From Rubrivivax gelatinosus (GTDB taxonomy: Bacteria; Pseudomonadota; Gammaproteobacteria; Burkholderiales; Burkholderiaceae_C): a DNA stretch of 64,000 nt. This document shows positions 1-64,000 of this stretch, piece by piece; the first letter of the stretch is position 1, and every line of letters begins with the position of its first letter. Below the pieces are notes generated by a model that was given only the letters and a program-made list of their open reading frames with translations, had not been told where the DNA came from and made no database searches. Location of the stretch: positions 1 through 64,000 of the forward strand of contig NZ_NRRU01000004.1 of assembly GCF_016583785.1 (NCBI RefSeq), written 5' to 3'. A program made the position numbers and the translations under genes.

Positions 1-7
1 CCCCCCG

Positions 8-86
8 CCCGCCCCTGAAGGGGCGGGAGCGAGGGAGTCCGAGCGAGAGGATCAGTTTTCAGCAGCCCGAATCCCGGGCTGTGCTG
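8..86 (+). promoter_or_regulatory. Two tandem hairpins upstream of ssb-like gene
   Basis: Positions 8-27 form a perfect stem of nine pairs with a two-base GA loop. Positions 60-86 form a second stem (CAGC + AGCCCG pairing with CGGGCT + GCTG, with a two-base GT bulge). Neither is followed by a T-tract, so simple terminators are unlikely. Structured leaders ahead of ssb-type genes in conjugative leading regions can act as single-strand promoters of the Frpo type. That role is only inferred here. Confidence 0.4.
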
Positions 87-113
87 GTCGTCTCGTCTTC
101 GGAGTGCATCGCC

Positions 114-599
114 ATGGCAAACGTTCGAGTCGAGCAGCGCAACGCTCATCTGGCCGGTCCGGTCCGCCTGGAGTACGTCAACGGCCGCGAAGGCAAGGTC
201 GCGAAGGCGACGATCACCGTGATCTCCAACAACCGCCGCGGCAGCGGCGAGGACCGCGAGGAGGAGGCGACGTCGCTGATGTGGACCCTGTGGGGCCGGC
301 AGGCCGAGAACGCCGCCGAGTACCTGGGCAAGGGCAGCCACGTCAACGTGGCCGGCCGGGTGCGCAACAACAACTACCGCAACGCGGAGGGCGCCGAGGT
401 CTACGGCCTGGCGTTCACGGTCGAGGAGATCGACTACCTCGACAGCCGCGCCGAGTCCGAGGCGCGGCGCGCGCGCAGCGAGGGTGGGGCAGCGGCGCCG
501 GCTGCGGTTCGCAAGACCCTGACGCCGCCGCCTGATGGGGGCGTGGTGCCGGCGGCCAACGGCCGCACGCAACGTCCGCGTCAGCGCCCGCAGGCCTGA
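114..599 (+). CDS. Single-stranded-DNA-binding-like protein (mobile-element SSB)
   Basis: A 161-residue OB-fold protein, probably binding single-stranded DNA during conjugative entry or replication. The start is the ATG at 114, with a GGAG Shine-Dalgarno at 101-104; an in-frame GTG at 81 falls inside a hairpin and is less likely. Residues 1-110 carry the SSB core: strand with TITVIS, the WTLWG segment, HVNVAGRVRNNNY, and the closing strand to EEIDYLD. The tail is Ala/Arg/Pro-rich and lacks the acidic DDDIPF tip of chromosomal SSB, as is usual for plasmid or ICE copies. DUF932 follows on the same strand. Confidence 0.75.
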   Translation: MANVRVEQRNAHLAGPVRLEYVNGREGKVAKATITVISNNRRGSGEDREEEATSLMWTLWGRQAENAAEYLGKGSHVNVAGRVRNNNYRNAEGAEVYGLAFTVEEIDYLDSRAESEARRARSEGGAAAPAAVRKTLTPPPDGGVVPAANGRTQRPRQRPQA

Positions 600-684
600 C
601 CGAGTCCCCGGCGGGCTCTGTCCTGCCGGTCCCGAACCGATCGCGGATCCGGCCGGGTCCGCCCTGCCCCATGCGAGGACCATC

Positions 685-1560
685 ATGCAAACCCGTTCCA
701 CGCTCGCCACCCGCTTCGGCCAACGCACCCAGGTGCTGCGCAGCCATGAGCCGCTGGCCGAAGACCAGATCCGCGCCGTGGCGCCCTCGGTATTCGCCGA
801 CGGCAAGCACGCCAGCCGCTCCGAGCGCTACACCTACATCCCGACCATCGAGGTGCTGCGCGGCCTGAAGCGCGAAGGCTTCGAGCCGTACATGGCGGCG
901 CAGGGCCACAGCCGCAAGGAAGACCGGCGTGCGTTCACCAAGCACATGCTGCGGCTGCGCCATGCCGGCCAGGTCCAGGCAACGCAGACCCGGGCGCGCG
1001 ACACCGTCAACGAGATCATCCTCATCAACAGCCACGACGGCGGCAGTTCGTACCAGATGCTCGCCGGGATGTTCCGCTTCGTTTGCTGCAACGGCCTGGT
1101 CGTCGGCGACGTGGTCGACGACATCCGCATCCCGCACAAGGGCGACGTGCGTGGCGAGGTCATCGAAGGCGCGTTCCGGGTGCTCGAGGAGTTCGACGAG
1201 GTCGACGAGCACACCGAGGCGATGAAGGCGCTGCCGCTGGAGCATGGCGAAGAGATCGCGTTCGCGACCGCGGCGCTGGCGCTGCGCTTCGGTGAGCGCG
1301 CGCTGGAGGATGGCGGCCACGCGCCGGCGCCGGTGACGGCCGAGCAGCTGATCGAGGCGCGCCGTCCCGAAGACCTGGGCCACAACCTGTGGACCACCTT
1401 CCAGCGTGTGCAAGAGAACGTCATCCAGGGCGGGCAGCCGGGCCGCAGCCCGCGGGGCCGCCGGGTGGCGACGCGGCCGGTGGGCAGCATCGACCGGGGC
1501 GTGAGCCTGAACCGCGCGCTCTGGATGCTGGCCGAGGAGATGCGGCGACTGAAGGCCTGA
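685..1560 (+). CDS. DUF932 family plasmid/phage-type protein
   Basis: A 291-residue soluble protein of the DUF932 family, widespread next to ssb and other leading-region genes of plasmids and ICEs. The molecular function is unknown; some relatives are discussed as anti-defence or establishment factors. Typical features are the N-terminal segment with RYTYIPTIEVL (about residues 49-60), the core ILINSHDGGSSYQML and the FVCCNGLVVGD motif in the middle third. The ATG at 685 is chosen because homology-like sequence begins there; the upstream open frame is Pro/Arg-rich and read-through-like. Confidence 0.8.
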   Translation: MQTRSTLATRFGQRTQVLRSHEPLAEDQIRAVAPSVFADGKHASRSERYTYIPTIEVLRGLKREGFEPYMAAQGHSRKEDRRAFTKHMLRLRHAGQVQATQTRARDTVNEIILINSHDGGSSYQMLAGMFRFVCCNGLVVGDVVDDIRIPHKGDVRGEVIEGAFRVLEEFDEVDEHTEAMKALPLEHGEEIAFATAALALRFGERALEDGGHAPAPVTAEQLIEARRPEDLGHNLWTTFQRVQENVIQGGQPGRSPRGRRVATRPVGSIDRGVSLNRALWMLAEEMRRLKA

Positions 1561-1710
1561 TGCCAGGCCGGCCGGCGGGCTTGTGTCCGCCGGCCACGCG
1601 CCGGATGGCAGGCGACGAATCATGCCTCCAAGTCGTCGCCCCCGGCGCGCCACGCAGAGCGGACCATTGTGGCGGGCGCCGGCGCCCGCTCTTCGCGAAA
1701 GGAGCCCACC

Positions 1711-2055
1711 ATGAGAGTCGACGTCAACCGTGCCGAGTCCGACCTCGACGACAGCCGCTCGAGCGAAGCGACGCAGGCCGGCGCGCAGGCGTTCTTGCGG
1801 CTGCTGAACCTGGCCGAGCAGCGCGACTCGGGCCAGATCGCCCGGGTCGCGCGCTTCCTGGCCAGCCTGTACAACGGCCAGGCATTTCCGCTGGACCCGT
1901 ATGACCTGCGGGCCGTGGATGTCGCGATCAGCGACGACATGCTGTGCTGCCTGGACGCCTTGCGGTGGGGTCGAGCCGACCTGCACACGCTGGGCAATGC
2001 GCGCATGCTGGCCGTGATCGAGCGCTGGGGCCTGCGGTGGCCTGCCGACGCGTGA
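1711..2055 (+). CDS. DUF7673-like hypothetical protein
   Basis: A 114-residue acidic soluble protein. The ATG at 1711 is preceded by AGGAG about six bases upstream. The middle has LNLAEQRDSGQIARVARFL and the end has DDMLCCLDALRWGRADLHTL, a pattern I associate with the DUF7673 group found beside DUF932 on conjugative elements. No catalytic motif, membrane segment or DNA-binding motif is obvious, so no function is assigned. It lies between DUF932 and the toxin-antitoxin pair on the same strand and probably belongs to the leading-region set. Confidence 0.65.
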   Translation: MRVDVNRAESDLDDSRSSEATQAGAQAFLRLLNLAEQRDSGQIARVARFLASLYNGQAFPLDPYDLRAVDVAISDDMLCCLDALRWGRADLHTLGNARMLAVIERWGLRWPADA

Positions 2056-2279
2056 ACACCGTGGGGCCCTTCAACGGCGACGCCGGGCGGCTGACTGTCG
2101 AGCGTTCGCCCTGGGGGCCGGCGTCGGTGAGCGCGACCCGACCTTGGGCCTTCGAGGCCGCGCGGTCGGGACCAGCGCGCGGGCTGGCCAAAGAGCGGGG
2201 CTTTGCCGAGGCCGGCGGCGCAGAGGAAAGCCCGCGGCGCTACACTGCATCGCAGTTGCAACGCATCAAAGGGCCCGCC

Positions 2280-2558
2280 ATGAAGACCGCCACCTTGCCG
2301 TCGCTGCGTGTCGAGCCCGAGCTGCGCGCGGCCGCCGAGAGCGTGCTGGTGGAAGGCGAGTCCTTGTCGGGCTTCATCGAGGCGTCGGTGCGCGAGAGCA
2401 TCGAACGCCGGCGCGTGCGTGCCGAATTCATCGTCCGCGGCCTGGCGGCACGCGAGGAGGCACGGCTCAGCGGCGACTACGTCGACGCCGACCAGGTGCT
2501 CGAGAAGCTGCAGCGCAAGCTGGACGCGGCCCGGGCGCGGGCGGTGCCGGCGAAGTGA
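2280..2558 (+). CDS. RHH-type antitoxin (YlcI/YnfO-like)
   Basis: A 92-residue protein with an N-terminal ribbon-helix-helix-like segment (LPSLRVEPELRAAAESVL, then SLSGFIEASVRESIERR) and an Arg/Ala-rich C-terminal tail that would bind the toxin. Such antitoxins neutralise RelE/ParE toxins and repress their own promoter. Its TGA lies inside the GTG start region of the toxin gene at 2555, so translation is coupled. This spacing and the toxin identity are the main support for the call. Confidence 0.75.
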   Translation: MKTATLPSLRVEPELRAAAESVLVEGESLSGFIEASVRESIERRRVRAEFIVRGLAAREEARLSGDYVDADQVLEKLQRKLDAARARAVPAK

Positions 2559-2872
2559 GATTTCGGGTCCGGCTGACCCGTGCGGCCGAGGCCGATCTCG
2601 AGCGGCTCTATGACTTCGTCCTCGAGCGTGAACTGCAGCGCGGCGCGGGGACGCTCGATCTGGCCGACCAGGCGCTGGCCGCCCTGCGGGCCGGCATCGC
2701 GACGCTCAAGACGTCGCCGTTCACCTGCCGCAAGGCTTCATCCGGTGCCTTCCTGCGCGAGCTGGTGGTGAGCTTCGGGCACTCGGGCTATGTCGTGCTC
2801 TTCGAGGTCGAGGACGCGTCCACGGTGACGGTGCTGGCAGTGCGGCACCAGCTCGAGGACGACTTCCACTGA
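2555..2872 (+). CDS. RelE/ParE-family toxin
   Basis: A 105-residue protein starting at GTG 2555 and overlapping the antitoxin stop. It has the RelE/ParE pattern: an N-terminal FRVRLTRAAEADLERLYDF helix, a central LKTSPFTCRKA stretch, a FLRELVVSFG strand with conserved Arg, then YVVLFEVEDASTVTVLAVRHQLEDDF. Family members are mRNA interferases or gyrase poisons; the sequence alone does not say which. With the antitoxin it probably stabilises the element after transfer. Confidence 0.8.
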   Translation: MRFRVRLTRAAEADLERLYDFVLERELQRGAGTLDLADQALAALRAGIATLKTSPFTCRKASSGAFLRELVVSFGHSGYVVLFEVEDASTVTVLAVRHQLEDDFH

Positions 2873-2947
2873 GCGTGCTCGCTCCGACGCGCCGGACCAG
2901 ATTTCCTGTTTGCTGCGGCCGCTTGCCGCCCTGCCTACTATCGGGCC

Positions 2948-3604
2948 ATGTGCAATCGCTATGTCTCACCCGAGGCCGGTGACATGGAGCGTTACTGGCA
3001 CGTCGGTGCCAGGCAGCCCTGGCGCGGCGCCGAGGTGTTCCCGCGCGCGCAGGGGCCATTCATCCGGGCTGCACCTGAGGCGGCCGAACCGCATCGGGAA
3101 CTGGTGATCGGGCAGTGGGGCCTGGTGCCGTGGTTCGCGAAGACCGCGAAGCTGACCTTCTCGACGAACAATGCGCGCTTCGAGGAACTGGCGCAGAAGG
3201 CGTCGTTCAAAGACTCCTGGGCGAAGGGGCGCCGCTGCATCATCCCGGCGAACTCGTTCGACGAACCGAACTGGGAGAGCGGCAAGAACATCTGGTGGCG
3301 CTTCCGGCGCGTGGATGGCTCACCTTGGGGCCTTGCCGGGCTGTGGAACACCTGGGTGGACCGGACGACGGGCGAGGTGGTCGAGAGCTACACGATGCTG
3401 ACGCTCAACGCCGACGCCTGCGCGCTGATGTCGCGTATGCACAAGCCCGACCCGAAGCTGCCCGCGGACCAGCAGGACAAACGCTCCGTCGTGCCGATCG
3501 AGTTCGGGGACGTCGACGAATGGCTGTTTGGCACGCCGCGCGACGCTGCCGCACTGGTGCGCCTCAGCGCGCCGGAGTCATTCGACGCCAGGCCCGCCGC
3601 TTAG
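2948..3604 (+). CDS. SOS-associated peptidase, SRAP/HMCES (YedK) family
   Basis: A 218-residue SRAP-domain protein. Family members cross-link to abasic sites in single-stranded DNA and protect it. The catalytic set is visible: Cys2 right after Met1, the STNNARFE motif (Asn75, Arg77, Glu79), Glu106 in PANSFDEP and His165 in RMHKPDP. Length matches the family. The gene stands alone but on the same strand as the ssb-like and DUF932 genes, suggesting protection of incoming single-stranded T-DNA. Confidence 0.9.
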   Translation: MCNRYVSPEAGDMERYWHVGARQPWRGAEVFPRAQGPFIRAAPEAAEPHRELVIGQWGLVPWFAKTAKLTFSTNNARFEELAQKASFKDSWAKGRRCIIPANSFDEPNWESGKNIWWRFRRVDGSPWGLAGLWNTWVDRTTGEVVESYTMLTLNADACALMSRMHKPDPKLPADQQDKRSVVPIEFGDVDEWLFGTPRDAAALVRLSAPESFDARPAA

Positions 3605-3768
3605 GGTCGCCGGGACGATCGCTCGCCTTGCGGTCCGCGGCCAGCCATCTCTGCAGCGATGGCTACTGTCCCGGCGGATCGCAGCTTCGCGCCGCCATCG
3701 GTCCGCGTCTTCGCCCTTGCGGGGGGTTTACGGCGGGCTCCTGGCTGGATAACCAGTAGAGTCCTGCG

Positions 3769-4239
3769 GTGCCGCTCGCTGCTCTCGTTCTCTCGTGCCT
3801 GGTCGTTGGGATCTCCGACGGGGACACGCTCACCGCCCGTTGCGACAACGCCGCCGACCCGGCGCAGCAGACCGTCCGCGTCCGCCTGGCCGAGATCGAT
3901 GCGCCTGAGAGCCGACAGGCCTTCGGCACACGCTCGCGCCAAAACCTGGCGCTGCTGTGCTTCGGACAGCCGGCGCTGGTCGCGCCGCTCGTCGGCTCAG
4001 CCGGCCGGGATCGCTACGGTCGGCTCGTGGCCCGCGTGACCTGCAGCGGCGTCGATGCCAATGCGGCGCAGGTCCGCAGCGGCATGGCGTGGGTCTACCG
4101 CGCCTATGCGCGCGACTTGTCCCTGCTGGACCTCGAGGCCGATGCGCGAATCCGCGCGGTCGGACTGTGGGCCGACTCCCGCCCGACGCCCCCTTGGGAG
4201 TGGCGCGCCGATCGCCGCACGCCCCGGCACGGGTCGTAG
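3769..4239 (+). CDS. Thermonuclease (SNase)-like protein, probably exported
   Basis: A 156-residue staphylococcal-nuclease-like protein starting at GTG 3769. Residues 1-14 are hydrophobic (PLAALVLSCLVVG), suggesting a short signal or anchor. The SNase core follows: SDGDTLTARC (Ca-binding Asp), VRLAEIDAPESRQ (Arg39, Asp44, Glu47), then GRDRYGRLVARV with the second catalytic Arg. SNase proteins of this size are common on conjugative elements, perhaps for surface or periplasmic DNA degradation. Its 3' end overlaps the tail of an antisense open frame (3997-4458). Confidence 0.8.
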   Translation: MPLAALVLSCLVVGISDGDTLTARCDNAADPAQQTVRVRLAEIDAPESRQAFGTRSRQNLALLCFGQPALVAPLVGSAGRDRYGRLVARVTCSGVDANAAQVRSGMAWVYRAYARDLSLLDLEADARIRAVGLWADSRPTPPWEWRADRRTPRHGS

Positions 4240-4458
4240 CGGCCTTGTCGGCGGCCGCAGATCAGCCGGAGGCCCCGGCTCGTCGTCGCTGCCGACTTCG
4301 CGGATCCAGAACGCGCAGCCGTCGGCTGCCATCGAACGAACGTGGATGCCGGCGGAACGGACGCACACCGCCGCGCTGCCGCCGCCGCACATCCGAGCGA
4401 AGTGCTGGCAGTGCCAGCAGGGATGCCGCTCCGCGGCCCAAGGGTTGAACTCCGCCAT
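3997..4458 (-). CDS. Cys-rich hypothetical protein, tail overlapping SNase gene
   Basis: An open frame of 153 residues, of which only about the first 60 look protein-like: PCWHCQHFARMCGG, CVRSAGIHVRSM, GCAFWIREVGSDDEP. This CxxC/GCxFWxRExGxDDE pattern recurs in small proteins of conjugative elements (my recollection, not checked). The remaining frame runs antisense to the SNase C-terminus, is Arg/Pro-rich and may be incidental. Paired cysteines suggest metal binding. Function unknown. Confidence 0.45.
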   Translation of the reverse strand: MAEFNPWAAERHPCWHCQHFARMCGGGSAAVCVRSAGIHVRSMAADGCAFWIREVGSDDEPGPPADLRPPTRPLRPVPGRAAIGAPLPRGRRAGVGPQSDRADSRIGLEVQQGQVARIGAVDPRHAAADLRRIGIDAAAGHAGHEPTVAIPAG

Positions 4459-4629
4459 TCAGGGAGCATGCCCGCGCCGGGGCTCACGACGTGAGCCCGT
4501 TGCGAGCGGCCTGGCCCAGCGGGATCACCAGCGGGCGCGGCAGTTGGGCAACCGGTACGGCTGCGGCCACCAGGGGCTCGTCGTCTGCGTCGGCTGCCGG
4601 CATCGACGGCTCTTGTCTTGGTCCGGGAG

Positions 4630-4773
4630 ATGTGTTCCGGGACACGCTCAACGATGGCCGTCGGCGATCCCCAGGAGGTGGGCAAGGAGGCGTTGCGCCT
4701 CCTCTTGGGGCAGATCGAGGCGCTGGCACCAGCGTTCATCGCCGGCATGTCGAGAGGCCACCTGTGTGCATGA
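4630..4773 (+). CDS. Possible 47-residue small protein
   Basis: A short frame from ATG 4630 (or ATG 4654) to TGA 4771-4773. Residues 9-40 (VGKEALRLLLGQIEALAPAF) would form an amphipathic helix, and a purine-rich GGGAG directly precedes ATG 4630. No homology is recognised. The opposite strand also reads as an amphipathic helix here, so this may be coincidental. It lies in the otherwise gene-poor stretch between the SNase gene and the stb operon. Confidence 0.25.
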   Translation: MCSGTRSTMAVGDPQEVGKEALRLLLGQIEALAPAFIAGMSRGHLCA

Positions 4774-4866
4774 TGTCCCCAGCCGCCGAGGGCGACCGGT
4801 CGACTGCCGCCGGCGGATCGGTACGCACCTGGTGACGCGTCCGAGTGCCCGACAACGCGCCGTCGC

Positions 4867-5331
4867 TCAGTGAACAAGGAAGCGCAGCACGAGAACCGTG
4901 GTGCCGAGCGACGAGACGATGCCGGCGACGGCGCCCAACGCAACCTGCAGAACGTAGTTGGCGGTCTGCTCACGGCCGAGGCTCCGGAGCTGGGCGGCCA
5001 CCCCGTTCAGAGCAGGCGCTAATTCCTGCGCGACAACGGTCTTCGAGGCCTTGACCATCGCGCGAGTCTGTTCCTCGATCACCTGACGTCGGGCTTCGTC
5101 GGCCGATCGGATCATGAACTCGGCCATGCGCCGCTGCGCGGTAGCCCCGAGGGCTTCGATGCTGGTCTTCACCGAACCGACAGTGGACGTCAAGGTCTGT
5201 GCTGCGTCGAGCATGGCGCTCCGGGTGTCCTCGACCAGCGGTGGCAGAGCTTCGACGCGCCGGATCAACTCCAGCGCCTCGCCGAGCACGTCAGCCAGCA
5301 GCGCCTCGCGGACAGTCTTGGGGCCTTCCAT
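4867..5331 (-). CDS. stbC: StbC-like plasmid stability protein
   Basis: A 154-residue protein: a long alpha-helical, probably coiled-coil middle (residues 20-115, many Ala/Glu/Arg heptads) and a C-terminal hydrophobic segment (VALGAVAGIVSSLGTTVLVL) that would insert in the membrane. The ATG at 5331 overlaps the stbB stop (TGATG) and has GAGGAG just upstream. StbC is the third gene of the R388-type stbABC operon, which tunes plasmid positioning and transfer. Assignment rests mainly on operon position and topology. Confidence 0.65.
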   Translation of the reverse strand: MEGPKTVREALLADVLGEALELIRRVEALPPLVEDTRSAMLDAAQTLTSTVGSVKTSIEALGATAQRRMAEFMIRSADEARRQVIEEQTRAMVKASKTVVAQELAPALNGVAAQLRSLGREQTANYVLQVALGAVAGIVSSLGTTVLVLRFLVH

Positions 5332-6065
5332 CACAGGCTCCTCGCCATGGGCGCGATTGCCGGGGCGGTGGCACCCAGCTGAAGCGCGGCGAAGCAGGCG
5401 TCCAGCCGCGGCACGACGCCGGCGGCCAAGCGCCGGATGGCGAGCTTGCGGGCGATCACGTAGCGCTCGGCGCTGTCGGCCGCGCGCGCGATGAGCGCCC
5501 TGTAATCCGTGGTGTCGCTCGCCAGCGAGACCAGGTCCGTGCCGCCGGCGAGCTGGAAGACCTCGTTCGCGCCGATGTGGCACGCCGGGTTCGCGACCGC
5601 GATTGGATGGCGGGCCAGGAAGTCCAGCAGGCGGTCGAACACCTCGTCGAACTTAATGTCGTCATCCAGCATGTTGAACACGAGCCGCAGACGATGGGGC
5701 GGGATTCCGAGCTGCGCCAGATGCACCAGGGTTGTGACGGTGTCCTTCTGCGGCTTCTGCGCGGCGACGGTGGGGACGACGAAGCAGTCGAAGTCCTCAT
5801 GGCTGCCCTCGTAGCGGCGCATCAGGGCGAGCAAGTCCTCGACGTTGCTGGCGCCGATGTCGACGATCGCGTCGTCGATGGTCTGCAGGTGCTCCTGCAA
5901 CTGCCCGAACTGGCGGCCCCGCAGCGCGTCGGCCGCCTCTCCATCCTCTGCATTGATGCTCTCGACGGCAATGAGCTGCGCGCCGGGGATTCGTGGCGCC
6001 AGGAGATGGCGGGCGATCGTCGTCTTGCCGACGTTCCCCGAGAAGCTGATGACGGCTACTTTCAT
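5331..6065 (-). CDS. stbB: StbB-type P-loop ATPase
   Basis: A 244-residue ATPase. The N-terminus MKVAVISFSGNVGKTTIA contains the deviant Walker A motif GNVGKTT; AIVDIGASNVEDLL gives the Walker-B-like Asp and GSHEDFDCFVVPTV the next strand. This pattern matches StbB of R388-type stb operons, where StbB favours transfer and StbA favours stability. The gene overlaps stbA by ATGA and stbC by one base, so the three are co-transcribed away from oriT. Confidence 0.85.
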   Translation of the reverse strand: MKVAVISFSGNVGKTTIARHLLAPRIPGAQLIAVESINAEDGEAADALRGRQFGQLQEHLQTIDDAIVDIGASNVEDLLALMRRYEGSHEDFDCFVVPTVAAQKPQKDTVTTLVHLAQLGIPPHRLRLVFNMLDDDIKFDEVFDRLLDFLARHPIAVANPACHIGANEVFQLAGGTDLVSLASDTTDYRALIARAADSAERYVIARKLAIRRLAAGVVPRLDACFAALQLGATAPAIAPMARSL

Positions 6066-6403
6066 TTGGCACTCCGGCTGCGGTAGAGCGGGTTGGACAT
6101 CTGGGCGCCGCCGAACACTTCGTCGGCAACGTCCTTCGGGCTGCTGGTGGGAACGATCGACGGCGTCCGCTGGGGCAGCGTCGGCGGTGGCGTGGCAGCA
6201 GGTTCTGGCTGTGAGTCGCGCCGCGGGCGCCAGGCGAGCTCGCGCTGCACGGTGCTCTTGCTCACGACAACCCCTTCATCGGCCAGCGCCTCGCGGATCG
6301 CTTCCAGCGTGTAGCCCTCGGCGTAAAGCCGCCGGATGTCGTTCGCATAAGCCCGCGCCTTGCGAGAAAGGCGACCGGGCGGTCGTTTCGGGGTCAGGGC
6401 CAT
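6062..6403 (-). CDS. stbA: StbA-like DNA-binding protein
   Basis: A 113-residue basic protein starting at ATG 6403. Residues 10-50 read as a helix-turn-helix (KARAYANDIRRLYAEGY, then EAIREAL, then VSKSTVQREL), followed by a Pro/Thr-rich linker and short tail. In R388, StbA binds repeats near oriT and represses the operon. The equivalent position here, first gene of an stbB-containing operon beside a nic site, supports the call, though sequence similarity to StbA itself was not tested. Confidence 0.65.
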   Translation of the reverse strand: MALTPKRPPGRLSRKARAYANDIRRLYAEGYTLEAIREALADEGVVVSKSTVQRELAWRPRRDSQPEPAATPPPTLPQRTPSIVPTSSPKDVADEVFGGAQMSNPLYRSRSAK

Positions 6404-6883
6404 GACGCTTCTCCTGTCTGCGATCCATTGTTGGCCCGGTCGCAGCTCAAAAGTCCGACGATTTCGGACCCAGATTCGTCGCGTCACTGCAGTAGGACGG
6501 CTTGGAATCTGCCGGGACAAGTTATTTCGGGATTACCCCAGACGCGCTGGAAGTAACCGGAGTTGACCCGCTGTGTAATTGCTCGCTGCCCGGATTCGGC
6601 GTCGTCCGGGTCACGCCAGTAGCCCGGTCGGCGTCGGCTATGGAGCGCTGTCGACGGCCATGACCCGTCGTCGACCCGTCAAGGAGGAGAAGGACCGTAT
6701 ACGCAACGCCGTACCCGCTCGCGCCCCGGTCTCGAATCGGCCTTGAAGAATCGGCATGACGCCTACGACTCGACCATTAACGCTCTTGAACTGCTCGCGT
6801 CTCATCAGTGCAGGCGCTCTCTCGATTGGCGACGAATCGAAGGCCAAAATCGTCGCATTTATAGGCCTCTGAATGGCCAATAC
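6404..6883. other. Non-coding stretch between stbA and oriT
   Basis: About 480 bases with no convincing gene on either strand. Its 3' half (about 6690-6880) is visibly more AT-rich than its surroundings, as expected near an origin of transfer. It should hold the stbA promoter and StbA binding sites, but I could not identify a clear repeat array by eye. Confidence 0.5.
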
Positions 6884-6946
6884 TCCAATCCAAGATGAGT
6901 GCAGGATAGGCGGCTTGCCGCCGATTTCACAAAACGCGTATTGGCC
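6875..6946 (-). other. oriT: Probable origin of transfer (oriT) with IncP/MOBP-type nic site
   Basis: On the minus strand a perfect hairpin (GGCGGC-AA-GCCGCC, plus positions 6909-6922) runs directly into TATCCTGCA. This matches the IncP/MOBP nic core YATCCTG^Y, placing the cut between minus-strand bases 6902 and 6901. A perfect 9-base inverted repeat (GGCCAATAC at 6875-6883, GTATTGGCC at 6938-6946) brackets it. The site lies 15 bases from the mobC-like gene and upstream of a MOBP relaxase, which is the expected layout. Transfer polarity would send stb and ssb-side DNA first. Confidence 0.8.
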
Positions 6947-6960
6947 TCCTGGCGTCGGCA

Positions 6961-7527
6961 ATGAGCAATTCTTCCCACGACTTCGTCAGCGTCGACATGC
7001 GCGGTTTGAAAGCCGCGCTGGTCGAGCGCGCGGCGCGCGATCGGGTCACCGTGTCGGCTGTCGTGCGGGCCGCGGTCGAGCGCCACCTGGGCCCTGACGC
7101 TGCGGCCACGGGGCCAGGCAAGCCGGTCATCGCTGCCGCTCGCCAGCCGGTCAAGGTCTCCATCCGGCTGACGGCCGGCGAAGCAGCCAGCCTGGCCGAC
7201 GGCGCGCGGCGCGCCGGTGTCTCGCGTGGCGCGTACCTGGCCGCGTTGGCGTTGGCACCGGCCGGAGCCGTCCGCGGGGTCGACGGCGCCGCGGCGCTCA
7301 CCGCCTCATGCGCTCAACTGGCGACGCTGGCGCGCGACCTCCGGCAGCTCCGGCTGCTGCTCGCACACGGATCGGTGGAGGCGTCGCAGGCCTACCGGCA
7401 GCGGCTGGACGACGTCGAGCGCCTCGTGCGCCAACACCTCGAGATCTCGGCCGACCTGCTGGCCGAGTTGAGGCCACTGCGGCGTGAGCGCCGCGACACC
7501 CCGCAAGGAGCATCCCATGGCTCGTGA
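6961..7527 (+). CDS. mobC: MobC-like relaxosome accessory protein
   Basis: A 188-residue protein. Residues 10-45 look like a ribbon-helix-helix (VSVDMRGLKAALVERAARDR, then VSAVVRAAVERHL). Residues 60-100 are a second basic segment with the MobC-type VSIRLTAGEAASLADGARRAG pattern, and the rest is a long helix. MobC/TraJ-type proteins bind the inverted repeat beside nic and help the relaxase open the strand. It overlaps the relaxase start by 11 bases. ATG 6961 has no strong Shine-Dalgarno; an in-frame ATG at 6997 is an alternative. Confidence 0.75.
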   Translation: MSNSSHDFVSVDMRGLKAALVERAARDRVTVSAVVRAAVERHLGPDAAATGPGKPVIAAARQPVKVSIRLTAGEAASLADGARRAGVSRGAYLAALALAPAGAVRGVDGAAALTASCAQLATLARDLRQLRLLLAHGSVEASQAYRQRLDDVERLVRQHLEISADLLAELRPLRRERRDTPQGASHGS

Positions 7528-8461
7528 TCCCGCGATCGACGCCGTCCTCGTACAGTGGGGCGACCGGCTGTTCTATCCCGGCAACCGCATCGTGCGCGAC
7601 TCGACGCCGAGGCTCAAGCAGCGGCCGGAGTCACTGGCCAAGCGCTCCGACGCCATTCGCGCGCGCATCGATGCGACGTTCGTGCGCCGGGCGCCGCAGG
7701 TCATGGTCAAGGTGACAGGGGGCGGCAGCGGCATGAAGGCGATCGCCGCGCACTTTCGCTACATCAGCAAGGGCGGCCGGCTCGTCATCGAGGATCAGGA
7801 CGGCACCGAGCTCAAGGGTAGTGGCGCGGTCGCCGAGATCGCCGAGGAGTGGCGCGTCAGCGGCTCGCGGATCGAGGACGTCGGCCCCCGGCGCGAGGCG
7901 TTCAACATCATGCTGTCTATGCCGCGCGGCAAGGCCGAGCCGCACCTGGTGCTGCGCGCCGCGCGCGACTTCGCGAAGAAGGAACTGGCCGGGCACAAGT
8001 ACGTGATGGTGCTGCACGACCACCAGGCGAACCCGCACGTGCACTTGAGCGTCCGCGCGGAAGGGATCGACGGCCGACGGCTGAACCCGCGCAAGGCCGA
8101 CCTGCACCGCTGGCGGGAGACCTTCGCCGAACAGCTCAGGCAGTGGGGCGTGGAGGCCGAAGCAACGCGGCAAGGCACACGAGGCGTGAGCCGCCGCTAC
8201 GACGCGCTGTGGCAGCAGAAGGCGAGGGCGGAAGGGCGTCTGACGCGCGAGACGCGTGGGCCGAAATCGGGCGATTCCGCGCAACGCACGCTGCGCGAAA
8301 GCCACGAGGCCTGGTCCACGGTGGCGGCCGCGCTCCGGAGGTCAGCAGATCCCGGCGACCAGCGGCTTGCAAGGGGAGTGCAGGCGCATCTGGAGTCGCT
8401 CGCGCGTCAGGGCGCTCAGCGGCAGACGCCCCCGCGCGGGATGTCTCGTGAGGGCCGCTGA
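7517..8461 (+). CDS. Relaxase, MOBP-type mobilization nuclease
   Basis: A 314-residue relaxase that would nick oriT and pilot the T-strand. Motif III is clear: HDHQANPHVHLSV, giving His167, Asp168, His169 and the metal-binding His174/His176. The segment AAHFRYISKGG near residue 77-87 is the conserved relaxase strand with Tyr82; the catalytic Tyr could be here or nearer the N-terminus. It is short for a self-transmissible relaxase (no C-terminal primase or helicase). The ATG at 7517 has AAGGAG seven bases upstream. Confidence 0.85.
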   Translation: MARDPAIDAVLVQWGDRLFYPGNRIVRDSTPRLKQRPESLAKRSDAIRARIDATFVRRAPQVMVKVTGGGSGMKAIAAHFRYISKGGRLVIEDQDGTELKGSGAVAEIAEEWRVSGSRIEDVGPRREAFNIMLSMPRGKAEPHLVLRAARDFAKKELAGHKYVMVLHDHQANPHVHLSVRAEGIDGRRLNPRKADLHRWRETFAEQLRQWGVEAEATRQGTRGVSRRYDALWQQKARAEGRLTRETRGPKSGDSAQRTLRESHEAWSTVAAALRRSADPGDQRLARGVQAHLESLARQGAQRQTPPRGMSREGR

Positions 8462-8782
8462 TTGCTCGGGCCGTGCGCCTTCGTAGGACAGAACGCTTTG
8501 TCGGCCCGACACGGGACTCCGGATCCCGACTCTTCTGAAAGCGCGGCGTTCTGATGCATGTGCGCCACTTTGCTCGGGAGGCTGCGCCAGCGCGGCGTTG
8601 CTTGCCTAGGAGACATCGGCGGAGGAGTCGATGGCGCTGGCGGCGAAGAACCTCCCACGAGCCGACCGAGCGGTCACGGCGTCGCGGAAGCACACGGCTT
8701 TGGCGCGCTCAGTCATCCAGTAGCCCCGGACGATGTGCGGAACGTACGCAAGCTCTATCTGGACGGGGCTCGCGGGCCTACT
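8462..8782. other. Gene-poor gap after relaxase
   Basis: About 320 bases between the relaxase stop and the anti-sigma gene stop (convergent). Open frames exist on both strands but are Arg/Ser/Pro-rich and look like frame shadows. The phrase gcgcggcgtt occurs twice, about 50 bases apart. No terminator with a T-run was seen. Confidence 0.4.
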
Positions 8783-9355
8783 TCAACGCGGATGAATCTC
8801 CAGGCGTACCACCCCGTCGTGCGGGATCGTCTTGACACCGAACGGCCGCAGTCGTGCGGCGACGGTGACTCGTGCGCTCGCCGGAACCGTCGCCGCGATC
8901 TCGCGCGCGCCGCCTTCAAGTTCATGCTCGGAGACCTCGGCCCCCGCTTCACGCAGCAGCGCGAGGAGGCTCGCAGTCGTCCCGGCGACGTCATTCACCT
9001 GAAGCTGCATGGCCGGTTCGGCGCCGCGCAGCTGCTCGCCGTCGAGTTCGCGCGATGGCGGCTCGTAGAGGACCAGAACGCCTAGCACGACGACCGCGGC
9101 GGCTGCAAGCGGCCCGCGCAGGATCCGCCCGAAGCGCCCACGCTTGCTGTCGAGCAGATGCTCGCGTTCCAGTCGAGCGAGCACCCGGCGCAGCGAGAAG
9201 TCGTCGCCTTCGTCGCCGGCGTTGTCAGCGTCGTACTGGCGGCGCACAGCGGCGGCCAGGTCGCTTGCCTCGGCAATCGTTTGCTCGGAAGTGTCGGGCC
9301 GTGGCCGTCCCCGCAACGCCTCGAGCCACGCGTCGTCGTCCGGGCCGGCGCTCAT
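8783..9355 (-). CDS. Putative membrane-anchored anti-sigma factor
   Basis: A 190-residue protein with an N-terminal acidic cytoplasmic part (about residues 1-80), one transmembrane segment (LAAAAVVVLGVLVLY, about residues 88-103) and a C-terminal periplasmic domain of about 85 residues. Its ATG overlaps the stop of the ECF sigma gene (ATGA at 9355-9352), the standard arrangement for a cognate anti-sigma factor. No zinc-binding HxxxCxxC motif is present, so the call rests on topology and context. Confidence 0.65.
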   Translation of the reverse strand: MSAGPDDDAWLEALRGRPRPDTSEQTIAEASDLAAAVRRQYDADNAGDEGDDFSLRRVLARLEREHLLDSKRGRFGRILRGPLAAAAVVVLGVLVLYEPPSRELDGEQLRGAEPAMQLQVNDVAGTTASLLALLREAGAEVSEHELEGGAREIAATVPASARVTVAARLRPFGVKTIPHDGVVRLEIHPR

Positions 9356-9963
9356 GGTGCATCCAGCGCGTAGCAGTGGCCAATGAAACTCCACAGCCGC
9401 TTGCGACACTGCGACAGGTACTCTCGGGCGGCGCCCGGTGCGCTTGCGCGGTATTGCGCGAGCTCGTTGACTCCCCAGCCGTCGAGCACAATGCGCTCCA
9501 GCACGTGCGCCGCTTCTGCGAAGCGCGCTGCGAACGACGCCAGACCTCGGGCGACGCAGTCGGCGTCGGCGGGATCACCCGAAGCCGATCGGGCCTGTTC
9601 CAGCGGGTGGCCCGACGCCGTTTCGTCGCCGGCGTCGAGCGAGACGGTGGCGCGATCACCTCGCTCGGATCGCAGGCTGCCGACAAGCGTGTTGCGGGCG
9701 ACGGCCCACAACCAGGCCTCCAGCGACCCCTCTCCGCTCCAGTCGTCGATGCCGCGCAGCACCTTCACGAAGGTCTCCTGCAGCAAGTCCTCGGCCTGTG
9801 CCGGGCCGGCGCCGTGGCGGCGGAAGTAGCCCTTGAACTTGCGACCGTAGCGTCGGTAAAGGTCGCCGACCGCGCAGCGGCGCGCTGCCCCGCCCGCCCG
9901 GATCTGCGCGACGAGCGCCGAGGCGGGCGGAGGATCCGGGCGAACGGGCGGCCGCATTTCCAT
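9352..9963 (-). CDS. ECF-family RNA polymerase sigma factor
   Basis: A 203-residue sigma-70 family protein of extracytoplasmic-function type. Region 2 is visible at residues 34-95: DLYRRYGRKFKGYFRR, then AEDLLQETFVKVLRGIDDW and LEAWLWAVARNTLVGSLR. Region 4 at about 145-195 is divergent (AAHVLERIVLDGWGVNELAQY, then AREYLSQCRKRLW). It is followed by a membrane anti-sigma gene and preceded by two secreted-protein genes on the same strand. The TPR-CHAT gene opposite may be a target. Confidence 0.85.
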   Translation of the reverse strand: MEMRPPVRPDPPPASALVAQIRAGGAARRCAVGDLYRRYGRKFKGYFRRHGAGPAQAEDLLQETFVKVLRGIDDWSGEGSLEAWLWAVARNTLVGSLRSERGDRATVSLDAGDETASGHPLEQARSASGDPADADCVARGLASFAARFAEAAHVLERIVLDGWGVNELAQYRASAPGAAREYLSQCRKRLWSFIGHCYALDAP

Positions 9964-10080
9964 CGGTGCAGAGTGCGGGGTTGTTGCGGGTGCTTAACGC
10001 GAACGCGTGCGGTGCCCGCGGCCGCCTATGCTCGCCCGCCCAGCGCGTCCTGCCTAGCGTGGAACGCCGGCCGCGAACCC

Positions 10081-10515
10081 CTAGTTTATGGCTCGCGGCA
10101 GCGCGCTCAGCGTCAAGTGGTATTCGCATACCACCCACCCACGACCGCTGAAGTGTCCATGCGGGCTGCGGGCGTGCGCTTGCAGCGTGAACGTGCGCGG
10201 CTGCGTGATGCCATATCCGGGAACGACTTCGACGAAGTCGCTCCAGTCGTAGCGGCATTCGTGTTCGCTGCCGTTTTCGCTGGTCTTGCCGCCGGCCAGC
10301 CCCTTCGGCCCGTCCTTGATGAACACGAAGCCCTCCGGCGCGGTGATGACCGTGGGCGCGCTGTCGCAGTCATGGCGCACGCCGTCGCCTCCGGTGGCAT
10401 CGGTCGTGCATTGGGCAGTCACCCTCTGCACCGCTTGTGCGGGCCCCTGGGCAGCGACGTGTGACGACGCGACGGCCAGCGCCGTGACGAGCGCGAATGA
10501 GAACGCCTTGTTCAT
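10081..10515 (-). CDS. Small secreted protein of unknown function
   Basis: A 144-residue protein with a clean signal peptide (MNKAFSFALVTALAVASSHVAA, cleavage after VAA). The mature part has four Cys (in TAQCTTD, RHDCDS, EHECRYD and VVCEYH), suggesting two disulphides, and ends in a beta-rich segment. I do not recognise the family. It lies between another small secreted-protein gene and the ECF sigma gene on the same strand, so it may be part of the signal that the sigma/anti-sigma pair monitors. Confidence 0.6.
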   Translation of the reverse strand: MNKAFSFALVTALAVASSHVAAQGPAQAVQRVTAQCTTDATGGDGVRHDCDSAPTVITAPEGFVFIKDGPKGLAGGKTSENGSEHECRYDWSDFVEVVPGYGITQPRTFTLQAHARSPHGHFSGRGWVVCEYHLTLSALPRAIN

Positions 10516-10569
10516 GTTGATTGCTCCTGTCAGACTGCGGACGCGCGATAGCGGATGGGCGGGCAGCGC

Positions 10570-10893
10570 TCAACGCGACAGTTCCGGAAGCGGAATCGTC
10601 ACGGTGACCCCGTAGCTCGTGTCCGACTGGCTGCCTCGCGTGCCGTCCGGAATGAAGTTGCCGCTGCCATCCTGGGACACGCCGCCGGTCACGGTCGTCG
10701 TTGCGGACGGACCGACCTTGACGCCACCGGAGGTCGTATAGAGATCGAGCGCGGTGCTCTGCCGAGCGGTTTCGGCGCCGACATCGCCCTGACGGCTTTC
10801 GGTGGTCGAAAGCTCGATTTCGGCTTGCGCGAGGCTCGCCGCACCGGACACGGCGAGCAACGACACGCAACGGATGAAGAAGTTGGGGTTCAT
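10570..10893 (-). CDS. Small secreted protein of unknown function
   Basis: A 107-residue protein with a signal peptide (CVSLLAVSGAASLAQA, cleavage after AQA). The mature part is Thr/Ser/Gly-rich and ends in a strand-like YGVTVTIPLPELSR, resembling small beta-barrel or surface-associated repeats. No family is recognised. It is the first gene of the minus-strand set leading to the ECF sigma gene, and its start is 169 bases from the divergent CHAT gene, so they share a promoter region. Confidence 0.55.
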   Translation of the reverse strand: MNPNFFIRCVSLLAVSGAASLAQAEIELSTTESRQGDVGAETARQSTALDLYTTSGGVKVGPSATTTVTGGVSQDGSGNFIPDGTRGSQSDTSYGVTVTIPLPELSR

Positions 10894-11001
10894 TTGCTAA
10901 TCTCCGATTGACTGCCCGCTCGGCGGGCGATCGATTTGCAGGTCTCGCCGCCTCCGGGATGGGTTCGGTCCGAGGCCTGCCCGGGTTACGACGCAGGCAG
11001 T

Positions 11002-11034
11002 GGCCGTTTGTCAGGACGGCCGATGTGTTTTTTT
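11002..11034 (+). terminator. Terminator/attenuator-like hairpin in CHAT leader
   Basis: GGCCGT (11002-11007) pairs with ACGGCC (11016-11021) around an eight-base loop, followed after six bases by seven T residues (11028-11034). The six-base gap weakens it as an intrinsic terminator. It lies 29 bases before the CHAT start, where it could attenuate or control translation. Confidence 0.3.
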
Positions 11035-11062
11035 GTCGGCGAGTCGCCGCGTGGGAGTCCAG

Positions 11063-14000
11063 ATGCGACGGTCATCCGCGTTCCGACGGTTTCGGCTTGC
11101 GGCGCTGGTCCTGTGTTGCGCCGTGGCGGGGGCGGCCGACAAAACCGAGGCGGGATTGCGCGCCGCCGAGGACGGTGCCGGGCAAGGGCTTCACGCCGAC
11201 GGCGCCACGCCCGCGGAGCCGCTGCTGCTGTTGGCCTCGTGGCTGGCTGCGCGCGATCGACACGCCGAGGCGGTTCCGTTCTGGCGGCGCGCCGTCATCT
11301 TGCTGGAGCCGGGGGGCGGGGTCGCATGGGCCGAGGCTTTGGGAGCCCTGGCCGAGAGCCTCGCATTCACCGGCGAGTACGACGAGGCCCGCGCGCTGGC
11401 CCAACGCAGCGTCGACCAATTGACGGCCGATGCGCCAGACAGTCCCGAGTTGGCACAGGCGCAGTACCGCCTGGGAGAGATCATGCAGGAACTCGGAGAC
11501 GGCAGCAGGGCGCAGTCGCTGTTCGATGCCGCTCTAGCGCTGCAGCAGCGCGTCCTCGGAGAGCACGCGCCCCAGTCTGGCGTGACGCTGACCGCGCGCG
11601 GCTGGTCGCGCCTGCAACAGGGTGACGTGCCGGGCGCGATGTCCGACTACCGCCGTGCGCACGCGCTGCTTGAAGCGGCGGGTGCGCTCTGGCGGGCCGA
11701 TCTGGCGCGTGTCGTCAACGACATCGGGGTCGTGCACGAGAACCTGGGCGACTATCGCGGTGCGGTGCCGTTCAGCGAGCAGGCGCTGGCACTTCGCGAA
11801 GAGGCTGTCGGTCCCGATTCCGCATCGGTGGCGCAGAGCCTGAACAACTTGGCGGGTCTGTATGAGGCGCTGGGAGAATACGATCGGGCCATCACGCTCT
11901 ACTCGCGGTCCCTAGCGATCAACGAGCGACTACGCGGGCCCGAGCATCCCGAGGTCGCCTCGGTCCTGCAGAACTTCGCGCTCGTCCATTACCGACGCGG
12001 CGACTATTCTGAAGCCCTGTCAATGGCCGAAAAAGCGCTGGCCATCGACGAGCGCGCCTTCGGCGCGCGACATCACCACGTGGCAATGGATCTTGGAACC
12101 GTCGCAGCCATTCACCGCGAACTCGGCGACTACGGCGCCGCGCTGCAGCGCGCCGAGCGGGCGTGGGAGCTGCTGCGCGAACACCACGGAGAGCGGCATC
12201 GGCGTGTCGCCATCGCGCTGAACAACGTCGCCAGTTTGCAGGTGCTGCTCGGACGGAACGAAGAGGCGCGCCGCGGCTACGAGCGATCGCTTGCGGTGAA
12301 GCGCGCCGTGCTCGGAACTGGTGACCCGTCGCTGGCCGTGACCCTCACCGGCATTGCCCACATCGACCTCGACGCTGGTGCGCTCGCCTCTGCCCAGACG
12401 GGCCTCGAGGAGGCGCTGCAGATTCGCCAGGAAGCGCTCGGCCCCGAGCATCCGGACGTTTCCGAAAGCCTCACGAACCTGGCCCGGCTGCACCTGCGAC
12501 AGCACACGCCTGAAAAGGCGCTTCCACTGCTGTTGAGAGCCGAGCGGATTGCGGTGGCTGCCGGTGCGGCGCCGCAGCAGTGGCGCGCGGAGGCCGGTTT
12601 GTTCGAAGCCTACGATGCCATCCGTGACCCGGAACTGGCGATCTTCTGGGGCAAGCAGGCCGTCAACGGGCTCCAGGAGGCACGTGGCCGTATCGGCGTT
12701 CTCCCCGCCGAACTGCGGCGCGGTTTTCTAAACAGCAAGCGCGGCACCTACGCCGCGCTCGCCGACCGGCTGGTCGCCGCGGGCCGCCTCGTCGAGGCCC
12801 AGGAAGTGCTCGGCATGCTGAAAGACGACGAACTGAACGACTTCACGGTTCGGGCGGCGAGCAGCCCGCATGGTGCGGCGCGGGCGAGTTACGTCGGACC
12901 GGCTGAAACGGCGGCCCGCCAGCGATGGCAGGCCATCGCCAGCCAGGTGGCAGCGCTCGGTCGCGACGCCGGAGACTTGAATCGCAAAACGCCGCTCGGG
13001 TTGACGCCGGAGGAACACGCCCAGCTTCGACGCATCGAGCAGGATCTGATCATCGCGAACCGGGAGTTCGACAGGTTCCTCGCGGATCTGTCCCGGGAGT
13101 TCGCTGCGGCCGGGCCCGCGCGCGCCGAGGACCTGGGCGCCCGTCAACTGCGTAATCTGGTCGTGCTGCAGGACGTCCTCTCAAAGCTCGGCCGCGACAC
13201 GGCGTTGCTGCACTATGTCGTTTCGGATCGACGCGTCGCGATCATTGTCACCACGGCCGACGTTCAGATCGCCCGCGAGTCCCTGGTGCCGGCCGCGGAA
13301 ATCAACCGGCAGGTGCAGCGCTTTCGCGAGTCGGTGGCGTCGCGTGGCGATGTGCTGCCGGTGGCCAGGCAGTTGTATCGCGTGCTGTTTGCGCCGGTGG
13401 AGGACGACCTTCGCCAGGCAGGCATCCGCATGTTGATGCTTTCGCTCGACGGCACGCTGCGCTACCTGCCGTTCGCCGCGCTGCATGACGGCGAACACTG
13501 GCTGGCCGAACGTTTCGCGCTGGCGCTCTACACCGAGGCGGCGCGGACACGGCTCGAGCGTGAACCGACGCGGGCCTGGACGGTGACCGGCCTGGGCGTC
13601 GCGCGTTCATTACCCGGTTTCGCACCACTGCCGACGGTGCGCGAGGAGTTGCGGGCCGTTCGCAGGGCGATTCCGCAGGGAGAGGTTTTCCTCGACGAAC
13701 AGTTCACGACCGAGCGCTTGCGGGAGGCGCTGGCACGCTCGCGCACGGTGCTGCACGTCGCCAGCCACTTCCAGTTCCGGCCGGGAACGTATGTCAACTC
13801 GTTCTTGCTTCTCGGCGACGGAACGCGTCTGTCACTGCAGAACATCCGGGAACAACGGCTGCGATTCTCGAATACGCAACTGCTGACACTGAGTGCCTGT
13901 GATACCGGGATGGGTGGGGGCCGTGACGAGACGGGGGCCGAGGTCGAGGGCTTCGGTGTGCTGGCCCAGCAGCAAGGAGCGGCATCGGTGCTCGCGACGC

Positions 14001-14221
14001 TCTGGCCGGTGGCCGACCTGAGCACCGCTCGCTTCATGGAACGGCTATACAAGGTCAGGACCGCGGACTCTCGGATGACGATGGCGCAGGCATTGCAGCG
14101 CACGCAGCTCGATTTTGCCGGATTCGGACGCGTGACCAGCGCCGACGATTCGCGCAGCGAGCGTCGTTGGGCACATCCCTTTTATTGGGCGCCATACGTG
14201 CTGATGGGTAGTTGGCGTTAG
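11063..14221 (+). CDS. Exported TPR-CHAT caspase-like protease
   Basis: A 1052-residue protein from ATG 11063 (GGGAG eight bases upstream), beginning with a signal peptide (basic RRFR then LAALVLCCAVAGAA). Residues about 50-560 are TPR repeats of the NB-ARC/kinesin-light-chain type (recurring NNLAGLYEALGEYDRAITLY-like units). Residues about 700-1050 are a CHAT domain with the catalytic dyad His902 (LHVASHF) and Cys946 (LSACDTGMG). CHAT proteases are separase/caspase relatives; TPR-CHAT proteins act in defence or signalling. Export to the periplasm is unusual and may link it to the divergent ECF/anti-sigma genes. Confidence 0.85.
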   Translation: MRRSSAFRRFRLAALVLCCAVAGAADKTEAGLRAAEDGAGQGLHADGATPAEPLLLLASWLAARDRHAEAVPFWRRAVILLEPGGGVAWAEALGALAESLAFTGEYDEARALAQRSVDQLTADAPDSPELAQAQYRLGEIMQELGDGSRAQSLFDAALALQQRVLGEHAPQSGVTLTARGWSRLQQGDVPGAMSDYRRAHALLEAAGALWRADLARVVNDIGVVHENLGDYRGAVPFSEQALALREEAVGPDSASVAQSLNNLAGLYEALGEYDRAITLYSRSLAINERLRGPEHPEVASVLQNFALVHYRRGDYSEALSMAEKALAIDERAFGARHHHVAMDLGTVAAIHRELGDYGAALQRAERAWELLREHHGERHRRVAIALNNVASLQVLLGRNEEARRGYERSLAVKRAVLGTGDPSLAVTLTGIAHIDLDAGALASAQTGLEEALQIRQEALGPEHPDVSESLTNLARLHLRQHTPEKALPLLLRAERIAVAAGAAPQQWRAEAGLFEAYDAIRDPELAIFWGKQAVNGLQEARGRIGVLPAELRRGFLNSKRGTYAALADRLVAAGRLVEAQEVLGMLKDDELNDFTVRAASSPHGAARASYVGPAETAARQRWQAIASQVAALGRDAGDLNRKTPLGLTPEEHAQLRRIEQDLIIANREFDRFLADLSREFAAAGPARAEDLGARQLRNLVVLQDVLSKLGRDTALLHYVVSDRRVAIIVTTADVQIARESLVPAAEINRQVQRFRESVASRGDVLPVARQLYRVLFAPVEDDLRQAGIRMLMLSLDGTLRYLPFAALHDGEHWLAERFALALYTEAARTRLEREPTRAWTVTGLGVARSLPGFAPLPTVREELRAVRRAIPQGEVFLDEQFTTERLREALARSRTVLHVASHFQFRPGTYVNSFLLLGDGTRLSLQNIREQRLRFSNTQLLTLSACDTGMGGGRDETGAEVEGFGVLAQQQGAASVLATLWPVADLSTARFMERLYKVRTADSRMTMAQALQRTQLDFAGFGRVTSADDSRSERRWAHPFYWAPYVLMGSWR

Positions 14222-14362
14222 CCGTTCCGGCGGCTGTCTTCAGCGTGGATCCGCGACATTGCCGCCGACCGCCTACGCCAAGTTATTGATATGTCAGAAG
14301 ATTGGTCGCGATTTCTTTCGTCGTGCAGTTGCCGTCGGCGATGCGGCCGGTGTTAGGACGCC

Positions 14363-14593
14363 GTGAAGAACATCGAAGCCCTGATCGAAGACGGCGGCGA
14401 CATCACGTTGGGCCGGCTCAGTGTGATCGACTGCGCTGCGACGGCGTCCACCGGGCACAACGTCGCAGCGATGCTCGTGCGCCGCGATGGCGAGACCCTC
14501 ACGGCCCTGCTCAAGCGCCTCGACCGGGCCATCGGCCACTTCTACGACACCGACGAGCCCGTCGACGAGATCAATCCTCCCGCCGAACGCTGA
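14363..14593 (+). CDS. Small hypothetical protein
   Basis: A 76-residue protein starting at GTG 14363. It begins VKNIEALIEDGGDITLGRLS and contains AMLVRRDGETLTALLKRLD followed by a short acidic tail. Codon use and the balanced composition make it look real. No family or motif is recognised. It lies between the CHAT gene and an integrase fragment. Confidence 0.55.
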   Translation: MKNIEALIEDGGDITLGRLSVIDCAATASTGHNVAAMLVRRDGETLTALLKRLDRAIGHFYDTDEPVDEINPPAER

Positions 14594-14601
14594 ACTCGTC
14601 G

Positions 14602-14736
14602 TCAAGACGGCTGCGCTGGACGCTCACGGCGCACCCGCAGCGCCAAGATGTCCTTGACCTTGAACGGCGCCTTTTGCCCGACGATCTTGCCCTTGTTCCA
14701 CGGCTCGCGATGATCGACGGTGGCGTTGGCTTCCAT
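14602..14736 (-). pseudogene. Truncated integrase N-terminus
   Basis: A 44-residue frame from ATG 14736. It reads MEANATVDHREPWNKGK, then IVGQKAPFKVKDILALRVR, the characteristic start of a family of short tyrosine recombinases of mobile elements (remembered pattern: VDHREPWNKGKLVGQKAPLK). The frame ends soon after VRRERPAQPS, and no catalytic Arg-His-Tyr region follows, so it is a decayed remnant. It lies right at the edge of the respiratory island. Confidence 0.7.
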
Positions 14737-15215
14737 GATGGGCTCCCATCAAGTTGTGGGCCAGCGAAGATCCGCCTACGACCTCTGGATGTCGTTGCAC
14801 CTGCGCAAGAGCGTGAGGCCGACGGAGTCAGCGACGTGCCGCCCGGCGACTGGCCGCTTTCGGGTGCGCTTGGCTACAGGCGGTCCCGGCCACAACCCGT
14901 CATCCGTCTGATGGCCGGATAGCCGACGATCGGTTGATCTGGGTGAATCCCGGGTCAATCCAGCTGCGGCGCCCGGAACACTGGAAAGTCGCTGTGTAGC
15001 ACCGTGCAGTAACGTTCCAGCAGGGCTGGCCACCATCGACGCGTGGTCATCGCCCGGTCTAACAAAGGCTCGCACGTCGTGGGTGTCCGTGGGCTCCCAG
15101 CGAATCGCACCGCCGGGCGGGCAGCGCTATGGGGTACTGCGGATTCTTCGACAATCGGCGCCGCAACGAGATGCAGTTCAGCGTGGGCGGGCGGGCTTCA
15201 CCGGAAACCGCTTGC
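14737..15215. other. Gene-poor junction before the hemerythrin genes
   Basis: About 480 bases with no convincing gene on either strand. It follows an integrase remnant and precedes the respiratory island, so it is a likely scar of past recombination. No inverted-repeat transposon ends were recognised by eye. Confidence 0.45.
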
Positions 15216-16229
15216 TCACCGCACAGCCTCTGGCCGCTCTTGAGTCAGGGATTTGTCGAATTGTGGGAACAGCACCTCGTTCTCCAACCGAATGTGCGCC
15301 TGCAAGTCCTCGGCGAACTGCCTCGTCGCAGTGCATAGCTGATCCCAGGTGCGGCACGCATTGCCGGGCGGCGCAGCTTGATGAGTCAAGGCCATCAACT
15401 GCGTGAGCCTGCGAGCATGTTCCTCATGTTCGGACATCATGACGCAGATCGGGTGGATCACGAACGCACTGCCGCCCCGCGCCAGCATCGGAAAGAGGAT
15501 GGTCTCCTCCTTCTCCATGTGTTCAAGCAGTTCACTGTGCACCGACTTCAGTAGATCGGTCATCCCCCGCAGCGCGTCAGGGTGGTCCGCGTTCACGGTC
15601 TCCACCTTGGCCGCGAGCGAGATCAGCTCTGGAAGCTGCCGACGATGGACTTCGTGAAACCGCGTCAGGATGTGCTCGATCAGCGCTCCCGGCTCGACGC
15701 GCAACTGGGGCTCCTCGGCCGGCGCCGTCGTCGTGGGCTCCAATGTGGCAGGCGCTGTGTATCTGGCATCCACCCGGCTGATGTTCTGGTGATGGGCCTG
15801 CAGCATGTCGGTCAAGCTGGCGCTTGCTTGTGCGTCGTTGACCAGCGGTATCAAGGCCTGGATCTTGCGGGTTACCCAGGCTTGCCCTCGATTCAGAAAC
15901 TTCAAACGCTCGTCCAGATCGGCGATAGCCATCGCCTTGCCATGGAACGCACCCGTTGCGCTGGAGGGCGTGGCCCCCAATGACGTGATCGTGCGCATAA
16001 GCATGCCGCACCAGCGGACCTCGTCCTTGTGGATGTCGTCCACCAGTGCCGCGAGCGCGGGATCAGCGATCGACCGGCCCGTCTCCATCGCAACGCGGGC
16101 GCCGGCACGCTCGGCCTCCAACAGTTCGTTGAGCGCGTCGAGCAACGTTTTGCGTGCCGGGTCCATGGTGGCTGAAGCGGAGTCTGTCTCCGGCAAGGAG
16201 GCGGTTGACTGCGGTGGGGTCGAGTTCAT
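15216..16229 (-). CDS. DUF6306-hemerythrin (RIC/YtfE-like) fusion protein
   Basis: A 337-residue protein. The N-terminal half (about 25-150) is a helical DUF6306-like domain (LLEAERAGARVAMETGR, then KDEVRWCGMLMRTI). The C-terminal half (about 175-325) matches the di-iron RIC/YtfE/DnrN domain: TRFHEVHRRQLPELI, LLEHMEKEETILFPML, MSEHEEHARRLTQL and LQAHIRLENEVLFPQF supply the His/Glu ligands. RIC proteins help repair nitrosatively damaged Fe-S clusters or handle NO. It overlaps the next hemerythrin gene by ATGA; an ATG at 16253 is an alternative start. Confidence 0.8.
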   Translation of the reverse strand: MNSTPPQSTASLPETDSASATMDPARKTLLDALNELLEAERAGARVAMETGRSIADPALAALVDDIHKDEVRWCGMLMRTITSLGATPSSATGAFHGKAMAIADLDERLKFLNRGQAWVTRKIQALIPLVNDAQASASLTDMLQAHHQNISRVDARYTAPATLEPTTTAPAEEPQLRVEPGALIEHILTRFHEVHRRQLPELISLAAKVETVNADHPDALRGMTDLLKSVHSELLEHMEKEETILFPMLARGGSAFVIHPICVMMSEHEEHARRLTQLMALTHQAAPPGNACRTWDQLCTATRQFAEDLQAHIRLENEVLFPQFDKSLTQERPEAVR

Positions 16230-16738
16230 GAGGTCGTAGTCGCGGGCGACCATGGGTTGAATGTGGAGGAGGAGTCCGGCGATGCAGGCCTTGCGAAGAG
16301 GGGGAACAGCTCCTCGTCCTCTGCGCGGATGTGCAGTGCCAACTCATTGGCCAGGTCGTCGAGGGCTCGAATCAACTGCTGGAGCGTCAGGTCGGTGCCG
16401 TGCGCTTCGGTCAGCATGCCAAGCCGCGCGCGCAGGTCGTCCATGGCGTTCTCGTGTGCGACATGTTCGCGATGTAAGTCCTCGATCAGCAGCCCGATCA
16501 GGGTGTTGCCACCTTGCTCCATCATCGGAAACAGCCGCATCTCCTCCTTGAACATGTGCTGCTCCAGCGCGTTACCGATGGTGCGCAGTGAAGCGACGAC
16601 GCCGTCGTCGATACCGCGCGCCTCGACCATCGCGGCCATCGCTTGCAACTGAGGCAGTGCCTGGCGGTGGCCTTCGTGGAACCGCGTCTGGATGCGGTCG
16701 ATCAGGGCACTGACCTGCCGGGTAGTTTCAGGGGACAT
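16226..16738 (-). CDS. Hemerythrin-domain protein (RIC-like)
   Basis: A 170-residue single-domain protein with the hemerythrin/RIC ligand pattern: IQTRFHEGHRQALPQL, LEQHMFKEEMRLFPMM, DLHREHVAHENAMDDL and LALHIRAEDEELFPLF. It probably binds a di-iron centre and deals with NO or O2 in the cytoplasm. It is the first gene of a two-gene minus-strand operon starting from the intergenic region with an FNR/Dnr-type box, divergent from narK. The ATG at 16738 is chosen because similarity begins there. Confidence 0.8.
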   Translation of the reverse strand: MSPETTRQVSALIDRIQTRFHEGHRQALPQLQAMAAMVEARGIDDGVVASLRTIGNALEQHMFKEEMRLFPMMEQGGNTLIGLLIEDLHREHVAHENAMDDLRARLGMLTEAHGTDLTLQQLIRALDDLANELALHIRAEDEELFPLFARPASPDSSSTFNPWSPATTTS

Positions 16739-16795
16739 GGTGGGTGGAGGCTGTCTATTCGGGTTCAGTCTGGGCGAGCGCACAAGCCATTCGCG

Positions 16796-16809
16796 TTGAC
16801 GCAAGTCAA
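16796..16809. promoter_or_regulatory. FNR/Dnr-type box between hemerythrin and narK genes
   Basis: TTGAC-GCAA-GTCAA is a perfect dyad matching the FNR/Dnr/Anr consensus TTGAT-N4-ATCAA at eight of ten positions. It lies 58 bases upstream of the hemerythrin start and 154 bases upstream of the first narK start, so it could control both divergent operons under low oxygen or NO. Confidence 0.65.
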
Positions 16810-16962
16810 CTCCTAACCCAACGGTCCCCGGCGTAGTTCTTCAGAATTATGTCCAGACCCCGCGGCATCGTTCTTCTGCCGCGGGGCGCATAGCCACCGT
16901 GCTGATGTTCACGGGCGCCGCGCCGGCGGACAGTCTTGTCAAACCCAAGACGAGTCCGATCC

Positions 16963-18246
16963 ATGGCCGCCACCGCAACTCCAATCCCACGCCAGGCGTG
17001 GTCCGTGCTCATCGTCAGCACCATCGCCTTCACCGTGTGCTTCATGGTGTGGATGATGTTCGGCGTCATCGGCATTCCGCTGAAGAAGACGCTGGGACTG
17101 AATGCCACGGAGTTCGGTCTGTTGACCGCCACGCCGGTACTGACTGGCTCGCTCATCCGCGTTCCCCTGGGCATCTGGACCGACCGCTACGGCGGCCGCA
17201 TCGTGATGACACTGCTGATGGCCGTCACCGTGCCGGCCATCTGGCTGATGAGCTACGCCACGGCCTATTGGCACTTCCTGGTCATCGGCCTGTTCGTGGG
17301 CCTTGCCGGGGGTTCGTTCTCGGTCGGCACACCCTACGTGGCGCGCTGGTTTCCCAAGAGCCGCCAAGGCATGGCGATGGGCGTGTACGGCGCGGGCAAC
17401 TCCGGCTCGGCGGTCAACAAGTTCGCCGCGCCGGTGCTGCTGGCCATCGGCGGCTGGACGCTGGTGCCGCAGGTGTATGCCGCGGTGATGCTGGGCACGG
17501 TCATCCTGTTCTGGCTGGGCAGCAGCAGTGACCCGAAGCACCTTGTGCCGTCGAATGTGAAGTTCAGCGACCAGCTGAAGATGCTGAAGGATCCGAAGGT
17601 TCTGAAGTACTGCCAGTACTACAGCATCGTCTTTGGCGGCTATGTCGCGCTGGCGCTGTGGATGGTGCAGTACTACGTGGGCGAGTTCGGCCTGTCCATC
17701 CAGACGGCTGCGCTGCTGGCGGCCTGCTTCAGCCTGCCCGGCGGCGTGCTGCGCGCGGTGGGCGGCATCCTGTCCGACAAGTTCGGCGCGCACCAGGTCA
17801 CCTGGTGGGTGTTGTGGGTGAGCTGGGTGTGCCTGTTCCTGCTGAGCTACCCGCAGACGGAGATGACCATCACCACCGTCAACGGCCCGCGCAGCTTTCA
17901 CGTCGGCCTGAATGTCTATGCCTTCACTGCGCTGATGTTCATCCTGGGCATCGCCTGGGCCTTCGGCAAGGCCAGTGTCTTCAAGTACATCGGCAACGAC
18001 TACCCCGACAACATCGGCACCGTCAGCGGCATCGTGGGCCTGGCCGGTGGCCTGGGCGGCTTCGTGCTGCCGATCATGTTCGGCGCGCTGATGGACCTGA
18101 CCGGCATCCGGTCCAGCGCCTTCATGTTGATGTACGGCGTGGTCTGGGTCTCGCTGATCTGGATGTACTGGACCGAAGTGCGTAAGACCGAAATGATGGG
18201 CACGAACGCACCGGCGTCGCCCTTGTCGCGCAGTTTCGCGCGCTGA
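16963..18246 (+). CDS. narK1: Nitrate/nitrite MFS transporter NarK1
   Basis: A 427-residue, 12-helix major facilitator protein of the nitrate/nitrite porter family. It shows the MFS loop WTDRYGGRIVM after helix 2 and the NarK signatures GLAGGSFSVGTPYVARWFP and GLAGGLGGFVLPIMFG. NarK1-type porters mostly work as proton-linked nitrate importers. It is the first of three transporter genes that read directly into narGHJI, so nitrate supply and nitrate reductase are co-transcribed from the box near 16800. Confidence 0.9.
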   Translation: MAATATPIPRQAWSVLIVSTIAFTVCFMVWMMFGVIGIPLKKTLGLNATEFGLLTATPVLTGSLIRVPLGIWTDRYGGRIVMTLLMAVTVPAIWLMSYATAYWHFLVIGLFVGLAGGSFSVGTPYVARWFPKSRQGMAMGVYGAGNSGSAVNKFAAPVLLAIGGWTLVPQVYAAVMLGTVILFWLGSSSDPKHLVPSNVKFSDQLKMLKDPKVLKYCQYYSIVFGGYVALALWMVQYYVGEFGLSIQTAALLAACFSLPGGVLRAVGGILSDKFGAHQVTWWVLWVSWVCLFLLSYPQTEMTITTVNGPRSFHVGLNVYAFTALMFILGIAWAFGKASVFKYIGNDYPDNIGTVSGIVGLAGGLGGFVLPIMFGALMDLTGIRSSAFMLMYGVVWVSLIWMYWTEVRKTEMMGTNAPASPLSRSFAR

Positions 18247-18266
18247 AAGCACAAGGAGAAGATGCC

Positions 18267-19925
18267 ATGAGTGCCACCACCACAGGGGGTGCCAAGTCCG
18301 CCCCCAACCAGGCTCCCGGCCCCGACATCGCCGACTGGCGTCCGGAAGACGACACCTTCTGGAATGCCACGGGCAAGAAGGTCGCCTACCGCAACCTCTG
18401 GATCTCGGTACCCGCGCTGCTGTGCGGCTTCGCGGTCTGGGGCATGTGGGGAATCATCACCGTGCAGATGCTCAACCTGGGCTTTCCTTTCACCCAGGCC
18501 GAGTTGTTCACGCTGACGGCCATCGCCGGCATCTCGGGCGCAACGATGCGCATCCCGGCGTCCTTCCTCATCCGCCTGGCGGGCGGCCGCAACACGATCT
18601 TCCTGACCACCGCGATGCTGCTGGCCCCGGCCATCGGCACCGGCATCGTGCTCCAGCACAAGGACTGGCCGCTCTGGGCTTTCCAGCTGATGGCGCTGTG
18701 GTCGGGCGTGGGCGGCGGCAACTTCGCCAGCTCGATGTCCAACATCAGCACCTTCTTCCCGAAGCGGCTGCAGGGCACGGCACTCGGGCTGAACGCCGGC
18801 CTGGGCAATTTCGGCGTGACGACGATGCAGATCGTCATCCCGCTTGTGATGACGGTGGGCCTGTTCGGCGCCTTCGGGGGCGAGCCGATGGTGCTGGTCA
18901 AGGACAGCGGCTGGATCTTCGGGAAGATCGCCGCCGGCACCCCCACCTGGGTGCAGAACGCAGGTTTCGCCTGGGTGCTGTCGCTTGTGCCGCTGTCCAT
19001 TCTGTGCTGGTGGGGCATGAACAACCTGAAGACGGTGTCGCCTGCCACGGGCTCACCGCTGGTGGCGTTCGCCAAGATCACCTACCTGTACACGCTGGCC
19101 TTCGTGCCCGCGATCTTCATGCTGTGGCTGTACCTGCCCAAGCCCACCGGCCTGGGGGTGCTGAGCATGTGGGTGGCCATTCCGTTGGACGTCATCCTGG
19201 CGTTGCTGGTGATGAAGCTGGCCGCTTTCGGAGAGATGAAAGAGGGCGTGAAGAAACAGTTCGCGATCTTCAGCAACAAGCACACCTGGTCGCTGACCGC
19301 GCTGTACATCGTCACCTTCGGCTCGTTCATCGGCTTCTCGATGGCGCTGCCGCTGGCCATCACGGTGATCTTCGGCTTCCAGCACATCCCCGATGCCAAC
19401 GGCGTGATGCAGCACGCGCTGAAGAACCCGAACGCGCCCTCGGCCCTGACCTATGCCTGGATAGGCCCCTTCATCGGCGCGGCCATCCGTCCCGTGGGCG
19501 GCTGGATCTCGGACAAGGTGGGCGGCTCTATCGTCACCCAGATCATCTCGGTGGTGATGGCCGGGGCTTCGGTGGCGGTGGGCTACGTGATGATGCAGGC
19601 CTACGGCTCGGCCACGCCTGAACAGTACTTCCCGATGTTCCTGGGCCTGTTCATGCTGCTGTTCCTGGCCAGCGGCATCGGCAACGGCAGCACCTTCCGC
19701 ACCATCGGCGTCATCTTCGACCGCACGCAGGCTGGCCCGGTGCTGGGCTGGACATCGGCCATCGCCGCCTACGGCGCCTTCATCGCACCGGTGGTCATCG
19801 GTGCGCAGATCAAGGCCGGTACGCCGCAATATGCGATGTACGGCTTCGCGATCTTCTATGCCGTCTGTCTGGTGCTGAACTGGTGGTTCTACCTGCGTGG
19901 CAATGCCTACGTGAAGAACCCTTGA
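18267..19925 (+). CDS. narK2: Nitrate/nitrite antiporter NarK2-type
   Basis: A 552-residue MFS nitrate/nitrite porter, longer than NarK1 because of an N-terminal extension (WRPEDDTFWNATGKKVAYRN) and enlarged central loops. The NarK signature GGGNFASSMSNISTFFPKR and the C-terminal GIGNGSTFRTIGVIFDR are both present. NarK2-type proteins typically exchange nitrate for nitrite. It starts 20 bases after narK1. Confidence 0.9.
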   Translation: MSATTTGGAKSAPNQAPGPDIADWRPEDDTFWNATGKKVAYRNLWISVPALLCGFAVWGMWGIITVQMLNLGFPFTQAELFTLTAIAGISGATMRIPASFLIRLAGGRNTIFLTTAMLLAPAIGTGIVLQHKDWPLWAFQLMALWSGVGGGNFASSMSNISTFFPKRLQGTALGLNAGLGNFGVTTMQIVIPLVMTVGLFGAFGGEPMVLVKDSGWIFGKIAAGTPTWVQNAGFAWVLSLVPLSILCWWGMNNLKTVSPATGSPLVAFAKITYLYTLAFVPAIFMLWLYLPKPTGLGVLSMWVAIPLDVILALLVMKLAAFGEMKEGVKKQFAIFSNKHTWSLTALYIVTFGSFIGFSMALPLAITVIFGFQHIPDANGVMQHALKNPNAPSALTYAWIGPFIGAAIRPVGGWISDKVGGSIVTQIISVVMAGASVAVGYVMMQAYGSATPEQYFPMFLGLFMLLFLASGIGNGSTFRTIGVIFDRTQAGPVLGWTSAIAAYGAFIAPVVIGAQIKAGTPQYAMYGFAIFYAVCLVLNWWFYLRGNAYVKNP

Positions 19926-19965
19926 GTCACGGCGACGCAACCTAACGCCGGCACCCCTTCACGCC

Positions 19966-21357
19966 ATGACCAGCATGACGATCATCCAGCACTGGAACCC
20001 CGAGGACCGCAAGTTCTGGGACCTGTCCGGTCGCGCGGTGGCCCGGCGCAACCTGTGGGTGTCGGTCCCTGCGCTGGCCCTGGCGTTTGCCGTGTGGATG
20101 CTGTGGTCGGTGGTGGTGGTGCACCTGCCGGCAGCGGGCTTTCGCTACAGCACCAATCAGCTGTTCTGGCTGACGGCGCTGCCCGCCCTGTGTGGCGCCA
20201 CGCTGCGCATCTTCTACGCCTTCGCGGTGCCGATGATCGGTGGGCGCCGCTTCACCACGCTCGCCACGGCCAGTCTGCTGGTGCCGGCGGTCGGCATCGG
20301 CCTGGCGGTACAGGATCCGAACACGCCTTTCGAGTGGATGGTGGTCCTGGCTCTGCTGTGTGGCCTGGGCGGCGGCAACTTCGCCAGCTCGATGGCAAAC
20401 ATCAGCTTCTTCTTCCCGAGTGCCCGCCAAGGTTATGCGCTGGGCCTGAACGCCGGGCTGGGGCACTTGGGGGTCGCGCTGGTTCAGCTGCTGGTCCCAC
20501 TGGCCATCAGCGCCGGGGTCTTCGGCCTGTTCGCCGGGCCTGCGCAGCAGACGGCTCAGGGGCCTATGTGGCTGCAGAACGCGGGCTTCATCTGGGTGCC
20601 ACTGATCCTGGCCAGCACGGCAGCGGCCTGGTTCGGCATGGACGACCTGGCCGACACCCACGCCAGCATGGCCGAGCAGGCCGTGATCTTCACGCGCAGG
20701 CACAACTGGCTGATGTGCTGGCTTTACCTGGGCACTTTCGGCAGCTTCATCGGATTCTCAGCCAGCTTGCCGATGCTGGCGCAGAGCCAGTTTCAACGGT
20801 CCGATGCGTTGCACCTGGTGTGGTTGGGTCCGTTGATCGGCGCCGTACTGCGCCCGTTGGGCGGCTGGATGGCCGACCACTGGGGCGGCGCGCGCGTGAC
20901 CTTCTGGATCTTCGTGGCGATGGCTCTGGCCGCTTCGGCTGCGCTGTTGTGCCTGCCCGCGACCGACGCCACCGGCCATCCTGGGCAGGGCGGCAATTTC
21001 CCCGGCTTCCTGGCTGCCTTCGGTGTGCTCTTCGCTGCATCGGGCATCGGCAACGGCAGCACGTTTCGCATGATCTCCAGCCTCTTTGTGGCCGAACGGG
21101 TGCAGCGTGCCGGGGGTCTGCCATCGGACCAGGCGCTCGCGGCCAAGGAAGGCGCGGTCGAGGCGGCCGCAGCCCTCGGCTTTGCGAGCGCCATCGGCGC
21201 CTACGGCGGCTTCTTCATTCCCAAGAGCGTGGGCTCTTCACTGGCGATGACGGGCAGCGCATCGGCGGCGCTGGCGACGTTCATCGTGTTCTACCTCTCG
21301 TGCATCGCGCTGACCTGGTGGGCCTGCAGCCGCCGCAACGCCCCATACCCCTGCTAG
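19966..21357 (+). CDS. Third NarK-type nitrate/nitrite transporter
   Basis: A 463-residue MFS porter closely related to the preceding gene: it shares the WNPEDRKFWDLSGRAVARRN leader, the GGGNFASSMANISFFFPSAR signature and GIGNGSTFRMISSLF. It looks like a shortened duplicate of narK2, about 90 residues shorter. Three NarK genes in one operon is more than usual (one or two). Whether it differs in direction or substrate cannot be told. Confidence 0.85.
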   Translation: MTSMTIIQHWNPEDRKFWDLSGRAVARRNLWVSVPALALAFAVWMLWSVVVVHLPAAGFRYSTNQLFWLTALPALCGATLRIFYAFAVPMIGGRRFTTLATASLLVPAVGIGLAVQDPNTPFEWMVVLALLCGLGGGNFASSMANISFFFPSARQGYALGLNAGLGHLGVALVQLLVPLAISAGVFGLFAGPAQQTAQGPMWLQNAGFIWVPLILASTAAAWFGMDDLADTHASMAEQAVIFTRRHNWLMCWLYLGTFGSFIGFSASLPMLAQSQFQRSDALHLVWLGPLIGAVLRPLGGWMADHWGGARVTFWIFVAMALAASAALLCLPATDATGHPGQGGNFPGFLAAFGVLFAASGIGNGSTFRMISSLFVAERVQRAGGLPSDQALAAKEGAVEAAAALGFASAIGAYGGFFIPKSVGSSLAMTGSASAALATFIVFYLSCIALTWWACSRRNAPYPC

Positions 21358-21394
21358 TCCGCACCAGCAGACGACATCTTCCAAGGACGACAAC

Positions 21395-24300
21395 ATGAGC
21401 CACTTTCTCGACAGACTCACCCACTTCGCGCAGCCCAAGGAGTCCTTCTCCGGCGACCTCGGGCGCACCACCGGTGAAGACCGCACCTGGGAAGACGCCT
21501 ACCGCAACCGCTGGGCGCACGACAAGATCGTGCGCAGCACCCATGGCGTGAACTGCACCGGCAGCTGCAGCTGGAAGATCTACGTCAAGGGCGGCATCGT
21601 CACCTGGGAGACGCAGCAGACCGACTACCCGCGCACGCGCTGGGACATGCCCAACCACGAGCCGCGCGGGTGTGCCCGCGGCGCCAGCTACAGCTGGTAC
21701 CTGTACAGCGCCAATCGCGTGAAGTACCCGATGGTCCGCGGCCGCCTGCTGGAGCGCTGGCGCGCGGCGATGAAGACGGCGAAGACACCGGTGGACGCCT
21801 GGGCCACGATCGTCGAAGACGACGCTGCGCGCCGCGACTACCAGAAGGTACGCGGCATGGGCGGCTTCGTGCGCAGCAGCTGGGACGAGGTCAACCAGAT
21901 CATCGCGGCGTCGAATGTCTACACGATCAAGAAGCATGGCCCCGACCGTGTGATCGGCTTTTCGCCGATCCCGGCGATGAGCATGGTCAGCTACGCCGCC
22001 GGCAGCCGCTACCTGAGCCTGATCGGCGGCGTCTGCATGAGCTTCTACGACTGGTACTGCGACCTGCCGCCGGCCAGCCCGCAGGTTTGGGGCGAGCAGA
22101 CCGACGTGCCCGAAAGTGCCGATTGGTACAACAGCACCTACATCATGGCCTGGGGCAGCAACGTGCCGCAGACCCGCACGCCCGACGCCCACTTCTTCAC
22201 CGAGGTGCGCTACAAGGGCGCGAAGACGGTGGCCATCACGCCCGACTACAGCGAAGTGGCCAAGCTGGCCGACATCTGGCTGCACCCCAAGCAGGGCACC
22301 GATGCAGCGCTGGCCATGGCGATGGGCCACGTCGCGCTCAACGAGTTCTATTTCAAGCAGCGCAGCCCGTACTTCGACGACTACGCGCGCCGCTACACCG
22401 ACCTGCCGTTGCTGGTGATGCTCAAGGAGCACACGCTCCCTGACGGCAGCAAGACCCTGGTGCCCGACCGCTACCTGCGCGCGTCGGACTTCAACGGCAA
22501 GCTGGGCCAGGAGAACAACCCCGAGTGGAAGACGGTGGCCTTCGACACGAGCGGCCGCGCGGTGCTGCCCAACGGCAGCATCGGCTTCCGTTGGACTCCG
22601 GAAGGCGGCGTCGACCAGGGCAAGTGGAATCTCGAGAACAAGGAAGCGCGCCACGGCACCGAGGTGAAGCTGAAGCTCTCCGTCATCGAAGACGGCGAGC
22701 AAGCGCATGAGGTGGTGGACATCGGCCTGCCGTACTTCGGCGGCGTGAGCACGCCGCACTTCAAGTCCAACACCCAGAACGGCGAAGTCAACTTCGTCAA
22801 GGTTCCGGCCGTGCGCCTGCGCCTGGGCAAGGAGGGCGACCACCGCGAAGCGTTGGTGGCCACCGTGTTCGACCTGCAGGTGGCTCAGTACGGTATCGAC
22901 CGCGGCCTGGGCAGTGGCGCGAAGAGCTACGACGACGACGCAGCCTACACGCCCGCCTGGGCCGAGAGCATCACCGGCACCCCGCGCGACCAGATCATCA
23001 CGGTTGCCCGCCAGTTCGCCGAGAACGCGCACAAGACGCATGGCAAGAGCATGGTGATCATCGGCGCGGCGATGAACCACTGGTACCACGCCGACATGAA
23101 CTACCGCGGCGTCATCAACCTGCTGATGATGTGCGGCTGCATCGGCCAGAGCGGTGGCGGCTGGGCGCATTACGTGGGCCAGGAGAAGCTGCGCCCGCAG
23201 ACCGGCTGGACGGCGCTGGCCTTCGCGCTGGACTGGATCCGCCCGCCGCGGCAGATGAACAGCACCAGCTTCTTCTACGCCCACACCGACCAGTGGCGCT
23301 ACGAGAAGCTCGGCATGGAAGAGATCGTGTCACCGCTGGCCGACAAGGCACTGTATGCCGGAAGCATGATCGACTACAACGTGCGCGCCGAACGCATGGG
23401 CTGGCTGCCCAGCGCACCGCAGCTCAAGACCAACCCGATGCAGGTGGTGAAGGACGCCAGCGCCGCCGGTATGGACGCCAAGGACTATGTCGTCAAGGCG
23501 CTGAAGGACGGCACGCTGCAAATGAGCTGCGAAGACCCGGATGCAAAGCAGAACTGGCCGCGTGTGCTGTTCGTCTGGCGCAGCAACCTGCTGGGCTCGT
23601 CGGGCAAGGGCCACGAATACTTCTGCAAGCACCTGCTGGGCACCGAGAACGGCATCCAGGGCAAGGACCTGGGCCAGGACGACGCCAAGCCGACGGAAGT
23701 GAAGTGGCACGAGCACGGGCCGGTTGGCAAGCTCGACCTGGTGGTCACGCTCGACTTCCGCATGAGCACCACCTGCCTGTACTCCGACATCGTGTTGCCC
23801 ACCGCCAGCTGGTACGAGAAGAACGACCTCAACACCAGCGATATGCACCCCTTCATCCACCCGCTGAGCGCGGCCGTGGACCCGGTGTGGCAGAGCCGCA
23901 GCGATTGGGAGATCTACAAGGGCTTTGCCAAGACCTTCAGCGAGGTCTGCGTCGGCCACCTGGGTGTCGAGAAAGAGGTGGTGCTGACGCCCATCATGCA
24001 CGACACCGCCGGTGAACTGGCCCAGCCCTTCGAGGTGAAGGAATGGAAGAAGGGCCAGTGCGAGCTGATCCCCGGCAAGACGGCCCCGCAGATCATGGTG
24101 GTGGAGCGCGACTACCCGAACGTGTTCAAGCGCTTCACCGCCCTCGGCCCCTTGATGGACAAGCTGGGAAACGGTGGGAAGGGCATTGGATGGAAGACCG
24201 GCACCGAGGTCGAGCAACTCGGCCAGCTGAACGGCAAGACGCTGACGGAAGGCGTGACCAAGGGCATGCCGAAGATCGTGACCGACATCGATGCCTGCGA

Positions 24301-25201
24301 GGTCATCCTGCAGCTGGCACCCGAGACCAACGGCCACGTGGCGGTGAAGGCCTGGCAGGCGCTGGGCAAGCAGACCGGCCGCGACCACACGCACCTGGCG
24401 CTGTACCGCGAGGACGAGAAGATCCGCTACCGCGACGTGCAGGCGCAGCCGCGCAAGATCATCAGCAGCCCCACCTGGAGCGGCATCGAGAGCGAGACCG
24501 TTTCGTACAACGCCGGCTACACCAACGTGCACGAGTACATCCCCTGGCGCACCTTGACCGGCCGCCAGCAGTTCTACCTGGACCACCCGTGGGTGATCGC
24601 CTTCGGTGAAGGCTTCAGCAGTTACCGCCCGCCGGTGGACCTGAAGACCACGGCCGGTATCTACAACATCAAGCCGAACGGGAACAAGGAGATCCTGCTC
24701 AACTTCATCACGCCGCACCAGAAGTGGGGCATCCACAGCACCTACAGCGACAACCTGATGATGCTGACGCTGAACCGCGGCGGCCCGGTGGTGTGGCTGA
24801 GCGAAGACGACGCCAAGCGCAGCGGCATCGAGGACAACGACTGGGTCGAGGTCTTCAACATCAACGGCGCCATCGCGGCGCGCGCTGTAGTGAGCCAGCG
24901 GGTGAACCCCGGCATGCTGCTGATGTACCACGCGCAGGAAAAGATCATCAATACGCCCGGGTCGCAGATCACCGGCGTGCGCGGCGGCATCCACAACAGC
25001 GTGACGCGCATCGTGCTCAAGCCCACCCACATGATCGGCGGCTACGCGCAGTTCAGCTACGGCTTCAACTACTACGGAACCATCGGCACCAACCGCGACG
25101 AGTTCGTGGTGGTCCGCAAGATGGCCAAGGTCGACTGGCTCGACACCCCGCTGGGTGATGAACGCGCCGAGATCGTTCAAGCACAAGGAGAAGGCGCATG
25201 A
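21395..25201 (+). CDS. narG: Respiratory nitrate reductase, catalytic subunit NarG
   Basis: A 1268-residue Mo-bis-MGD enzyme subunit reducing nitrate to nitrite at the cytoplasmic face. The FS0 ligands are His50, Cys54, Cys58 (HGVNCTGSCSW) and Cys93 (RGCARGASYS). The Mo-ligand region is PESADWYNSTY, and the C-terminal dinucleotide-binding HMIGGYAQFSYGFNYYGTIG is intact. Length matches full-size NarG, and it lacks a twin-Arg export signal, as membrane-bound Nar does. Its end overlaps narH by ATGA. Confidence 0.97.
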   Translation: MSHFLDRLTHFAQPKESFSGDLGRTTGEDRTWEDAYRNRWAHDKIVRSTHGVNCTGSCSWKIYVKGGIVTWETQQTDYPRTRWDMPNHEPRGCARGASYSWYLYSANRVKYPMVRGRLLERWRAAMKTAKTPVDAWATIVEDDAARRDYQKVRGMGGFVRSSWDEVNQIIAASNVYTIKKHGPDRVIGFSPIPAMSMVSYAAGSRYLSLIGGVCMSFYDWYCDLPPASPQVWGEQTDVPESADWYNSTYIMAWGSNVPQTRTPDAHFFTEVRYKGAKTVAITPDYSEVAKLADIWLHPKQGTDAALAMAMGHVALNEFYFKQRSPYFDDYARRYTDLPLLVMLKEHTLPDGSKTLVPDRYLRASDFNGKLGQENNPEWKTVAFDTSGRAVLPNGSIGFRWTPEGGVDQGKWNLENKEARHGTEVKLKLSVIEDGEQAHEVVDIGLPYFGGVSTPHFKSNTQNGEVNFVKVPAVRLRLGKEGDHREALVATVFDLQVAQYGIDRGLGSGAKSYDDDAAYTPAWAESITGTPRDQIITVARQFAENAHKTHGKSMVIIGAAMNHWYHADMNYRGVINLLMMCGCIGQSGGGWAHYVGQEKLRPQTGWTALAFALDWIRPPRQMNSTSFFYAHTDQWRYEKLGMEEIVSPLADKALYAGSMIDYNVRAERMGWLPSAPQLKTNPMQVVKDASAAGMDAKDYVVKALKDGTLQMSCEDPDAKQNWPRVLFVWRSNLLGSSGKGHEYFCKHLLGTENGIQGKDLGQDDAKPTEVKWHEHGPVGKLDLVVTLDFRMSTTCLYSDIVLPTASWYEKNDLNTSDMHPFIHPLSAAVDPVWQSRSDWEIYKGFAKTFSEVCVGHLGVEKEVVLTPIMHDTAGELAQPFEVKEWKKGQCELIPGKTAPQIMVVERDYPNVFKRFTALGPLMDKLGNGGKGIGWKTGTEVEQLGQLNGKTLTEGVTKGMPKIVTDIDACEVILQLAPETNGHVAVKAWQALGKQTGRDHTHLALYREDEKIRYRDVQAQPRKIISSPTWSGIESETVSYNAGYTNVHEYIPWRTLTGRQQFYLDHPWVIAFGEGFSSYRPPVDLKTTAGIYNIKPNGNKEILLNFITPHQKWGIHSTYSDNLMMLTLNRGGPVVWLSEDDAKRSGIEDNDWVEVFNINGAIAARAVVSQRVNPGMLLMYHAQEKIINTPGSQITGVRGGIHNSVTRIVLKPTHMIGGYAQFSYGFNYYGTIGTNRDEFVVVRKMAKVDWLDTPLGDERAEIVQAQGEGA

Positions 25202-26721
25202 AGATCCGCGCGCAAGTCGGCATGGTCCTGAACTTGGACAAGTGCATCGGTTGCCATACCTGCAGCGTGACCTGCAAGAACGTGTGGACCAGCCGCCCCG
25301 GCGTCGAGTACGCCTGGTTCAACAACGTCGAGACCAAGCCGGGCATCGGCTACCCCAAGGAATGGGAGAACCAGGACAAGTGGAACGGCGGCTGGATCCG
25401 CAAGGCGGACGGCTCCATCGTGCCGCGTCAAGGCGGCAAGTGGCAGTTGCTGATGAAGATCTTCGCCAACCCCAACCTGCCGCAGATCGACGACTACTAC
25501 GAGCCCTTCACCTTCGACTACGACCACTTGCAGTCGGCGCCCGAGATGCAGCACGCGCCCACCGCGCGGCCACGCAGCCTGATCACCGGCAAGCGCATGG
25601 AGAAGATCGTCTGGGGTCCGAACTGGGAAGAGATCCTGGGCGGCGAGTTCAGCAAGCGCAGCAAGGACAAGAACTTCGACGACATCCAGAAGGACATCTA
25701 CGGCCAGTTCGAGAACACCTTCATGCTGTACCTGCCCAGGCTGTGCGAGCACTGCCTGAACCCGGCTTGCGTCGCGAGCTGTCCGTCAGGGTCCATCTAC
25801 AAGCGCGAAGAAGACGGCATCGTCCTCATCGACCAGGACAAGTGCCGCGGCTGGCGCATGTGCGTGAGCGGCTGCCCGTACAAGAAGATCTACTACAACT
25901 GGAAGAGCGGCAAGGCCGAGAAGTGCATCTTCTGCTACCCGCGAATCGAAGCCGGCCAGCCCACGGTTTGCAGCGAGACCTGCGTGGGCCGCATCCGCTA
26001 CCTGGGCGTGCTGCTGTACGACGCCGACCGCATCCAGGAAGCCGCCAGCGTCGAACACGACAAGGACCTGTACCAGGCACAGCTCGACATCTTCCTGGAC
26101 CCGAACGACCCCAAGGTCATCGCGCAGGCCAGGCTGGACGGCATTCCCGACAACTGGATGGACGCGGCACGCAACAGCCCCGTCTACAAGATGGCGGTGG
26201 AGTGGAAGGTGGCACTGCCGCTGCACCCCGAATACCGCACGCTGCCAATGGTCTGGTACGTGCCGCCGCTCAGCCCCATCACCGCAGCGGCGAATGCCGG
26301 CCACGTGGGCACCAACGGCGAGATCCCGGATGTCAACCAGCTGCGCATCCCCGTCAAGTACCTGGCCAACCTGCTGACGGCCGGTGACACCGCGCCGGTG
26401 GTGCGGGCCCTGGAACGCATGCTGGCCATGCGCGCCTACCAGCGCAGCAAGCACGTTGACGGCGAGGCCAACCAGGCCGCCATCGACCAGGTGAAGATGA
26501 GCGTGAACGAGGTGGAAGAGATGTACCGCGTGATGGCGATCGCCAACTACGAAGACCGCTTCGTCATCCCGACCACGCACCGCGAGTACGCCGAGAACGC
26601 CTTCAACGTGCGCGGCGGTTGCGGCTTCAGCTTCGGCAATGGGTGCAGCGAGGGCACCACCGAGACCAGCCTGTTCGGCAGCGAGAAGAAGCGCACCATC
26701 CCCATCAAGGCAGGAGTTTGA
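25198..26721 (+). CDS. narH: Nitrate reductase iron-sulfur subunit NarH
   Basis: A 507-residue subunit carrying three [4Fe-4S] and one [3Fe-4S] clusters that pass electrons from NarI to NarG. Cluster motifs seen: CIGCHTCSVTC (from Cys16), CEHCLNPACVASC, CRGWRMCVSGC with the Trp replacing a Cys that defines the [3Fe-4S] site, and CIFC...CSETC. Length and all motifs are normal. Start ATG 25198 overlaps the narG stop. Confidence 0.97.
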   Translation: MKIRAQVGMVLNLDKCIGCHTCSVTCKNVWTSRPGVEYAWFNNVETKPGIGYPKEWENQDKWNGGWIRKADGSIVPRQGGKWQLLMKIFANPNLPQIDDYYEPFTFDYDHLQSAPEMQHAPTARPRSLITGKRMEKIVWGPNWEEILGGEFSKRSKDKNFDDIQKDIYGQFENTFMLYLPRLCEHCLNPACVASCPSGSIYKREEDGIVLIDQDKCRGWRMCVSGCPYKKIYYNWKSGKAEKCIFCYPRIEAGQPTVCSETCVGRIRYLGVLLYDADRIQEAASVEHDKDLYQAQLDIFLDPNDPKVIAQARLDGIPDNWMDAARNSPVYKMAVEWKVALPLHPEYRTLPMVWYVPPLSPITAAANAGHVGTNGEIPDVNQLRIPVKYLANLLTAGDTAPVVRALERMLAMRAYQRSKHVDGEANQAAIDQVKMSVNEVEEMYRVMAIANYEDRFVIPTTHREYAENAFNVRGGCGFSFGNGCSEGTTETSLFGSEKKRTIPIKAGV

Positions 26722-26722
26722 G

Positions 26723-27436
26723 ATGAGCTTCTTCAACACCTCACCGACGACCGCCACCAAGACGCTGCGTGTGCTGGCCCACCTGCTGAGCTATCCCGAC
26801 GCCGAGTTGCGCGCGCACCTGCCCGAACTGAAGGCGGCGCTGCACGACGAGCGCGCGCTCAGCGGCGCGCGCCTGGCCGAACTGGACGCCCTGATCACGC
26901 GCCTGTCCCGTCGCCGCCCGCTAGACGTTGAGGCCGATCACGTCGAACTCTTCGACCGCGGCCGCGGCACCGCGCTGCACCTGTTCGAGCACGTGCACGG
27001 CGACAGCCGCGACCGTGGCCCGGCCATGGTGGACCTGTGCCAGACCTACGAAGCTGCAGGTCTCTTTCTGGCGCCGGGCGAACTGCCTGACCACCTGACC
27101 GTGGTGCTGCAGTACGCATCGACACAGCCCCCGGCGCAGGCCAAGGCTTTCCTGGGCGAGATCGCGCACATCCTGCAGGTGATCTTCAGCGCGCTGTTGC
27201 GACGCGAGGCGGCACATGCCTGTGTGCTGGCCGCGCTGCTCGACCTGGCCGGCGAAAAGGCGCAGGCGGTGGCCGTGCCGCCCGAGCCCGAGCTGGATGA
27301 AAGCTGGGCCGAACCCATGGCCTTCGATGGCTGTTCCACCCAGGGCCAGGCGCGGCCCGGTCAGCCGCAACCGATTCAGATCGTGCGCGCGCCCGTACGC
27401 ACCGCCAGCCACGTGATGCCGGGAGCTTCCACATGA
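26723..27436 (+). CDS. narJ: Nitrate reductase maturation chaperone NarJ
   Basis: A 237-residue cytoplasmic chaperone of the NarJ/TorD family that holds NarGH until molybdenum cofactor insertion. The family pattern is clear: LRVLAHLLSYPDAELRAHL at the start, DHVELFDRGRGTALHLFEHVHG in the middle and LGEIAHILQVIFSALLRRE after it. The C-terminal 35 residues are a Pro/Gln-rich tail. ATG 26723 follows the narH stop directly and has AGGAG about six bases upstream; its end overlaps narI by four bases. Confidence 0.93.
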   Translation: MSFFNTSPTTATKTLRVLAHLLSYPDAELRAHLPELKAALHDERALSGARLAELDALITRLSRRRPLDVEADHVELFDRGRGTALHLFEHVHGDSRDRGPAMVDLCQTYEAAGLFLAPGELPDHLTVVLQYASTQPPAQAKAFLGEIAHILQVIFSALLRREAAHACVLAALLDLAGEKAQAVAVPPEPELDESWAEPMAFDGCSTQGQARPGQPQPIQIVRAPVRTASHVMPGAST

Positions 27437-28158
27437 ACACCCTCCACAACTTCATCTTCAACGTCTACCCGTACATCTGTCTGGCCGTGTTTCTCATGGG
27501 CAGCCTGGCCCGCTTCGACCGCGATCAGTACACGTGGAAGAGCGACAGCTCGCAGCTGCTCCGTCAGGGGCAATTGCGCTGGGGCAGCAATCTGTTCCAC
27601 GCCGGCATCCTGTTCCTCTTTTTCGGCCACCTGTTCGGCCAGCTCACGCCCCACTGGATCTATGAATACCTGATCTCGGCGTCGCAGAAGCAGTTTGTGG
27701 CGGTGGTGGCCGGCGGTGTGGCGGGATTGATCTGCTTCATCGGACTGAGCCTGCTCTTGCACCGCCGCATCTTCGACGACCGCATCCGGCTGACCAGCCA
27801 CCGGACCGACCTGGCCATCCTGATCATTCTGTGGGTGCAGCTGGTGATCGGCCTGTCGACCTTGCCTGCATCGCTGCACCATGTGTCGGACCCGCAGACC
27901 ATGCTGAGGCTGGCCAACTACCTGCAAGGGCTGGTGCTGTTCAACCCGGACGCAAGCCTGGTGTGGGGCGTGGAGTGGCACTTCCAGGCGCACATGCTGC
28001 TGGGCATGACCATCTTTCTGCTCTTCCCCTTCAGTCGCCTGGTGCATGTGTGGAGCGGCTTCGGCACGCTGGCCTATCTGGTGCGGCCGTACCAGATGGT
28101 GCGCGCCCGCCGACTGAACGTGCCGGCCAATCAGACCCTGCCCCGTCGCGGCAGCTGA
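27433..28158 (+). CDS. narI: Nitrate reductase cytochrome b subunit NarI
   Basis: A 241-residue, five-helix membrane protein that oxidises quinol and binds two b-type haems. It begins NFIFNVYPYICLAVFLMGSL; the haem-ligand His residues are in LFHAGILFLFFGHLFG and in WGVEWHFQAHMLLGMTIFLL / FSRLVHVWSG. Normal length. It anchors NarGH on the inner membrane and closes the core nar set. Confidence 0.95.
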   Translation: MNTLHNFIFNVYPYICLAVFLMGSLARFDRDQYTWKSDSSQLLRQGQLRWGSNLFHAGILFLFFGHLFGQLTPHWIYEYLISASQKQFVAVVAGGVAGLICFIGLSLLLHRRIFDDRIRLTSHRTDLAILIILWVQLVIGLSTLPASLHHVSDPQTMLRLANYLQGLVLFNPDASLVWGVEWHFQAHMLLGMTIFLLFPFSRLVHVWSGFGTLAYLVRPYQMVRARRLNVPANQTLPRRGS

Positions 28159-28191
28159 ACCTGCTGCCCCCAATCGCTGAAAGCTCAGACC

Positions 28192-28971
28192 ATGAACACG
28201 TCTACTTCTGTTCTTCCCCAGGTCAATGGCGTCGTGCTGTCGACCCCCGACGAAGCGCTGACGACCGAGACCCTCAGGCAGCGTGCCTGTGCCGAGTTGC
28301 TGCGCCAAGCTGCCGTCGAGGCGGGCCTGCTGGCTGCCGACGATCCGCTGCCCCTTGGTGGCGCCATGACCGAGGCCGCCAGCACCGCCATCGAGGCCCT
28401 GCTGGACCGGGAACTGCACATGCCCGAACCGTCGGACGAGGCTTTGCGCCGACACCACGCGGCCCAGCGTGGCCGCTACGCCGTGGGTGAACGTGTGCAG
28501 CTGCGCCACGTGCTGTTTGCCGTCACACCGGGGGTGGATGTCAATGCACTGCGCAAACGTGCCGAGGCCTGCCTGTTGGATGTGCGCTGCGCGTCGCCCG
28601 GAGGCGAGGACCGCTTCGCCGTAGCGGCGGCTTCCACGTCCAACTGTCCCAGTGGTGCCGATGGCGGTGCCTTGGGCTGGCTGACCACCGACGACTGCGC
28701 GCCCGAGTTCGCTCGCGAGATCTTCGGCAAGACCGAGGTCGGCGTGCTGCCACGCCTGGTGCACAGCCGCTTCGGGCTGCATGTGGTGGAGGTGCTGGCG
28801 CGCGAACCGGGCCTGGACCCCGCGTTCGAAGCGGTGAAGTCGGCCGTGGCCCAGGGGCTTCGGCAGCAGGCCTTTGCCACCGCGTTGCGTCAGTACCTGC
28901 AACTGCTGGCCGGCGCGGCCACGCTGACGGGCGTGGACCTGGAGGCGGCTGAGTCGCCTCTGGTCCAGTAG
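28192..28971 (+). CDS. Parvulin-type peptidyl-prolyl isomerase
   Basis: A 259-residue PpiC/NifM-like protein without a signal peptide, so cytoplasmic. The parvulin domain covers about residues 100-220: VQLRHVLFAVTPGVD, CPSGADGGALGWLTTDDCAPEFAREIF and SRFGLHVVEVLAREPG. The N-terminal 90 residues are helical, as in NifM. Such isomerases often follow narGHJI in betaproteobacteria and may assist maturation of the reductase. It lies 33 bases after narI. Confidence 0.85.
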   Translation: MNTSTSVLPQVNGVVLSTPDEALTTETLRQRACAELLRQAAVEAGLLAADDPLPLGGAMTEAASTAIEALLDRELHMPEPSDEALRRHHAAQRGRYAVGERVQLRHVLFAVTPGVDVNALRKRAEACLLDVRCASPGGEDRFAVAAASTSNCPSGADGGALGWLTTDDCAPEFAREIFGKTEVGVLPRLVHSRFGLHVVEVLAREPGLDPAFEAVKSAVAQGLRQQAFATALRQYLQLLAGAATLTGVDLEAAESPLVQ

Positions 28972-28993
28972 CTCGGCTTCTGCCCGAAAACCC

Positions 28994-29680
28994 ATGCCCG
29001 ACGAACTGCTGCAGCGCCTTCAGCGCTTCCAGACGGACGCGTTCCCGCAGCACCGCTCGCACTTCCGGCTGCTGGTCGACGATGGTCAACACCCGATGAC
29101 GCTGTTCATCGGGTGTAGCGATTCGCGCCTGGTGCCTTACCTGCTGACTGGCGCCGGTCCGGGTGAGTTGTTCCTGGTGCGCAACGTCGGTGCCTTCGTG
29201 CCACCGCACGACCAGAGCCAGGGTTTCCATGGCACGGCGGCGGCCATCGAGTTCGCCGTCCTCAACCTGTCAGTCAAACGGATCGTGGTCTGCGGTCACA
29301 GCCACTGTGGCGCGATCCGGGCCTTGTATGGCGATGTCTCACCGGCGGCAAAGCACCTCTCGCAGTGGCTGGAACTGGGCCGCGAAGCCGCCTTGCCCGT
29401 GGCCGAGCCGGGCCCCGATGTGCTGCGGCGCACCGAGCAACGTGCGGTGGTGCTGCAGCTGGAGCGGCTGATGGACTACCCGATGGTGCGAGAGCGCGTG
29501 GAGGCCGGCATACTGGCATTGCACGGCTGGCACTACGTGATCGAAGACGGCGAGGTCCATGTCTTCGACGTTCAGCGCGGCGGCTTCGTGCCGGCGGCAC
29601 GGGCCGACAACGCGGGCACCGGGCCGTACGTGGCGCACCAACCCGAAGCGCTACAGGATGATGAGTCCACCCGCTTGTGA
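28994..29680 (+). CDS. Beta-class carbonic anhydrase
   Basis: A 228-residue beta-carbonic anhydrase, interconverting CO2 and bicarbonate. Zinc ligands are Cys41 (GCSDSRLVP, with the Asp43/Arg45 dyad), His102 and Cys105 (CGHSHCGA). Length and motifs are normal for the family. It follows the isomerase gene by 22 bases and so is probably at the end of the nar operon. A link to pH or bicarbonate balance during nitrate respiration is an inference. Confidence 0.9.
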   Translation: MPDELLQRLQRFQTDAFPQHRSHFRLLVDDGQHPMTLFIGCSDSRLVPYLLTGAGPGELFLVRNVGAFVPPHDQSQGFHGTAAAIEFAVLNLSVKRIVVCGHSHCGAIRALYGDVSPAAKHLSQWLELGREAALPVAEPGPDVLRRTEQRAVVLQLERLMDYPMVRERVEAGILALHGWHYVIEDGEVHVFDVQRGGFVPAARADNAGTGPYVAHQPEALQDDESTRL

Positions 29681-29696
29681 AGGGTCGACTGTTCGG

Positions 29697-30101
29697 TCAG
29701 CCCAACTGGACGGCCTCGCCCTGATGGTCGAACGGAATCATCCCGCTCAGATTGCCGGACTTCACCGCCTCCACCATTCGGGTGAGTGCGGCCTCCACCT
29801 GCGCCGAAGCGGGCGCCTGACTTCCTTGGCCAGACATGGCCGCAGCGAACACCAGGGCCCAGTCCTGACCCATGGACAAGGCTTCCGCCTGCAACGCGGC
29901 GAAGTCCTTCAAGTCGGCAGGGTCCTTGTCGACACACATCAGCGGTGCCAACTCGCCGGACTCACCCGCTTCGAAGCGTGCCCGCTGCTCGGCCGTGGCG
30001 TCAGGGGGCAGGCTCGCCGCAGCAAACACCATCAAGAGACGCTGCGCGTCGGGTTGCTGCCGAGCGGCAGCCAGCAGATCGTTGAAGTGACTGATTTCCA
30101 T
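29697..30101 (-). CDS. Hypothetical protein (often mislabelled ribonucleotide reductase alpha)
   Basis: A 134-residue acidic protein starting at ATG 30101 (MEISHFNDLLAAARQQPDAQ). It contains LLMVFAAASLPPDATAEQRARF and PLMCVDKDPADLKDF. Similar small proteins in Burkholderiales carry a doubtful ribonucleotide-reductase label; nothing here supports that activity. Its start lies 40 bases from the divergent SirB2 gene, and its stop is 16 bases from the carbonic anhydrase stop (convergent). Confidence 0.65.
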   Translation of the reverse strand: MEISHFNDLLAAARQQPDAQRLLMVFAAASLPPDATAEQRARFEAGESGELAPLMCVDKDPADLKDFAALQAEALSMGQDWALVFAAAMSGQGSQAPASAQVEAALTRMVEAVKSGNLSGMIPFDHQGEAVQLG

Positions 30102-30141
30102 GGCTGCGAGCTTAGTCGCTTCCACCCGAAAGCCGATCACC

Positions 30142-30561
30142 ATGCCTGAGTTCGTGGTCTGGTATTCGCCCCTCAAGTTGGCCCATATCGGCCTCGTGCT
30201 GGTCAGTGGGGCGCTGTTCGCCCTGCGTGGTGCCCTGGTGCTGGCCGGGCAAAACTGGGCGATGGCCAGGCCCTGGCGTCTGCTCAGCTACGGCATCGAC
30301 ACCCTGCTGCTGACGGCCGGTGTCACGCTTTGGATCTTGCTGTCGCTGAATCCGGTCGCCAGCCCCTGGCTGGGGGTCAAGTTGCTGCTGCTGGTGCTGT
30401 ACATCGTGCTCGGCTCGCTGGCGCTCAAGCGGGCGCGGGCACCGGCAGCGCGCCGTGCCAGCTACGCCGGGGCCTTGATGGTCTACCTGTTCATGGTGTC
30501 GGTGGCGAATTCGCACCACCCGCTGGGGTTCTTGCAGGTTTGGCTGACGCATGGCGACTGA
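30142..30561 (+). CDS. SirB2-family membrane protein
   Basis: A 139-residue protein with four transmembrane segments (starting LAHIGLVLVSGALFALRG, then LLLTAGVTLWILLSL, VKLLLLVLYIVLGSLAL and SYAGALMVYLFMVSVA), the layout of the SirB2 family. Function unknown; members are frequent near nitrate and NO respiration genes. Its end touches the possible alternative start of narX at 30551. Confidence 0.8.
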   Translation: MPEFVVWYSPLKLAHIGLVLVSGALFALRGALVLAGQNWAMARPWRLLSYGIDTLLLTAGVTLWILLSLNPVASPWLGVKLLLLVLYIVLGSLALKRARAPAARRASYAGALMVYLFMVSVANSHHPLGFLQVWLTHGD

Positions 30562-30619
30562 AGTCACTCCGAGCCTTGACCAGGTTCGGTCCATTTACAG
30601 CCTCCAGTACAGTGCACGC

Positions 30620-32497
30620 ATGCCTCGGTCATGGAGCCTCTCCGCCAAGCTTGGTGCCATCGGGACCACCTTGTTGCTGATGGCGTTTGCCTCGATCGGG
30701 CTGACGCTTTGGGTGACCTGGCAGTTGGAAGGAGGTGCGGCTGCTGTCAACGAGGCCGGCCGGATGCGCATGCAGACCTGGCGCATGGCCCAGACGCTGG
30801 CCCGCTCGGACGCGCAACAGATCGCAGGGCTGGCGGCGCAGTTCGACCAAAGCGTGAGCGTGCTGCGCACGGGCGACCCGGCACGTCCGCTGCTCGTTCC
30901 ACACGACGCCCTGTCGCGGCAGGCCTTTGCGGCTGTACAGCGCGACTGGCTGGAGCTCAAGGCCAGTTGGACCGCATTGCCTGGATCGGGTGCCGAGTTG
31001 TCAGGGCAGCAGGCCGATGCCTTTGTGGCCCGCATCGACACCTTCGTGTCGGCGATCGAGCACCACCTGGCCCGACTGACGGCCATCCTGAATGCCGTGC
31101 AGTTCGTGATGGTGGCGCTGACCATCGGTAGCGCGATTGCCTTGCTGTATTCGGCCTATCTTTTCATCTTCAACCCGCTGTCCCGGTTGCAGGCCGGTTT
31201 GGCCCGGGTCGAGGCGGGCGACTTGGGCGCGCGGGTCGATCCAGGCGCCAACGACGAATTCGGCGCGCTCGCGGCCGGTTTCAACCGCATGGCCGAAACC
31301 CTGCAGGGCCTGTACCAGAACCTCGAGTCCAAGGTGCAGGAAAAGACCGAGCATCTGGAGGCGCAGCGAGCGCGCCTGGCGGCTTTGTACGAGTCCGCCG
31401 CGTTCGTGGCGCGTGCCGAAACCTTGGAGGCGCTGGCGCAGGGCATTGCCAAGCAGGTGCGCCAGGTGGCCCGCGCCGACGCTTCGGCCGTGCGTTGGTC
31501 GGACGAGGCCAACCGCAAGTACCTGTTGCTGGCGTCGGATTGTTTGCCGCAAGCCGTGATCGACGAGGAACTGTGCATTCCCACGGGCGACTGCCTGTGT
31601 GGCCAGCCCCAGGGCGGCGCCATGACACGGGTGATCCCAATACTGCCGGACGGCCCCGCGTCGCGCCTTGGACACTGCGCCCAAGAAGGCTTCCAGACCG
31701 TCATCAGCGTGCCCGTCAGGCTGCACGAGCGAATGGTTGGCGAGCTCAACCTGTTCTACCGCGAACCCAGGGCATTGTCCGACGACGACCGTGCCTTGCT
31801 GGAGACCATCGCCAGCCATCTGGCGGGTGCGATCGAGGGCCTGCGTGCAGCAGCCCTGCAACGTGAGACCGCCGTGGCCGAAGAGCGCAGCTTCATCGCG
31901 CGGGAACTGCACGATTCCATCGCCCAGAGCCTGGCCTTCCTGAAGATCCAGTTGGGCCTGCTGCGCAGTGACATTAAGAGCACTGATGCAGCCCGAATCG
32001 AAAGAACCCTGGGCGAACTCGACGCCGGCGTTCACGAGAGTCTCGGCGACGTGCGTGAACTGCTGGTGCACTTCCGCACCCGCACCAACAGCGAAGACAT
32101 TGCACCCGCCCTGAAGACCACGCTGCAGAAGTTCGAGCACCAGACCGGCCTGGCCACCCATCTGGACATCGAAGGCGACGGCATGCCGCTGCCGGCCGAC
32201 GTGCAGGTGCAGGTGCTGCATGTCGTGCAGGAGGCTCTGTCCAACGTGCGCAAGCATGCGCAGGCGAGAGAGGTGTGGGTGGAAGTGCAGCAGACGCCGC
32301 AGTGGCGCGTGGAAGTGCGCGACGACGGCTGTGGCTTCGACCCCGATGGCGCCGGCCCCGACGAGACCCATGTGGGGCTGCGCATCATGCGCGAACGGGC
32401 GCACAACATCGGCGCGACGGTGGAGGTGGCCTCGGTGCCAGGCTCGGGCACTTGCGTGGTGCTGAAGCTGCCCGAACGTCTGGGGCTGGCCGCATGA
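30620..32497 (+). CDS. narX: Nitrate/nitrite sensor histidine kinase NarX
   Basis: A 625-residue sensor kinase. Order: TM1 (about 14-35), a periplasmic domain with the nitrate-binding P-box-like VNEAGRMRMQTWRM, TM2 (about 155-178), HAMP (about 180-230), a GAF-like domain with several Cys (CIPTGDCLCGQ), then HisKA_3 with the phospho-His in RELHDSIAQSLAFLK and the ATPase domain (DDGCGFDPDGAG). It phosphorylates NarL in response to nitrate. An upstream ATG at 30551 overlapping the SirB2 stop is an alternative start. Confidence 0.92.
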   Translation: MPRSWSLSAKLGAIGTTLLLMAFASIGLTLWVTWQLEGGAAAVNEAGRMRMQTWRMAQTLARSDAQQIAGLAAQFDQSVSVLRTGDPARPLLVPHDALSRQAFAAVQRDWLELKASWTALPGSGAELSGQQADAFVARIDTFVSAIEHHLARLTAILNAVQFVMVALTIGSAIALLYSAYLFIFNPLSRLQAGLARVEAGDLGARVDPGANDEFGALAAGFNRMAETLQGLYQNLESKVQEKTEHLEAQRARLAALYESAAFVARAETLEALAQGIAKQVRQVARADASAVRWSDEANRKYLLLASDCLPQAVIDEELCIPTGDCLCGQPQGGAMTRVIPILPDGPASRLGHCAQEGFQTVISVPVRLHERMVGELNLFYREPRALSDDDRALLETIASHLAGAIEGLRAAALQRETAVAEERSFIARELHDSIAQSLAFLKIQLGLLRSDIKSTDAARIERTLGELDAGVHESLGDVRELLVHFRTRTNSEDIAPALKTTLQKFEHQTGLATHLDIEGDGMPLPADVQVQVLHVVQEALSNVRKHAQAREVWVEVQQTPQWRVEVRDDGCGFDPDGAGPDETHVGLRIMRERAHNIGATVEVASVPGSGTCVVLKLPERLGLAA

Positions 32498-33165
32498 TCG
32501 CCGCACAGCCTATTCGCGTGCTGGTGGTCGACGACCACACGCTGTTCCGCCGTGGACTGATTTCGCTGCTGGCGGGCGACGCCCGCTTTCAGGTGGTGGC
32601 CGAGGCCGGCGACGCCAACGAGGCGCATCAGCGGGCTGCGCAAACCCAGCCCGACGTGATCCTGCTGGACAACCACATGCCTGGCGTCAACGGCGTCGAC
32701 GCGCTGGCCGGGTTCAAGGCATCGTCGCCCCAGGCTCGGGTGCTGATGCTGACCGTCAGCGAGGACGAGCGAGACCTGGCGGCCGCCTTGCGCGGCGGCG
32801 CCCGTGGCTACCTGCTCAAGACCATGGACAGCGAAATGCTGGCCTCGGCCATCCAACGCACGATGGCAGGCGAATCGGTCGTCAGCCCCGAGATGACGAG
32901 CAAGCTGGTCAATGCCTTCCAGACTGGGCAGGGCACTGCCACACCATCGCCGCCGGCCGTCGATACCGACCCCATCCACAGCCTGTCGCCGCGTGAGCGC
33001 GAGATCCTGGCCCTGATCGCCAAGGGCGCCAGCAACAAGGAATTGGCGCGCGAACTGAACATTGCCGAAGCCACGGTGAAGATCCACGTGCAGCACATCC
33101 TGCGCAAGCTGAACCTCACCTCGAGGGTGCAGGCGGCGGTGTACCTGGCAGGGCGGCAGGGGTGA
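32494..33165 (+). CDS. narL: Nitrate response regulator NarL
   Basis: A 223-residue response regulator. The receiver domain starts RVLVVDDHTLFRRGL, with phospho-acceptor Asp59 in QPDVILLDNHMPG and the conserved Lys in GGARGYLLKTM. The LuxR-type HTH is at the C-terminus (LSPREREILALIAKG, then IAEATVKIHVQHILRKL). It is translationally coupled to narX (ATGA overlap) and probably activates the nar operon. Confidence 0.93.
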   Translation: MIAAQPIRVLVVDDHTLFRRGLISLLAGDARFQVVAEAGDANEAHQRAAQTQPDVILLDNHMPGVNGVDALAGFKASSPQARVLMLTVSEDERDLAAALRGGARGYLLKTMDSEMLASAIQRTMAGESVVSPEMTSKLVNAFQTGQGTATPSPPAVDTDPIHSLSPREREILALIAKGASNKELARELNIAEATVKIHVQHILRKLNLTSRVQAAVYLAGRQG

Positions 33166-33743
33166 ACGCCGAGGACGAACTGCTGGACCTGCTCGCGCTG
33201 CGTTACTCAGTGGGGCCTAAGTATTTGGCGCCTCCTGGGCCCAGCGCAGAGCAGTGGGCCCGCGCCGCGGACCTGGCCTTGCGTGCGCCTGACCATGGCG
33301 GTCTGCGTCCGTTCCGGTTTGTCGTGATCGGTGACCGCCAGCGCGTTGCATTGGCCGGGTTGTTTGCAACGGGTGCTCAGCAACGTGGGCAGACCGCCGA
33401 AGAAGTCGAGCGCGCCCGGTCGCGTGCCTTCAACGGCCCCGGGCTCGTTGCGCTGGTCGCCCGCGTGCGCGACGACGTGCCCGATGTCCCGCCGCACGAG
33501 CAGTGGCTGTGCGTCGGCGCGGCGCTGATGAACTTCATGAATGCCCTGCACCTGATGGGCTTTGGTGCCAAGGCGCTGAGCGGTGCTACGGTGTCCGACC
33601 GGGCCGTGCACACGGCGTTCTGCGGGTCGGGAGAACGGCTTGCCAACTGGGTCATCGCGGGCCGTCCTGTCCGCGCGGCGCATCCGAAGGCTGGGGCTGA
33701 AGCATCAGCCGTCATCAGCGGCTGGCGTATTGATCAGGGCTGA
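33162..33743 (+). CDS. Nitroreductase-family flavoprotein
   Basis: A 193-residue FMN-binding nitroreductase-like protein starting at GTG 33162, overlapping the narL stop by four bases. Typical motifs are RYSVGPKYL near the N-terminus, ALRAPDHGGLRPFRFVVIGD for FMN phosphate binding, and EQWLCVGAALMNFMNALHLMGFG. The substrate is unknown. Its coupling to narXL suggests co-expression with nitrate sensing. Confidence 0.82.
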   Translation: MNAEDELLDLLALRYSVGPKYLAPPGPSAEQWARAADLALRAPDHGGLRPFRFVVIGDRQRVALAGLFATGAQQRGQTAEEVERARSRAFNGPGLVALVARVRDDVPDVPPHEQWLCVGAALMNFMNALHLMGFGAKALSGATVSDRAVHTAFCGSGERLANWVIAGRPVRAAHPKAGAEASAVISGWRIDQG

Positions 33744-34315
33744 GGCGCGATCGCTGCGGTCGCCGCGTTCACTGCGACAGCGCCGCGCCGGCTGCGCATG
33801 GCCAGGCCGATGCGATCGAGTTCGACATCGCTCAGCAAGCGGGTCGCCATGGGCAGCAGTTCGGCTTCCTCGCGGGCGATGTGCTGCTCGTACAGCTGCA
33901 CGAAGCCCGGTACATCGGCGTCGGCCAGCGTTGACGCGGCGCCTTTGGCGACTTGCAACAACCGCTGGCGCATGGAAGCCCAGCGCTGCTCCAGCAAACG
34001 GTGATCACGGCACAGCGACGCGGTTAGATCGCGCAGGCAAACCGCATCGGAGCCGGCCATGGACTCCAGCAGGGCAGGAAACAGATCCTGCTCCTCGTCC
34101 TCGTGGTGGTGGCGCGCGGCAGTATCGAAGTAGCGCATGACGGCGCTCGCGGCTTCTTGCGCAGGGCGGTCCGCGCCATGGGTCTGCAGGTGGGTGACCA
34201 GGCGCAGCAGGGTTTCGCACTGGTGCTGCACACGTCCATGGCAGGCCGCCAGCATTTCAAGCGGGACTTCGAAGCCGACGGCAGGGGCGCTGTGGCCGGG
34301 GAGGGTCAGGGCCAT
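33734..34315 (-). CDS. Hemerythrin-domain protein
   Basis: A 193-residue helical protein with hemerythrin-like ligand positions: MLAACHGRVQHQCETLLRL, RHHHEDEEQDLFPALLESM, LCRDHRLLEQRWASM and YEQHIAREEAELLPMATRLL. It probably binds a di-iron centre and senses or scavenges NO or O2. It lies 22 bases downstream of nsrR on the same strand, so it is likely in the NsrR regulon. Its end overlaps the nitroreductase gene by 10 bases (convergent). Confidence 0.8.
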   Translation of the reverse strand: MALTLPGHSAPAVGFEVPLEMLAACHGRVQHQCETLLRLVTHLQTHGADRPAQEAASAVMRYFDTAARHHHEDEEQDLFPALLESMAGSDAVCLRDLTASLCRDHRLLEQRWASMRQRLLQVAKGAASTLADADVPGFVQLYEQHIAREEAELLPMATRLLSDVELDRIGLAMRSRRGAVAVNAATAAIAPQP

Positions 34316-34337
34316 GGTGGATTGATCCTGTGGGCCT

Positions 34338-34847
34338 TCAGGCGCTGCTGCCCGGGCGCGCGGCGCGCCGCGGGATCGGTGCGGCCACCACCGCAGGCAG
34401 CTTGCGGCCCGTCTGCGATAGGGGCGACTTGCCTTTGGTCGCTGACTGGCCGTGTGTCATGTGCGCCAGCGTGGCGCCGTCCAGCGCCTTGAAATAACCC
34501 GCCAGCGCGTCGTCGAAGAGGTGCTTCAGCCGGCAGCTCGGCGTCAGCGTGCAGGCGTTGGTGGTGGCGTCGAAACACTCCACCAGCCTGAAGTCGGTCT
34601 CGGTGGCGCGCACCACATCGCCGATGCGTATGGTCTCGGGCTCGGCCAGCAGCCGCAGGCCACCGCCGCGGCCCCGGGTGGTTTCGAGCAGCCCTTGCCG
34701 CGCCAGGTCGTTGACGACCTTCATCAGGTGGTTCTTCGACAGCCCGTGGTGCTCGGCCAGTTCGCCGATCGTCACCAGGCGGTCTCGGTGCGCCGCACAG
34801 TACATCAGCACCCGCAGCGTGTAGTCGGTGTATTCGGACAGGCGCAT
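34338..34847 (-). CDS. nsrR: NsrR, NO-sensing Rrf2-family repressor
   Basis: A 169-residue Rrf2 regulator. The winged HTH is at residues 1-60 (MRLSEYTDYTLRVLMY, then LAEHHGLSKNHLMKVVNDL), and the Fe-S ligands are Cys91, Cys99 and Cys105 in ECFDATTNACTLTPSC, the spacing expected for NsrR. Nitrosylation of the cluster releases DNA and derepresses NO-detoxification genes. The C-terminal tail (140-169) is longer than usual. It is divergent from nnrS across an NsrR-like dyad. Confidence 0.92.
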   Translation of the reverse strand: MRLSEYTDYTLRVLMYCAAHRDRLVTIGELAEHHGLSKNHLMKVVNDLARQGLLETTRGRGGGLRLLAEPETIRIGDVVRATETDFRLVECFDATTNACTLTPSCRLKHLFDDALAGYFKALDGATLAHMTHGQSATKGKSPLSQTGRKLPAVVAAPIPRRAARPGSSA

Positions 34848-34853
34848 GGCAAT

Positions 34854-34886
34854 CCTTAAAGATGCACACAGTGTATTGCTTTAAGG
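34854..34886. promoter_or_regulatory. Probable NsrR-type operator dyad
   Basis: A 33-base imperfect dyad: CCTTAAAG (34854-34861) pairs with CTTTAAGG (34879-34886), and an inner CACAGTG core (34867-34873, flanked by A and T) is also symmetric. The half GATGCA recalls the NsrR consensus. It starts seven bases upstream of nsrR and about 69 bases upstream of the nnrS start, so it could regulate both. Confidence 0.6.
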
Positions 34887-34954
34887 GCGGCAAGTTATTA
34901 ACATGTACGCATGCTGCATCTTTTGACCGACAGCCCAGTTTGCAGGCTCCAGGG

Positions 34955-36199
34955 ATGGCGTTCACGGCCATGAAGGAACACATCCCCCTGGTCGCCACGG
35001 GCGCCCCCCAGAGCGTCGCGGCGACCGCTTCGAACGTACAGTTCCCGTCGCCTGGCTGGCCGCTGTTTCGCCTCGGATTCCGGCCGTTCTACCTGGGTGC
35101 GGCCGCATTCGCCCTGTTCGCGGTCCCGTACTGGATCGCGGGCCTCCTGGGCTTGATGGCGCTGCCTTCGACGATGCCGCCGCTGCTGTGGCACGCCCAC
35201 GAGATGCTCTACGGCTTTGCCGTGGCGGTGATCGTCGGCTTCCTGCTGACGGCCGGCAAGGCCTGGACGGGCCTGGCCACGCCGCGCGGTGCCACGCTGG
35301 CGGTGATGGCGGGGCTGTGGCTGGCAGCGCGGCTGTCCGCCGTGGGGGCGCCGTACGCGGTCTACGCCGTTCTGGACGTGGTGCTGCTGCCTTGGGTGGC
35401 CTTCGTGCTGATCAGGGTGCTGCTGAAAGCCGGCAACCGCCGCAACCTGCCACTGGGCGCGATCCTGCTGCTGCTGGCGACAGCCAATCTCACCTTTCAC
35501 GCTGCGGTGCTGGGCTGGCTGGACATCGATCCGCTGCGGGCGCTGCATGCTGGGTTGGCCCTGGTCGTGATGATCGAATGCGTGATCGCGGGGCGGGTGA
35601 TTCCGGCCTTCACGATGTCGGCGCTGCCAGGCCGACAGCTGAAGGTGCCGGCCTGGCTGGAGCGCAGCACGCTGGCGGCGACGGCGCTGTCGCTGGCGGC
35701 CTGGGTGCTGCTGCCGGCCAACCGGATCACGGCGGCTGGGTTCGCCCTGGCGGCGCTGTTGCATGCCGCTAGGTTGTGGCACTGGCAGCCCTTGCGCACC
35801 CGTGCGCGCCCCATCCTGTGGGTACTGCACGCGGCGTACGCCTGGTTGCCCGTAGGCTTCTTGCTGCTGGCCTGGGCGCAGGTGGGTGGCGTGGCCGCTT
35901 CTGCCGGTATTCACGCTCTGGCGGTGGGTGCCACGGCCGGGCTCATCGTCGGCATGGTCACCCGCACGGCGCGAGGCCACACGGGGCGCCCGCTCAAGGT
36001 GTCGAGTCTGGAGGTGGGCGCCTACCTGCTGGTGGCGGGTGCTGCCGTCGCTCGGGTGCTGCTCCCCTTGGTGGCGCCGGCCCACACGGCCGACTGGCTC
36101 GTGGTGGCTGCAGCCGCCTGGGCCGTGGCTTTCGCGCTCTACCTCTGGGTTTTCACGCCTTGGCTGCTGAGCAGTCGTCTCGACGGCAAGGACGGCTGA
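34955..36199 (+). CDS. nnrS: NnrS-family haem-copper membrane protein
   Basis: A 414-residue integral membrane protein with about 12 transmembrane helices, the NnrS family, which protects against nitrosative stress. Signatures: PLFRLGFRPFYLGAAAFAL, LLWHAHEMLYGFAVAVIVGF, GRVIPAFTMSA and MVTRTARGHTGRPL. ATG 34955 is preferred; ATG 34970 is possible. It is divergent from nsrR and shares the dyad at 34854-34886, so NO should induce it. Confidence 0.9.
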   Translation: MAFTAMKEHIPLVATGAPQSVAATASNVQFPSPGWPLFRLGFRPFYLGAAAFALFAVPYWIAGLLGLMALPSTMPPLLWHAHEMLYGFAVAVIVGFLLTAGKAWTGLATPRGATLAVMAGLWLAARLSAVGAPYAVYAVLDVVLLPWVAFVLIRVLLKAGNRRNLPLGAILLLLATANLTFHAAVLGWLDIDPLRALHAGLALVVMIECVIAGRVIPAFTMSALPGRQLKVPAWLERSTLAATALSLAAWVLLPANRITAAGFALAALLHAARLWHWQPLRTRARPILWVLHAAYAWLPVGFLLLAWAQVGGVAASAGIHALAVGATAGLIVGMVTRTARGHTGRPLKVSSLEVGAYLLVAGAAVARVLLPLVAPAHTADWLVVAAAAWAVAFALYLWVFTPWLLSSRLDGKDG

Positions 36200-36276
36200 A
36201 CGTTCCCTTTCCCTCATCGCACTTCCACCGCGCATGTCGCGCGGGCAGGTGCGCACTTCACTCCTGAAAGGTTCCC

Positions 36277-36591
36277 ATGACTGCAAACCTGATTCAACCC
36301 ACCTTTGAGTTGGACCTGCGCACCATTGCGCCGCGTGAGCGCCACCCGCTGATCTTCGGTCGCTTCGACGCCCTGGCCACCGGCCAGACACTGCAACTCG
36401 TGAACGACCACAACCCGCAACCGCTGCGCTATCAGTTCGAAGACCGCGCTTTGGGGCAGTTCGAATGGGCCACGCTGGAAGCCGGCCCGTCGGTCTGGCG
36501 CATCCAGATCAGCCGCATCGCTGACGCCGTCGCGCCGTCGGCGGCCGCCAAGGGCGATTCCTGCTGCTCGGGCGGCGCCTGTTGCGGTTGA
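36277..36591 (+). CDS. DUF2249-domain protein with Cys-rich tail
   Basis: A 104-residue cytoplasmic protein: DUF2249 domain (FELDLRTIAPRERHPLIF, then FDALATGQTLQLVNDHNPQPLRYQ) and a short tail ending DSCCSGGACCG. DUF2249 proteins are common in NO-reductase and denitrification clusters; the function is unknown. The four Cys at the tail suggest metal or Fe-S binding. Confidence 0.82.
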   Translation: MTANLIQPTFELDLRTIAPRERHPLIFGRFDALATGQTLQLVNDHNPQPLRYQFEDRALGQFEWATLEAGPSVWRIQISRIADAVAPSAAAKGDSCCSGGACCG

Positions 36592-36609
36592 CATCTCGCA
36601 CGCGCAGCG

Positions 36610-36933
36610 ATGACCTTCGTCGTCACCGAAGCCTGCATCCGGTGCAAGTACACCGATTGCGTGGACGTGTGTCCGGTCGACGCATTTCGCGAAGGACCGA
36701 ACTTCCTGGTCATCGACCCGGACGAGTGCATCGACTGCGCGGTCTGCGTTCCCGAGTGCCCGGTGAATGCCATCTATGCCGAAGAAGACGTACCCACCGG
36801 CCAGCAGCACTTCACGCCGCTGAACGCCGAGCTGTCGCGCGAATGGAAACCCATCACGAAAACCAAGCTCGCGCTGCCGGATGCCGAAGCCTGGAGCAAG
36901 ATCGAACACAAGCTGGGCGAGCTGAAGCGATGA
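36610..36933 (+). CDS. fdxA: 7Fe-type ferredoxin FdxA
   Basis: A 107-residue ferredoxin with the [3Fe-4S] and [4Fe-4S] motifs [14 protein letters not shown] (Cys9, 12, 17, 21) and [12 protein letters not shown] (Cys40, 43, 46, 50), and the typical FdxA C-terminal extension. It carries low-potential electrons. It lies between DUF2249 and the CcoG-like gene; the electron acceptor is unknown. Confidence 0.9.
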
Positions 36934-36979
36934 AAGCCCTGATGCGATGTGACTGCTCGTTGGCCGGCACGCCCTGAGA

Positions 36980-38446
36980 ATGGCAAGTTCCAGGAAGGTC
37001 ATCCCCATCGCACCGGCAGCGGGCTCGAGCGACGACGGCGAGCAGTTCGTCTCGATGTACCAGAAGCAGGCGACGATCTACCCGCGTGCAGTGAAGGGTT
37101 GGTTCGCCACTTGGCGATGGGTCTTCGTCTGGCTCACGCAGTTGCTGTTCTACGGTGTCCCCTGGTTGCAATGGGGCGGACGCCAGGCCGTGCTGTTCGA
37201 TCTGGAGGCGCAACGCTTCTACATCTTCGGCCTGCTGCTCTATCCACAGGACCTGATCTTTCTGGCGGCGCTGCTGGTGCTGTCTGCGCTGGCCTTGTTC
37301 TTCTTCACCGCCGTGGCCGGCCGGCTGTGGTGCGGCTACACCTGCCCGCAGACGGTCTACACGGAGATCTTCATGTGGGCCGAGCGCAGGATCGAAGGCG
37401 ACCGCATCGCGCGCATGCGGCTGGACCAGGCGCCCTGGGGCGCGAACAAGATCTTGCGCAAGGGCGCCAAGCAGGGGGTGTGGCTGGCCATCGCGCTGAT
37501 CACTGGCTTCAGCTTCGTCGGCTACTTCACGCCGATCCGGGAACTGGCCGCCGCCGCCGTGGCCCTGGACATGTCGGCGTGGAACGCCTTCTGGGTGCTG
37601 TTCTATGGCGCCGCCACCTACGGCAATGCGGGCTTCCTGCGAGAGCAGATGTGCAAGTACATGTGCCCCTACGCACGCTTCCAGAGCGCCCTGATTGACA
37701 AGGACTCCCTGGTCATCGCCTACGACGCCGGTCGCGGCGATCCGCGCGGCTCACGCTCGAAGAAGACGAACGCCGCCGCGCAGGGACTGGGCGACTGCAT
37801 CGACTGCACCTTGTGCGTGCAAGTGTGCCCCACCGGCATCGACATCCGCAACGGGCTGCAGAACGAGTGCATCGGCTGCGCGGCCTGCATCGACGTCTGC
37901 GACGACGTGATGGACAAGATGGGCTACGCCAAGGGGCTGATCCGCTACTCCACCGAAAACGGTGTCGTGAACGGCTGGACGCGGCTACAGATGTTCAAGC
38001 GTACCTTGCGGCCGCGTGTGCTGATTTACGGGGCGGTGCTCTCCGCGGCGAGCATCGCCTTTGCGACCAGCGTGGCGATGCGCAGCCCGTTCAAGTTCGA
38101 TGTGGTGAAGGACCGCGGTGCATTGGCGCGTGTGGTGGAGGAGGGCGCGGTCGAGAACGTCTATCGCATCCAGATCATGAACCGCACCGAAGGCAGGCAG
38201 ACCTACCGGGTGGCCGCTTCCGGGATTGAGGGGTTGGAGGTCTTGGCCGTGCCCACAAGTGCTGGCCCGGCCGCTGTAGCGTCGATGTCGGTCAGCCTGC
38301 GCCTGCCTTCCGCCGTGGCGCAAGGGCTTGCGGGCAGATCAGTGCCCGTGGTGTTTGAAGTCACGGGTGTGCAACCCCGTGACGCGGACGGCGTGGACAG
38401 ATCAGCGATCGAGCTCGAGAAGTCGACCTTCTTCGTCCCGCGTTAG
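36980..38446 (+). CDS. ccoG: CcoG/FixG/RdxA-family membrane ferredoxin
   Basis: A 488-residue protein with four to five membrane helices, CxxxCP-type clusters (CGYTCPQTVYTE, CKYMCPYARFQ), two [4Fe-4S] motifs (CIDCTLCVQVCP, CIGCAACIDVC) and a C-terminal Ig-like domain. CcoG reduces copper for cbb3 oxidase assembly; relatives in NO clusters may support metal insertion in NorB. No ccoNOQP genes are in the window. Full length. Confidence 0.85.
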   Translation: MASSRKVIPIAPAAGSSDDGEQFVSMYQKQATIYPRAVKGWFATWRWVFVWLTQLLFYGVPWLQWGGRQAVLFDLEAQRFYIFGLLLYPQDLIFLAALLVLSALALFFFTAVAGRLWCGYTCPQTVYTEIFMWAERRIEGDRIARMRLDQAPWGANKILRKGAKQGVWLAIALITGFSFVGYFTPIRELAAAAVALDMSAWNAFWVLFYGAATYGNAGFLREQMCKYMCPYARFQSALIDKDSLVIAYDAGRGDPRGSRSKKTNAAAQGLGDCIDCTLCVQVCPTGIDIRNGLQNECIGCAACIDVCDDVMDKMGYAKGLIRYSTENGVVNGWTRLQMFKRTLRPRVLIYGAVLSAASIAFATSVAMRSPFKFDVVKDRGALARVVEEGAVENVYRIQIMNRTEGRQTYRVAASGIEGLEVLAVPTSAGPAAVASMSVSLRLPSAVAQGLAGRSVPVVFEVTGVQPRDADGVDRSAIELEKSTFFVPR

Positions 38447-38668
38447 ACCGCTCCGACTTGTCAGAGGCCGCGCCCTTTGCCCGCCTCAGCAGGCGTGCTG
38501 CGTTCGAGGATGCGAACAGGCAGGTTGAATGTCGGGGTGATCATCTATCCGTGCCTCACAAAAACGAGTTGCTCTTTGGCACGCCATGAGTGCGCTCCCG
38601 CACAGATGCAGAAGGCGGACTGAGCGCAGGCTCGCCTGTGGGGCGCATCTGCGCCATTGACGTTCAGG

Positions 38669-38986
38669 ATGACCATCCCAGTGCCCACGCCAAAGATCGA
38701 TGCTGTCGGGGCCTCAGTTCCCGCCCCCAGGCAGGACGAGCAGCCACCTGAGGACTCACCACTGACGAACGCGGAACTGGTGCAGTTGCGTATCCGCGTG
38801 ATCGCCTTGGAGAACCTGGTCATCGCGCTGCTGGCCGACGCGCCGGATCGACAAGTAACTCTCGCACGAGGCATGGCGACCTGCATTTCACCGCGAGCCG
38901 GCTTCACCCCTCACCCGATCACGCTGCGAGCGGCCGACGAGATGCTGAGCTTGGTCGACCGGGCCAACCGCTACCGCCGCCCGTAG
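38669..38986 (+). CDS. Hypothetical helical protein
   Basis: A 105-residue protein from ATG 38669 (AGG just upstream; TTG 38657 is possible). Residues 1-40 are Pro-rich and disordered, followed by a helix (NAELVQLRIRVIALENLVIALL) of leucine-zipper type, and a basic end. No homology is recognised. It lies between ccoG and the sdhB-like gene, all on the same strand. Confidence 0.5.
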   Translation: MTIPVPTPKIDAVGASVPAPRQDEQPPEDSPLTNAELVQLRIRVIALENLVIALLADAPDRQVTLARGMATCISPRAGFTPHPITLRAADEMLSLVDRANRYRRP

Positions 38987-39003
38987 TCGCCCCCATTGCC
39001 ACC

Positions 39004-39702
39004 ATGCACAGATTCCACATCTATCGCTACGACCCAGACGCCGACGAGAAGCCGCGAATGCAGGTGATTGAGTTGGAGGTGGGCAGCGCTGACCGCATGT
39101 TGCTGGACGTGCTGACGCGCCTGAAGGCGATCGATCCGACCTTGAGCTTCCGCCGCTCTTGCCGCGAAGGAATCTGCGGCTCGGACGCCATGAACATCAA
39201 CGGCAAGAACGGCCTAGCCTGTGTGACCAACATGCGGTCGCTGCCGAGTACCGTGGTGCTGAAGCCACTGCCCGGCCTGCCTGTGATCCGCGACCTGTTC
39301 GTCGACATGACTGGATTCTTCAAGCAGTACCACTCTATCAAGCCCTGGCTGGTCAACGACAACCCGCCGCCCGAGCGCGAGAGACTGCAGTCGCCCGAGG
39401 CCCGCGATGAACTCAACGGCCTGTACGAATGCATCCTGTGCGCCTGCTGCTCCAGCGCTTGCCCGAGTTACTGGTGGAACCCCGACAAGTACGTCGGGCC
39501 TGCGGGGCTGCTGCAGGCCTATCGCTTCCTGGTGGACAGCCGCGACCAGGCCAGCGGCCAGCGGCTGGACGATCTTCAGGATCCCTACCGTCTTTTCCGA
39601 TGCCGAACGATCCTGAACTGCACAGACGTTTGCCCCAAGGGGCTGAATCCGGCGCTGGCTATCGGAAAAATCAAGGAAATGATGGTGCGACGCACTGTCT
39701 GA
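39004..39702 (+). CDS. Orphan SdhB-like iron-sulfur protein
   Basis: A 232-residue protein with all succinate dehydrogenase/fumarate reductase iron-sulfur motifs: [2Fe-2S] Cys53, 58, 61, 73 (SCREGICGSDAMNI), [4Fe-4S] CILCACCSSACP and [3Fe-4S] CRTILNCTDVCPKGLNP. Length matches SdhB. No SdhA, C or D is nearby. It may be a spare SdhB (damage replacement under NO stress) or belong to another partner. It reads toward norCBQD. Confidence 0.85.
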   Translation: MHRFHIYRYDPDADEKPRMQVIELEVGSADRMLLDVLTRLKAIDPTLSFRRSCREGICGSDAMNINGKNGLACVTNMRSLPSTVVLKPLPGLPVIRDLFVDMTGFFKQYHSIKPWLVNDNPPPERERLQSPEARDELNGLYECILCACCSSACPSYWWNPDKYVGPAGLLQAYRFLVDSRDQASGQRLDDLQDPYRLFRCRTILNCTDVCPKGLNPALAIGKIKEMMVRRTV

Positions 39703-39772
39703 TCTCCTTCGCTCGGATCCGCATCTCGCAACATGCGCAACGTACGGTGCCGCACGGACGGCGGACGCGTTG

Positions 39773-39786
39773 TTGGTCATCATCGA
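39773..39786 (+). promoter_or_regulatory. Possible FNR/Dnr-like box before nor genes
   Basis: TTGGT-CATC-ATCGA matches the TTGAT-N4-ATCAA consensus at eight of ten positions. It is 62 bases upstream of the small membrane protein and about 195 bases upstream of norC. Weak, but the position suits NO or anaerobic control. Confidence 0.35.
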
Positions 39787-39847
39787 CAGATGAGCGTTCC
39801 ATCCCTCCGCCGCCATGTCCACCGTCGCATCCGGTGATATCGCACCC

Positions 39848-39964
39848 ATGAGTGCGTACCAGGGCTTCCGGATATTCAGCCATGTCGTGCTCGGCTTGAT
39901 GTTGGGGGGTATCGTGTACGCGGCCTACATCGCCGTTACCTACTGGACCGGCATCAGCGTCTGA
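39848..39964 (+). CDS. 38-residue single-pass membrane peptide upstream of norC
   Basis: A short frame MSAYQGFRIFSHVVLGLMLG and on to ISV, with one membrane helix (FSHVVLGLMLGGIVYAAYIAV). It ends 16 bases before norC. Such short hydrophobic peptides resemble accessory subunits of haem-copper oxidases (like CcoQ/CcoH). Not in standard Nor operons I recall, so the role is inferred from position. Confidence 0.55.
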   Translation: MSAYQGFRIFSHVVLGLMLGGIVYAAYIAVTYWTGISV

Positions 39965-39980
39965 CGCTGCGGGCCTATCG

Positions 39981-40835
39981 ATGAACAAGCGACAGGCCAG
40001 ACTCTTCGCAATCGGCTCGACTGTCGTGGCTTCCCTTGCCTTCCTGGGGCTGACCATCGACAGCCACCGGCAGTTCCCCAAACTGACCAACGCTCAGAAC
40101 ATCACGCCGGCCGTCACGCACGGTAAGGATGTCTGGCACAAGAACAACTGCATCAACTGCCACACCTTGTTCGGCGAGGGGGCCTACTACGCGCCCGACC
40201 TGACCAAGATTGCGCAGCACCGTGGCGCGGCTTACCTGCAGGCCTACCTGAAGGACCCGTCAAAGTTCTACGACGAACAGCGCCACCGCCGGCTCATGCC
40301 CAAGCAGGACATGACCGACGTCGAGATCGCCGACCTGGTGTCGTTCCTCGACTGGGTGAGCAAGGTGGACAACCAGGGCTGGCCACCGAGGCCGATCCTG
40401 GTCACGGGCTCGGGCATCGGGCCGATGGGCGCGCCTCGGCCCATCGAGGGGACAGCGGGTTCTGCGCCGCTGCCAGGCGCCGCAACACCAGCTGGCGACA
40501 AGAGCCCGATCGCGCTGGGCGAGATCGTGTTCAAGACATCGACGCCGGCCTGCGCTGCCTGCCACTCACTGGTGCCCGGCGCCCAGATGGCAGGGCCGTC
40601 GCTGGCGGGCGTGGCTACACGCGCACAGCAGACCATCGGATCGGCCGACTACAAGGGCCAGGCGAAAGACGCGACGACCTACCTGCACGAATCCATCGTG
40701 CAGCCCAGTGCACACACGGTCGCCGGTGCCATGTACTCGGCCAGCGGGGTGTCGTTCATGCCCGCCACCTATGGCAAGGACCTGACGCCCGAGCAGATCG
40801 ATCAGCTGGTCGCCTACCTGGCGACGTTCAAGTAG
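39981..40835 (+). CDS. norC: NorC-type subunit with extra haem domain (dihaem)
   Basis: A 284-residue protein. Residues 1-145 are a normal NorC: one membrane helix, haem motif CINCH (57-61), the likely Met ligand in LMPKQDM, ending NQGWPPRPI. Then a Gly/Ala/Pro linker (145-173) and a second c-type cytochrome domain with CAACH (191-195) and a likely Met ligand in SFMPATYG. Usual NorC is about 150 residues with one haem, so this is a fusion that could change the electron donor. Confidence 0.88.
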   Translation: MNKRQARLFAIGSTVVASLAFLGLTIDSHRQFPKLTNAQNITPAVTHGKDVWHKNNCINCHTLFGEGAYYAPDLTKIAQHRGAAYLQAYLKDPSKFYDEQRHRRLMPKQDMTDVEIADLVSFLDWVSKVDNQGWPPRPILVTGSGIGPMGAPRPIEGTAGSAPLPGAATPAGDKSPIALGEIVFKTSTPACAACHSLVPGAQMAGPSLAGVATRAQQTIGSADYKGQAKDATTYLHESIVQPSAHTVAGAMYSASGVSFMPATYGKDLTPEQIDQLVAYLATFK

Positions 40836-40862
40836 TCCGGCGCACGCCTCAAGGAACCCGCC

Positions 40863-42248
40863 ATGCGCTACAGGTCTCAATCGGTTGCTTACTGGTACTT
40901 CGCCGTCGCGATGGTGCTGTTCGGCCTGCAGCTGGTGTTCGGCCTGTTGTCGGCCGCCAAGTACTTGGGTCCGGACCCGCTGCTCTACATCCTGCCCTTC
41001 GATGTCACGAAGGTCATCCACACCAACCTGCTGATCGTCTGGGTATTGACCGGCTTCATGGGCGCCACCTACTGGATGGTGCCCGACGAATCGCGCACCG
41101 AGCTGTACAGCACCAAGCTGGCCTACCTGCAGTTGGTGCTGTGGACGCTGATGGGCGTCACCGCGGTGGTGGGTTACCTGTTCCGCTACGGCACCGGCAA
41201 CAAGCTGCTTGAACAGCCCTTGCCGCACAAGATCGTCATCGTGATCTGCATGCTGATCTTTCTCTACAACATCGGCATGACGATCTGGAAGTCCAAACGC
41301 TTTACCACCACCGAAGGCGTGCTGATCCTCGGCCTGGGCTTGGCGGCGGTCTTGTACCTGCCGGCACTGCTGGAATACGAGAACTACACCGTGGCCATCT
41401 TCTACCGCTGGTGGACCATCCACCTGTGGGTCGAGGGCGTCTGGGAAATGATCCAGGGCGGCTTCCTGGCCTACCTGCTGATCCGCCTGTCAGGCGCGGA
41501 CCGGGAGGTGATGGAGAAATGGCTGTACGTCATCGTCGGCCTGGTCTTCATCGCCGGCATCCTGGGTACGGCGCACCACTACTATTGGGTCGGCGTGCCT
41601 TCGTACTGGCTGCCCATCGGCGGCATCTTCAGTGCGCTGGAGCCGGCTGCGCTGGTGGGAATGGCGATCTACGCGTATTCGGCCATGCGCCGATCCGGCA
41701 TGTCGCACCCGAACACCCTCGCGCTGCACTGGACGCTGGGAAGCGCCGTGTTCACGCTGTTCGGCGCCGGGTTGCTGGGGCTGGCCCACACCTTCCCCGA
41801 CGTCAACAAGTGGACCCACGGCACGTTGATCACCGCGATGCACGGCCACGCTGCGTTCTACGGTGCGTACGCGATGATCACGCTGGCGATGATCAGCTTT
41901 GCTTTGCCGTCGATGACGCCCGGGCGGTCCGAGCAGGGCAGCAGCATCGGCTACTGGTCGTTCTGGCTGCAGATCGGTGGCATGTTCGGCATGACCTTGT
42001 CCTTCGCCACCGCCGGCATCGGGCAGGTGTATTTGGAGCGCATCCTCGGCATGGGCTACCTTGATGCGCAGCTGAAGATCCAGGTGCATTTCGTGATGCT
42101 GGTTGTCACCGGCTCGATCTTCGCCATCGGCGTGGGCCTGTTCATCTACGACTTCTTCCGCTACGCGCCACGTTTCGAGGTCGAGGACGACTCGAAGTCG
42201 GCCCTGCGTCCCGGATTGGCGCCTGGCGTGAGATCAGTGTCCGCGTGA
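40863..42248 (+). CDS. norB: Nitric oxide reductase large subunit NorB (cNor)
   Basis: A 461-residue, 12-helix haem-copper-type subunit that reduces NO to N2O. Conserved features: VIHTNLLIVWVLTGFMGA, IHLWVEGVWEMIQGG, GTAHHYYWVGVPSYW and AMHGHAAFYGAYAM carry the haem b, haem b3 and FeB His ligands and catalytic Glu residues. It lacks the N-terminal quinol-oxidising extension of qNor, so it pairs with NorC. It overlaps norQ by four bases. Confidence 0.95.
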   Translation: MRYRSQSVAYWYFAVAMVLFGLQLVFGLLSAAKYLGPDPLLYILPFDVTKVIHTNLLIVWVLTGFMGATYWMVPDESRTELYSTKLAYLQLVLWTLMGVTAVVGYLFRYGTGNKLLEQPLPHKIVIVICMLIFLYNIGMTIWKSKRFTTTEGVLILGLGLAAVLYLPALLEYENYTVAIFYRWWTIHLWVEGVWEMIQGGFLAYLLIRLSGADREVMEKWLYVIVGLVFIAGILGTAHHYYWVGVPSYWLPIGGIFSALEPAALVGMAIYAYSAMRRSGMSHPNTLALHWTLGSAVFTLFGAGLLGLAHTFPDVNKWTHGTLITAMHGHAAFYGAYAMITLAMISFALPSMTPGRSEQGSSIGYWSFWLQIGGMFGMTLSFATAGIGQVYLERILGMGYLDAQLKIQVHFVMLVVTGSIFAIGVGLFIYDFFRYAPRFEVEDDSKSALRPGLAPGVRSVSA

Positions 42249-43042
42249 CCGACTGGGTTGCACCGGACAAAGAGCCGTACTACCTGCCGGCCGGCGACGA
42301 AATCTCGATCTTTCAGCAATGCCACAGCCGCGGCCTGTCGGTGATGTTGAAGGGCCCCACCGGATGCGGCAAGACACGCTTCGTCGAACACATGGCCTGG
42401 CGGCTGAAGCGCCCGCTGGTGACGATCTCCTGCCATGACGACCTGACGGCCAGCGACCTGATCGGGCGCTTTCTCATCCGGCACGACGGCACGGCCTGGC
42501 AGGACGGGCCGCTCACACGCGCCGTGCGCGAAGGCGCGTTGTGCTATCTGGACGAGGTGGTCGAGGCGCGCCAGGACACGATGGTCGTGCTGCACTCGCT
42601 GACCGACCACCGGCGCTTCCTGCCCATAGACAAGACTGGCGAGACGATCACCGCTGCACCGGGCTTCCAGCTCATCGTGTCGTACAACCCGGGCTACCAG
42701 CGCATGCTGAAGGATCTGAAGCCCAGCACGCGGCAGCGCTTCGTGGCGCTGGATTTCGATTTCCCACCGGCACCGCAGGAAGCAGCGATCCTCGAAGCCG
42801 AAGCGGCCGCCGACCATGCCACGGCGGTGGCTCTTGTCACCTTGGGTCGCCGGCTGCGCGGTTTGCGCGACAGGGGGCTGGCGGAGGTGCCGAGCACGCG
42901 GCTGCTGATCGCTGCTGCGGGCCTGGTGGCCAGTGGCATCAGTCCGCGTCAGGCTTGCTACAGCGCCATCGTCTCGCCCCTGTCCGACGACGTATCGCTG
43001 GTCGGCGCGATGCGCGACCTGGTCGACGCCACCTTCGTCTGA
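42245..43042 (+). CDS. norQ: NorQ, MoxR-type AAA+ ATPase
   Basis: A 265-residue ATPase that activates the Nor complex. Walker A is GPTGCGKTRFVEH, Walker B CYLDEVVEARQD, sensor 1 VSYNPGYQ. Starts at GTG 42245 inside the norB stop. NorQ with NorD inserts the non-haem iron of NorB. Confidence 0.93.
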   Translation: MTDWVAPDKEPYYLPAGDEISIFQQCHSRGLSVMLKGPTGCGKTRFVEHMAWRLKRPLVTISCHDDLTASDLIGRFLIRHDGTAWQDGPLTRAVREGALCYLDEVVEARQDTMVVLHSLTDHRRFLPIDKTGETITAAPGFQLIVSYNPGYQRMLKDLKPSTRQRFVALDFDFPPAPQEAAILEAEAAADHATAVALVTLGRRLRGLRDRGLAEVPSTRLLIAAAGLVASGISPRQACYSAIVSPLSDDVSLVGAMRDLVDATFV

Positions 43043-43069
43043 GAGCCGCCAACGTTCGGAAGGGCTGAC

Positions 43070-45115
43070 GTGGCAGAGGCAGAAGACGTCATCACCGATG
43101 CGGCACTGCATGCCACGAAGTTCGTGCAGGGCGTGTGGCGCCGGCACCGGGCCCACAAACCCGCTATTCCCAATCTGACGCTGTCAGACGTCGTACAACG
43201 CCTCGACCTGTTGGTCGTGGCCGTGTTCGGTCGCGCCTGTCCTCTGCGTGTGGCGCAGGTGCCGGCCCGCGCGACCCTGCTCGCGAGAACCTTTCAGCGG
43301 CAGAACCGCCCCGATGTGCAAGGCGCGATCCCGGCCACTGACGGCGCGCAGATCTGGTTGCCTGCCGAGACCGGTCTGACCGATGCGGCGCTTGCGTTGG
43401 AGCGGTTTCGCACCGCGGCGCTGCATCAGGCGATGCGCGTGGTTCGGGGCAGCGCGTTCGGCATCGGCAGCGAGGCCACGCCGTTGGTGCGTGATCTCTA
43501 CCTGCTGATCGAGGCGCATGCCGCCGACGCGGACTTGGCGGAACTGCTGCCCGGTATGCGAGCACCGTTGCAGGCCCTGCGGGCGGCCGCGCTGAGCGCG
43601 CGCCCCGCCTTGTCGCATTTCCCCGCCTGGCGCCAGCCGCTCGAAGCCTGGACGCGTCGGCTGATGAACGGCCTCGTGCCGTTCCGGGGAACAGATGCCC
43701 TGTACAGCCCGTCGCCGGCGCGATCCCGGCGACTGGCGCAAGACATCGCGTGCGAGCTCCAGGGGGACGCATCGGAACCCGGCCGGCCCTGCACCCAGCC
43801 CTTGTTCAAAGACTGGTGGACAGGCGAACTCCTAGTGCCCGCCGCTGGGTTGGGACTGGCGGCCGACAGTGACAAGGACAGCGACAGCGCATCCGCCCCA
43901 TCTGCGGACCCCGTCCGCAGCGCTCGCTTGGCGCGCCAACCGAAGGTGCGCGAGGCCCCGGACGAGGAAGACGACATCCGCCAGGGTGCCTGGATGATCC
44001 AGGCCTCGGCGCCGCATGAAGTCGCTGAAGACCCCTTCGGACTGCAGCGTCCCACCGACCGAGATACACAAACGGCGGCCGAAGAATTTGCCGAGTCACT
44101 CGCCGAACTCGAACAGGCGCGACTCGTGTCGACACCCGGTCGACCAAAGGAGGTGTTGTTGTCGGACGACCCACCCGATGCGCGGGCGAGAGATGGCGGC
44201 CGCGTGAGCGCCGACGACTCGGAATACATCCGCTATCCCGAATGGGACCACCGAAACCAGGCCTACAACGAAGCTGGCGCCATCGTCCGCCTGCTGTCGG
44301 CTGCTGAAGGCCCACAGCAGTGGGTGGACAAAACATTAACCGAGCACCGTTCGATGCTGGACGCGATACGACGGCGTTTCGAGATGCTGCGCGGGCAGCG
44401 CACGCCGCTGCGCAGACAACTGGATGGGGACGATCTCGATCTGGAAGCTTGCATCGACGCGCGCGCCGACTTGCGCGCCGGGCATCCGATGGCGCAGGCG
44501 CTGTACCGATCGCAGAAGCGAACCAAACGCGACATGGCTATCCTGCTGCTGATCGACGTCAGCGGTTCGACCGACGGGTGGGTGTCCAGCGGTAGGCGCG
44601 TCATCGATGTCGAACGCGAGGCGCTGCTGCTGGTCTGCATCGCCCTGGGTGCGATGGGCGAACCGTACGCCGTGCAGGCGTTCTCCGGGCATGGTCCGCG
44701 GGCGGTGTCGGTGCGCACCCTGAAACGCTTTGATGAGCCCTACGGCAACCAGGTCGCCACGCGCATCGCGGCGCTCGAACCCGACGAATACACCCGCGCA
44801 GGCGCCGCGATCCGCCATGGCAGCGCAACGCTAATGCGCGAGCCCGCGTCGCAGCGTTTGCTGCTCCTGTTGTCCGACGGCAAGCCCAACGATGTCGATG
44901 TCTACGAGGGCCGCTACGGCGTCGAAGACATGCGACGGGCCGTCATCGAGGCAAAGCTCCAGGGCATCGCACCCTTCTGCCTGACCGTTGACCGGTACGC
45001 CGCAGGGTACTTGCCAGGCGTCTTCGGGGCCAACCAGTACGCCTTGTTGGCGAAGCCTTCGATGCTGCCGACCGCGTTGCTCGACTGGATGCAGCGGCTG
45101 GTCATGGCGGGGTAG
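43070..45115 (+). CDS. norD: NorD, VWA-domain Nor activation protein
   Basis: A 681-residue cytoplasmic protein starting at GTG 43070. A variable helical N-terminal part (1-430, with acidic and Ser-rich stretches around 265-380) is followed by a von Willebrand A domain with the MIDAS motif LLIDVSGSTDGW and LSDGKPNDVDVY. It works with NorQ in metal insertion. Last gene of the visible nor operon. Confidence 0.9.
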   Translation: MAEAEDVITDAALHATKFVQGVWRRHRAHKPAIPNLTLSDVVQRLDLLVVAVFGRACPLRVAQVPARATLLARTFQRQNRPDVQGAIPATDGAQIWLPAETGLTDAALALERFRTAALHQAMRVVRGSAFGIGSEATPLVRDLYLLIEAHAADADLAELLPGMRAPLQALRAAALSARPALSHFPAWRQPLEAWTRRLMNGLVPFRGTDALYSPSPARSRRLAQDIACELQGDASEPGRPCTQPLFKDWWTGELLVPAAGLGLAADSDKDSDSASAPSADPVRSARLARQPKVREAPDEEDDIRQGAWMIQASAPHEVAEDPFGLQRPTDRDTQTAAEEFAESLAELEQARLVSTPGRPKEVLLSDDPPDARARDGGRVSADDSEYIRYPEWDHRNQAYNEAGAIVRLLSAAEGPQQWVDKTLTEHRSMLDAIRRRFEMLRGQRTPLRRQLDGDDLDLEACIDARADLRAGHPMAQALYRSQKRTKRDMAILLLIDVSGSTDGWVSSGRRVIDVEREALLLVCIALGAMGEPYAVQAFSGHGPRAVSVRTLKRFDEPYGNQVATRIAALEPDEYTRAGAAIRHGSATLMREPASQRLLLLLSDGKPNDVDVYEGRYGVEDMRRAVIEAKLQGIAPFCLTVDRYAAGYLPGVFGANQYALLAKPSMLPTALLDWMQRLVMAG

Positions 45116-45698
45116 TTCGTATGCGTCTCAACAACAAAACCGTGCCCCGAGGCGTCACAAGTGTTTGGTCGATCGACGCGAATGCACTCTGCTTTTTGCC
45201 CAAGCTTGGACGAGACTGCAAGGCCTTGAGGAGCACGTTTCTGAGCTGGTTGTCCGCGGGCACTCAACGCCTCGGGCCCCCACCTGATGCCACTCGATCA
45301 AACACACCTGGCACCTTGCTCCGATAGGCGCAACCGCTCGGGCGTGCTTGCCCTTTGGTTGACATAAGCAGTACCGAAGCTGGACCCCGGCTCTGGTCTC
45401 GCGCCAATACTCCTCAAGGCCCGCCGGGCAGAGGTCGGCATCTTCAGTGGACGACAGCTTTTCAAGCACCTGAACTTCAGCATTGGGTCGCCAGCGTGAG
45501 TTCGGCACCCGAAACAGCAGTCGTTTGCTGAGCCGAGGCCGTGCCGGCGAAGCGCCCCGGCGCCCTACCGCCGCAAGGGCGGCATGGCCCGGCATCGAGG
45601 TGAGTGGGTCAGCCTGGCGCACCAACGAGGCCGTCGGCGGGATGCCGAGCTAGCAGGGGAGAAGTCGACTTGGCAGTAGCGTGTCGGCGCTGGACGGC
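45116..45698. other. Gene-poor junction after norD
   Basis: About 580 bases. A minus-strand frame (45155-45625) is open but not recognisable and lacks a Shine-Dalgarno. This is the downstream border of the respiratory island. No attachment site or IS end was recognised by eye. Confidence 0.45.
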
Positions 45699-45718
45699 GC
45701 CGCATGAAATGATGCGGC
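45699..45718 (+). promoter_or_regulatory. Hairpin abutting methyltransferase start
   Basis: GCCGCAT (45699-45705) pairs with ATGCGGC (45712-45718) around GAAATG, immediately before ATG 45719. It would hide the ribosome-binding region, so translational control is possible. Confidence 0.3.
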
Positions 45719-46345
45719 ATGCCGCTGAGTCCCGACGACCTGCAGAACGTTGTCGCGCGCACCCTGGCGCACTACGAGCAGCACGCCCAGAGCTACTGGG
45801 AGGGCACGCGCGACCATGACGTCAGCCAGAACATCGCGGCGCTGCTGAAGCACATCCCCGGGCCACCGCCTTTTGACCTACTGGACTTCGGCTGCGGGCC
45901 CGGGCGCGATCTGGCCGCGTTCAAGGCGCTGGGTCACCACGCCGTCGGCCTCGAGGGCGCGGCCAACGCCGCCGCGCTGGCGCGTGTGCACAGCGGCTGT
46001 GTGGTGCTGGAGCAGAGTTTCCTGGAACTCGACCTGCCGGCCGGACACTTCGACGGTGTGTTTGCCAATGCGGTGCTGTTCCATGTGCCCGGCCAAGTGC
46101 TGCCGCAGGTGTTGCGACAACTGCAGGCCTGCCTGCGTCCGGGCGGCGTGCTGTTCAGTTCCAACCCGCGCGGCGATGGCCAGGAGGGCTGGAACGGTGA
46201 CCGCTACGGCGCATTCCACGACTGGCCCACCTGGCGTACCCTGGTCATGGCTGCCGGTTTCGACGAGTTGGAACACTTCTACCGCCCGCCGGGGCTACCG
46301 AGGCAGCAACAGCCCTGGCTGGCGAGTGTGTGGCGCAAGCGCTGA
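45719..46345 (+). CDS. Class I SAM-dependent methyltransferase
   Basis: A 208-residue methyltransferase. The SAM-binding motif is LLDFGCGPGRDLAAF, followed by GLEGAANAAALAR, FDGVFANAVLFHVPG and LRPGGVLFSSNPRGDG. The substrate is unknown; small-molecule or metal-resistance relatives exist. It lies between the respiratory island and the transfer operon, convergent with the DUF1173 gene. Confidence 0.85.
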   Translation: MPLSPDDLQNVVARTLAHYEQHAQSYWEGTRDHDVSQNIAALLKHIPGPPPFDLLDFGCGPGRDLAAFKALGHHAVGLEGAANAAALARVHSGCVVLEQSFLELDLPAGHFDGVFANAVLFHVPGQVLPQVLRQLQACLRPGGVLFSSNPRGDGQEGWNGDRYGAFHDWPTWRTLVMAAGFDELEHFYRPPGLPRQQQPWLASVWRKR

Positions 46346-46378
46346 CCACGGGCGAAGCCGGGGGGCCGTCGCGGCCCT

Positions 46379-47596
46379 TCAATCCGAGGGCTCCGCAACC
46401 GGATGGAACGCGGCTGGCAGCGCAGTTCGCGCGGCGCTCGGTGCGAATGCTGACCACACCCGCGTGCAGGGCAACGCAGGCGGCGGCCCGGCAGCCGGGC
46501 GCCAGGACCAGGTCGCAGGCCAGTCCGTGGCGGCAGAGCTGAGTCCGGTCTGGGCGGCTGCGCGCCGATCGATGAGCAATTCTGTCGGCGCTGGCGGTTC
46601 GTGCAGGACGGCAACCCGCACGACCTCTGATGGGGCCGCGTCATCGGTCAGGTGCTTGAAGAACCTCCGGCGCTCGCCGATGAGCTTGGCGACGAGCACG
46701 CGCTCATCCTCGTCGGCCAGCGGAATCCACTCGGCGCAGCAGACCATCAGTTCCAGTTCGACGACGGTCGCCGCGCCGGTCTGGTCCAGCACCACCGTCG
46801 CGATGCAGACCATGTGCAGGTCGTCGTGCGTGCCGCGCATCGCCAGCTGCCCGGCGAAGCGCTGCTCGATGGTCCGCAGCGCGCCTTCGCGCAGCGCAAG
46901 CGGCAGGTCCGGCAGGTGCTTCACCCACGCCCGCGCCACGCGCTGCCCTCGGCGCAGGGTCTTCAGCTCGCCGACGACCACCATCGAGGGTTGAGCCTCG
47001 CCGTCCTCGCGCAGGATCCAGTTCCAGCGGGCCTCGCGTCGCGCGCGGATCGCCTCGGCTCTCTCGACACTGAAGACCTCGGGCACGTAGAGCCGCTTGG
47101 TCAGCGCACCGGTGGGTGTGCGGATCTGCTTGGCCGCCTGCAACAGGTGTCGGCGCACGACCCCCCAGTGGCGCTTGCCTGCGAAGCCGGGGTGCCACAT
47201 GGTCAGTTCGGCGCGGATCCACAGCTCGTAAAGCACTCCGAGCAACGAGGGCCGAGGGGGCTCAGGCATCGCCACCGGTTCGCCGATGGTGGCTGTCTCG
47301 ACGAATCGACCCGTGTCGCCTTCCAGGCGCGGGACCGGGATGCGGGTGCCCTGGCCGTTCGGCGCTGCTCCTGCGGCGCGACCGAAGTGCGGACACCCGG
47401 GCGCATGCCGGTATCCCGACAGCGGCATGCGCTTGACCAGCCGGCCGTCGCCATGCCGGGCCACGTACATCGGAACGCCGCCCGGAACGCACAAGCACAG
47501 CGGACGAGTGACTTCGCCTGGCGCGCCGGCGAAGGCGTCGTCGAGGCCGGCGTAAACCGCGGCACGCTGCTTTGCTTGTTGGCGCAGGTGGTCCAC
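46379..47596 (-). CDS. DUF1173-family conjugative-element protein
   Basis: A 405-residue protein of the DUF1173 type found in VirB/D4 transfer regions. Characteristic segments are CLCVPGGVPMYVARHGDGRLVKRMP, HAPGCPHF, LYELWIRAELTMWHPGFAGKR and VGELKTL. Function unknown. The last 40 residues are Ala/Pro-rich. It is the last gene of the minus-strand transfer operon, four bases after the LPD7 gene. Confidence 0.75.
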   Translation of the reverse strand: MDHLRQQAKQRAAVYAGLDDAFAGAPGEVTRPLCLCVPGGVPMYVARHGDGRLVKRMPLSGYRHAPGCPHFGRAAGAAPNGQGTRIPVPRLEGDTGRFVETATIGEPVAMPEPPRPSLLGVLYELWIRAELTMWHPGFAGKRHWGVVRRHLLQAAKQIRTPTGALTKRLYVPEVFSVERAEAIRARREARWNWILREDGEAQPSMVVVGELKTLRRGQRVARAWVKHLPDLPLALREGALRTIEQRFAGQLAMRGTHDDLHMVCIATVVLDQTGAATVVELELMVCCAEWIPLADEDERVLVAKLIGERRRFFKHLTDDAAPSEVVRVAVLHEPPAPTELLIDRRAAAQTGLSSAATDWPATWSWRPAAGPPPALPCTRVWSAFAPSAARTALPAAFHPVAEPSD

Positions 47597-47600
47597 GGCG

Positions 47601-48734
47601 TCACCTTGCCGGTTGCGGGACCGTGCGTTCGACCGTCGGCGCCCGCGACACCTCGCGCGTCGGCTCGCGGTTGCGCGCTGGTGCCTGGCTGTCGTAGACC
47701 TTCACGCGGTGGGTCTCGCCGTTGCGCAGCCGCTGCGCGAGGTTCTGCTCGGCCGCGGCCATCACCGCGGCGCGCTGCTTGTCCGGCACCTTGCGGTCGA
47801 TGAGTACCGCCTCGAGGGCTGCCAACACCGTCTTGCGGCCGCCACCGCCTCTTCCTGAGGTTCCCTTGGCTGATACCGGTGTGCTGTTGTCGGTGCGCGG
47901 CGCCCCGGCCGCATCGAGCACCGGCTCGATCCGGTTGCGCTGGCGCTCGGCGCGTTCGCGCTCGACGAGCTGCAGGTCCGCGGGATCGGGCTCATAGCCT
48001 ACCGCGCGAACGCCGCGTGCCGTGGCCTCGAGCCAGACCTGGCGCTTGAAGGCCTCGCTGCCGTTCACACGCAGCACCCTCCAGTTCCGGGCCTCGGCGA
48101 CGTCGACCATCGAGCGCGCGACCGACGGGTTGTCGTTGTCGGTCGCGAGCTTGAACGCGGTCTCGGTGAAAGCCACGCGTTTCGTGTCGCCGCGGTAGCG
48201 GTACTCGGTCCTGCCCATCGGCACGTTGTTAACGATCACCTTCGAGCTTTTGACCATATAGCGCTCGCGCAGCGCGGCCTCGATCTCGGCGGCGCGTGTG
48301 GCGCGCACGGCTTCGAGTTCGTCGCGAGGCTTCGCGGCGGCGCTGTCGGGCGATGTCCGCGTGGGCGCCTCCTGTGGCTCAGATCGCGCCGCGCCCGCTT
48401 TGCCGACCGGCTCGTCGCTGACGGCCTGCTCGGGCGGCGCCGGCCGGGGTGGCAGCCTGCCCAGCCGTTCCCACTTGCCGAAGATCTTGTGGATCGGCGT
48501 TCGGGTGCCGTCTTCAGCAACCGCCATGATGCGCGACGCCTGCAGCCGGTCGGCGTGGTCGACGATCTCCTTCATCGTCGACGCCCGGTAGGTCGTCTCG
48601 GTGAATGGGTCGTGCAGCTCGTAGCGCTCGCCGGGATGAGACGGCGTCTGCGCCCGCGCCTTCGTGATCGCGGCGCGGTCGGCCGGCTCGACGGTACCGC
48701 CAGGTTCGCGGCCGGATGCGGGATCGGATTCCAT
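47601..48734 (-). CDS. LPD7/KfrB-like domain protein
   Basis: A 377-residue protein. Residues 35-85 (ERYELHDPFTETTYRASTM, then ADRLQASRIMAVA) resemble a KfrB-type domain. Residues 155-260 (SSKVIVNNVPMGRTEYRYRG, then FTETAFKLATDNDNPSVARS, then NWRVLRVNGSEAFKRQVWLE) are an LPD7 domain, common in large polyvalent mobile-element proteins. The tail is basic. Here LPD7 is not attached to a relaxase. Confidence 0.72.
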   Translation of the reverse strand: MESDPASGREPGGTVEPADRAAITKARAQTPSHPGERYELHDPFTETTYRASTMKEIVDHADRLQASRIMAVAEDGTRTPIHKIFGKWERLGRLPPRPAPPEQAVSDEPVGKAGAARSEPQEAPTRTSPDSAAAKPRDELEAVRATRAAEIEAALRERYMVKSSKVIVNNVPMGRTEYRYRGDTKRVAFTETAFKLATDNDNPSVARSMVDVAEARNWRVLRVNGSEAFKRQVWLEATARGVRAVGYEPDPADLQLVERERAERQRNRIEPVLDAAGAPRTDNSTPVSAKGTSGRGGGGRKTVLAALEAVLIDRKVPDKQRAAVMAAAEQNLAQRLRNGETHRVKVYDSQAPARNREPTREVSRAPTVERTVPQPAR

Positions 48735-48761
48735 GGTGCACCTCGCTGCTGGGAGAGAAGG

Positions 48762-49415
48762 TCACGGGGAGGCCGGCGAGCCGGCGGCGATGAAACGCGG
48801 CGCGTTCCGGTAGATCTCGATCTCGACGCGGCGGTTGAGCGCGCGGCCGGCCTCGACAGTGTTGTCGGCGGCGAAGTCGCCCACCGGCTGCCAGGTCGCG
48901 CGAATGCGGGAAGGGTCGACACCCGCGCGCACGAGCCAAGCCTGGACCGCGGCGGTGCGCTCGCGGGCGACGCGCCCTTCAGCCACCGCGTCCTTCGCCC
49001 CGTCGGTCCGGCCGCGCAGCACCACCAGCGGCGCTGCACGTGCGGCCTCGGTGATGCGCTGCGCGTCGGCCGGCAGGTCCAGGCGACTGCTGCCGTAGCC
49101 GAACAGCAGCACGTGGACCGCGTTGGGCTCGTGAGCCGATGGCGCAGCGACGCCAGACGTGGTCGCCTGTGCTGCCGATTGGGCAGCCGCGAGCGCGGCG
49201 TACGCCCGCACGGCCTGCGCCTCGCGCCGGGCCTCGCTGGCGACGATGCGGGTGTTCTGCAGGTTGCCCTGGCAGACCTGCAGCTCGACAGCGGCTGCGG
49301 TGTTGGCCGGACGGCGGTTGGACTCGTCGGTCTCGGGCGGCTTGGGCGGCGGCGAACCGCAGCCGACTGCCATCAAAGCGACAGCGAAGATCACGAAGAA
49401 CGGGGCAGGGCGCAT
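48762..49415 (-). CDS. OmpA-like lipoprotein, possible VirB7 substitute
   Basis: A 217-residue lipoprotein: signal peptide with lipobox (VALMAVGCGS, lipidated Cys19), a helical middle and a C-terminal OmpA peptidoglycan-binding domain (HVLLFGYGSSRLDLPADAQRI, GRTDGAKDAVAEGRVARERT, NRRVEIEIYR). No separate VirB7 was found, so this may anchor the outer-membrane core. It lies 16 bases downstream of virD4. Confidence 0.78.
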   Translation of the reverse strand: MRPAPFFVIFAVALMAVGCGSPPPKPPETDESNRRPANTAAAVELQVCQGNLQNTRIVASEARREAQAVRAYAALAAAQSAAQATTSGVAAPSAHEPNAVHVLLFGYGSSRLDLPADAQRITEAARAAPLVVLRGRTDGAKDAVAEGRVARERTAAVQAWLVRAGVDPSRIRATWQPVGDFAADNTVEAGRALNRRVEIEIYRNAPRFIAAGSPASP

Positions 49416-49431
49416 CGGGTACTCCTTCGCA

Positions 49432-51372
49432 TCACTCGGTCAGCACCGGCTCGACGGTGTTGGCTACGGGCTCGGGCACCTTCGTCAGCTCGAAGAACGC
49501 GTCGGCCGCGGCGCGCAGTTCCGCCGGGCTGGAGTTCGGGCCGACCTTCGGCATGCCGGACAGGTCCAGTGCCAGTTGCTCGACGACCAGCGTCTCGCCG
49601 GGCTCCAGTTCCTCAGGGGCCTCGCAGATGCGGCGCTGCACACGCGCGAAGTGCAGCTCGATGTTCATCGGAGGCACCTCCGGCGCCGGCAGCAGCCGGG
49701 TCTTGAAGACCTGCTCGCGGTGGTAGCGGATCTTGGTCGCCAGCACCGGCTTGCAGTTCTCGACGATCAGCACCAGGCGCTCGCTGCCGAGTTCCTTGAA
49801 CTCCTGCGGCATCAGCAACGCGCGACGCTGGTCACTCTCGTTGCGGCTGGTGCTCGAGTGGCCGTGGTGCCCCAACGAGCGGCTGCGGCTGCGTGAGGTC
49901 GCGCGCGCGGTGAACGTGCCCAGCATCGCGCTGTATTCGTCGGCGTCGCGCTGCTCGCGCGGCGCATACAGGATCTGCAGACCGTGATTCGTCGCGAAGG
50001 TCCGCGCGTCCTTGTCGCCGTAGACGGCGTCGAGTTGCGACATCGCCTGCACGACGGTCAGCAGCCGGATGTTGTAGCCGGCGAGGAAGGCCGCCGCGCT
50101 GGTCAGCACGCCGACGCGGCCCATCGCGGTGAACTCGTCGTTCACCAGCAGGCATTGGTAGCGCAGCGAGGGGTCTTCTTCCGGCCGGGTCCGGGCGTTC
50201 AGGCTCACCAGCTGCGAGAAGAAGAGCGCCAGCAACGGCTTGGCGCTGCCGAGCCGGTGCGGCGGCACGCGCACGTAGATCGACATCCGCTCGCGGCGCA
50301 GGGCGTGGAGGTCGAAGTCGTCGGCGCTGGTTGCCGCGTCGACGACGGCGTCGGCGAAGATCGTCAGCGGCGCATTGAAGGTCGCGACGATGCTCGACAT
50401 CGTGTTCTCGGAGTTGCCGAGCAGGCGCTGCAGCGCGTCGGTGCATTCATCCGACAGCGAGTTCCCGGCGTCGCGCCGGGCGTCGATCGTCGAGCGCAGA
50501 TGCTCGCGCAGGCCGCGGCCCTGGCCCGAGGACTGGCGCAGCATCTCGCCGATCGTGCGTGGCAGCTCGGGCGTCTCCAGCAGCAGCAGGCCCAGGCCCA
50601 GGAACAGGTTGCGCGCCTGATCGTTGAAGAAGGCTTCCGACGAGGTATGCCCACCATCGGTCGGGAAGAAGACCTGGCCGATCTCGAGAAGGTCGCCGAC
50701 GCGGTGCAGCCGGCTCGTGCGCACGCTCGACAGCGGGTTCCAGCGGTGGCTGCGCGCCTCGTCGTCGAAGGGCGAGAAGGCGTAGACGACCTGGCCGTGT
50801 GCGGCCCGGAATCCGGCGGTGGCCTCGAAGTTCTCGCCCTTGATGTCGAGCACGACGACCGAGTCGGGCCAGTTCAGCAGGTTCGGGATCACAACGCCGA
50901 CGCCCTTGCCGCTGCGCGTGGGCGCCGACAGCATCACCGACAGCTGACCCGGCAGCGACAGGAACTGCGAACCCATCCGTCCGACGAGGATCGCCGGGCA
51001 CTTGCTGCCGCCCAGCAGTCCGGCGCTGGCAATCTCGGCCCGGTTGGCAAAGCGCGCGGCGCCGTGCAGGGGCCGCTGCGGCCGCGAGGCGAGCCAGAGA
51101 CCGCCGGGCAGCACGACGAGCAGCCCGACAAAGGCGGTCGCGATCGAGCCGATGAGCTTCGGGCGCAGCCTCGTGTCGGCCGCGTACAGCTGCCAGTAGT
51201 CGACGATGCTGGCCACGCCGGCCTGTCCCGGCGGGGCGCGGTTGATCAGCAGGAACAGCACACCGGACGCGTAGGTGGCAGCGATGGCCAGCAAGACCAT
51301 CGCCACGAGCGCGGACGTCCAGGCCACCGCCTTCCGTGGCCGGGACCAGGGTGCTGCACTGAGCGCGCTCAC
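49432..51372 (-). CDS. virD4: VirD4/TraG type IV coupling protein
   Basis: A 646-residue coupling ATPase that links the relaxosome to the secretion channel. Two N-terminal membrane helices, Walker A at SAPTRSGKGVGVVIPNLLNW, Walker B at LLVNDEFTAMG. The start is GTG 51372, overlapping the virB11 stop (GTGA). The tail (about 560-646) is acidic and variable. The longer upstream open frame is a shadow of virB11. Confidence 0.92.
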   Translation of the reverse strand: MSALSAAPWSRPRKAVAWTSALVAMVLLAIAATYASGVLFLLINRAPPGQAGVASIVDYWQLYAADTRLRPKLIGSIATAFVGLLVVLPGGLWLASRPQRPLHGAARFANRAEIASAGLLGGSKCPAILVGRMGSQFLSLPGQLSVMLSAPTRSGKGVGVVIPNLLNWPDSVVVLDIKGENFEATAGFRAAHGQVVYAFSPFDDEARSHRWNPLSSVRTSRLHRVGDLLEIGQVFFPTDGGHTSSEAFFNDQARNLFLGLGLLLLETPELPRTIGEMLRQSSGQGRGLREHLRSTIDARRDAGNSLSDECTDALQRLLGNSENTMSSIVATFNAPLTIFADAVVDAATSADDFDLHALRRERMSIYVRVPPHRLGSAKPLLALFFSQLVSLNARTRPEEDPSLRYQCLLVNDEFTAMGRVGVLTSAAAFLAGYNIRLLTVVQAMSQLDAVYGDKDARTFATNHGLQILYAPREQRDADEYSAMLGTFTARATSRSRSRSLGHHGHSSTSRNESDQRRALLMPQEFKELGSERLVLIVENCKPVLATKIRYHREQVFKTRLLPAPEVPPMNIELHFARVQRRICEAPEELEPGETLVVEQLALDLSGMPKVGPNSSPAELRAAADAFFELTKVPEPVANTVEPVLTE

Positions 51373-52457
51373 CGCTCCACCCCTGCGCCATCGCGCTCGA
51401 GCCGCAGGCCGCGCGGCTCGTAGAGGATCTCGGGGATGAAGCGCCCGCCCTCGTCGCGGTCGAACTGAATGGCGACGTCGACAACGGTGCGCAGCAGGCG
51501 CCGGATCTCGGCCAGCGTGAGCCCGGAGCCTCCGGCGCTCTCCCGGATCATCAGCGCCATCTGTTCGAAGGCGAGCGCGCAGCTGCCGGCGTGGCAGCTC
51601 GTGATGCTGCCCGGGTGGCCCGATGCCGCCAGGCGCACGAAGTGGAAACACTCGTCGCCGCGGACCTCGGCCAGGAAGATGCGGTCGGGCCTCATCCGGA
51701 GGCAGGCTTCGAGCAGTGCCTTGGCCGTCACGCGCGCCGTGCCCTGGGCGTCCTTGCTGTAGTACAGATGCACGACGTTCGGGTGGTTCGGCAGCATGAG
51801 CTCGGCGGTGTCTTCGATCGTTATCAGCCGCTCCTGGCGCAGCACCTCCTCGACCAGTGCCTTCATGAGGGTCGTCTTGCCCGAACCCGTGCGGCCGCTG
51901 ACGACGATGGTCTGGTGCGAGCGCACCGCCAGCCGCAGGAAGTCCGTGTAGCGGCCCGCTTGGTGCAGCGCCAGCAGGTCGCGCTCGTGGGGCTGCAGCG
52001 CCGCGCGCTCGCCGCCGGCCGTCGAGCTGGTGCGCGCGAAGATGCCGCCGCGCTCGAAGTCGTCCAGGCGCATCACGAACTGCGAGGGCTTCCTCAGCGT
52101 GATCGACACCGTGCCGCGAGGCACCGCCGGCGCGATGACGATCTGCAGCCGCTCGCCCGAAGGAAGCGTCGCAGCGAGCAGCGGGCGCTCCTCGCTCACC
52201 GCCTGGTCGGAGTAGGTCGCCACCGCGAAGGCCAGTGCCAGGCAGCGCTCCAGCGTCAGCGTCGGTGCGTCGTGGCGCTGCCAGCCGGCCGGCGTCTCGA
52301 CGAAGAGTTCGCCGGGCCGGTTGACACAGACGTCCATGACACCCGGCGCGTCCAACGCCTCGCGCAGCGGCCGCATGAACTCGATCACCGAGGTCGCATC
52401 GCCTCGCCATTCGGCTTCGGTCGCCAGCGCTTCGCTGGGGAAGAGGTCGGCGTTCAT
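51369..52457 (-). CDS. virB11: VirB11 secretion ATPase
   Basis: A 362-residue hexameric ATPase. Walker A is VVSGRTGSGKTTLMKAL, the Asp box is LITIEDTAEL, Walker B lies in RMRPDRIFLAEVRGDE and the His box is GHPGSITSCHAGS. It starts with ATG overlapping the virB10 stop. Full length and intact. Confidence 0.95.
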   Translation of the reverse strand: MNADLFPSEALATEAEWRGDATSVIEFMRPLREALDAPGVMDVCVNRPGELFVETPAGWQRHDAPTLTLERCLALAFAVATYSDQAVSEERPLLAATLPSGERLQIVIAPAVPRGTVSITLRKPSQFVMRLDDFERGGIFARTSSTAGGERAALQPHERDLLALHQAGRYTDFLRLAVRSHQTIVVSGRTGSGKTTLMKALVEEVLRQERLITIEDTAELMLPNHPNVVHLYYSKDAQGTARVTAKALLEACLRMRPDRIFLAEVRGDECFHFVRLAASGHPGSITSCHAGSCALAFEQMALMIRESAGGSGLTLAEIRRLLRTVVDVAIQFDRDEGGRFIPEILYEPRGLRLERDGAGVER

Positions 52458-53809
52458 CGCGACACCGCCTTCAGCTCGTAGACCGATGAGAAGTCGAGGT
52501 CGCGGGCGACGACGACACCGACGATGCCGCCCTGGTTCTGGTAGATCAGCGGGGGGATGTTGATCGTGCTGTCCAGCACCTTCTCGGCGAGCTTGGACGT
52601 GTTGTCAGTCGTCGACGGCAGCACGATCGTGTCGCCGGAGCGTTCGGTCTGGTTCTGCACGACGAGGTTGACCGAGTCGTCGATGAGCGACAGCAGCATC
52701 GCCGCGCCGATGCGCTCGCCCCAGCGGTTGTCCACGTGGCCGGGAATGCCGGCTTCACCGAGCGGCCCAGTGCCGGGCGAGGCCAGGTCGACGGTGACGC
52801 CCTCCGGCGTGCGCACCCGGGTCCAGAGCACCGGGATGCGCACGGTGCCCGGACGCACCGACGCGATCCGGTACTCGCCGTCCAGATGCGAGCCACGCTC
52901 GATCAGCAGCACGCGGCCGTTGTCGCCATAGACGTTGCGCTGAACCATGCAGCCGACCAGGCCCGAAGCGGCACTCACGACGCGGGTCTTCAGCGCGCAG
53001 GTGAACGACGTGCCTTTGGGCAGCGTGAGGCTTCGGTCCGCGATGCGACCGGCGGCCACTGGTGGCGTCGCCGAGCCCTGCAACTGCCCGCCAAAGAGGC
53101 CGGCGGCCTGGGCGGGTGCGGTAAGCGAGGTCGCCGCATCGGTGGTCGGGGCAGGGATGCCTGCGGCTCCTGCGCTGCGCCCCAGCGCATCGACGACACC
53201 ACGCAGGTGCTGCTGGTAGCCCTCCAGGTTGCGGCGCAGGTTCGACCCGGAGTCTTGCGGCCCGGCGTCGGCAGGCGCGTCTGCAGTCGCCTGGCGACTG
53301 GATGGCCTGCTGGTGACGACCATGACCGGCGCGTCCTCGGGGGCGACAGCCTTCTCGCCCCGGCCGCGCGAGGCGCTACCGGTGCGGCGAACGCCGATCG
53401 GCTCTGCCACCTCCGCGGACGGGTCGATGGCGGGGATGCGTGGTGACGGCGCTGCCGCCGACGATGAGGCCGAAGGCGCAGCGGGCATTTCGAGCGGCTT
53501 GCGTGCGCTGCCGGCAGCGGCCGGTTTCTGCGCGAGCAGTTGATGCGCATCGTCGGCGTCGGTGCCATCGCCAAGCCAGTGCTGTACGGCCACGCCAGCG
53601 ATGGCGCTCAGCATCCCGATCGCCAGCAGGACGGCGACGATGCCCTTCTTCGGCAAGCGGCGGCGCGTGGCCGAAGCGACGTCCGGGATGCCGGGTTCGC
53701 CTGCCAGCGGCTCCAAGCGCTCTCCGGAAGGCGGTGCTGGAGCTTGCCCAGGCGCCGGGGCGTCCGGTTGCCCTGGTGGCGGGCCGTTGGGAGTCCGGTC
53801 GGTGCTCAT
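52454..53809 (-). CDS. virB10: VirB10 core-complex protein
   Basis: A 451-residue protein: cytoplasmic Pro-rich start, one membrane helix (GIVAVLLAIGMLSAIAGVAV, about 56-76), Pro/Ala/Ser-rich periplasmic linker, and the C-terminal TrbI/VirB10 barrel (PKGTSFTCALKTRVVSAASG, IPVLWTRVRTPEGV, RWGERIGAAMLLSL). It spans both membranes. Overlaps virB9 and virB11 by four bases each. Confidence 0.93.
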   Translation of the reverse strand: MSTDRTPNGPPPGQPDAPAPGQAPAPPSGERLEPLAGEPGIPDVASATRRRLPKKGIVAVLLAIGMLSAIAGVAVQHWLGDGTDADDAHQLLAQKPAAAGSARKPLEMPAAPSASSSAAAPSPRIPAIDPSAEVAEPIGVRRTGSASRGRGEKAVAPEDAPVMVVTSRPSSRQATADAPADAGPQDSGSNLRRNLEGYQQHLRGVVDALGRSAGAAGIPAPTTDAATSLTAPAQAAGLFGGQLQGSATPPVAAGRIADRSLTLPKGTSFTCALKTRVVSAASGLVGCMVQRNVYGDNGRVLLIERGSHLDGEYRIASVRPGTVRIPVLWTRVRTPEGVTVDLASPGTGPLGEAGIPGHVDNRWGERIGAAMLLSLIDDSVNLVVQNQTERSGDTIVLPSTTDNTSKLAEKVLDSTINIPPLIYQNQGGIVGVVVARDLDFSSVYELKAVSR

Positions 53810-54753
53810 CGCGAGGCTCCTGGCTCGGTGCTGCGATCGGCCCGCAACAGCGGCGCCGGCTGCGGTCGGTCTGGCCCGGCCGGCGGCTCGACCGCTGCCG
53901 TCTGCGGAGCCGGGTGCTCCCGCATGACGCGCGCGACCCCGAGCACCGTCGTCGCGTTCTCGGGCGGCACGCCATCCAGGTCGAAGCCGTCGTTCCAGAC
54001 CGCGACGACGGCGCTGCCGGCGCGCAGCTTCAGGCGCCGGCTGACACGGTCGACGACGAGCAGGTCGCCTTCCATGCGCGCATTGACCAGCGTCTCGCTG
54101 CCGTCGCCGAGCACGTGGAACACAGCCGGCACCTCGCGGTTGTTCGGGAATCGCAGGTAGGTGAAGCGGCCGTCGTCGAACATCAGCGTCGGCACGATGT
54201 GCTCGGAGCCCGCGCCTTCGGCGATCGAGTAGCTGGCGTTGACCACGGCCGGGGCGGTGCCGAGCCGTTCCGCGACGATGTCGGCCTCGCGTACCTGGGG
54301 CAATGAGGGCAGCGTGGCTGCAGCGACCTCGGAGCGCTTCGGCGGCGCCGGTGACTTCAGCGCCAGCCGATAGACGGGTTGGCGCGCATCGCGGTCGGCG
54401 AGCACCTGGAAGCGCAGCATGTAGCTGCGGCGATCGGTGACGACGGCCAGGTTGTTCGGCTCGTGTGCCGCGCTGCGCGCCTTGACGAAGAGGTTGCGGC
54501 CGCCTGCCTGGGCGGAGACGCACCAGCTCGCGTCGGGCTTGGCACAGTCGGCGCCGAGGCCGCTCGCCACCTCGACAATCGATTCGTCGGCAGCCAGCTC
54601 GACGTGTGTGACAGTGCCCTTGCGCACCGGCACGGTGACGACGGCGCCGGAGTCGTAGACGACTTCCTTCAGCCGCGGATCAGCGGCCAGTGCCGGTGTG
54701 ATGCCGAGCGCCAGCAGCGCAGCGGCGGCGATTGAGGTGGCGGCGCTTCGCAT
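53806..54753 (-). CDS. virB9: VirB9 core-complex protein
   Basis: A 315-residue periplasmic protein with signal peptide (AAALLALGITPALA). VirB9 signatures: DPRLKEVVYDSGAVVTVPVR, NLFVKARSAAHEPNNLAVVT and the C-terminal VPTLMFDDGRFTYLRFP and RLKLRAGSAVVAVWND. The C-terminus is extended and Pro-rich. Confidence 0.92.
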   Translation of the reverse strand: MRSAATSIAAAALLALGITPALAADPRLKEVVYDSGAVVTVPVRKGTVTHVELAADESIVEVASGLGADCAKPDASWCVSAQAGGRNLFVKARSAAHEPNNLAVVTDRRSYMLRFQVLADRDARQPVYRLALKSPAPPKRSEVAAATLPSLPQVREADIVAERLGTAPAVVNASYSIAEGAGSEHIVPTLMFDDGRFTYLRFPNNREVPAVFHVLGDGSETLVNARMEGDLLVVDRVSRRLKLRAGSAVVAVWNDGFDLDGVPPENATTVLGVARVMREHPAPQTAAVEPPAGPDRPQPAPLLRADRSTEPGASR

Positions 54754-54760
54754 CGCATCC

Positions 54761-55495
54761 TCACGGCTGAGCCCGCGCCAGTGTCGCGAGCGGCACGGTG
54801 CCGATCTCGGGATCGGAGCGGTAGGCCAGGACGACGAAGCCGAGCGGGTTCTCGAGCCGGTCGGCCTCGTTGGACAGCACCTTGGGCTGGTACTCGTAGA
54901 CGATGCTGGCCACGTGGCGCGTCGTCACATCGGGCGCACCGCGGACGGGCTGGCGCACGGTCTTCTCATACGTCACGGTGGCCTCGCCGCGCGTGCCCTT
55001 GCGGCCGGTGGCGGCAAGCCGAACGCCGACAACGTCGATGCGCCACTCCTCGTTGCCGGCCAGGCGCTTCTGCAAAGAGGCCTCGCCCTCGAACTGGCGC
55101 CTGTAGTCGGCGAAGACCGCCGGCACCGCCATGCGCGCGACCTGGTCGTAGTCACGCTGCAGCCACCACCAGTTGTAGCCCTCGCGGTTGCGCACGAAGA
55201 CGGCGGCGTTGTGTTTGTCCAGCGACTCCTGAACCGGGATCGTCTCCTCGGTGAGCCGCTGCTGCACCGTCGTCTCGCCGGTGCGCTTGTCGACGACGAT
55301 GGGCAGCGGCACGACCTGCTGCAGCGGGCCGTGCGCGAGCACGGCGCCGACCGCCAGCACGGCGACGAAGCCGGAGGCCATCGCAACGCGCCAGGCGCGG
55401 CGCTCGGAGCGCTCCAGCATCTCGGCGCGGTCGACTTCCCAGGCCGCATTGGCACGGCCGAACACGTTGTCGGCCATTGAACGAAGGTCCATCAC
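54761..55495 (-). CDS. virB8: VirB8 inner-membrane assembly protein
   Basis: A 244-residue protein with an N-terminal membrane helix (about 37-56) and a periplasmic NTF2-like VirB8 domain (IPVQESLDKHNAAVFVRNRE, YNWWWLQRDYDQVA, EWRIDVVGVRLAATG). ATG 55492 is an equally good start. It lies nine bases after virB5. Confidence 0.92.
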   Translation of the reverse strand: MMDLRSMADNVFGRANAAWEVDRAEMLERSERRAWRVAMASGFVAVLAVGAVLAHGPLQQVVPLPIVVDKRTGETTVQQRLTEETIPVQESLDKHNAAVFVRNREGYNWWWLQRDYDQVARMAVPAVFADYRRQFEGEASLQKRLAGNEEWRIDVVGVRLAATGRKGTRGEATVTYEKTVRQPVRGAPDVTTRHVASIVYEYQPKVLSNEADRLENPLGFVVLAYRSDPEIGTVPLATLARAQP

Positions 55496-55504
55496 GTGCT
55501 CCCT

Positions 55505-56203
55505 TCAGTCGAGGTAGGAGCCGAGGCTCGACGTGCGGGTAAGGTTCTGCTGCTGGCGCTCGCGCTCCCGGGAGCGCTCGATGCGCTCTTCGCTGTCGGC
55601 CATGCCCTGCAGCATCTGGATCTGCGAGGCCTCGTGCGCGAGCTGCGCGTTCTCCAGTTCGACCCGGGCCTGAATCTCCTGGATGGCCTTCGGATCGGAT
55701 GTCGCGTCGATCTCGTCCATCAGCGCGTCGATCTGCGCGAGGCGGCCGGCGGCGGCCTGCATCGCGTCCTGCAGCAGGCCCTTGTGCTGGTACGGCCTGG
55801 CCAGAGCCGCCTGGCAGGCGGTGCGTGCATCGCCGCCGCGGTCCTCGCAGTTGTAGATGCGGGCAGCGTCGCGCAACGCCTTGGCCGTCGAGGTGAGCCC
55901 CGAGTAGCCCGAGCCGTCCACGGCGTTGAGTGCTGTGAAGACCTCTGCCGGGACGTAGTTGCGAAGCCCCGGATCGTTGGCGACCGCCCCCAGCAGCCGC
56001 CGACCGTTGCTGCTCTCGATCTGAGCCTGCAGGCGCTGGATCTGCTCGACCTGGTTGGCGATCTGGGTGACATCGTTCATCACCTGCTCGACGGCGCGGA
56101 GCAGGTTGGCGTTGTCGATGACTGGGATGCCTTGGGCGCCGGCGTGGCCGGTGATGAGCCCGGCGACGACCGAAACGGCAAAGGCGCGGCCTGGGAGTGC
56201 CAT
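55505..56203 (-). CDS. virB5: VirB5-like pilus-tip protein
   Basis: A 232-residue secreted protein with a signal peptide (RAFAVSVVAGLITGHAGA) and a long helical body rich in Gln (VEQVMNDVTQIANQVEQIQR). The C-terminal half is also helical (ARVELENAQLAHEASQIQML). The start at 56203 has an AAGGAGG Shine-Dalgarno. It lies after virB6, opposite to the usual order B5-B6. Confidence 0.85.
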   Translation of the reverse strand: MALPGRAFAVSVVAGLITGHAGAQGIPVIDNANLLRAVEQVMNDVTQIANQVEQIQRLQAQIESSNGRRLLGAVANDPGLRNYVPAEVFTALNAVDGSGYSGLTSTAKALRDAARIYNCEDRGGDARTACQAALARPYQHKGLLQDAMQAAAGRLAQIDALMDEIDATSDPKAIQEIQARVELENAQLAHEASQIQMLQGMADSEERIERSRERERQQQNLTRTSSLGSYLD

Positions 56204-56249
56204 GGCAAGCCTCCTTGGAGCAGGGGTGTGGAAGGAACTCTGTGTGACT

Positions 56250-57293
56250 TCAGCGCGGCCGATTCGGCTGATGGCTGCCGGAGGCCGCGTCGCGGGCCGC
56301 ACGCGCCGCTCTCGCCGCAGCACCGACGCCGCGACCGACCAGATTTCCGGCGGTGTAGGGGACGCCGCCGCCGCCCCGAATCGAGCCGCCGGTGAGGCTG
56401 CTCACCGTCTTGTTGCCCTTGCGAAGGCCCGAGACGATGAGCGCGTTCTGCAGCATCTGGATGCCCTGCTGGACGACCGGGCCGCCAGTGAGGGCAGCGG
56501 CAAGGGCCGGTGCCTGGAAGCAGAGGATCGCCATCACGAGCATCAACACGCAGTAACGCAACGACTCGCCGAGCACGTTGAGGTTGGGCCCGAGGAATCC
56601 TCCGCCCTCTTCGATGGCGAGAAAAACCTCCCGGCCCAGGTACGTGCTCAGGCCCAGAGCAAAGAACGAGAACCAGGTCAGGACGACTGCGTTCAGAAGC
56701 ATCGAGACCCAACTATCGAAAAAACGCTGTGTCGGCTTCCACGCGAGTGCGAACACGAAGACAGGTCCTATGCCGAGCACAAACGTGAGCAGTGCGGTCG
56801 AGAGCGTCACGACGAACACGGCAATGCACAGGAACGCAACCGAGCCGAATGCGAAGGCAATGGTCGCGAAGACGAGGTCCAGGCGAAGCAGGCTGGCCTC
56901 TTTCAAAATGTCGAAGGTCTGCTTGCTGGCGCTGGTGTTGAATTCGTCGAGTAGTTCGTATGGCGAGGTGACCAGTTCCGCGGGAGAGCCAGCCGGCACA
57001 AATGCGGTCGCAACACTCAGCGCGAGATCCTTGGCTGATTCGGCGATTGTCGATATGTACAAACCGCTCTGCAGGGCAACAGCGAATATCATCGACAGCT
57101 TCACGAGCTTCCAGACGAACTGCGGTACGGTTTCGTTGACCTCGCCTCGCAATACGGAATATCCGAACAAGAGGATCCATACCGTCATTGAAATGAGCAC
57201 CATCGGAGCCAACATTGTGCAAAGTTTGCTCACGACCTCAAGAACGTAAGTGCTCAATATTGTCGACACCTTCTCGCCGAGCCAGGTAAACAT
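56250..57293 (-). CDS. virB6: VirB6 polytopic inner-membrane protein
   Basis: A 347-residue membrane protein with about six helices (LVLISMTVWILLFGYSVL, LMIF-type stretch, FVVTLSTALLTFVLGIGPVF, CVLMLVMAILCFQAPALAAAL). It forms part of the DNA channel. The C-terminal tail is Gly/Ala/Arg-rich. Confidence 0.88.
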   Translation of the reverse strand: MFTWLGEKVSTILSTYVLEVVSKLCTMLAPMVLISMTVWILLFGYSVLRGEVNETVPQFVWKLVKLSMIFAVALQSGLYISTIAESAKDLALSVATAFVPAGSPAELVTSPYELLDEFNTSASKQTFDILKEASLLRLDLVFATIAFAFGSVAFLCIAVFVVTLSTALLTFVLGIGPVFVFALAWKPTQRFFDSWVSMLLNAVVLTWFSFFALGLSTYLGREVFLAIEEGGGFLGPNLNVLGESLRYCVLMLVMAILCFQAPALAAALTGGPVVQQGIQMLQNALIVSGLRKGNKTVSSLTGGSIRGGGGVPYTAGNLVGRGVGAAARAARAARDAASGSHQPNRPR

Positions 57294-57304
57294 CTGAGTC
57301 TCCT

Positions 57305-57721
57305 CTACTGGATGGCGTCAGGCGCCATGTTTGCGGGCGGTCGGGCGAACAGTGGCTTGCACTTGCTCCCGAGTTCGGGGTATTGGCACTGGACCCATTC
57401 GTCTTTGCGAAGAACGACCCAAACGCGCCGAAGCTTTTGACTGCCGTATGTCGATGTGCGGCATGCGCCTGGTCGTGCGAACGGATCCGTGCACTCCATG
57501 AGTCCGTCCTTCGTCTCCACCATGCGCCAGGCGCCCGCATGGCAGCTGGCGTCGGCGCGGCAGACTTGTCCCATCGATGCCGGCACCGGTGGCGTCGTCA
57601 CAACCTTCCCGGTCGCGGTCATCCGCACGGCCTCGTTGCCCTTCACGAACTGCGCATGCGCGGGGCAGAGGGCGAGGGCGGTCACGGCCGTGGCAAGGCC
57701 GAGCAGGGTGACGGTGTTCAT
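57305..57721 (-). CDS. Small secreted Cys-containing transfer protein
   Basis: A 138-residue protein with signal peptide (LLGLATAVTALALCPAHA) and a mature part with six Cys in pairs (VCRADASCHAG, ECTDPFARPGACR, QCQYPELGSKC), suggesting disulphides. I do not recognise the family. It lies between virB4 (ATGA overlap) and virB6, a slot often used by extra periplasmic T4SS proteins. Confidence 0.7.
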   Translation of the reverse strand: MNTVTLLGLATAVTALALCPAHAQFVKGNEAVRMTATGKVVTTPPVPASMGQVCRADASCHAGAWRMVETKDGLMECTDPFARPGACRTSTYGSQKLRRVWVVLRKDEWVQCQYPELGSKCKPLFARPPANMAPDAIQ

Positions 57722-60186
57722 CGGGCGCTCCTGGACGAGTTGGCGGTGCGCTCGCGCACCGCGCCCAGGAAGGGCGCCATCCAGTCCCGAGGGTCGTCAC
57801 CCACCGTTGCGCGGATGCTGTCGAGCAGCGCCACGTTATCCGTCGTGCCCGACAGCACCGTAACGAAGTCCTGCATGCCGGCGAGGTCCAGCTCGCACAG
57901 CGCGCTCTCGTGGCCTTGCTTGACCAGGAAGCGGCGTCCGCCGGTCGAGGACAGGCTGCGCACGATGCCGAACTCGGCCTCGGTGAGCCCGAAGCCTTCG
58001 ACGTACTCGTCGCGCTGCGCCTCGGGGTTGGCCAGGAAGATCTTGGTCACGCTCTGCTCAACCATCGTGCGGCCGATCGCGTGCTGCAGCACGTCCGACG
58101 GGCTCTGGGTGTCGAAGATCCCCAGGCCGTTCTGCTTGCGGATCGTCTTCTGTTTCTGCTTGGCGAAGTCGCTGAAGACCCGGTTGTCGAGCGCCTTCCA
58201 GAACTCCGAGATCACGTAGATCAGCCGGCTGCCGTCGACCAGTTCGCCCATCACGTCGAGCAGGTAGAGCATCACCGGTGTGCGCACCTCGGGCAGGTCC
58301 AGGAACTCGGTCGTGTCGAAGCCGATGGCCGAGGCCTGGTGCAAGTCGACCAGCCGGTCGTCTGCCTCGTCGAACACCCAGCCGAGCGCGCCACCGGCGC
58401 ACCAGCGGGCCATGCGGTCGTGCAGGCTGTTGCCGCCGCCCTTGGGGAGGTTCTGGCGCACGGTGGAGAAGCGGCGCAGCGGCCGCGGCATCAGCGCCAC
58501 AGCCCGTACGGCACGTGCGATGGCCTGCTCGTCGGCCGGCAGCAGCGGCAGTGCCGGCGTCTCCAAGCAGGTCCGCACGAGCTGTTCCCAGAACTGGATC
58601 CGTGCCGGCGTGGGATCGCGCTGCAGCGGGTTGCAGCCGGTCGGCTTGCCGGCCTCGAGCGTGAAGTAGCGCCCGCCGATGGCGCGCAGCGCGATCTCGC
58701 TGCCGCGGTCCAGGTCGAACAGCACCAGGCGCGGCGCCGGTTGCCACTTGCGCGTCATCGCCAGCAGGAACATCACGAGCGTCGTCTTGCCGACGCCGGT
58801 CGAGCCGATGACGAGCGTGTTGCCGGGGAGCTTCTTGTCCTCGGAGTCCTCGTCGTCGGGGCTCTTGTGGAGGTTCAAGTAGAAGGGCTGGCCACTGGGC
58901 GTGCGCAGCAGCGCCAGCGCTTCGCCCCAGGGGTTGCCGTCACGCTTGCCGCCGGCGAAGGCGTGCTGGCTGGCCAGCGCCGCGAAGGCCCGCGACGATA
59001 GCTGGGCCGCGCGCGGGCGCCAGCGCCAGTTGCCGGGCCACTGCGAGAACCACGCCGCGTCGGCCACCAGGTCGACCGGCCTCAGCTGCAGGCTGCACGA
59101 CTCGCCGACCGCGCCGACCGCCTGCGCCGAGCGGCGCGAGGCATCCGCCGCATCGGCGCCGAAGACGAGCAGGCTGTAGTGGTACTCGCCCATGCAGAAT
59201 TGGCCGTCGCCGAGTTCGTTGAGTGCGACATCCATGTCTTCGATCTGGGTCGCGACGACGTCCTCGCTGGCCATCAGCTGGTTGCGCTGCAGCGTCAGTG
59301 CCCGCATCGCCTCGCGCCGCGGCAGGATCGAGAAGCTCTGCGTCTCGACGAACTCGCTTTGCTCGTAGAGCAGCGCGTTCAGCACACCCGGGGCGACGGT
59401 GTCGGCGTACTCGTGAATGTCGGCGAAGGCCGCGTGGCGGCGCAGATCGCCGAAGCGGATCTCGACGGTGGCGCCCCCGAAAGACAGGCGCGAGGCGGGC
59501 AGCGTCCGGTACAGCGGCCCGGCCTGCAACGGGACCGGCCGGCGGACCCCGTTGACCAGGAAGCCCAGGAACTCGGCGACCTCGGAGAAGCGCATGCCGT
59601 GGCGCTCGGCGCTGCCGAGCAGCTCCGGCCCGAAGCCGCGCAGCACGCGGTGCACGAGCGCGGTCCTCTCCTGCATCACGCGCAGCGCCTCGGCCTGGTC
59701 GCGCGCGATCTCGTCGCGGCTGCGCCGGGTGTTGCGGACCGCGCGGGCGGCCGCGTCGCGCTGCGGGCGGTAGACGAGCGTGAGGTACAGCTCGTTGCCC
59801 AGCATCCGGGTGCCCTGCAGCGAAGTCGCATAGGCACGCGCCAGGTCCTGTGCGAAGCCTGGCTCGGACGGCTCGATCAGAGCATCGTCCAGGCGCCGGT
59901 GCACGCGGTGGGTCCAGAGCGCGAACTGGCCGCCAGCGAGGTTGCGCAGCAGGCTGCACAGCGCCTCGTGGCGGTCGGCGATGCGGTGCGGATCGGCGCA
60001 CTCGAACGCGACGCCGTCCAGACGCCACACGCGCAGCCAGTCGCCGCCGCGGGTGATGACGTCGTGCTCGGTGACCAGCGACGAGAACGGCACAAAGCGC
60101 GACAGCGCGTTCTCCTGGGCAGCCCGGTCCCAGTAGCGGGGCTTGGCCGTCGCCGTGGGGCGCAGCAGATCAGCGAACGCGGGCAT
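57718..60186 (-). CDS. virB4: VirB4/TrbE secretion ATPase
   Basis: An 822-residue ATPase. The N-terminal domain begins PAFADLLRPTATAKPRYWDR; Walker A is IGSTGVGKTTLVMFLLAMTR and Walker B is LIYVISEFWKAL. It energises pilus assembly. It overlaps virB3 by 17 bases and the next gene by four. Confidence 0.95.
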   Translation of the reverse strand: MPAFADLLRPTATAKPRYWDRAAQENALSRFVPFSSLVTEHDVITRGGDWLRVWRLDGVAFECADPHRIADRHEALCSLLRNLAGGQFALWTHRVHRRLDDALIEPSEPGFAQDLARAYATSLQGTRMLGNELYLTLVYRPQRDAAARAVRNTRRSRDEIARDQAEALRVMQERTALVHRVLRGFGPELLGSAERHGMRFSEVAEFLGFLVNGVRRPVPLQAGPLYRTLPASRLSFGGATVEIRFGDLRRHAAFADIHEYADTVAPGVLNALLYEQSEFVETQSFSILPRREAMRALTLQRNQLMASEDVVATQIEDMDVALNELGDGQFCMGEYHYSLLVFGADAADASRRSAQAVGAVGESCSLQLRPVDLVADAAWFSQWPGNWRWRPRAAQLSSRAFAALASQHAFAGGKRDGNPWGEALALLRTPSGQPFYLNLHKSPDDEDSEDKKLPGNTLVIGSTGVGKTTLVMFLLAMTRKWQPAPRLVLFDLDRGSEIALRAIGGRYFTLEAGKPTGCNPLQRDPTPARIQFWEQLVRTCLETPALPLLPADEQAIARAVRAVALMPRPLRRFSTVRQNLPKGGGNSLHDRMARWCAGGALGWVFDEADDRLVDLHQASAIGFDTTEFLDLPEVRTPVMLYLLDVMGELVDGSRLIYVISEFWKALDNRVFSDFAKQKQKTIRKQNGLGIFDTQSPSDVLQHAIGRTMVEQSVTKIFLANPEAQRDEYVEGFGLTEAEFGIVRSLSSTGGRRFLVKQGHESALCELDLAGMQDFVTVLSGTTDNVALLDSIRATVGDDPRDWMAPFLGAVRERTANSSRSAR

Positions 60187-60499
60187 CGCGGCCTCCGCGG
60201 TAGGGATACGGGGCGTAGCTGCGCGCGCCCCAGAAGTGGCGATTGCGGTCCAGCAGCCGCAGGCGCATCGCGAGGAAGGCCTGGCGAAAACGCTGGTCGT
60301 CCTTGCGCGTGAGGTACCGCATCCAGACGAGCGCCGGCACCAGGCCGAGACCCGCCACCGGCACGATCCACCAGGTCAGGATCGGGCCGATCCACAGGAC
60401 CAAGAGCGCGCTGCCGCCCACGAGCACGACGAACGGCACCAGGGGCACGCCGAAGAGCATCGGCGGCCGCGTCGCGCCCTTGTAGATGGCCTCGGCCAC
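60170..60499 (-). CDS. virB3: VirB3-like protein
   Basis: A 109-residue protein with two N-terminal membrane helices (LFGVPLVPFVVLVGGSALLV and IGPILTWWIVPVAGLGLVPA) preceded by the VirB3 leader MAEAIYKGATRPPM, then a basic tail. Partner of VirB4. Confidence 0.9.
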   Translation of the reverse strand: MAEAIYKGATRPPMLFGVPLVPFVVLVGGSALLVLWIGPILTWWIVPVAGLGLVPALVWMRYLTRKDDQRFRQAFLAMRLRLLDRNRHFWGARSYAPYPYRGGRDARVR

Positions 60500-60509
60500 G
60501 ACGTGCCCC

Positions 60510-60857
60510 TCAGGCGACGATGAAGCTGGAGAAGGCCGCCGCGCCGCCGATCAGCGTGCCGCCGATCAGGACGTTGGCGACGTCGGACAGGCGGGCGCCC
60601 TGGAAGATCATCTTGAAGCCCGCCCAGATGATCGCGATCGTCACGACCGCGATCGAGATCACGATGAGGATGTCCTCGATCTTGATGACGGTCTCGTTGA
60701 TCTTCTCGAAGCCCTGGGCGAAGACCGGCGGCGGCAGCAGCGCCGAGGCGATGCACAGCCACAGGACGATGACGGCCAGCAGGCCGCGGCGATTGAAGGG
60801 ACGCGGTTCGGAGGGACGCGACGGCTCGATGCGTCGCAGGAACAGGTTCCAGCGCAT
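60510..60857 (-). CDS. virB2: VirB2 major pilin
   Basis: A 115-residue pilin precursor: long signal (LLAVIVLWLCIASALLPPPVFA, cleavage near AQ), then two hydrophobic helices (ILIVISIAVVTIAIIWAGFKM and VLIGGTLIGGAAAFSSFIV). The start at 60857 has a GGAG site; an upstream ATG at 60890 is less likely. Confidence 0.88.
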   Translation of the reverse strand: MRWNLFLRRIEPSRPSEPRPFNRRGLLAVIVLWLCIASALLPPPVFAQGFEKINETVIKIEDILIVISIAVVTIAIIWAGFKMIFQGARLSDVANVLIGGTLIGGAAAFSSFIVA

Positions 60858-60912
60858 GGTGCTCTCCAGTGAACTGACGGCGGGGGACACAAGCTCAGGC
60901 TCTGCGCCGTCG

Positions 60913-61389
60913 TCACGGGGGCTTCATCAGGCGCATCGTTCGTGCCGCGTCGACGACGCGGGCGACGTAGCCGTGGGAGATGCCGGTGCTGAAGTCGCCG
61001 GCGTAGTAGCAGGACAGGGCCCGCTGGAGCGAACGCTGGCCGGGCAGGCCGGCGCGGTCGAAGCACTCGCCGAGCACCTGCTGCATCGCCTGCAGGTTGC
61101 GGCAGGCATCGAAGGCAGCTGCCGGGTCCAGGTTCAGACGCGCGAAGTTGGCGCGGTTGATCTGCGCCAGGCCCAGGCTGTAGTTCCAGCCGTCGCGCTC
61201 CAGCATCGCCACGGTCGCCAGCGCCTCGGTGCGGTGGCGCGGCTGGCGCTCCAGGCGGCCGCCGACGACGCCGATGGCGTACGGGTTGGCGCCGCTCTCG
61301 GTGTCGATGAGCAAGAGCGCGGTGCTGGGGTGCACCTGCGGCGCACAGGCGACGACCAGCGAGGTGAGGGCGGCGGGGTCCAGCGGCAT
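60913..61389 (-). CDS. virB1: VirB1-like lytic transglycosylase
   Basis: A 158-residue SLT-domain enzyme that opens peptidoglycan for the channel. Catalytic Glu in LLLIDTESGANPYAIGVVGG, then YSLGLAQINRANF and SCYYAGDFSTG. No signal peptide is apparent from this start, so export is unclear. Confidence 0.85.
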   Translation of the reverse strand: MPLDPAALTSLVVACAPQVHPSTALLLIDTESGANPYAIGVVGGRLERQPRHRTEALATVAMLERDGWNYSLGLAQINRANFARLNLDPAAAFDACRNLQAMQQVLGECFDRAGLPGQRSLQRALSCYYAGDFSTGISHGYVARVVDAARTMRLMKPP

Positions 61390-61396
61390 GGCGGCC

Positions 61397-61924
61397 TCAG
61401 CAGTCGGAGCAGCCCGAGCCTTCGGGCGGCTGGCTGGCCTGCCAGCGCGCGAAGTCTTCGTCGAAGCGCGTGTCCCAGCCCGGCAGCTGCGCCTTGGCGA
61501 CGTCGCTGAACTCGGTGACGCTGTCGCCGCTGTTCCACCAGGTGCGGCTCCAGAGCTGGTTGTCGATCTGGACCGAGATCGCGCCGCGCCAGTCGCAGAC
61601 GTACTCCGGCCCGTTGGGCGCATCGACCTGTCGCGTGTACTGGGGCGGGCAGAAGGCGGGAGCTGCCGCCCATTGGTGGCCGGACCGGTTTCCCGGCCCG
61701 GCCATGTCGCAAGTCGGGAACGGCCGGCCGTGCCGAAGGTCGCGAAAGAGCTGGTGGATCGGCGGCACGCACTGCGGGATGGACCTCCAGCTCGGAGCGG
61801 CCAGGCACAGCAGCACCAGGCAGCCATCGAGCGCCTGGACATGAGCGCATGCAAGCATCAGGGCCAGGGGGGCGGCCAGCTTGGCAGCCCTGGCCTTGCG
61901 CTCTACAGTGGGTTGGCGGTTCAT
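61397..61924 (-). CDS. Secreted Cys-rich protein, first gene of transfer operon
   Basis: A 175-residue protein with signal peptide (AKLAAPLALMLACAHVQA). The mature part has eight Cys (for example CLVLLCLAAPSW, CDMAGPG, CPPQYTR, CDWRGA and the final CSDC). It lies seven bases before virB1 and reads as the first gene of the minus-strand transfer operon. Function unknown; similar proteins occur in T4SS regions of this type. Confidence 0.68.
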   Translation of the reverse strand: MNRQPTVERKARAAKLAAPLALMLACAHVQALDGCLVLLCLAAPSWRSIPQCVPPIHQLFRDLRHGRPFPTCDMAGPGNRSGHQWAAAPAFCPPQYTRQVDAPNGPEYVCDWRGAISVQIDNQLWSRTWWNSGDSVTEFSDVAKAQLPGWDTRFDEDFARWQASQPPEGSGCSDC

Positions 61925-62016
61925 GTCGCACTCGGGATGGATTGAGGGGCCGGGAAGCGATTGGATCGGCTGCATCGGTGCCTTCAATCTAAACCCAATA
62001 CGGGTCAATAAATGCG

Positions 62017-63117
62017 ATGACTTCGAACACCAATTCGTCGCACCAAGGGCCGCAACACCCACCGGCTCCTGTGTCAGACATTGAATCGATCGGTGGCTAC
62101 TTCCACACGAACCGGATCGAGATCCAGGACTTCCGGTATTACGCTCTCGTCGTGGACTTGAGGCCGCGCATTGATTTCGAACGGGATCACCTTCCGGGTG
62201 CGTTCCATTACGTCCCGGGCGATCCCGATGACTCGTCAGGCGGCGCGCGATTGGCCCAGGAGGCGGCGCCGCGGTCCTACATGCCGGACCCGCTCGGGAC
62301 GCTGCTGGCCCGGGTCAGGCCGGGGCAGCGGGTGCTGCTCTACTGCACCAGCGGCGAGCCGACGGCGCGCAACCTGGCGGCCGCGCTGCGACTGCAAAAC
62401 TTGGGGGTCGACGTGCTGCCGGGCGGCTGGGACAGCTACCGGCAATGGGTGCGTGCCGGGCTCGAGTTGCTGCCTCGTCTGGTGAGCTGGCGGGTGCTCG
62501 CGTCGCCGCTGGGCTGCGAGACCTCGCGCGTGCTCGACAGCATGGGGGCGCACGAGACGCACCAGACGCTCGACCTGCAGCGCATGGCCGGCTGGACGGC
62601 CGGCTCGAGGCAGGCCGCGGGGACGCAGCCGAGCCAGGAGGCCTTCGAGACAGCCATCATCGACCGGCTGCGAGACTTCAGTGCCGAACGGCCGGTCTGG
62701 ACCAGCTTCGTGCCCCGACAACTCGGCGCCCTGGAGCTTCCCCCGGCGCTCGGCGACGCGATCGCCGTGTCGCCGCTTTACCGGCTCGACGTCCCGCTGC
62801 CCGAACGGCTGCGGCACTGGCGGCACAGCGACGCCGAGGACGCCGGTGAGCCCGCTAGCGGGCAGGACGTTGCGGACGAGATGCTGGCCGCGACGCTTCT
62901 CGGCGAACTCGCCCCTGACCTCGAAGCTCAGGTGTCGGCTGTCGGCATATCCCGCCGCGAGTTGCCGGTACTGGCCTTCGATTCGTTCGAGCCGGCAGCG
63001 CTGTCCGCGGCGATTCGCGCCTGGCTCGGCGAGGAGGATGACGCAGACGACGAGGATGGCGAAGACAGGGCGGATGAGGGCGAGGACGAGGACGGCGAGT
63101 CCAGCAGGCCGGCATGA
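62017..63117 (+). CDS. SelU/MnmH-like protein with destroyed P-loop
   Basis: A 366-residue protein aligning with tRNA 2-selenouridine synthase in order. The rhodanese domain (about 45-150: VVDLRPRIDFERDHLPGAF, LLYCTSGEPTARNLAAALR, LPGGWDSYRQW) keeps the Cys. The P-loop domain is degraded: where SelU has GxTGxGKT it has ASPLGCETSRVL. Further matches are LDLQRMAGWTAGS, QPSQEAFETAI and VWTSFVPRQLGALELP. The last 60 residues are highly acidic. It cannot be a normal selU enzyme. Confidence 0.7.
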   Translation: MTSNTNSSHQGPQHPPAPVSDIESIGGYFHTNRIEIQDFRYYALVVDLRPRIDFERDHLPGAFHYVPGDPDDSSGGARLAQEAAPRSYMPDPLGTLLARVRPGQRVLLYCTSGEPTARNLAAALRLQNLGVDVLPGGWDSYRQWVRAGLELLPRLVSWRVLASPLGCETSRVLDSMGAHETHQTLDLQRMAGWTAGSRQAAGTQPSQEAFETAIIDRLRDFSAERPVWTSFVPRQLGALELPPALGDAIAVSPLYRLDVPLPERLRHWRHSDAEDAGEPASGQDVADEMLAATLLGELAPDLEAQVSAVGISRRELPVLAFDSFEPAALSAAIRAWLGEEDDADDEDGEDRADEGEDEDGESSRPA

Positions 63118-63887
63118 ACCGCCAGCTTCACGGCGCCGCGGCGGCGGGTCACGCCCAGCCGCCGATTGAGTCGCCGCACTCGCGAGTCGACGGCGCACGC
63201 GCTGAGCGCGAGCTTGGGGGCGATCTGCTTGCTCGTCAGCCCGGCCTCGAGATCCATCAGCAGCGCGCGGTCCTCCTCATCCAGGCCGGCGAGCGCGAGC
63301 ACATCCTGGTTCGCCTGCTCGATCCACCACTCGTGCAGTTCGAACGCCACGGTGCGCGCTTGCAGGCGCAGCGCCGCAAAGGCCGCGTCGTCGTGAAAGT
63401 AGCCCGGCGTCGCCGAGCCCAGGCATAGCAGCCCGCGGCGCGTGTAGCCCAGCGGGCCGTGGACGGGCACCAGTACCGTCGAGGCGAAGCCGCAGGCGCG
63501 GGCCACCTCGAACGCCACGGGGTAGTCGCCGGTGAGCCGGCCCAGCCGCTCGGCCACGGCGACCGGCAGGCGCTCCATCGCGTAGGCGACCCAGGGGTGC
63601 GCCTTGCAGTCGCGCGTGCCCTGGAGCTCGTCGGCCAGCAGGGGATCGCAGGCGGTCAGCACGCCGCACGCCTCGACGCCGTCTCCGTCCCGCACGAAGC
63701 TCGCGAAGGCGGCTCTCTCCGCCCCCAGCGCCTGGGCCACATCGCGAAGGCGCTCAACGGCTTCTGAAGCATCTGCGGCATCCGCGATGCGCATAGCCGC
63801 CGCATGAACCCGGGCCGGGTAGTCCGCACGCGAGACGACCGCAGCCAGCGCACGGGCCTCACGCCCGGTCGAGCAGGCGGCGGCCAT
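62928..63887 (-). CDS. LuxR-family regulator with GAF/autoinducer-like domain
   Basis: A 319-residue protein. Residues 45-190 are an autoinducer- or GAF-like sensor (AERAAFASFVRDGDGVEACG, LGYTRRGLLCLGSATPG). Residues 205-265 are a LuxR-type HTH (LDEEDRALLMDLEAGLTSKQ, VDSRVRRLNRRLGVTRRRGA). The Ser-rich tail is antisense to the acidic tail of the SelU-like gene (190-base convergent overlap) and may be an overlap artefact. Start ATG 63887 has AGGAG upstream. Confidence 0.72.
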   Translation of the reverse strand: MAAACSTGREARALAAVVSRADYPARVHAAAMRIADAADASEAVERLRDVAQALGAERAAFASFVRDGDGVEACGVLTACDPLLADELQGTRDCKAHPWVAYAMERLPVAVAERLGRLTGDYPVAFEVARACGFASTVLVPVHGPLGYTRRGLLCLGSATPGYFHDDAAFAALRLQARTVAFELHEWWIEQANQDVLALAGLDEEDRALLMDLEAGLTSKQIAPKLALSACAVDSRVRRLNRRLGVTRRRGAVKLAVHAGLLDSPSSSSPSSALSSPSSSSASSSSPSQARIAADSAAGSNESKASTGNSRRDMPTADT

Positions 63888-64000
63888 GGCGGGCGAGCTC
63901 CTGGTTGATCAGCGGGTCCTGATAGCGCTCGGCTTGTGTGGTGGCCCAGGCGAGGAAGCCGTCGAGGTTCTCGAACAGCATGCATGCGGTCGCCGTGGCT
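63859..64000 (-). CDS. 3' end of an unidentified gene, cut by the window edge
   Basis: About 46 residues in frame, ending at TGA 63859-63861: CMLFENLDGFLAWATTQAER, then YQDPLINQELARHGRRLLDR. It looks like a real protein end and overlaps the LuxR start by 29 bases, suggesting translational coupling. The gene begins outside the window or at the ATG near 63980; family unknown. Confidence 0.5.
   Translation of the reverse strand, partial: ATATACMLFENLDGFLAWATTQAERYQDPLINQELARHGRRLLDRA

Follow-up and report, generated by a model that had tools for sequence, protein, structure and literature searches.

An MnmH-derived protein without a P-loop, probably a conserved pseudoenzyme, in a LuxR cassette beside conjugation genes

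Introduction

The MnmH/SelU family comprises two-domain tRNA-modification enzymes in which a rhodanese domain with a Cys is followed by a P-loop half. For the Salmonella enzyme, PMC4830565 reports that with the Walker change K155A only <1% of geranylation was left when the mutant was chromosomal and 6% when it was on a plasmid, that changes of C97 left 26-87% of geranylation while selenation requires C97, and that purified MnmH G67E,K155A still carried tRNA. Mobile elements carry a CFRGG-type MnmH together with an AlkB/desaturase-like gene and a LuxR-type gene, for example on pCal35 and on plasmid 2 of Polaromonas JS666. In our literature search, such an MnmH-monooxygenase-LuxR stretch turned up in one paper, where a single sentence of the Collimonas arenae Cal35 genome announcement describes it (PMC4290994). 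The intact plasmid copies that we inspected are annotated simply as mnmH, so the annotation may mislead. Our search of full-text literature, with most subscription papers outside its scope, returned no account of an MnmH that lacks the P-loop.

Here, we analyzed such a protein from Rubrivivax gelatinosus, its relatives and their genomic surroundings. The window is the whole stretch of 64,000 nucleotides in which the gene lies, and we named the gene psiMnmH.

Results

The frame of psiMnmH is intact and its codon bias is coding-like (GC1/2/3 = 0.73/0.50/0.84). The best NCBIfam match of the protein is MnmH/SelU, with scores far below the equivalog cut-off of NF008752 (E 2.6e-29, 102.1 bits; cut-off 266) and below that of TIGR03167 (71.8 bits; cut-off 219.75). 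Four other P-loop-less proteins, at 161-177 bits, also fell under the NF008752 cut-off. The rhodanese domain passed the PF00581 cut-off of 22.2 bits (E 3.1e-9, 37.6 bits). A separate full MnmH (353 bits) is encoded elsewhere in the host genome, on contig C17. An earlier note, made from the sequence alone, had described psiMnmH as a SelU-like protein with a lost ATP site, a kept rhodanese Cys and an added acidic tail of about 60 residues. The derivation from MnmH, the lost P-loop and the kept Cys were all borne out; the tail exists, with 17 Asp or Glu, but at less than half that length (Table 1).

Alignment with relatives showed ASPLGCETS at the Walker A position, where an intact relative has CGPTGCGKT, and the protein contains no G-x4-GK[ST], as the earlier note had read from the letters. 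The changes around DLE that it pointed to were also seen against 14 relatives: DLE has become DLQ, and the following His and Arg are changed. The E-x-ESKK stretch is missing. Beyond these observations, the rhodanese loop is altered to CTSGEPTA, with loss of the RGG after the kept Cys, and the MnmH-specific rhodanese insertion of about 36 residues is replaced. By eye, the intact insertion pattern EYAEVG..H.T....AY..GV.YSLRNI was found in none of the P-loop-less rows of the alignment. The acidic tail is absent from all 14 aligned relatives and is known only from the window copy. It lies where psiMnmH and the LuxR gene overlap on opposite strands (62928-63117), and the window LuxR gene has an extra Ser-rich tail of its own in the same both-strand stretch. 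In our reading, the 3' ends of the two genes were joined by loss of the DNA between them.

Table 1. Positions of psiMnmH, its neighbours and the 26-bp dyad copies in the window
Feature	Position	Strand	Basis or remark
psiMnmH, MnmH/SelU-derived pseudoenzyme, 366 aa	62017..63117	+	ORF, profiles, tree, alignment
Rhodanese domain, residues 34-147	62116..62457	+	PF00581; top structural match 3g5j, Z 12.5
Retained rhodanese Cys110 codon	62344..62346	+	alignment with relatives
Degenerate Walker A SPLGCETS, residues 163-170	62503..62526	+	alignment with relatives
Acidic C-terminal tail, 28 residues	63031..63114	+	overlaps 3' part of opposite-strand LuxR ORF
LuxR-type regulator	62928..63887	-	GerE; Autoind_bind under cut-off; convergent with psiMnmH
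Small conserved T4SS-linked protein, first gene of T4SS operon	61397..62062	-	true start probably near 61924
Lytic transglycosylase (SLT), VirB1-like	60913..61854	-	profile match
TrbC/VirB2 pilin	60510..60890	-	profile match
VirB3	60170..60499	-	profile match
VirB4 ATPase	57718..60186	-	profile match
TrbL/VirB6	56250..57293	-	VirB-type T4SS gene
VirB8	54761..55495	-	VirB-type T4SS gene
VirB9-like (CagX)	53806..54753	-	VirB-type T4SS gene
26-bp dyad, putative operator	62015..62040	.	overlaps psiMnmH start codon, divergent region with T4SS operon
Second dyad copy, 27.1 bits	6456..6481	.	start of leftward operon: HTH gene 6062-6487, weakly ParA-like gene 5331-6065
Third, weaker dyad copy, 16.0 bits	6830..6855	.	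upstream of NikA-like gene 6961-7527 and relaxase gene 7484-8461

We searched for relatives of the window protein in 61 genomes of related organisms, 81 genomes of the genus and a 399-genome sample of the family. The window protein alone found no relative; an alignment of intact relatives did. Together with a search for homologous LuxRs (see below), this yielded sixteen P-loop-less, T4SS-linked loci from 14 genomes: L028 (the window), L030, L153, L188-L195, L208, L209, L210, L227 and L249. Loci entered this set for lacking the P-loop and having a T4SS neighbour, so the Walker Lys count of 0/16 holds by definition. The rhodanese Cys is retained at all 16. A further locus, L180 in genome G735, has lost both residues, had no T4SS found beside it and stands outside the set; with it, the Cys count is 16/17. 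Because 15 further loci share the combination seen in the window, the missing P-loop is not a sequencing error, the alternative that the earlier note had named, and intact and P-loop-less relatives both exist.

The Walker Lys is present in 89/89 intact rows, of which at least six are repeat entries of a locus already among them; these rows were chosen by the motif CFRGGK, which fixes their Cys and RGG counts by construction. Among the P-loop-less proteins, R-G-G after the Cys is mostly retained (Arg 13/16, Gly 16/16, Gly 15/16), and 13 of the 16 keep C-x-R-G-G, the window copy not among them. The loop Arg is replaced by Asp in 12/16. Walker A, DLE-HRG and E-x-ESKK residues are mostly lost, with group-specific Walker A replacements: LG-x-E in seven group A rows and mostly AP- in the rest. 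In a tree of 59 rows, 10 of the 16 proteins and L180 grouped into a single clade (SH-aLRT 97). It lies within the CFRGG branch (100), whereas the MnmH of the host genome itself falls in the separate CWRGG branch (100). No row has a longer branch than that of the window (1.79). Long branches may affect the support of the P-loop-less clade, and the exact place of the window row is unsure.

The structure was modelled with AlphaFold2 from the window protein aligned with 34 relatives (mean pLDDT 73.7, pTM 0.70). Block means of pLDDT were 89-95 at residues 31-60 and mostly 82-97 at residues 91-270 (68 at 191-200), and low at residues 71-90 and from about 271 on. The rhodanese part matched the N-terminal rhodanese domain of a putative C. 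difficile ATP/GTP-binding protein (3g5j; Z 12.5, rmsd 2.6 over 95 residues) as well as GlpE (1gmx, Z 11.5, residues 31-149). Foldseek gave 751 matches at E <= 10, most of them weak, and 2 at E <= 0.001; a second structural comparison matched mainly residues 31-149. For the P-loop half, helices and strands are predicted and no confident structural match was found.

Selection was estimated by the Nei-Gojobori method for 10 pairs of P-loop-less genes, six of which had dS under 1. Their dN/dS was 0.14 (L161/L162), 0.19 (L150/L162), 0.20 (L150/L161), 0.31 (L004/L167), 0.24 (L167/L179) and 0.17 (L004/L179), where L179 is the frame beyond the apparent break of L195; five intact pairs gave 0.09-0.19. 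By region, three pairs gave 0.11, 0.11 and 0.11 for the P-loop half, 0.06 and 0.14 (two group A pairs) and 0.55 (L004/L167) for the rhodanese part, and 0.37, 0.40 and 0.44 for the C-terminal part.

One reading of these data is that the rhodanese half alone works, as an independent sulfurtransferase or persulfide sensor, with LuxR a mere neighbour. The match to GlpE and other sulfurtransferases, the Cys and first loop Gly at all 16 loci and the low rhodanese ratios of the two group A pairs fit it. However, the P-loop half is about equally constrained, the loop Arg is mostly Asp, the L004/L167 pair shows weaker constraint on its rhodanese part, and psiMnmH is co-inherited with LuxR (see below), so we hold this reading to be quite unlikely.

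Another reading takes psiMnmH for a relic, left behind after deletion of the desaturase gene and decaying without function. Some copies do decay: L249 is truncated (231 aa), L195 has an apparent frameshift near its start, and L180 is half-decayed and without the Cys. The weakly constrained C-terminal part, the long window branch and the window LuxR, which lacks conserved residues, also speak for it. Against it stand the ratios of the six close pairs, open frames at 15/16 loci (that of L249 shortened), the invariant Cys and the group-specific motifs. For the family, this reading is already weakened and appears improbable: given dN/dS of 0.14-0.31 in six close pairs, psiMnmH is a maintained pseudoenzyme at the family level. 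The window copy itself, with a highest identity of 41-45% to its relatives, is the most diverged and may be decaying; its lone pair gave a ratio of 0.40 at a dS of 1.47, too high to tell.

We then compared the surroundings of the genes. At all 16 P-loop-less loci, the same VirB-type genes lie on the flank opposite the LuxR gene, with VirB4 proteins 67-77% identical to that of the window. The LuxR gene is convergent with and adjacent to psiMnmH in 14/16, the exceptions being L153 (contig end) and L249 (LuxR about 22 kb away). The recurrence of this arrangement in other conjugative elements, which the earlier note had proposed as a check, points to conjugation control. A desaturase gene was found at none of the 15 readable P-loop-less loci. 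Among 84 intact CFRGG loci, 34 have both desaturase and LuxR genes, 50 have neither in the flanks read, and none has a single one; the 50 are an upper bound, owing to a flank effect, as some have the desaturase-LuxR pair about 20 kb off (G665, G569; L213, L214). We had considered intact MnmH without LuxR or desaturase as a separate state and rejected it, since it is partly this flank effect, as G665 and G569 show. The desaturases of intact cassettes belong to PF00487 in 5/5 tested.

Homologous LuxRs were searched in the 399 genomes of the family and found at 61 places in 43 genomes, of which 53 places were inspected. Desaturase and LuxR genes occur without MnmH in the stretch read at L213-L217, L219, L221, L224 and L237, and LuxR occurs alone at further loci. 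LuxR and T4SS genes occur without MnmH in the stretch read at nine loci (L218, L222, L226, L236, L239, L241, L242, L244 and L252), so LuxR does not always depend on MnmH. The genome of the window also has another VirB-type element, at L244 (C13:14000-32000). Its LuxR belongs to class B and is separated from the T4SS operon by about 1.08 kb, and a group B-type dyad lies at L244:1683.

Several further observations concern these surroundings. A few kb past the LuxR gene, just beyond the window (L028:10118-15776, contig C4 about 66117-71775), padloc detected a type II CBASS-like operon with an E1-E2 protein, a nucleotide cyclase, an HNH-SAVED effector and an exonuclease-type gene. Among intact loci, L211 (G735:C298) has a full-type cassette whose intact-type MnmH is apparently split by a frame change; a 2779-aa ORF beside intact MnmH at L032:6994-15333 (G016) is SpvB/RHS-like by eye and probably cargo; and an annotated IscB gene lies near the MnmH-desaturase-LuxR cassette of Polaromonas JS666 plasmid 2 (L025:12922-14358).

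The window LuxR scored 15.9 bits for Autoind_bind, under the 23-bit cut-off. A Tyr and an Asp of its autoinducer-binding domain, which we take from TraR to be ligand-pocket residues, are changed in the window and kept in 16/17 aligned rows. The LuxRs linked to P-loop-less genes at L190 and L030 have both the autoinducer-binding and the GerE domain over cut-off. LuxI (PF00765) was found in none of the 14 host genomes of P-loop-less loci, the window's included. Three of 25 genomes, each of which carries a full cassette, gave weak LuxI matches, over the cut-off in G636 and G711 and under it in G155; the 14 control genomes supplied no positive control.

To see how the genes are inherited, we built a VirB4 tree (36 rows; 15 P-loop-less loci, without L030, whose VirB4 is partial; one element in twice, as L113 and L220). 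Elements with psiMnmH, with intact MnmH and without MnmH are intermixed in it, with seven changes of the psiMnmH state, at least five of them forced, and P-loop-less, full and LuxR-only elements occur among near-identical VirB4s. Over 13 of the 16 loci (without L153, L195 and L249), distances between psiMnmH and LuxR correlated at r 0.88, those between psiMnmH and VirB4 at 0.31. The partial Mantel value for psiMnmH and LuxR given VirB4 was 0.89 (p 0.0002), that for psiMnmH and SLT given VirB4 0.17 (p 0.10). Without the window, the two correlations were 0.89 and 0.23, and in a smaller set 0.84 and 0.35. Within group A (5 loci) they were 0.84 and 0.77, with 0.95 for LuxR and VirB4; within group B (7 loci), 0.88 and 0.30, with 0.61.

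As psiMnmH and LuxR distances correlate while the VirB4 backbones mix, the two genes travel as a cassette that is swapped between transfer backbones. Such co-inheritance can stem from tight linkage alone and is no proof of contact. Within their sets, no psiMnmH or LuxR has diverged further than that of the window. This also holds for the window VirB4, VirB3, VirB6 and SLT, and the divergence of psiMnmH and LuxR therefore says little for a joint decay. Three genomes contain two elements: L202/L210 (G542), L188/L208 (G802) and L192/L209 (G640). The pair in G542 consists of one full and one P-loop-less element, so both types of cassette can come together in the same cell.

A search for short palindromes and shared k-mers yielded a 26-bp dyad, with a consensus of roughly CGATGAnTTC-N6-GAAnTCATCG, between psiMnmH and the T4SS operon. 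The dyad is also present in full-module elements and lies upstream of the T4SS genes at L218, L236, L226, L222 and L245, loci whose read stretch yielded no MnmH; it is therefore not merely a coding constraint. In the window, the motif matched at 62015, 6456 and 6830 and in 0 of 100 shuffles, the pattern having been built from the first two sites. A DUF7673 gene (1669-2055) is closely preceded by an additional weak copy (15.5 bits, 1613-1638). The sites at 6456 and 6830 sit between the HTH/ParA-like operon and the NikA-like and relaxase operon, so psiMnmH is apparently under the same regulator as the DNA-processing genes.

A first matrix, from nine seeds including the window, was run on 77 loci and the window. 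It gave 18 non-seed sites above 20 bits and a 19th at 20.0; its maxima on reversed sequence were 16.7 bits (loci) and 7.0 bits (window). It found no site in six plasmid cassettes or at L113/L220. A matrix rebuilt from five seeds showed weaker co-variation with LuxR: above 18 bits, 15/33 loci with a class A or F LuxR had a site vs 1/17 with class B (p 0.004), and at 15.6 bits, the reversed maximum, 17/33 vs 3/17 (p 0.03). The class B loci L030, L193, L194 and L195 have a different dyad at the same place. With this conservative matrix, co-variation of operator and LuxR is only moderate, and many loci may miss the right region. We take the dyad to be the putative operator of LuxR.

Discussion

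Taken together, psiMnmH is very probably a conserved pseudoenzyme in a LuxR cassette of conjugative elements. Without the Walker Lys, the protein should not geranylate tRNA; by analogy, the Salmonella mutants give good support for a lost geranyl transfer, and selenation is doubtful. The earlier note had excluded both transfers by the usual route; for selenation this is less certain, the C97-type Cys being kept. Its suggestion of a role in sulfur or selenium transfer of the host is not favoured: MnmH and SelD were over cut-off in 11 of the 12 host genomes tested (all 14 but G856 and G761), and in G802 (96% complete), which has two P-loop-less copies, neither was.

Such a protein may instead act as a decoy or antagonist: still able to bind (c)mnm5s2U tRNAs, it would compete with the host MnmH or shield these tRNAs. 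The tRNA that co-purified with the Salmonella G67E,K155A mutant (PMC4830565) agrees with this, as do the predicted fold of the P-loop half (for residues 151-270, pLDDT block means are mostly in the range 82-97, with 68 for 191-200) and its constraint in three pairs (about 0.11). The two copies in G802 do not, nor does the replaced rhodanese insertion, where geranylation-enhancing changes cluster, and the tie to LuxR and the missing desaturase would be left unexplained. We consider a decoy unlikely.

Anticodon nucleases attack Lys, Glu and Gln tRNAs. These are the substrates of MnmH, and psiMnmH might protect their wobble uridine against host nucleases during transfer. The catalytic P-loop is gone, we saw no link to any nuclease, and padloc gave no hit for psiMnmH; a part in counter-defence is thus very improbable.

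A regulatory role is favoured over a tRNA role because of the inheritance of psiMnmH in a LuxR cassette, its position at the transfer operon and the host without a selenouridine pathway. In our proposal, the gene derives from the mobile-element branch of MnmH. Its P-loop, or geranyl-donor, half has lost the catalytic residues, while its fold is predicted to persist, and the rhodanese half retains its Cys. Selection in the family keeps the gene, which is inherited with LuxR as a two-gene cassette where a conjugation operon of the VirB type begins, with the dyad as the presumed operator of LuxR. Most likely without modifying tRNA, psiMnmH would decide with LuxR when conjugation starts, possibly by binding LuxR or its ligand or by reporting the sulfur or redox state through the Cys. 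We infer both the action through LuxR and the sign of the effect. The partnership with LuxR is a tentative proposal, and for the statement as a whole, an MnmH-derived pseudoenzyme of a LuxR cassette that works with LuxR at the onset of conjugation and does not modify tRNA, we see about even chances.

A bolder extension is conjugation signalling free of LuxI. MnmH and the AlkB/desaturase-like enzyme of full cassettes would make or modify a non-AHL ligand of LuxR (e.g. prenyl- or thio-), cassettes with psiMnmH would only listen, psiMnmH binding the ligand or LuxR, and the cassettes, whether full, with psiMnmH or with LuxR alone, would be exchanged among near-identical transfer backbones like mating-type or quorum-sensing alleles. 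This is a rather unlikely scenario. Beside intact MnmH, desaturase and LuxR were seen together or not at all, which opens a LuxI-independent signal to a direct test.

Whatever its action, psiMnmH offers a clear natural example of a tRNA enzyme with two domains that dropped one active site and kept the other. Intact and dead versions share a locus in related mobile elements, and a tRNA-modification enzyme family is tied to the region from which conjugation genes are controlled.

Compared with known systems, psiMnmH resembles MnmH/SelU (NF008752, TIGR03167) in its two-domain order, its rhodanese Cys and the hydrophobic core of the P-loop half, but differs in profile scores far below the equivalog cut-offs, in the loss of most Walker A, DLE-HRG and E-x-ESKK residues and in the replaced insertion. 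With the mobile CFRGG-type MnmH it shares the branch, a homologous LuxR and, in many elements, VirB-type genes nearby, in the identical place in L199-L201; in those cassettes the P-loop is intact and a desaturase is present, whereas the psiMnmH loci are without the P-loop and no desaturase was found in them. GlpE/PspE-type single-domain rhodaneses share the fold of residues 31-149 and the catalytic Cys, while psiMnmH is fused to an NTPase-derived half and has the loop CTSGEPTA in the window and C-x-R-G-G-x-D-S in many relatives. Finally, LuxR/TraR control of conjugation uses protein anti-activators of the TraM or QseM type. Like these systems, the psiMnmH loci have a LuxR-type gene at the transfer operon and a partner gene; unlike them, their 14 hosts gave no LuxI match, and the putative partner is a relative of a tRNA enzyme.
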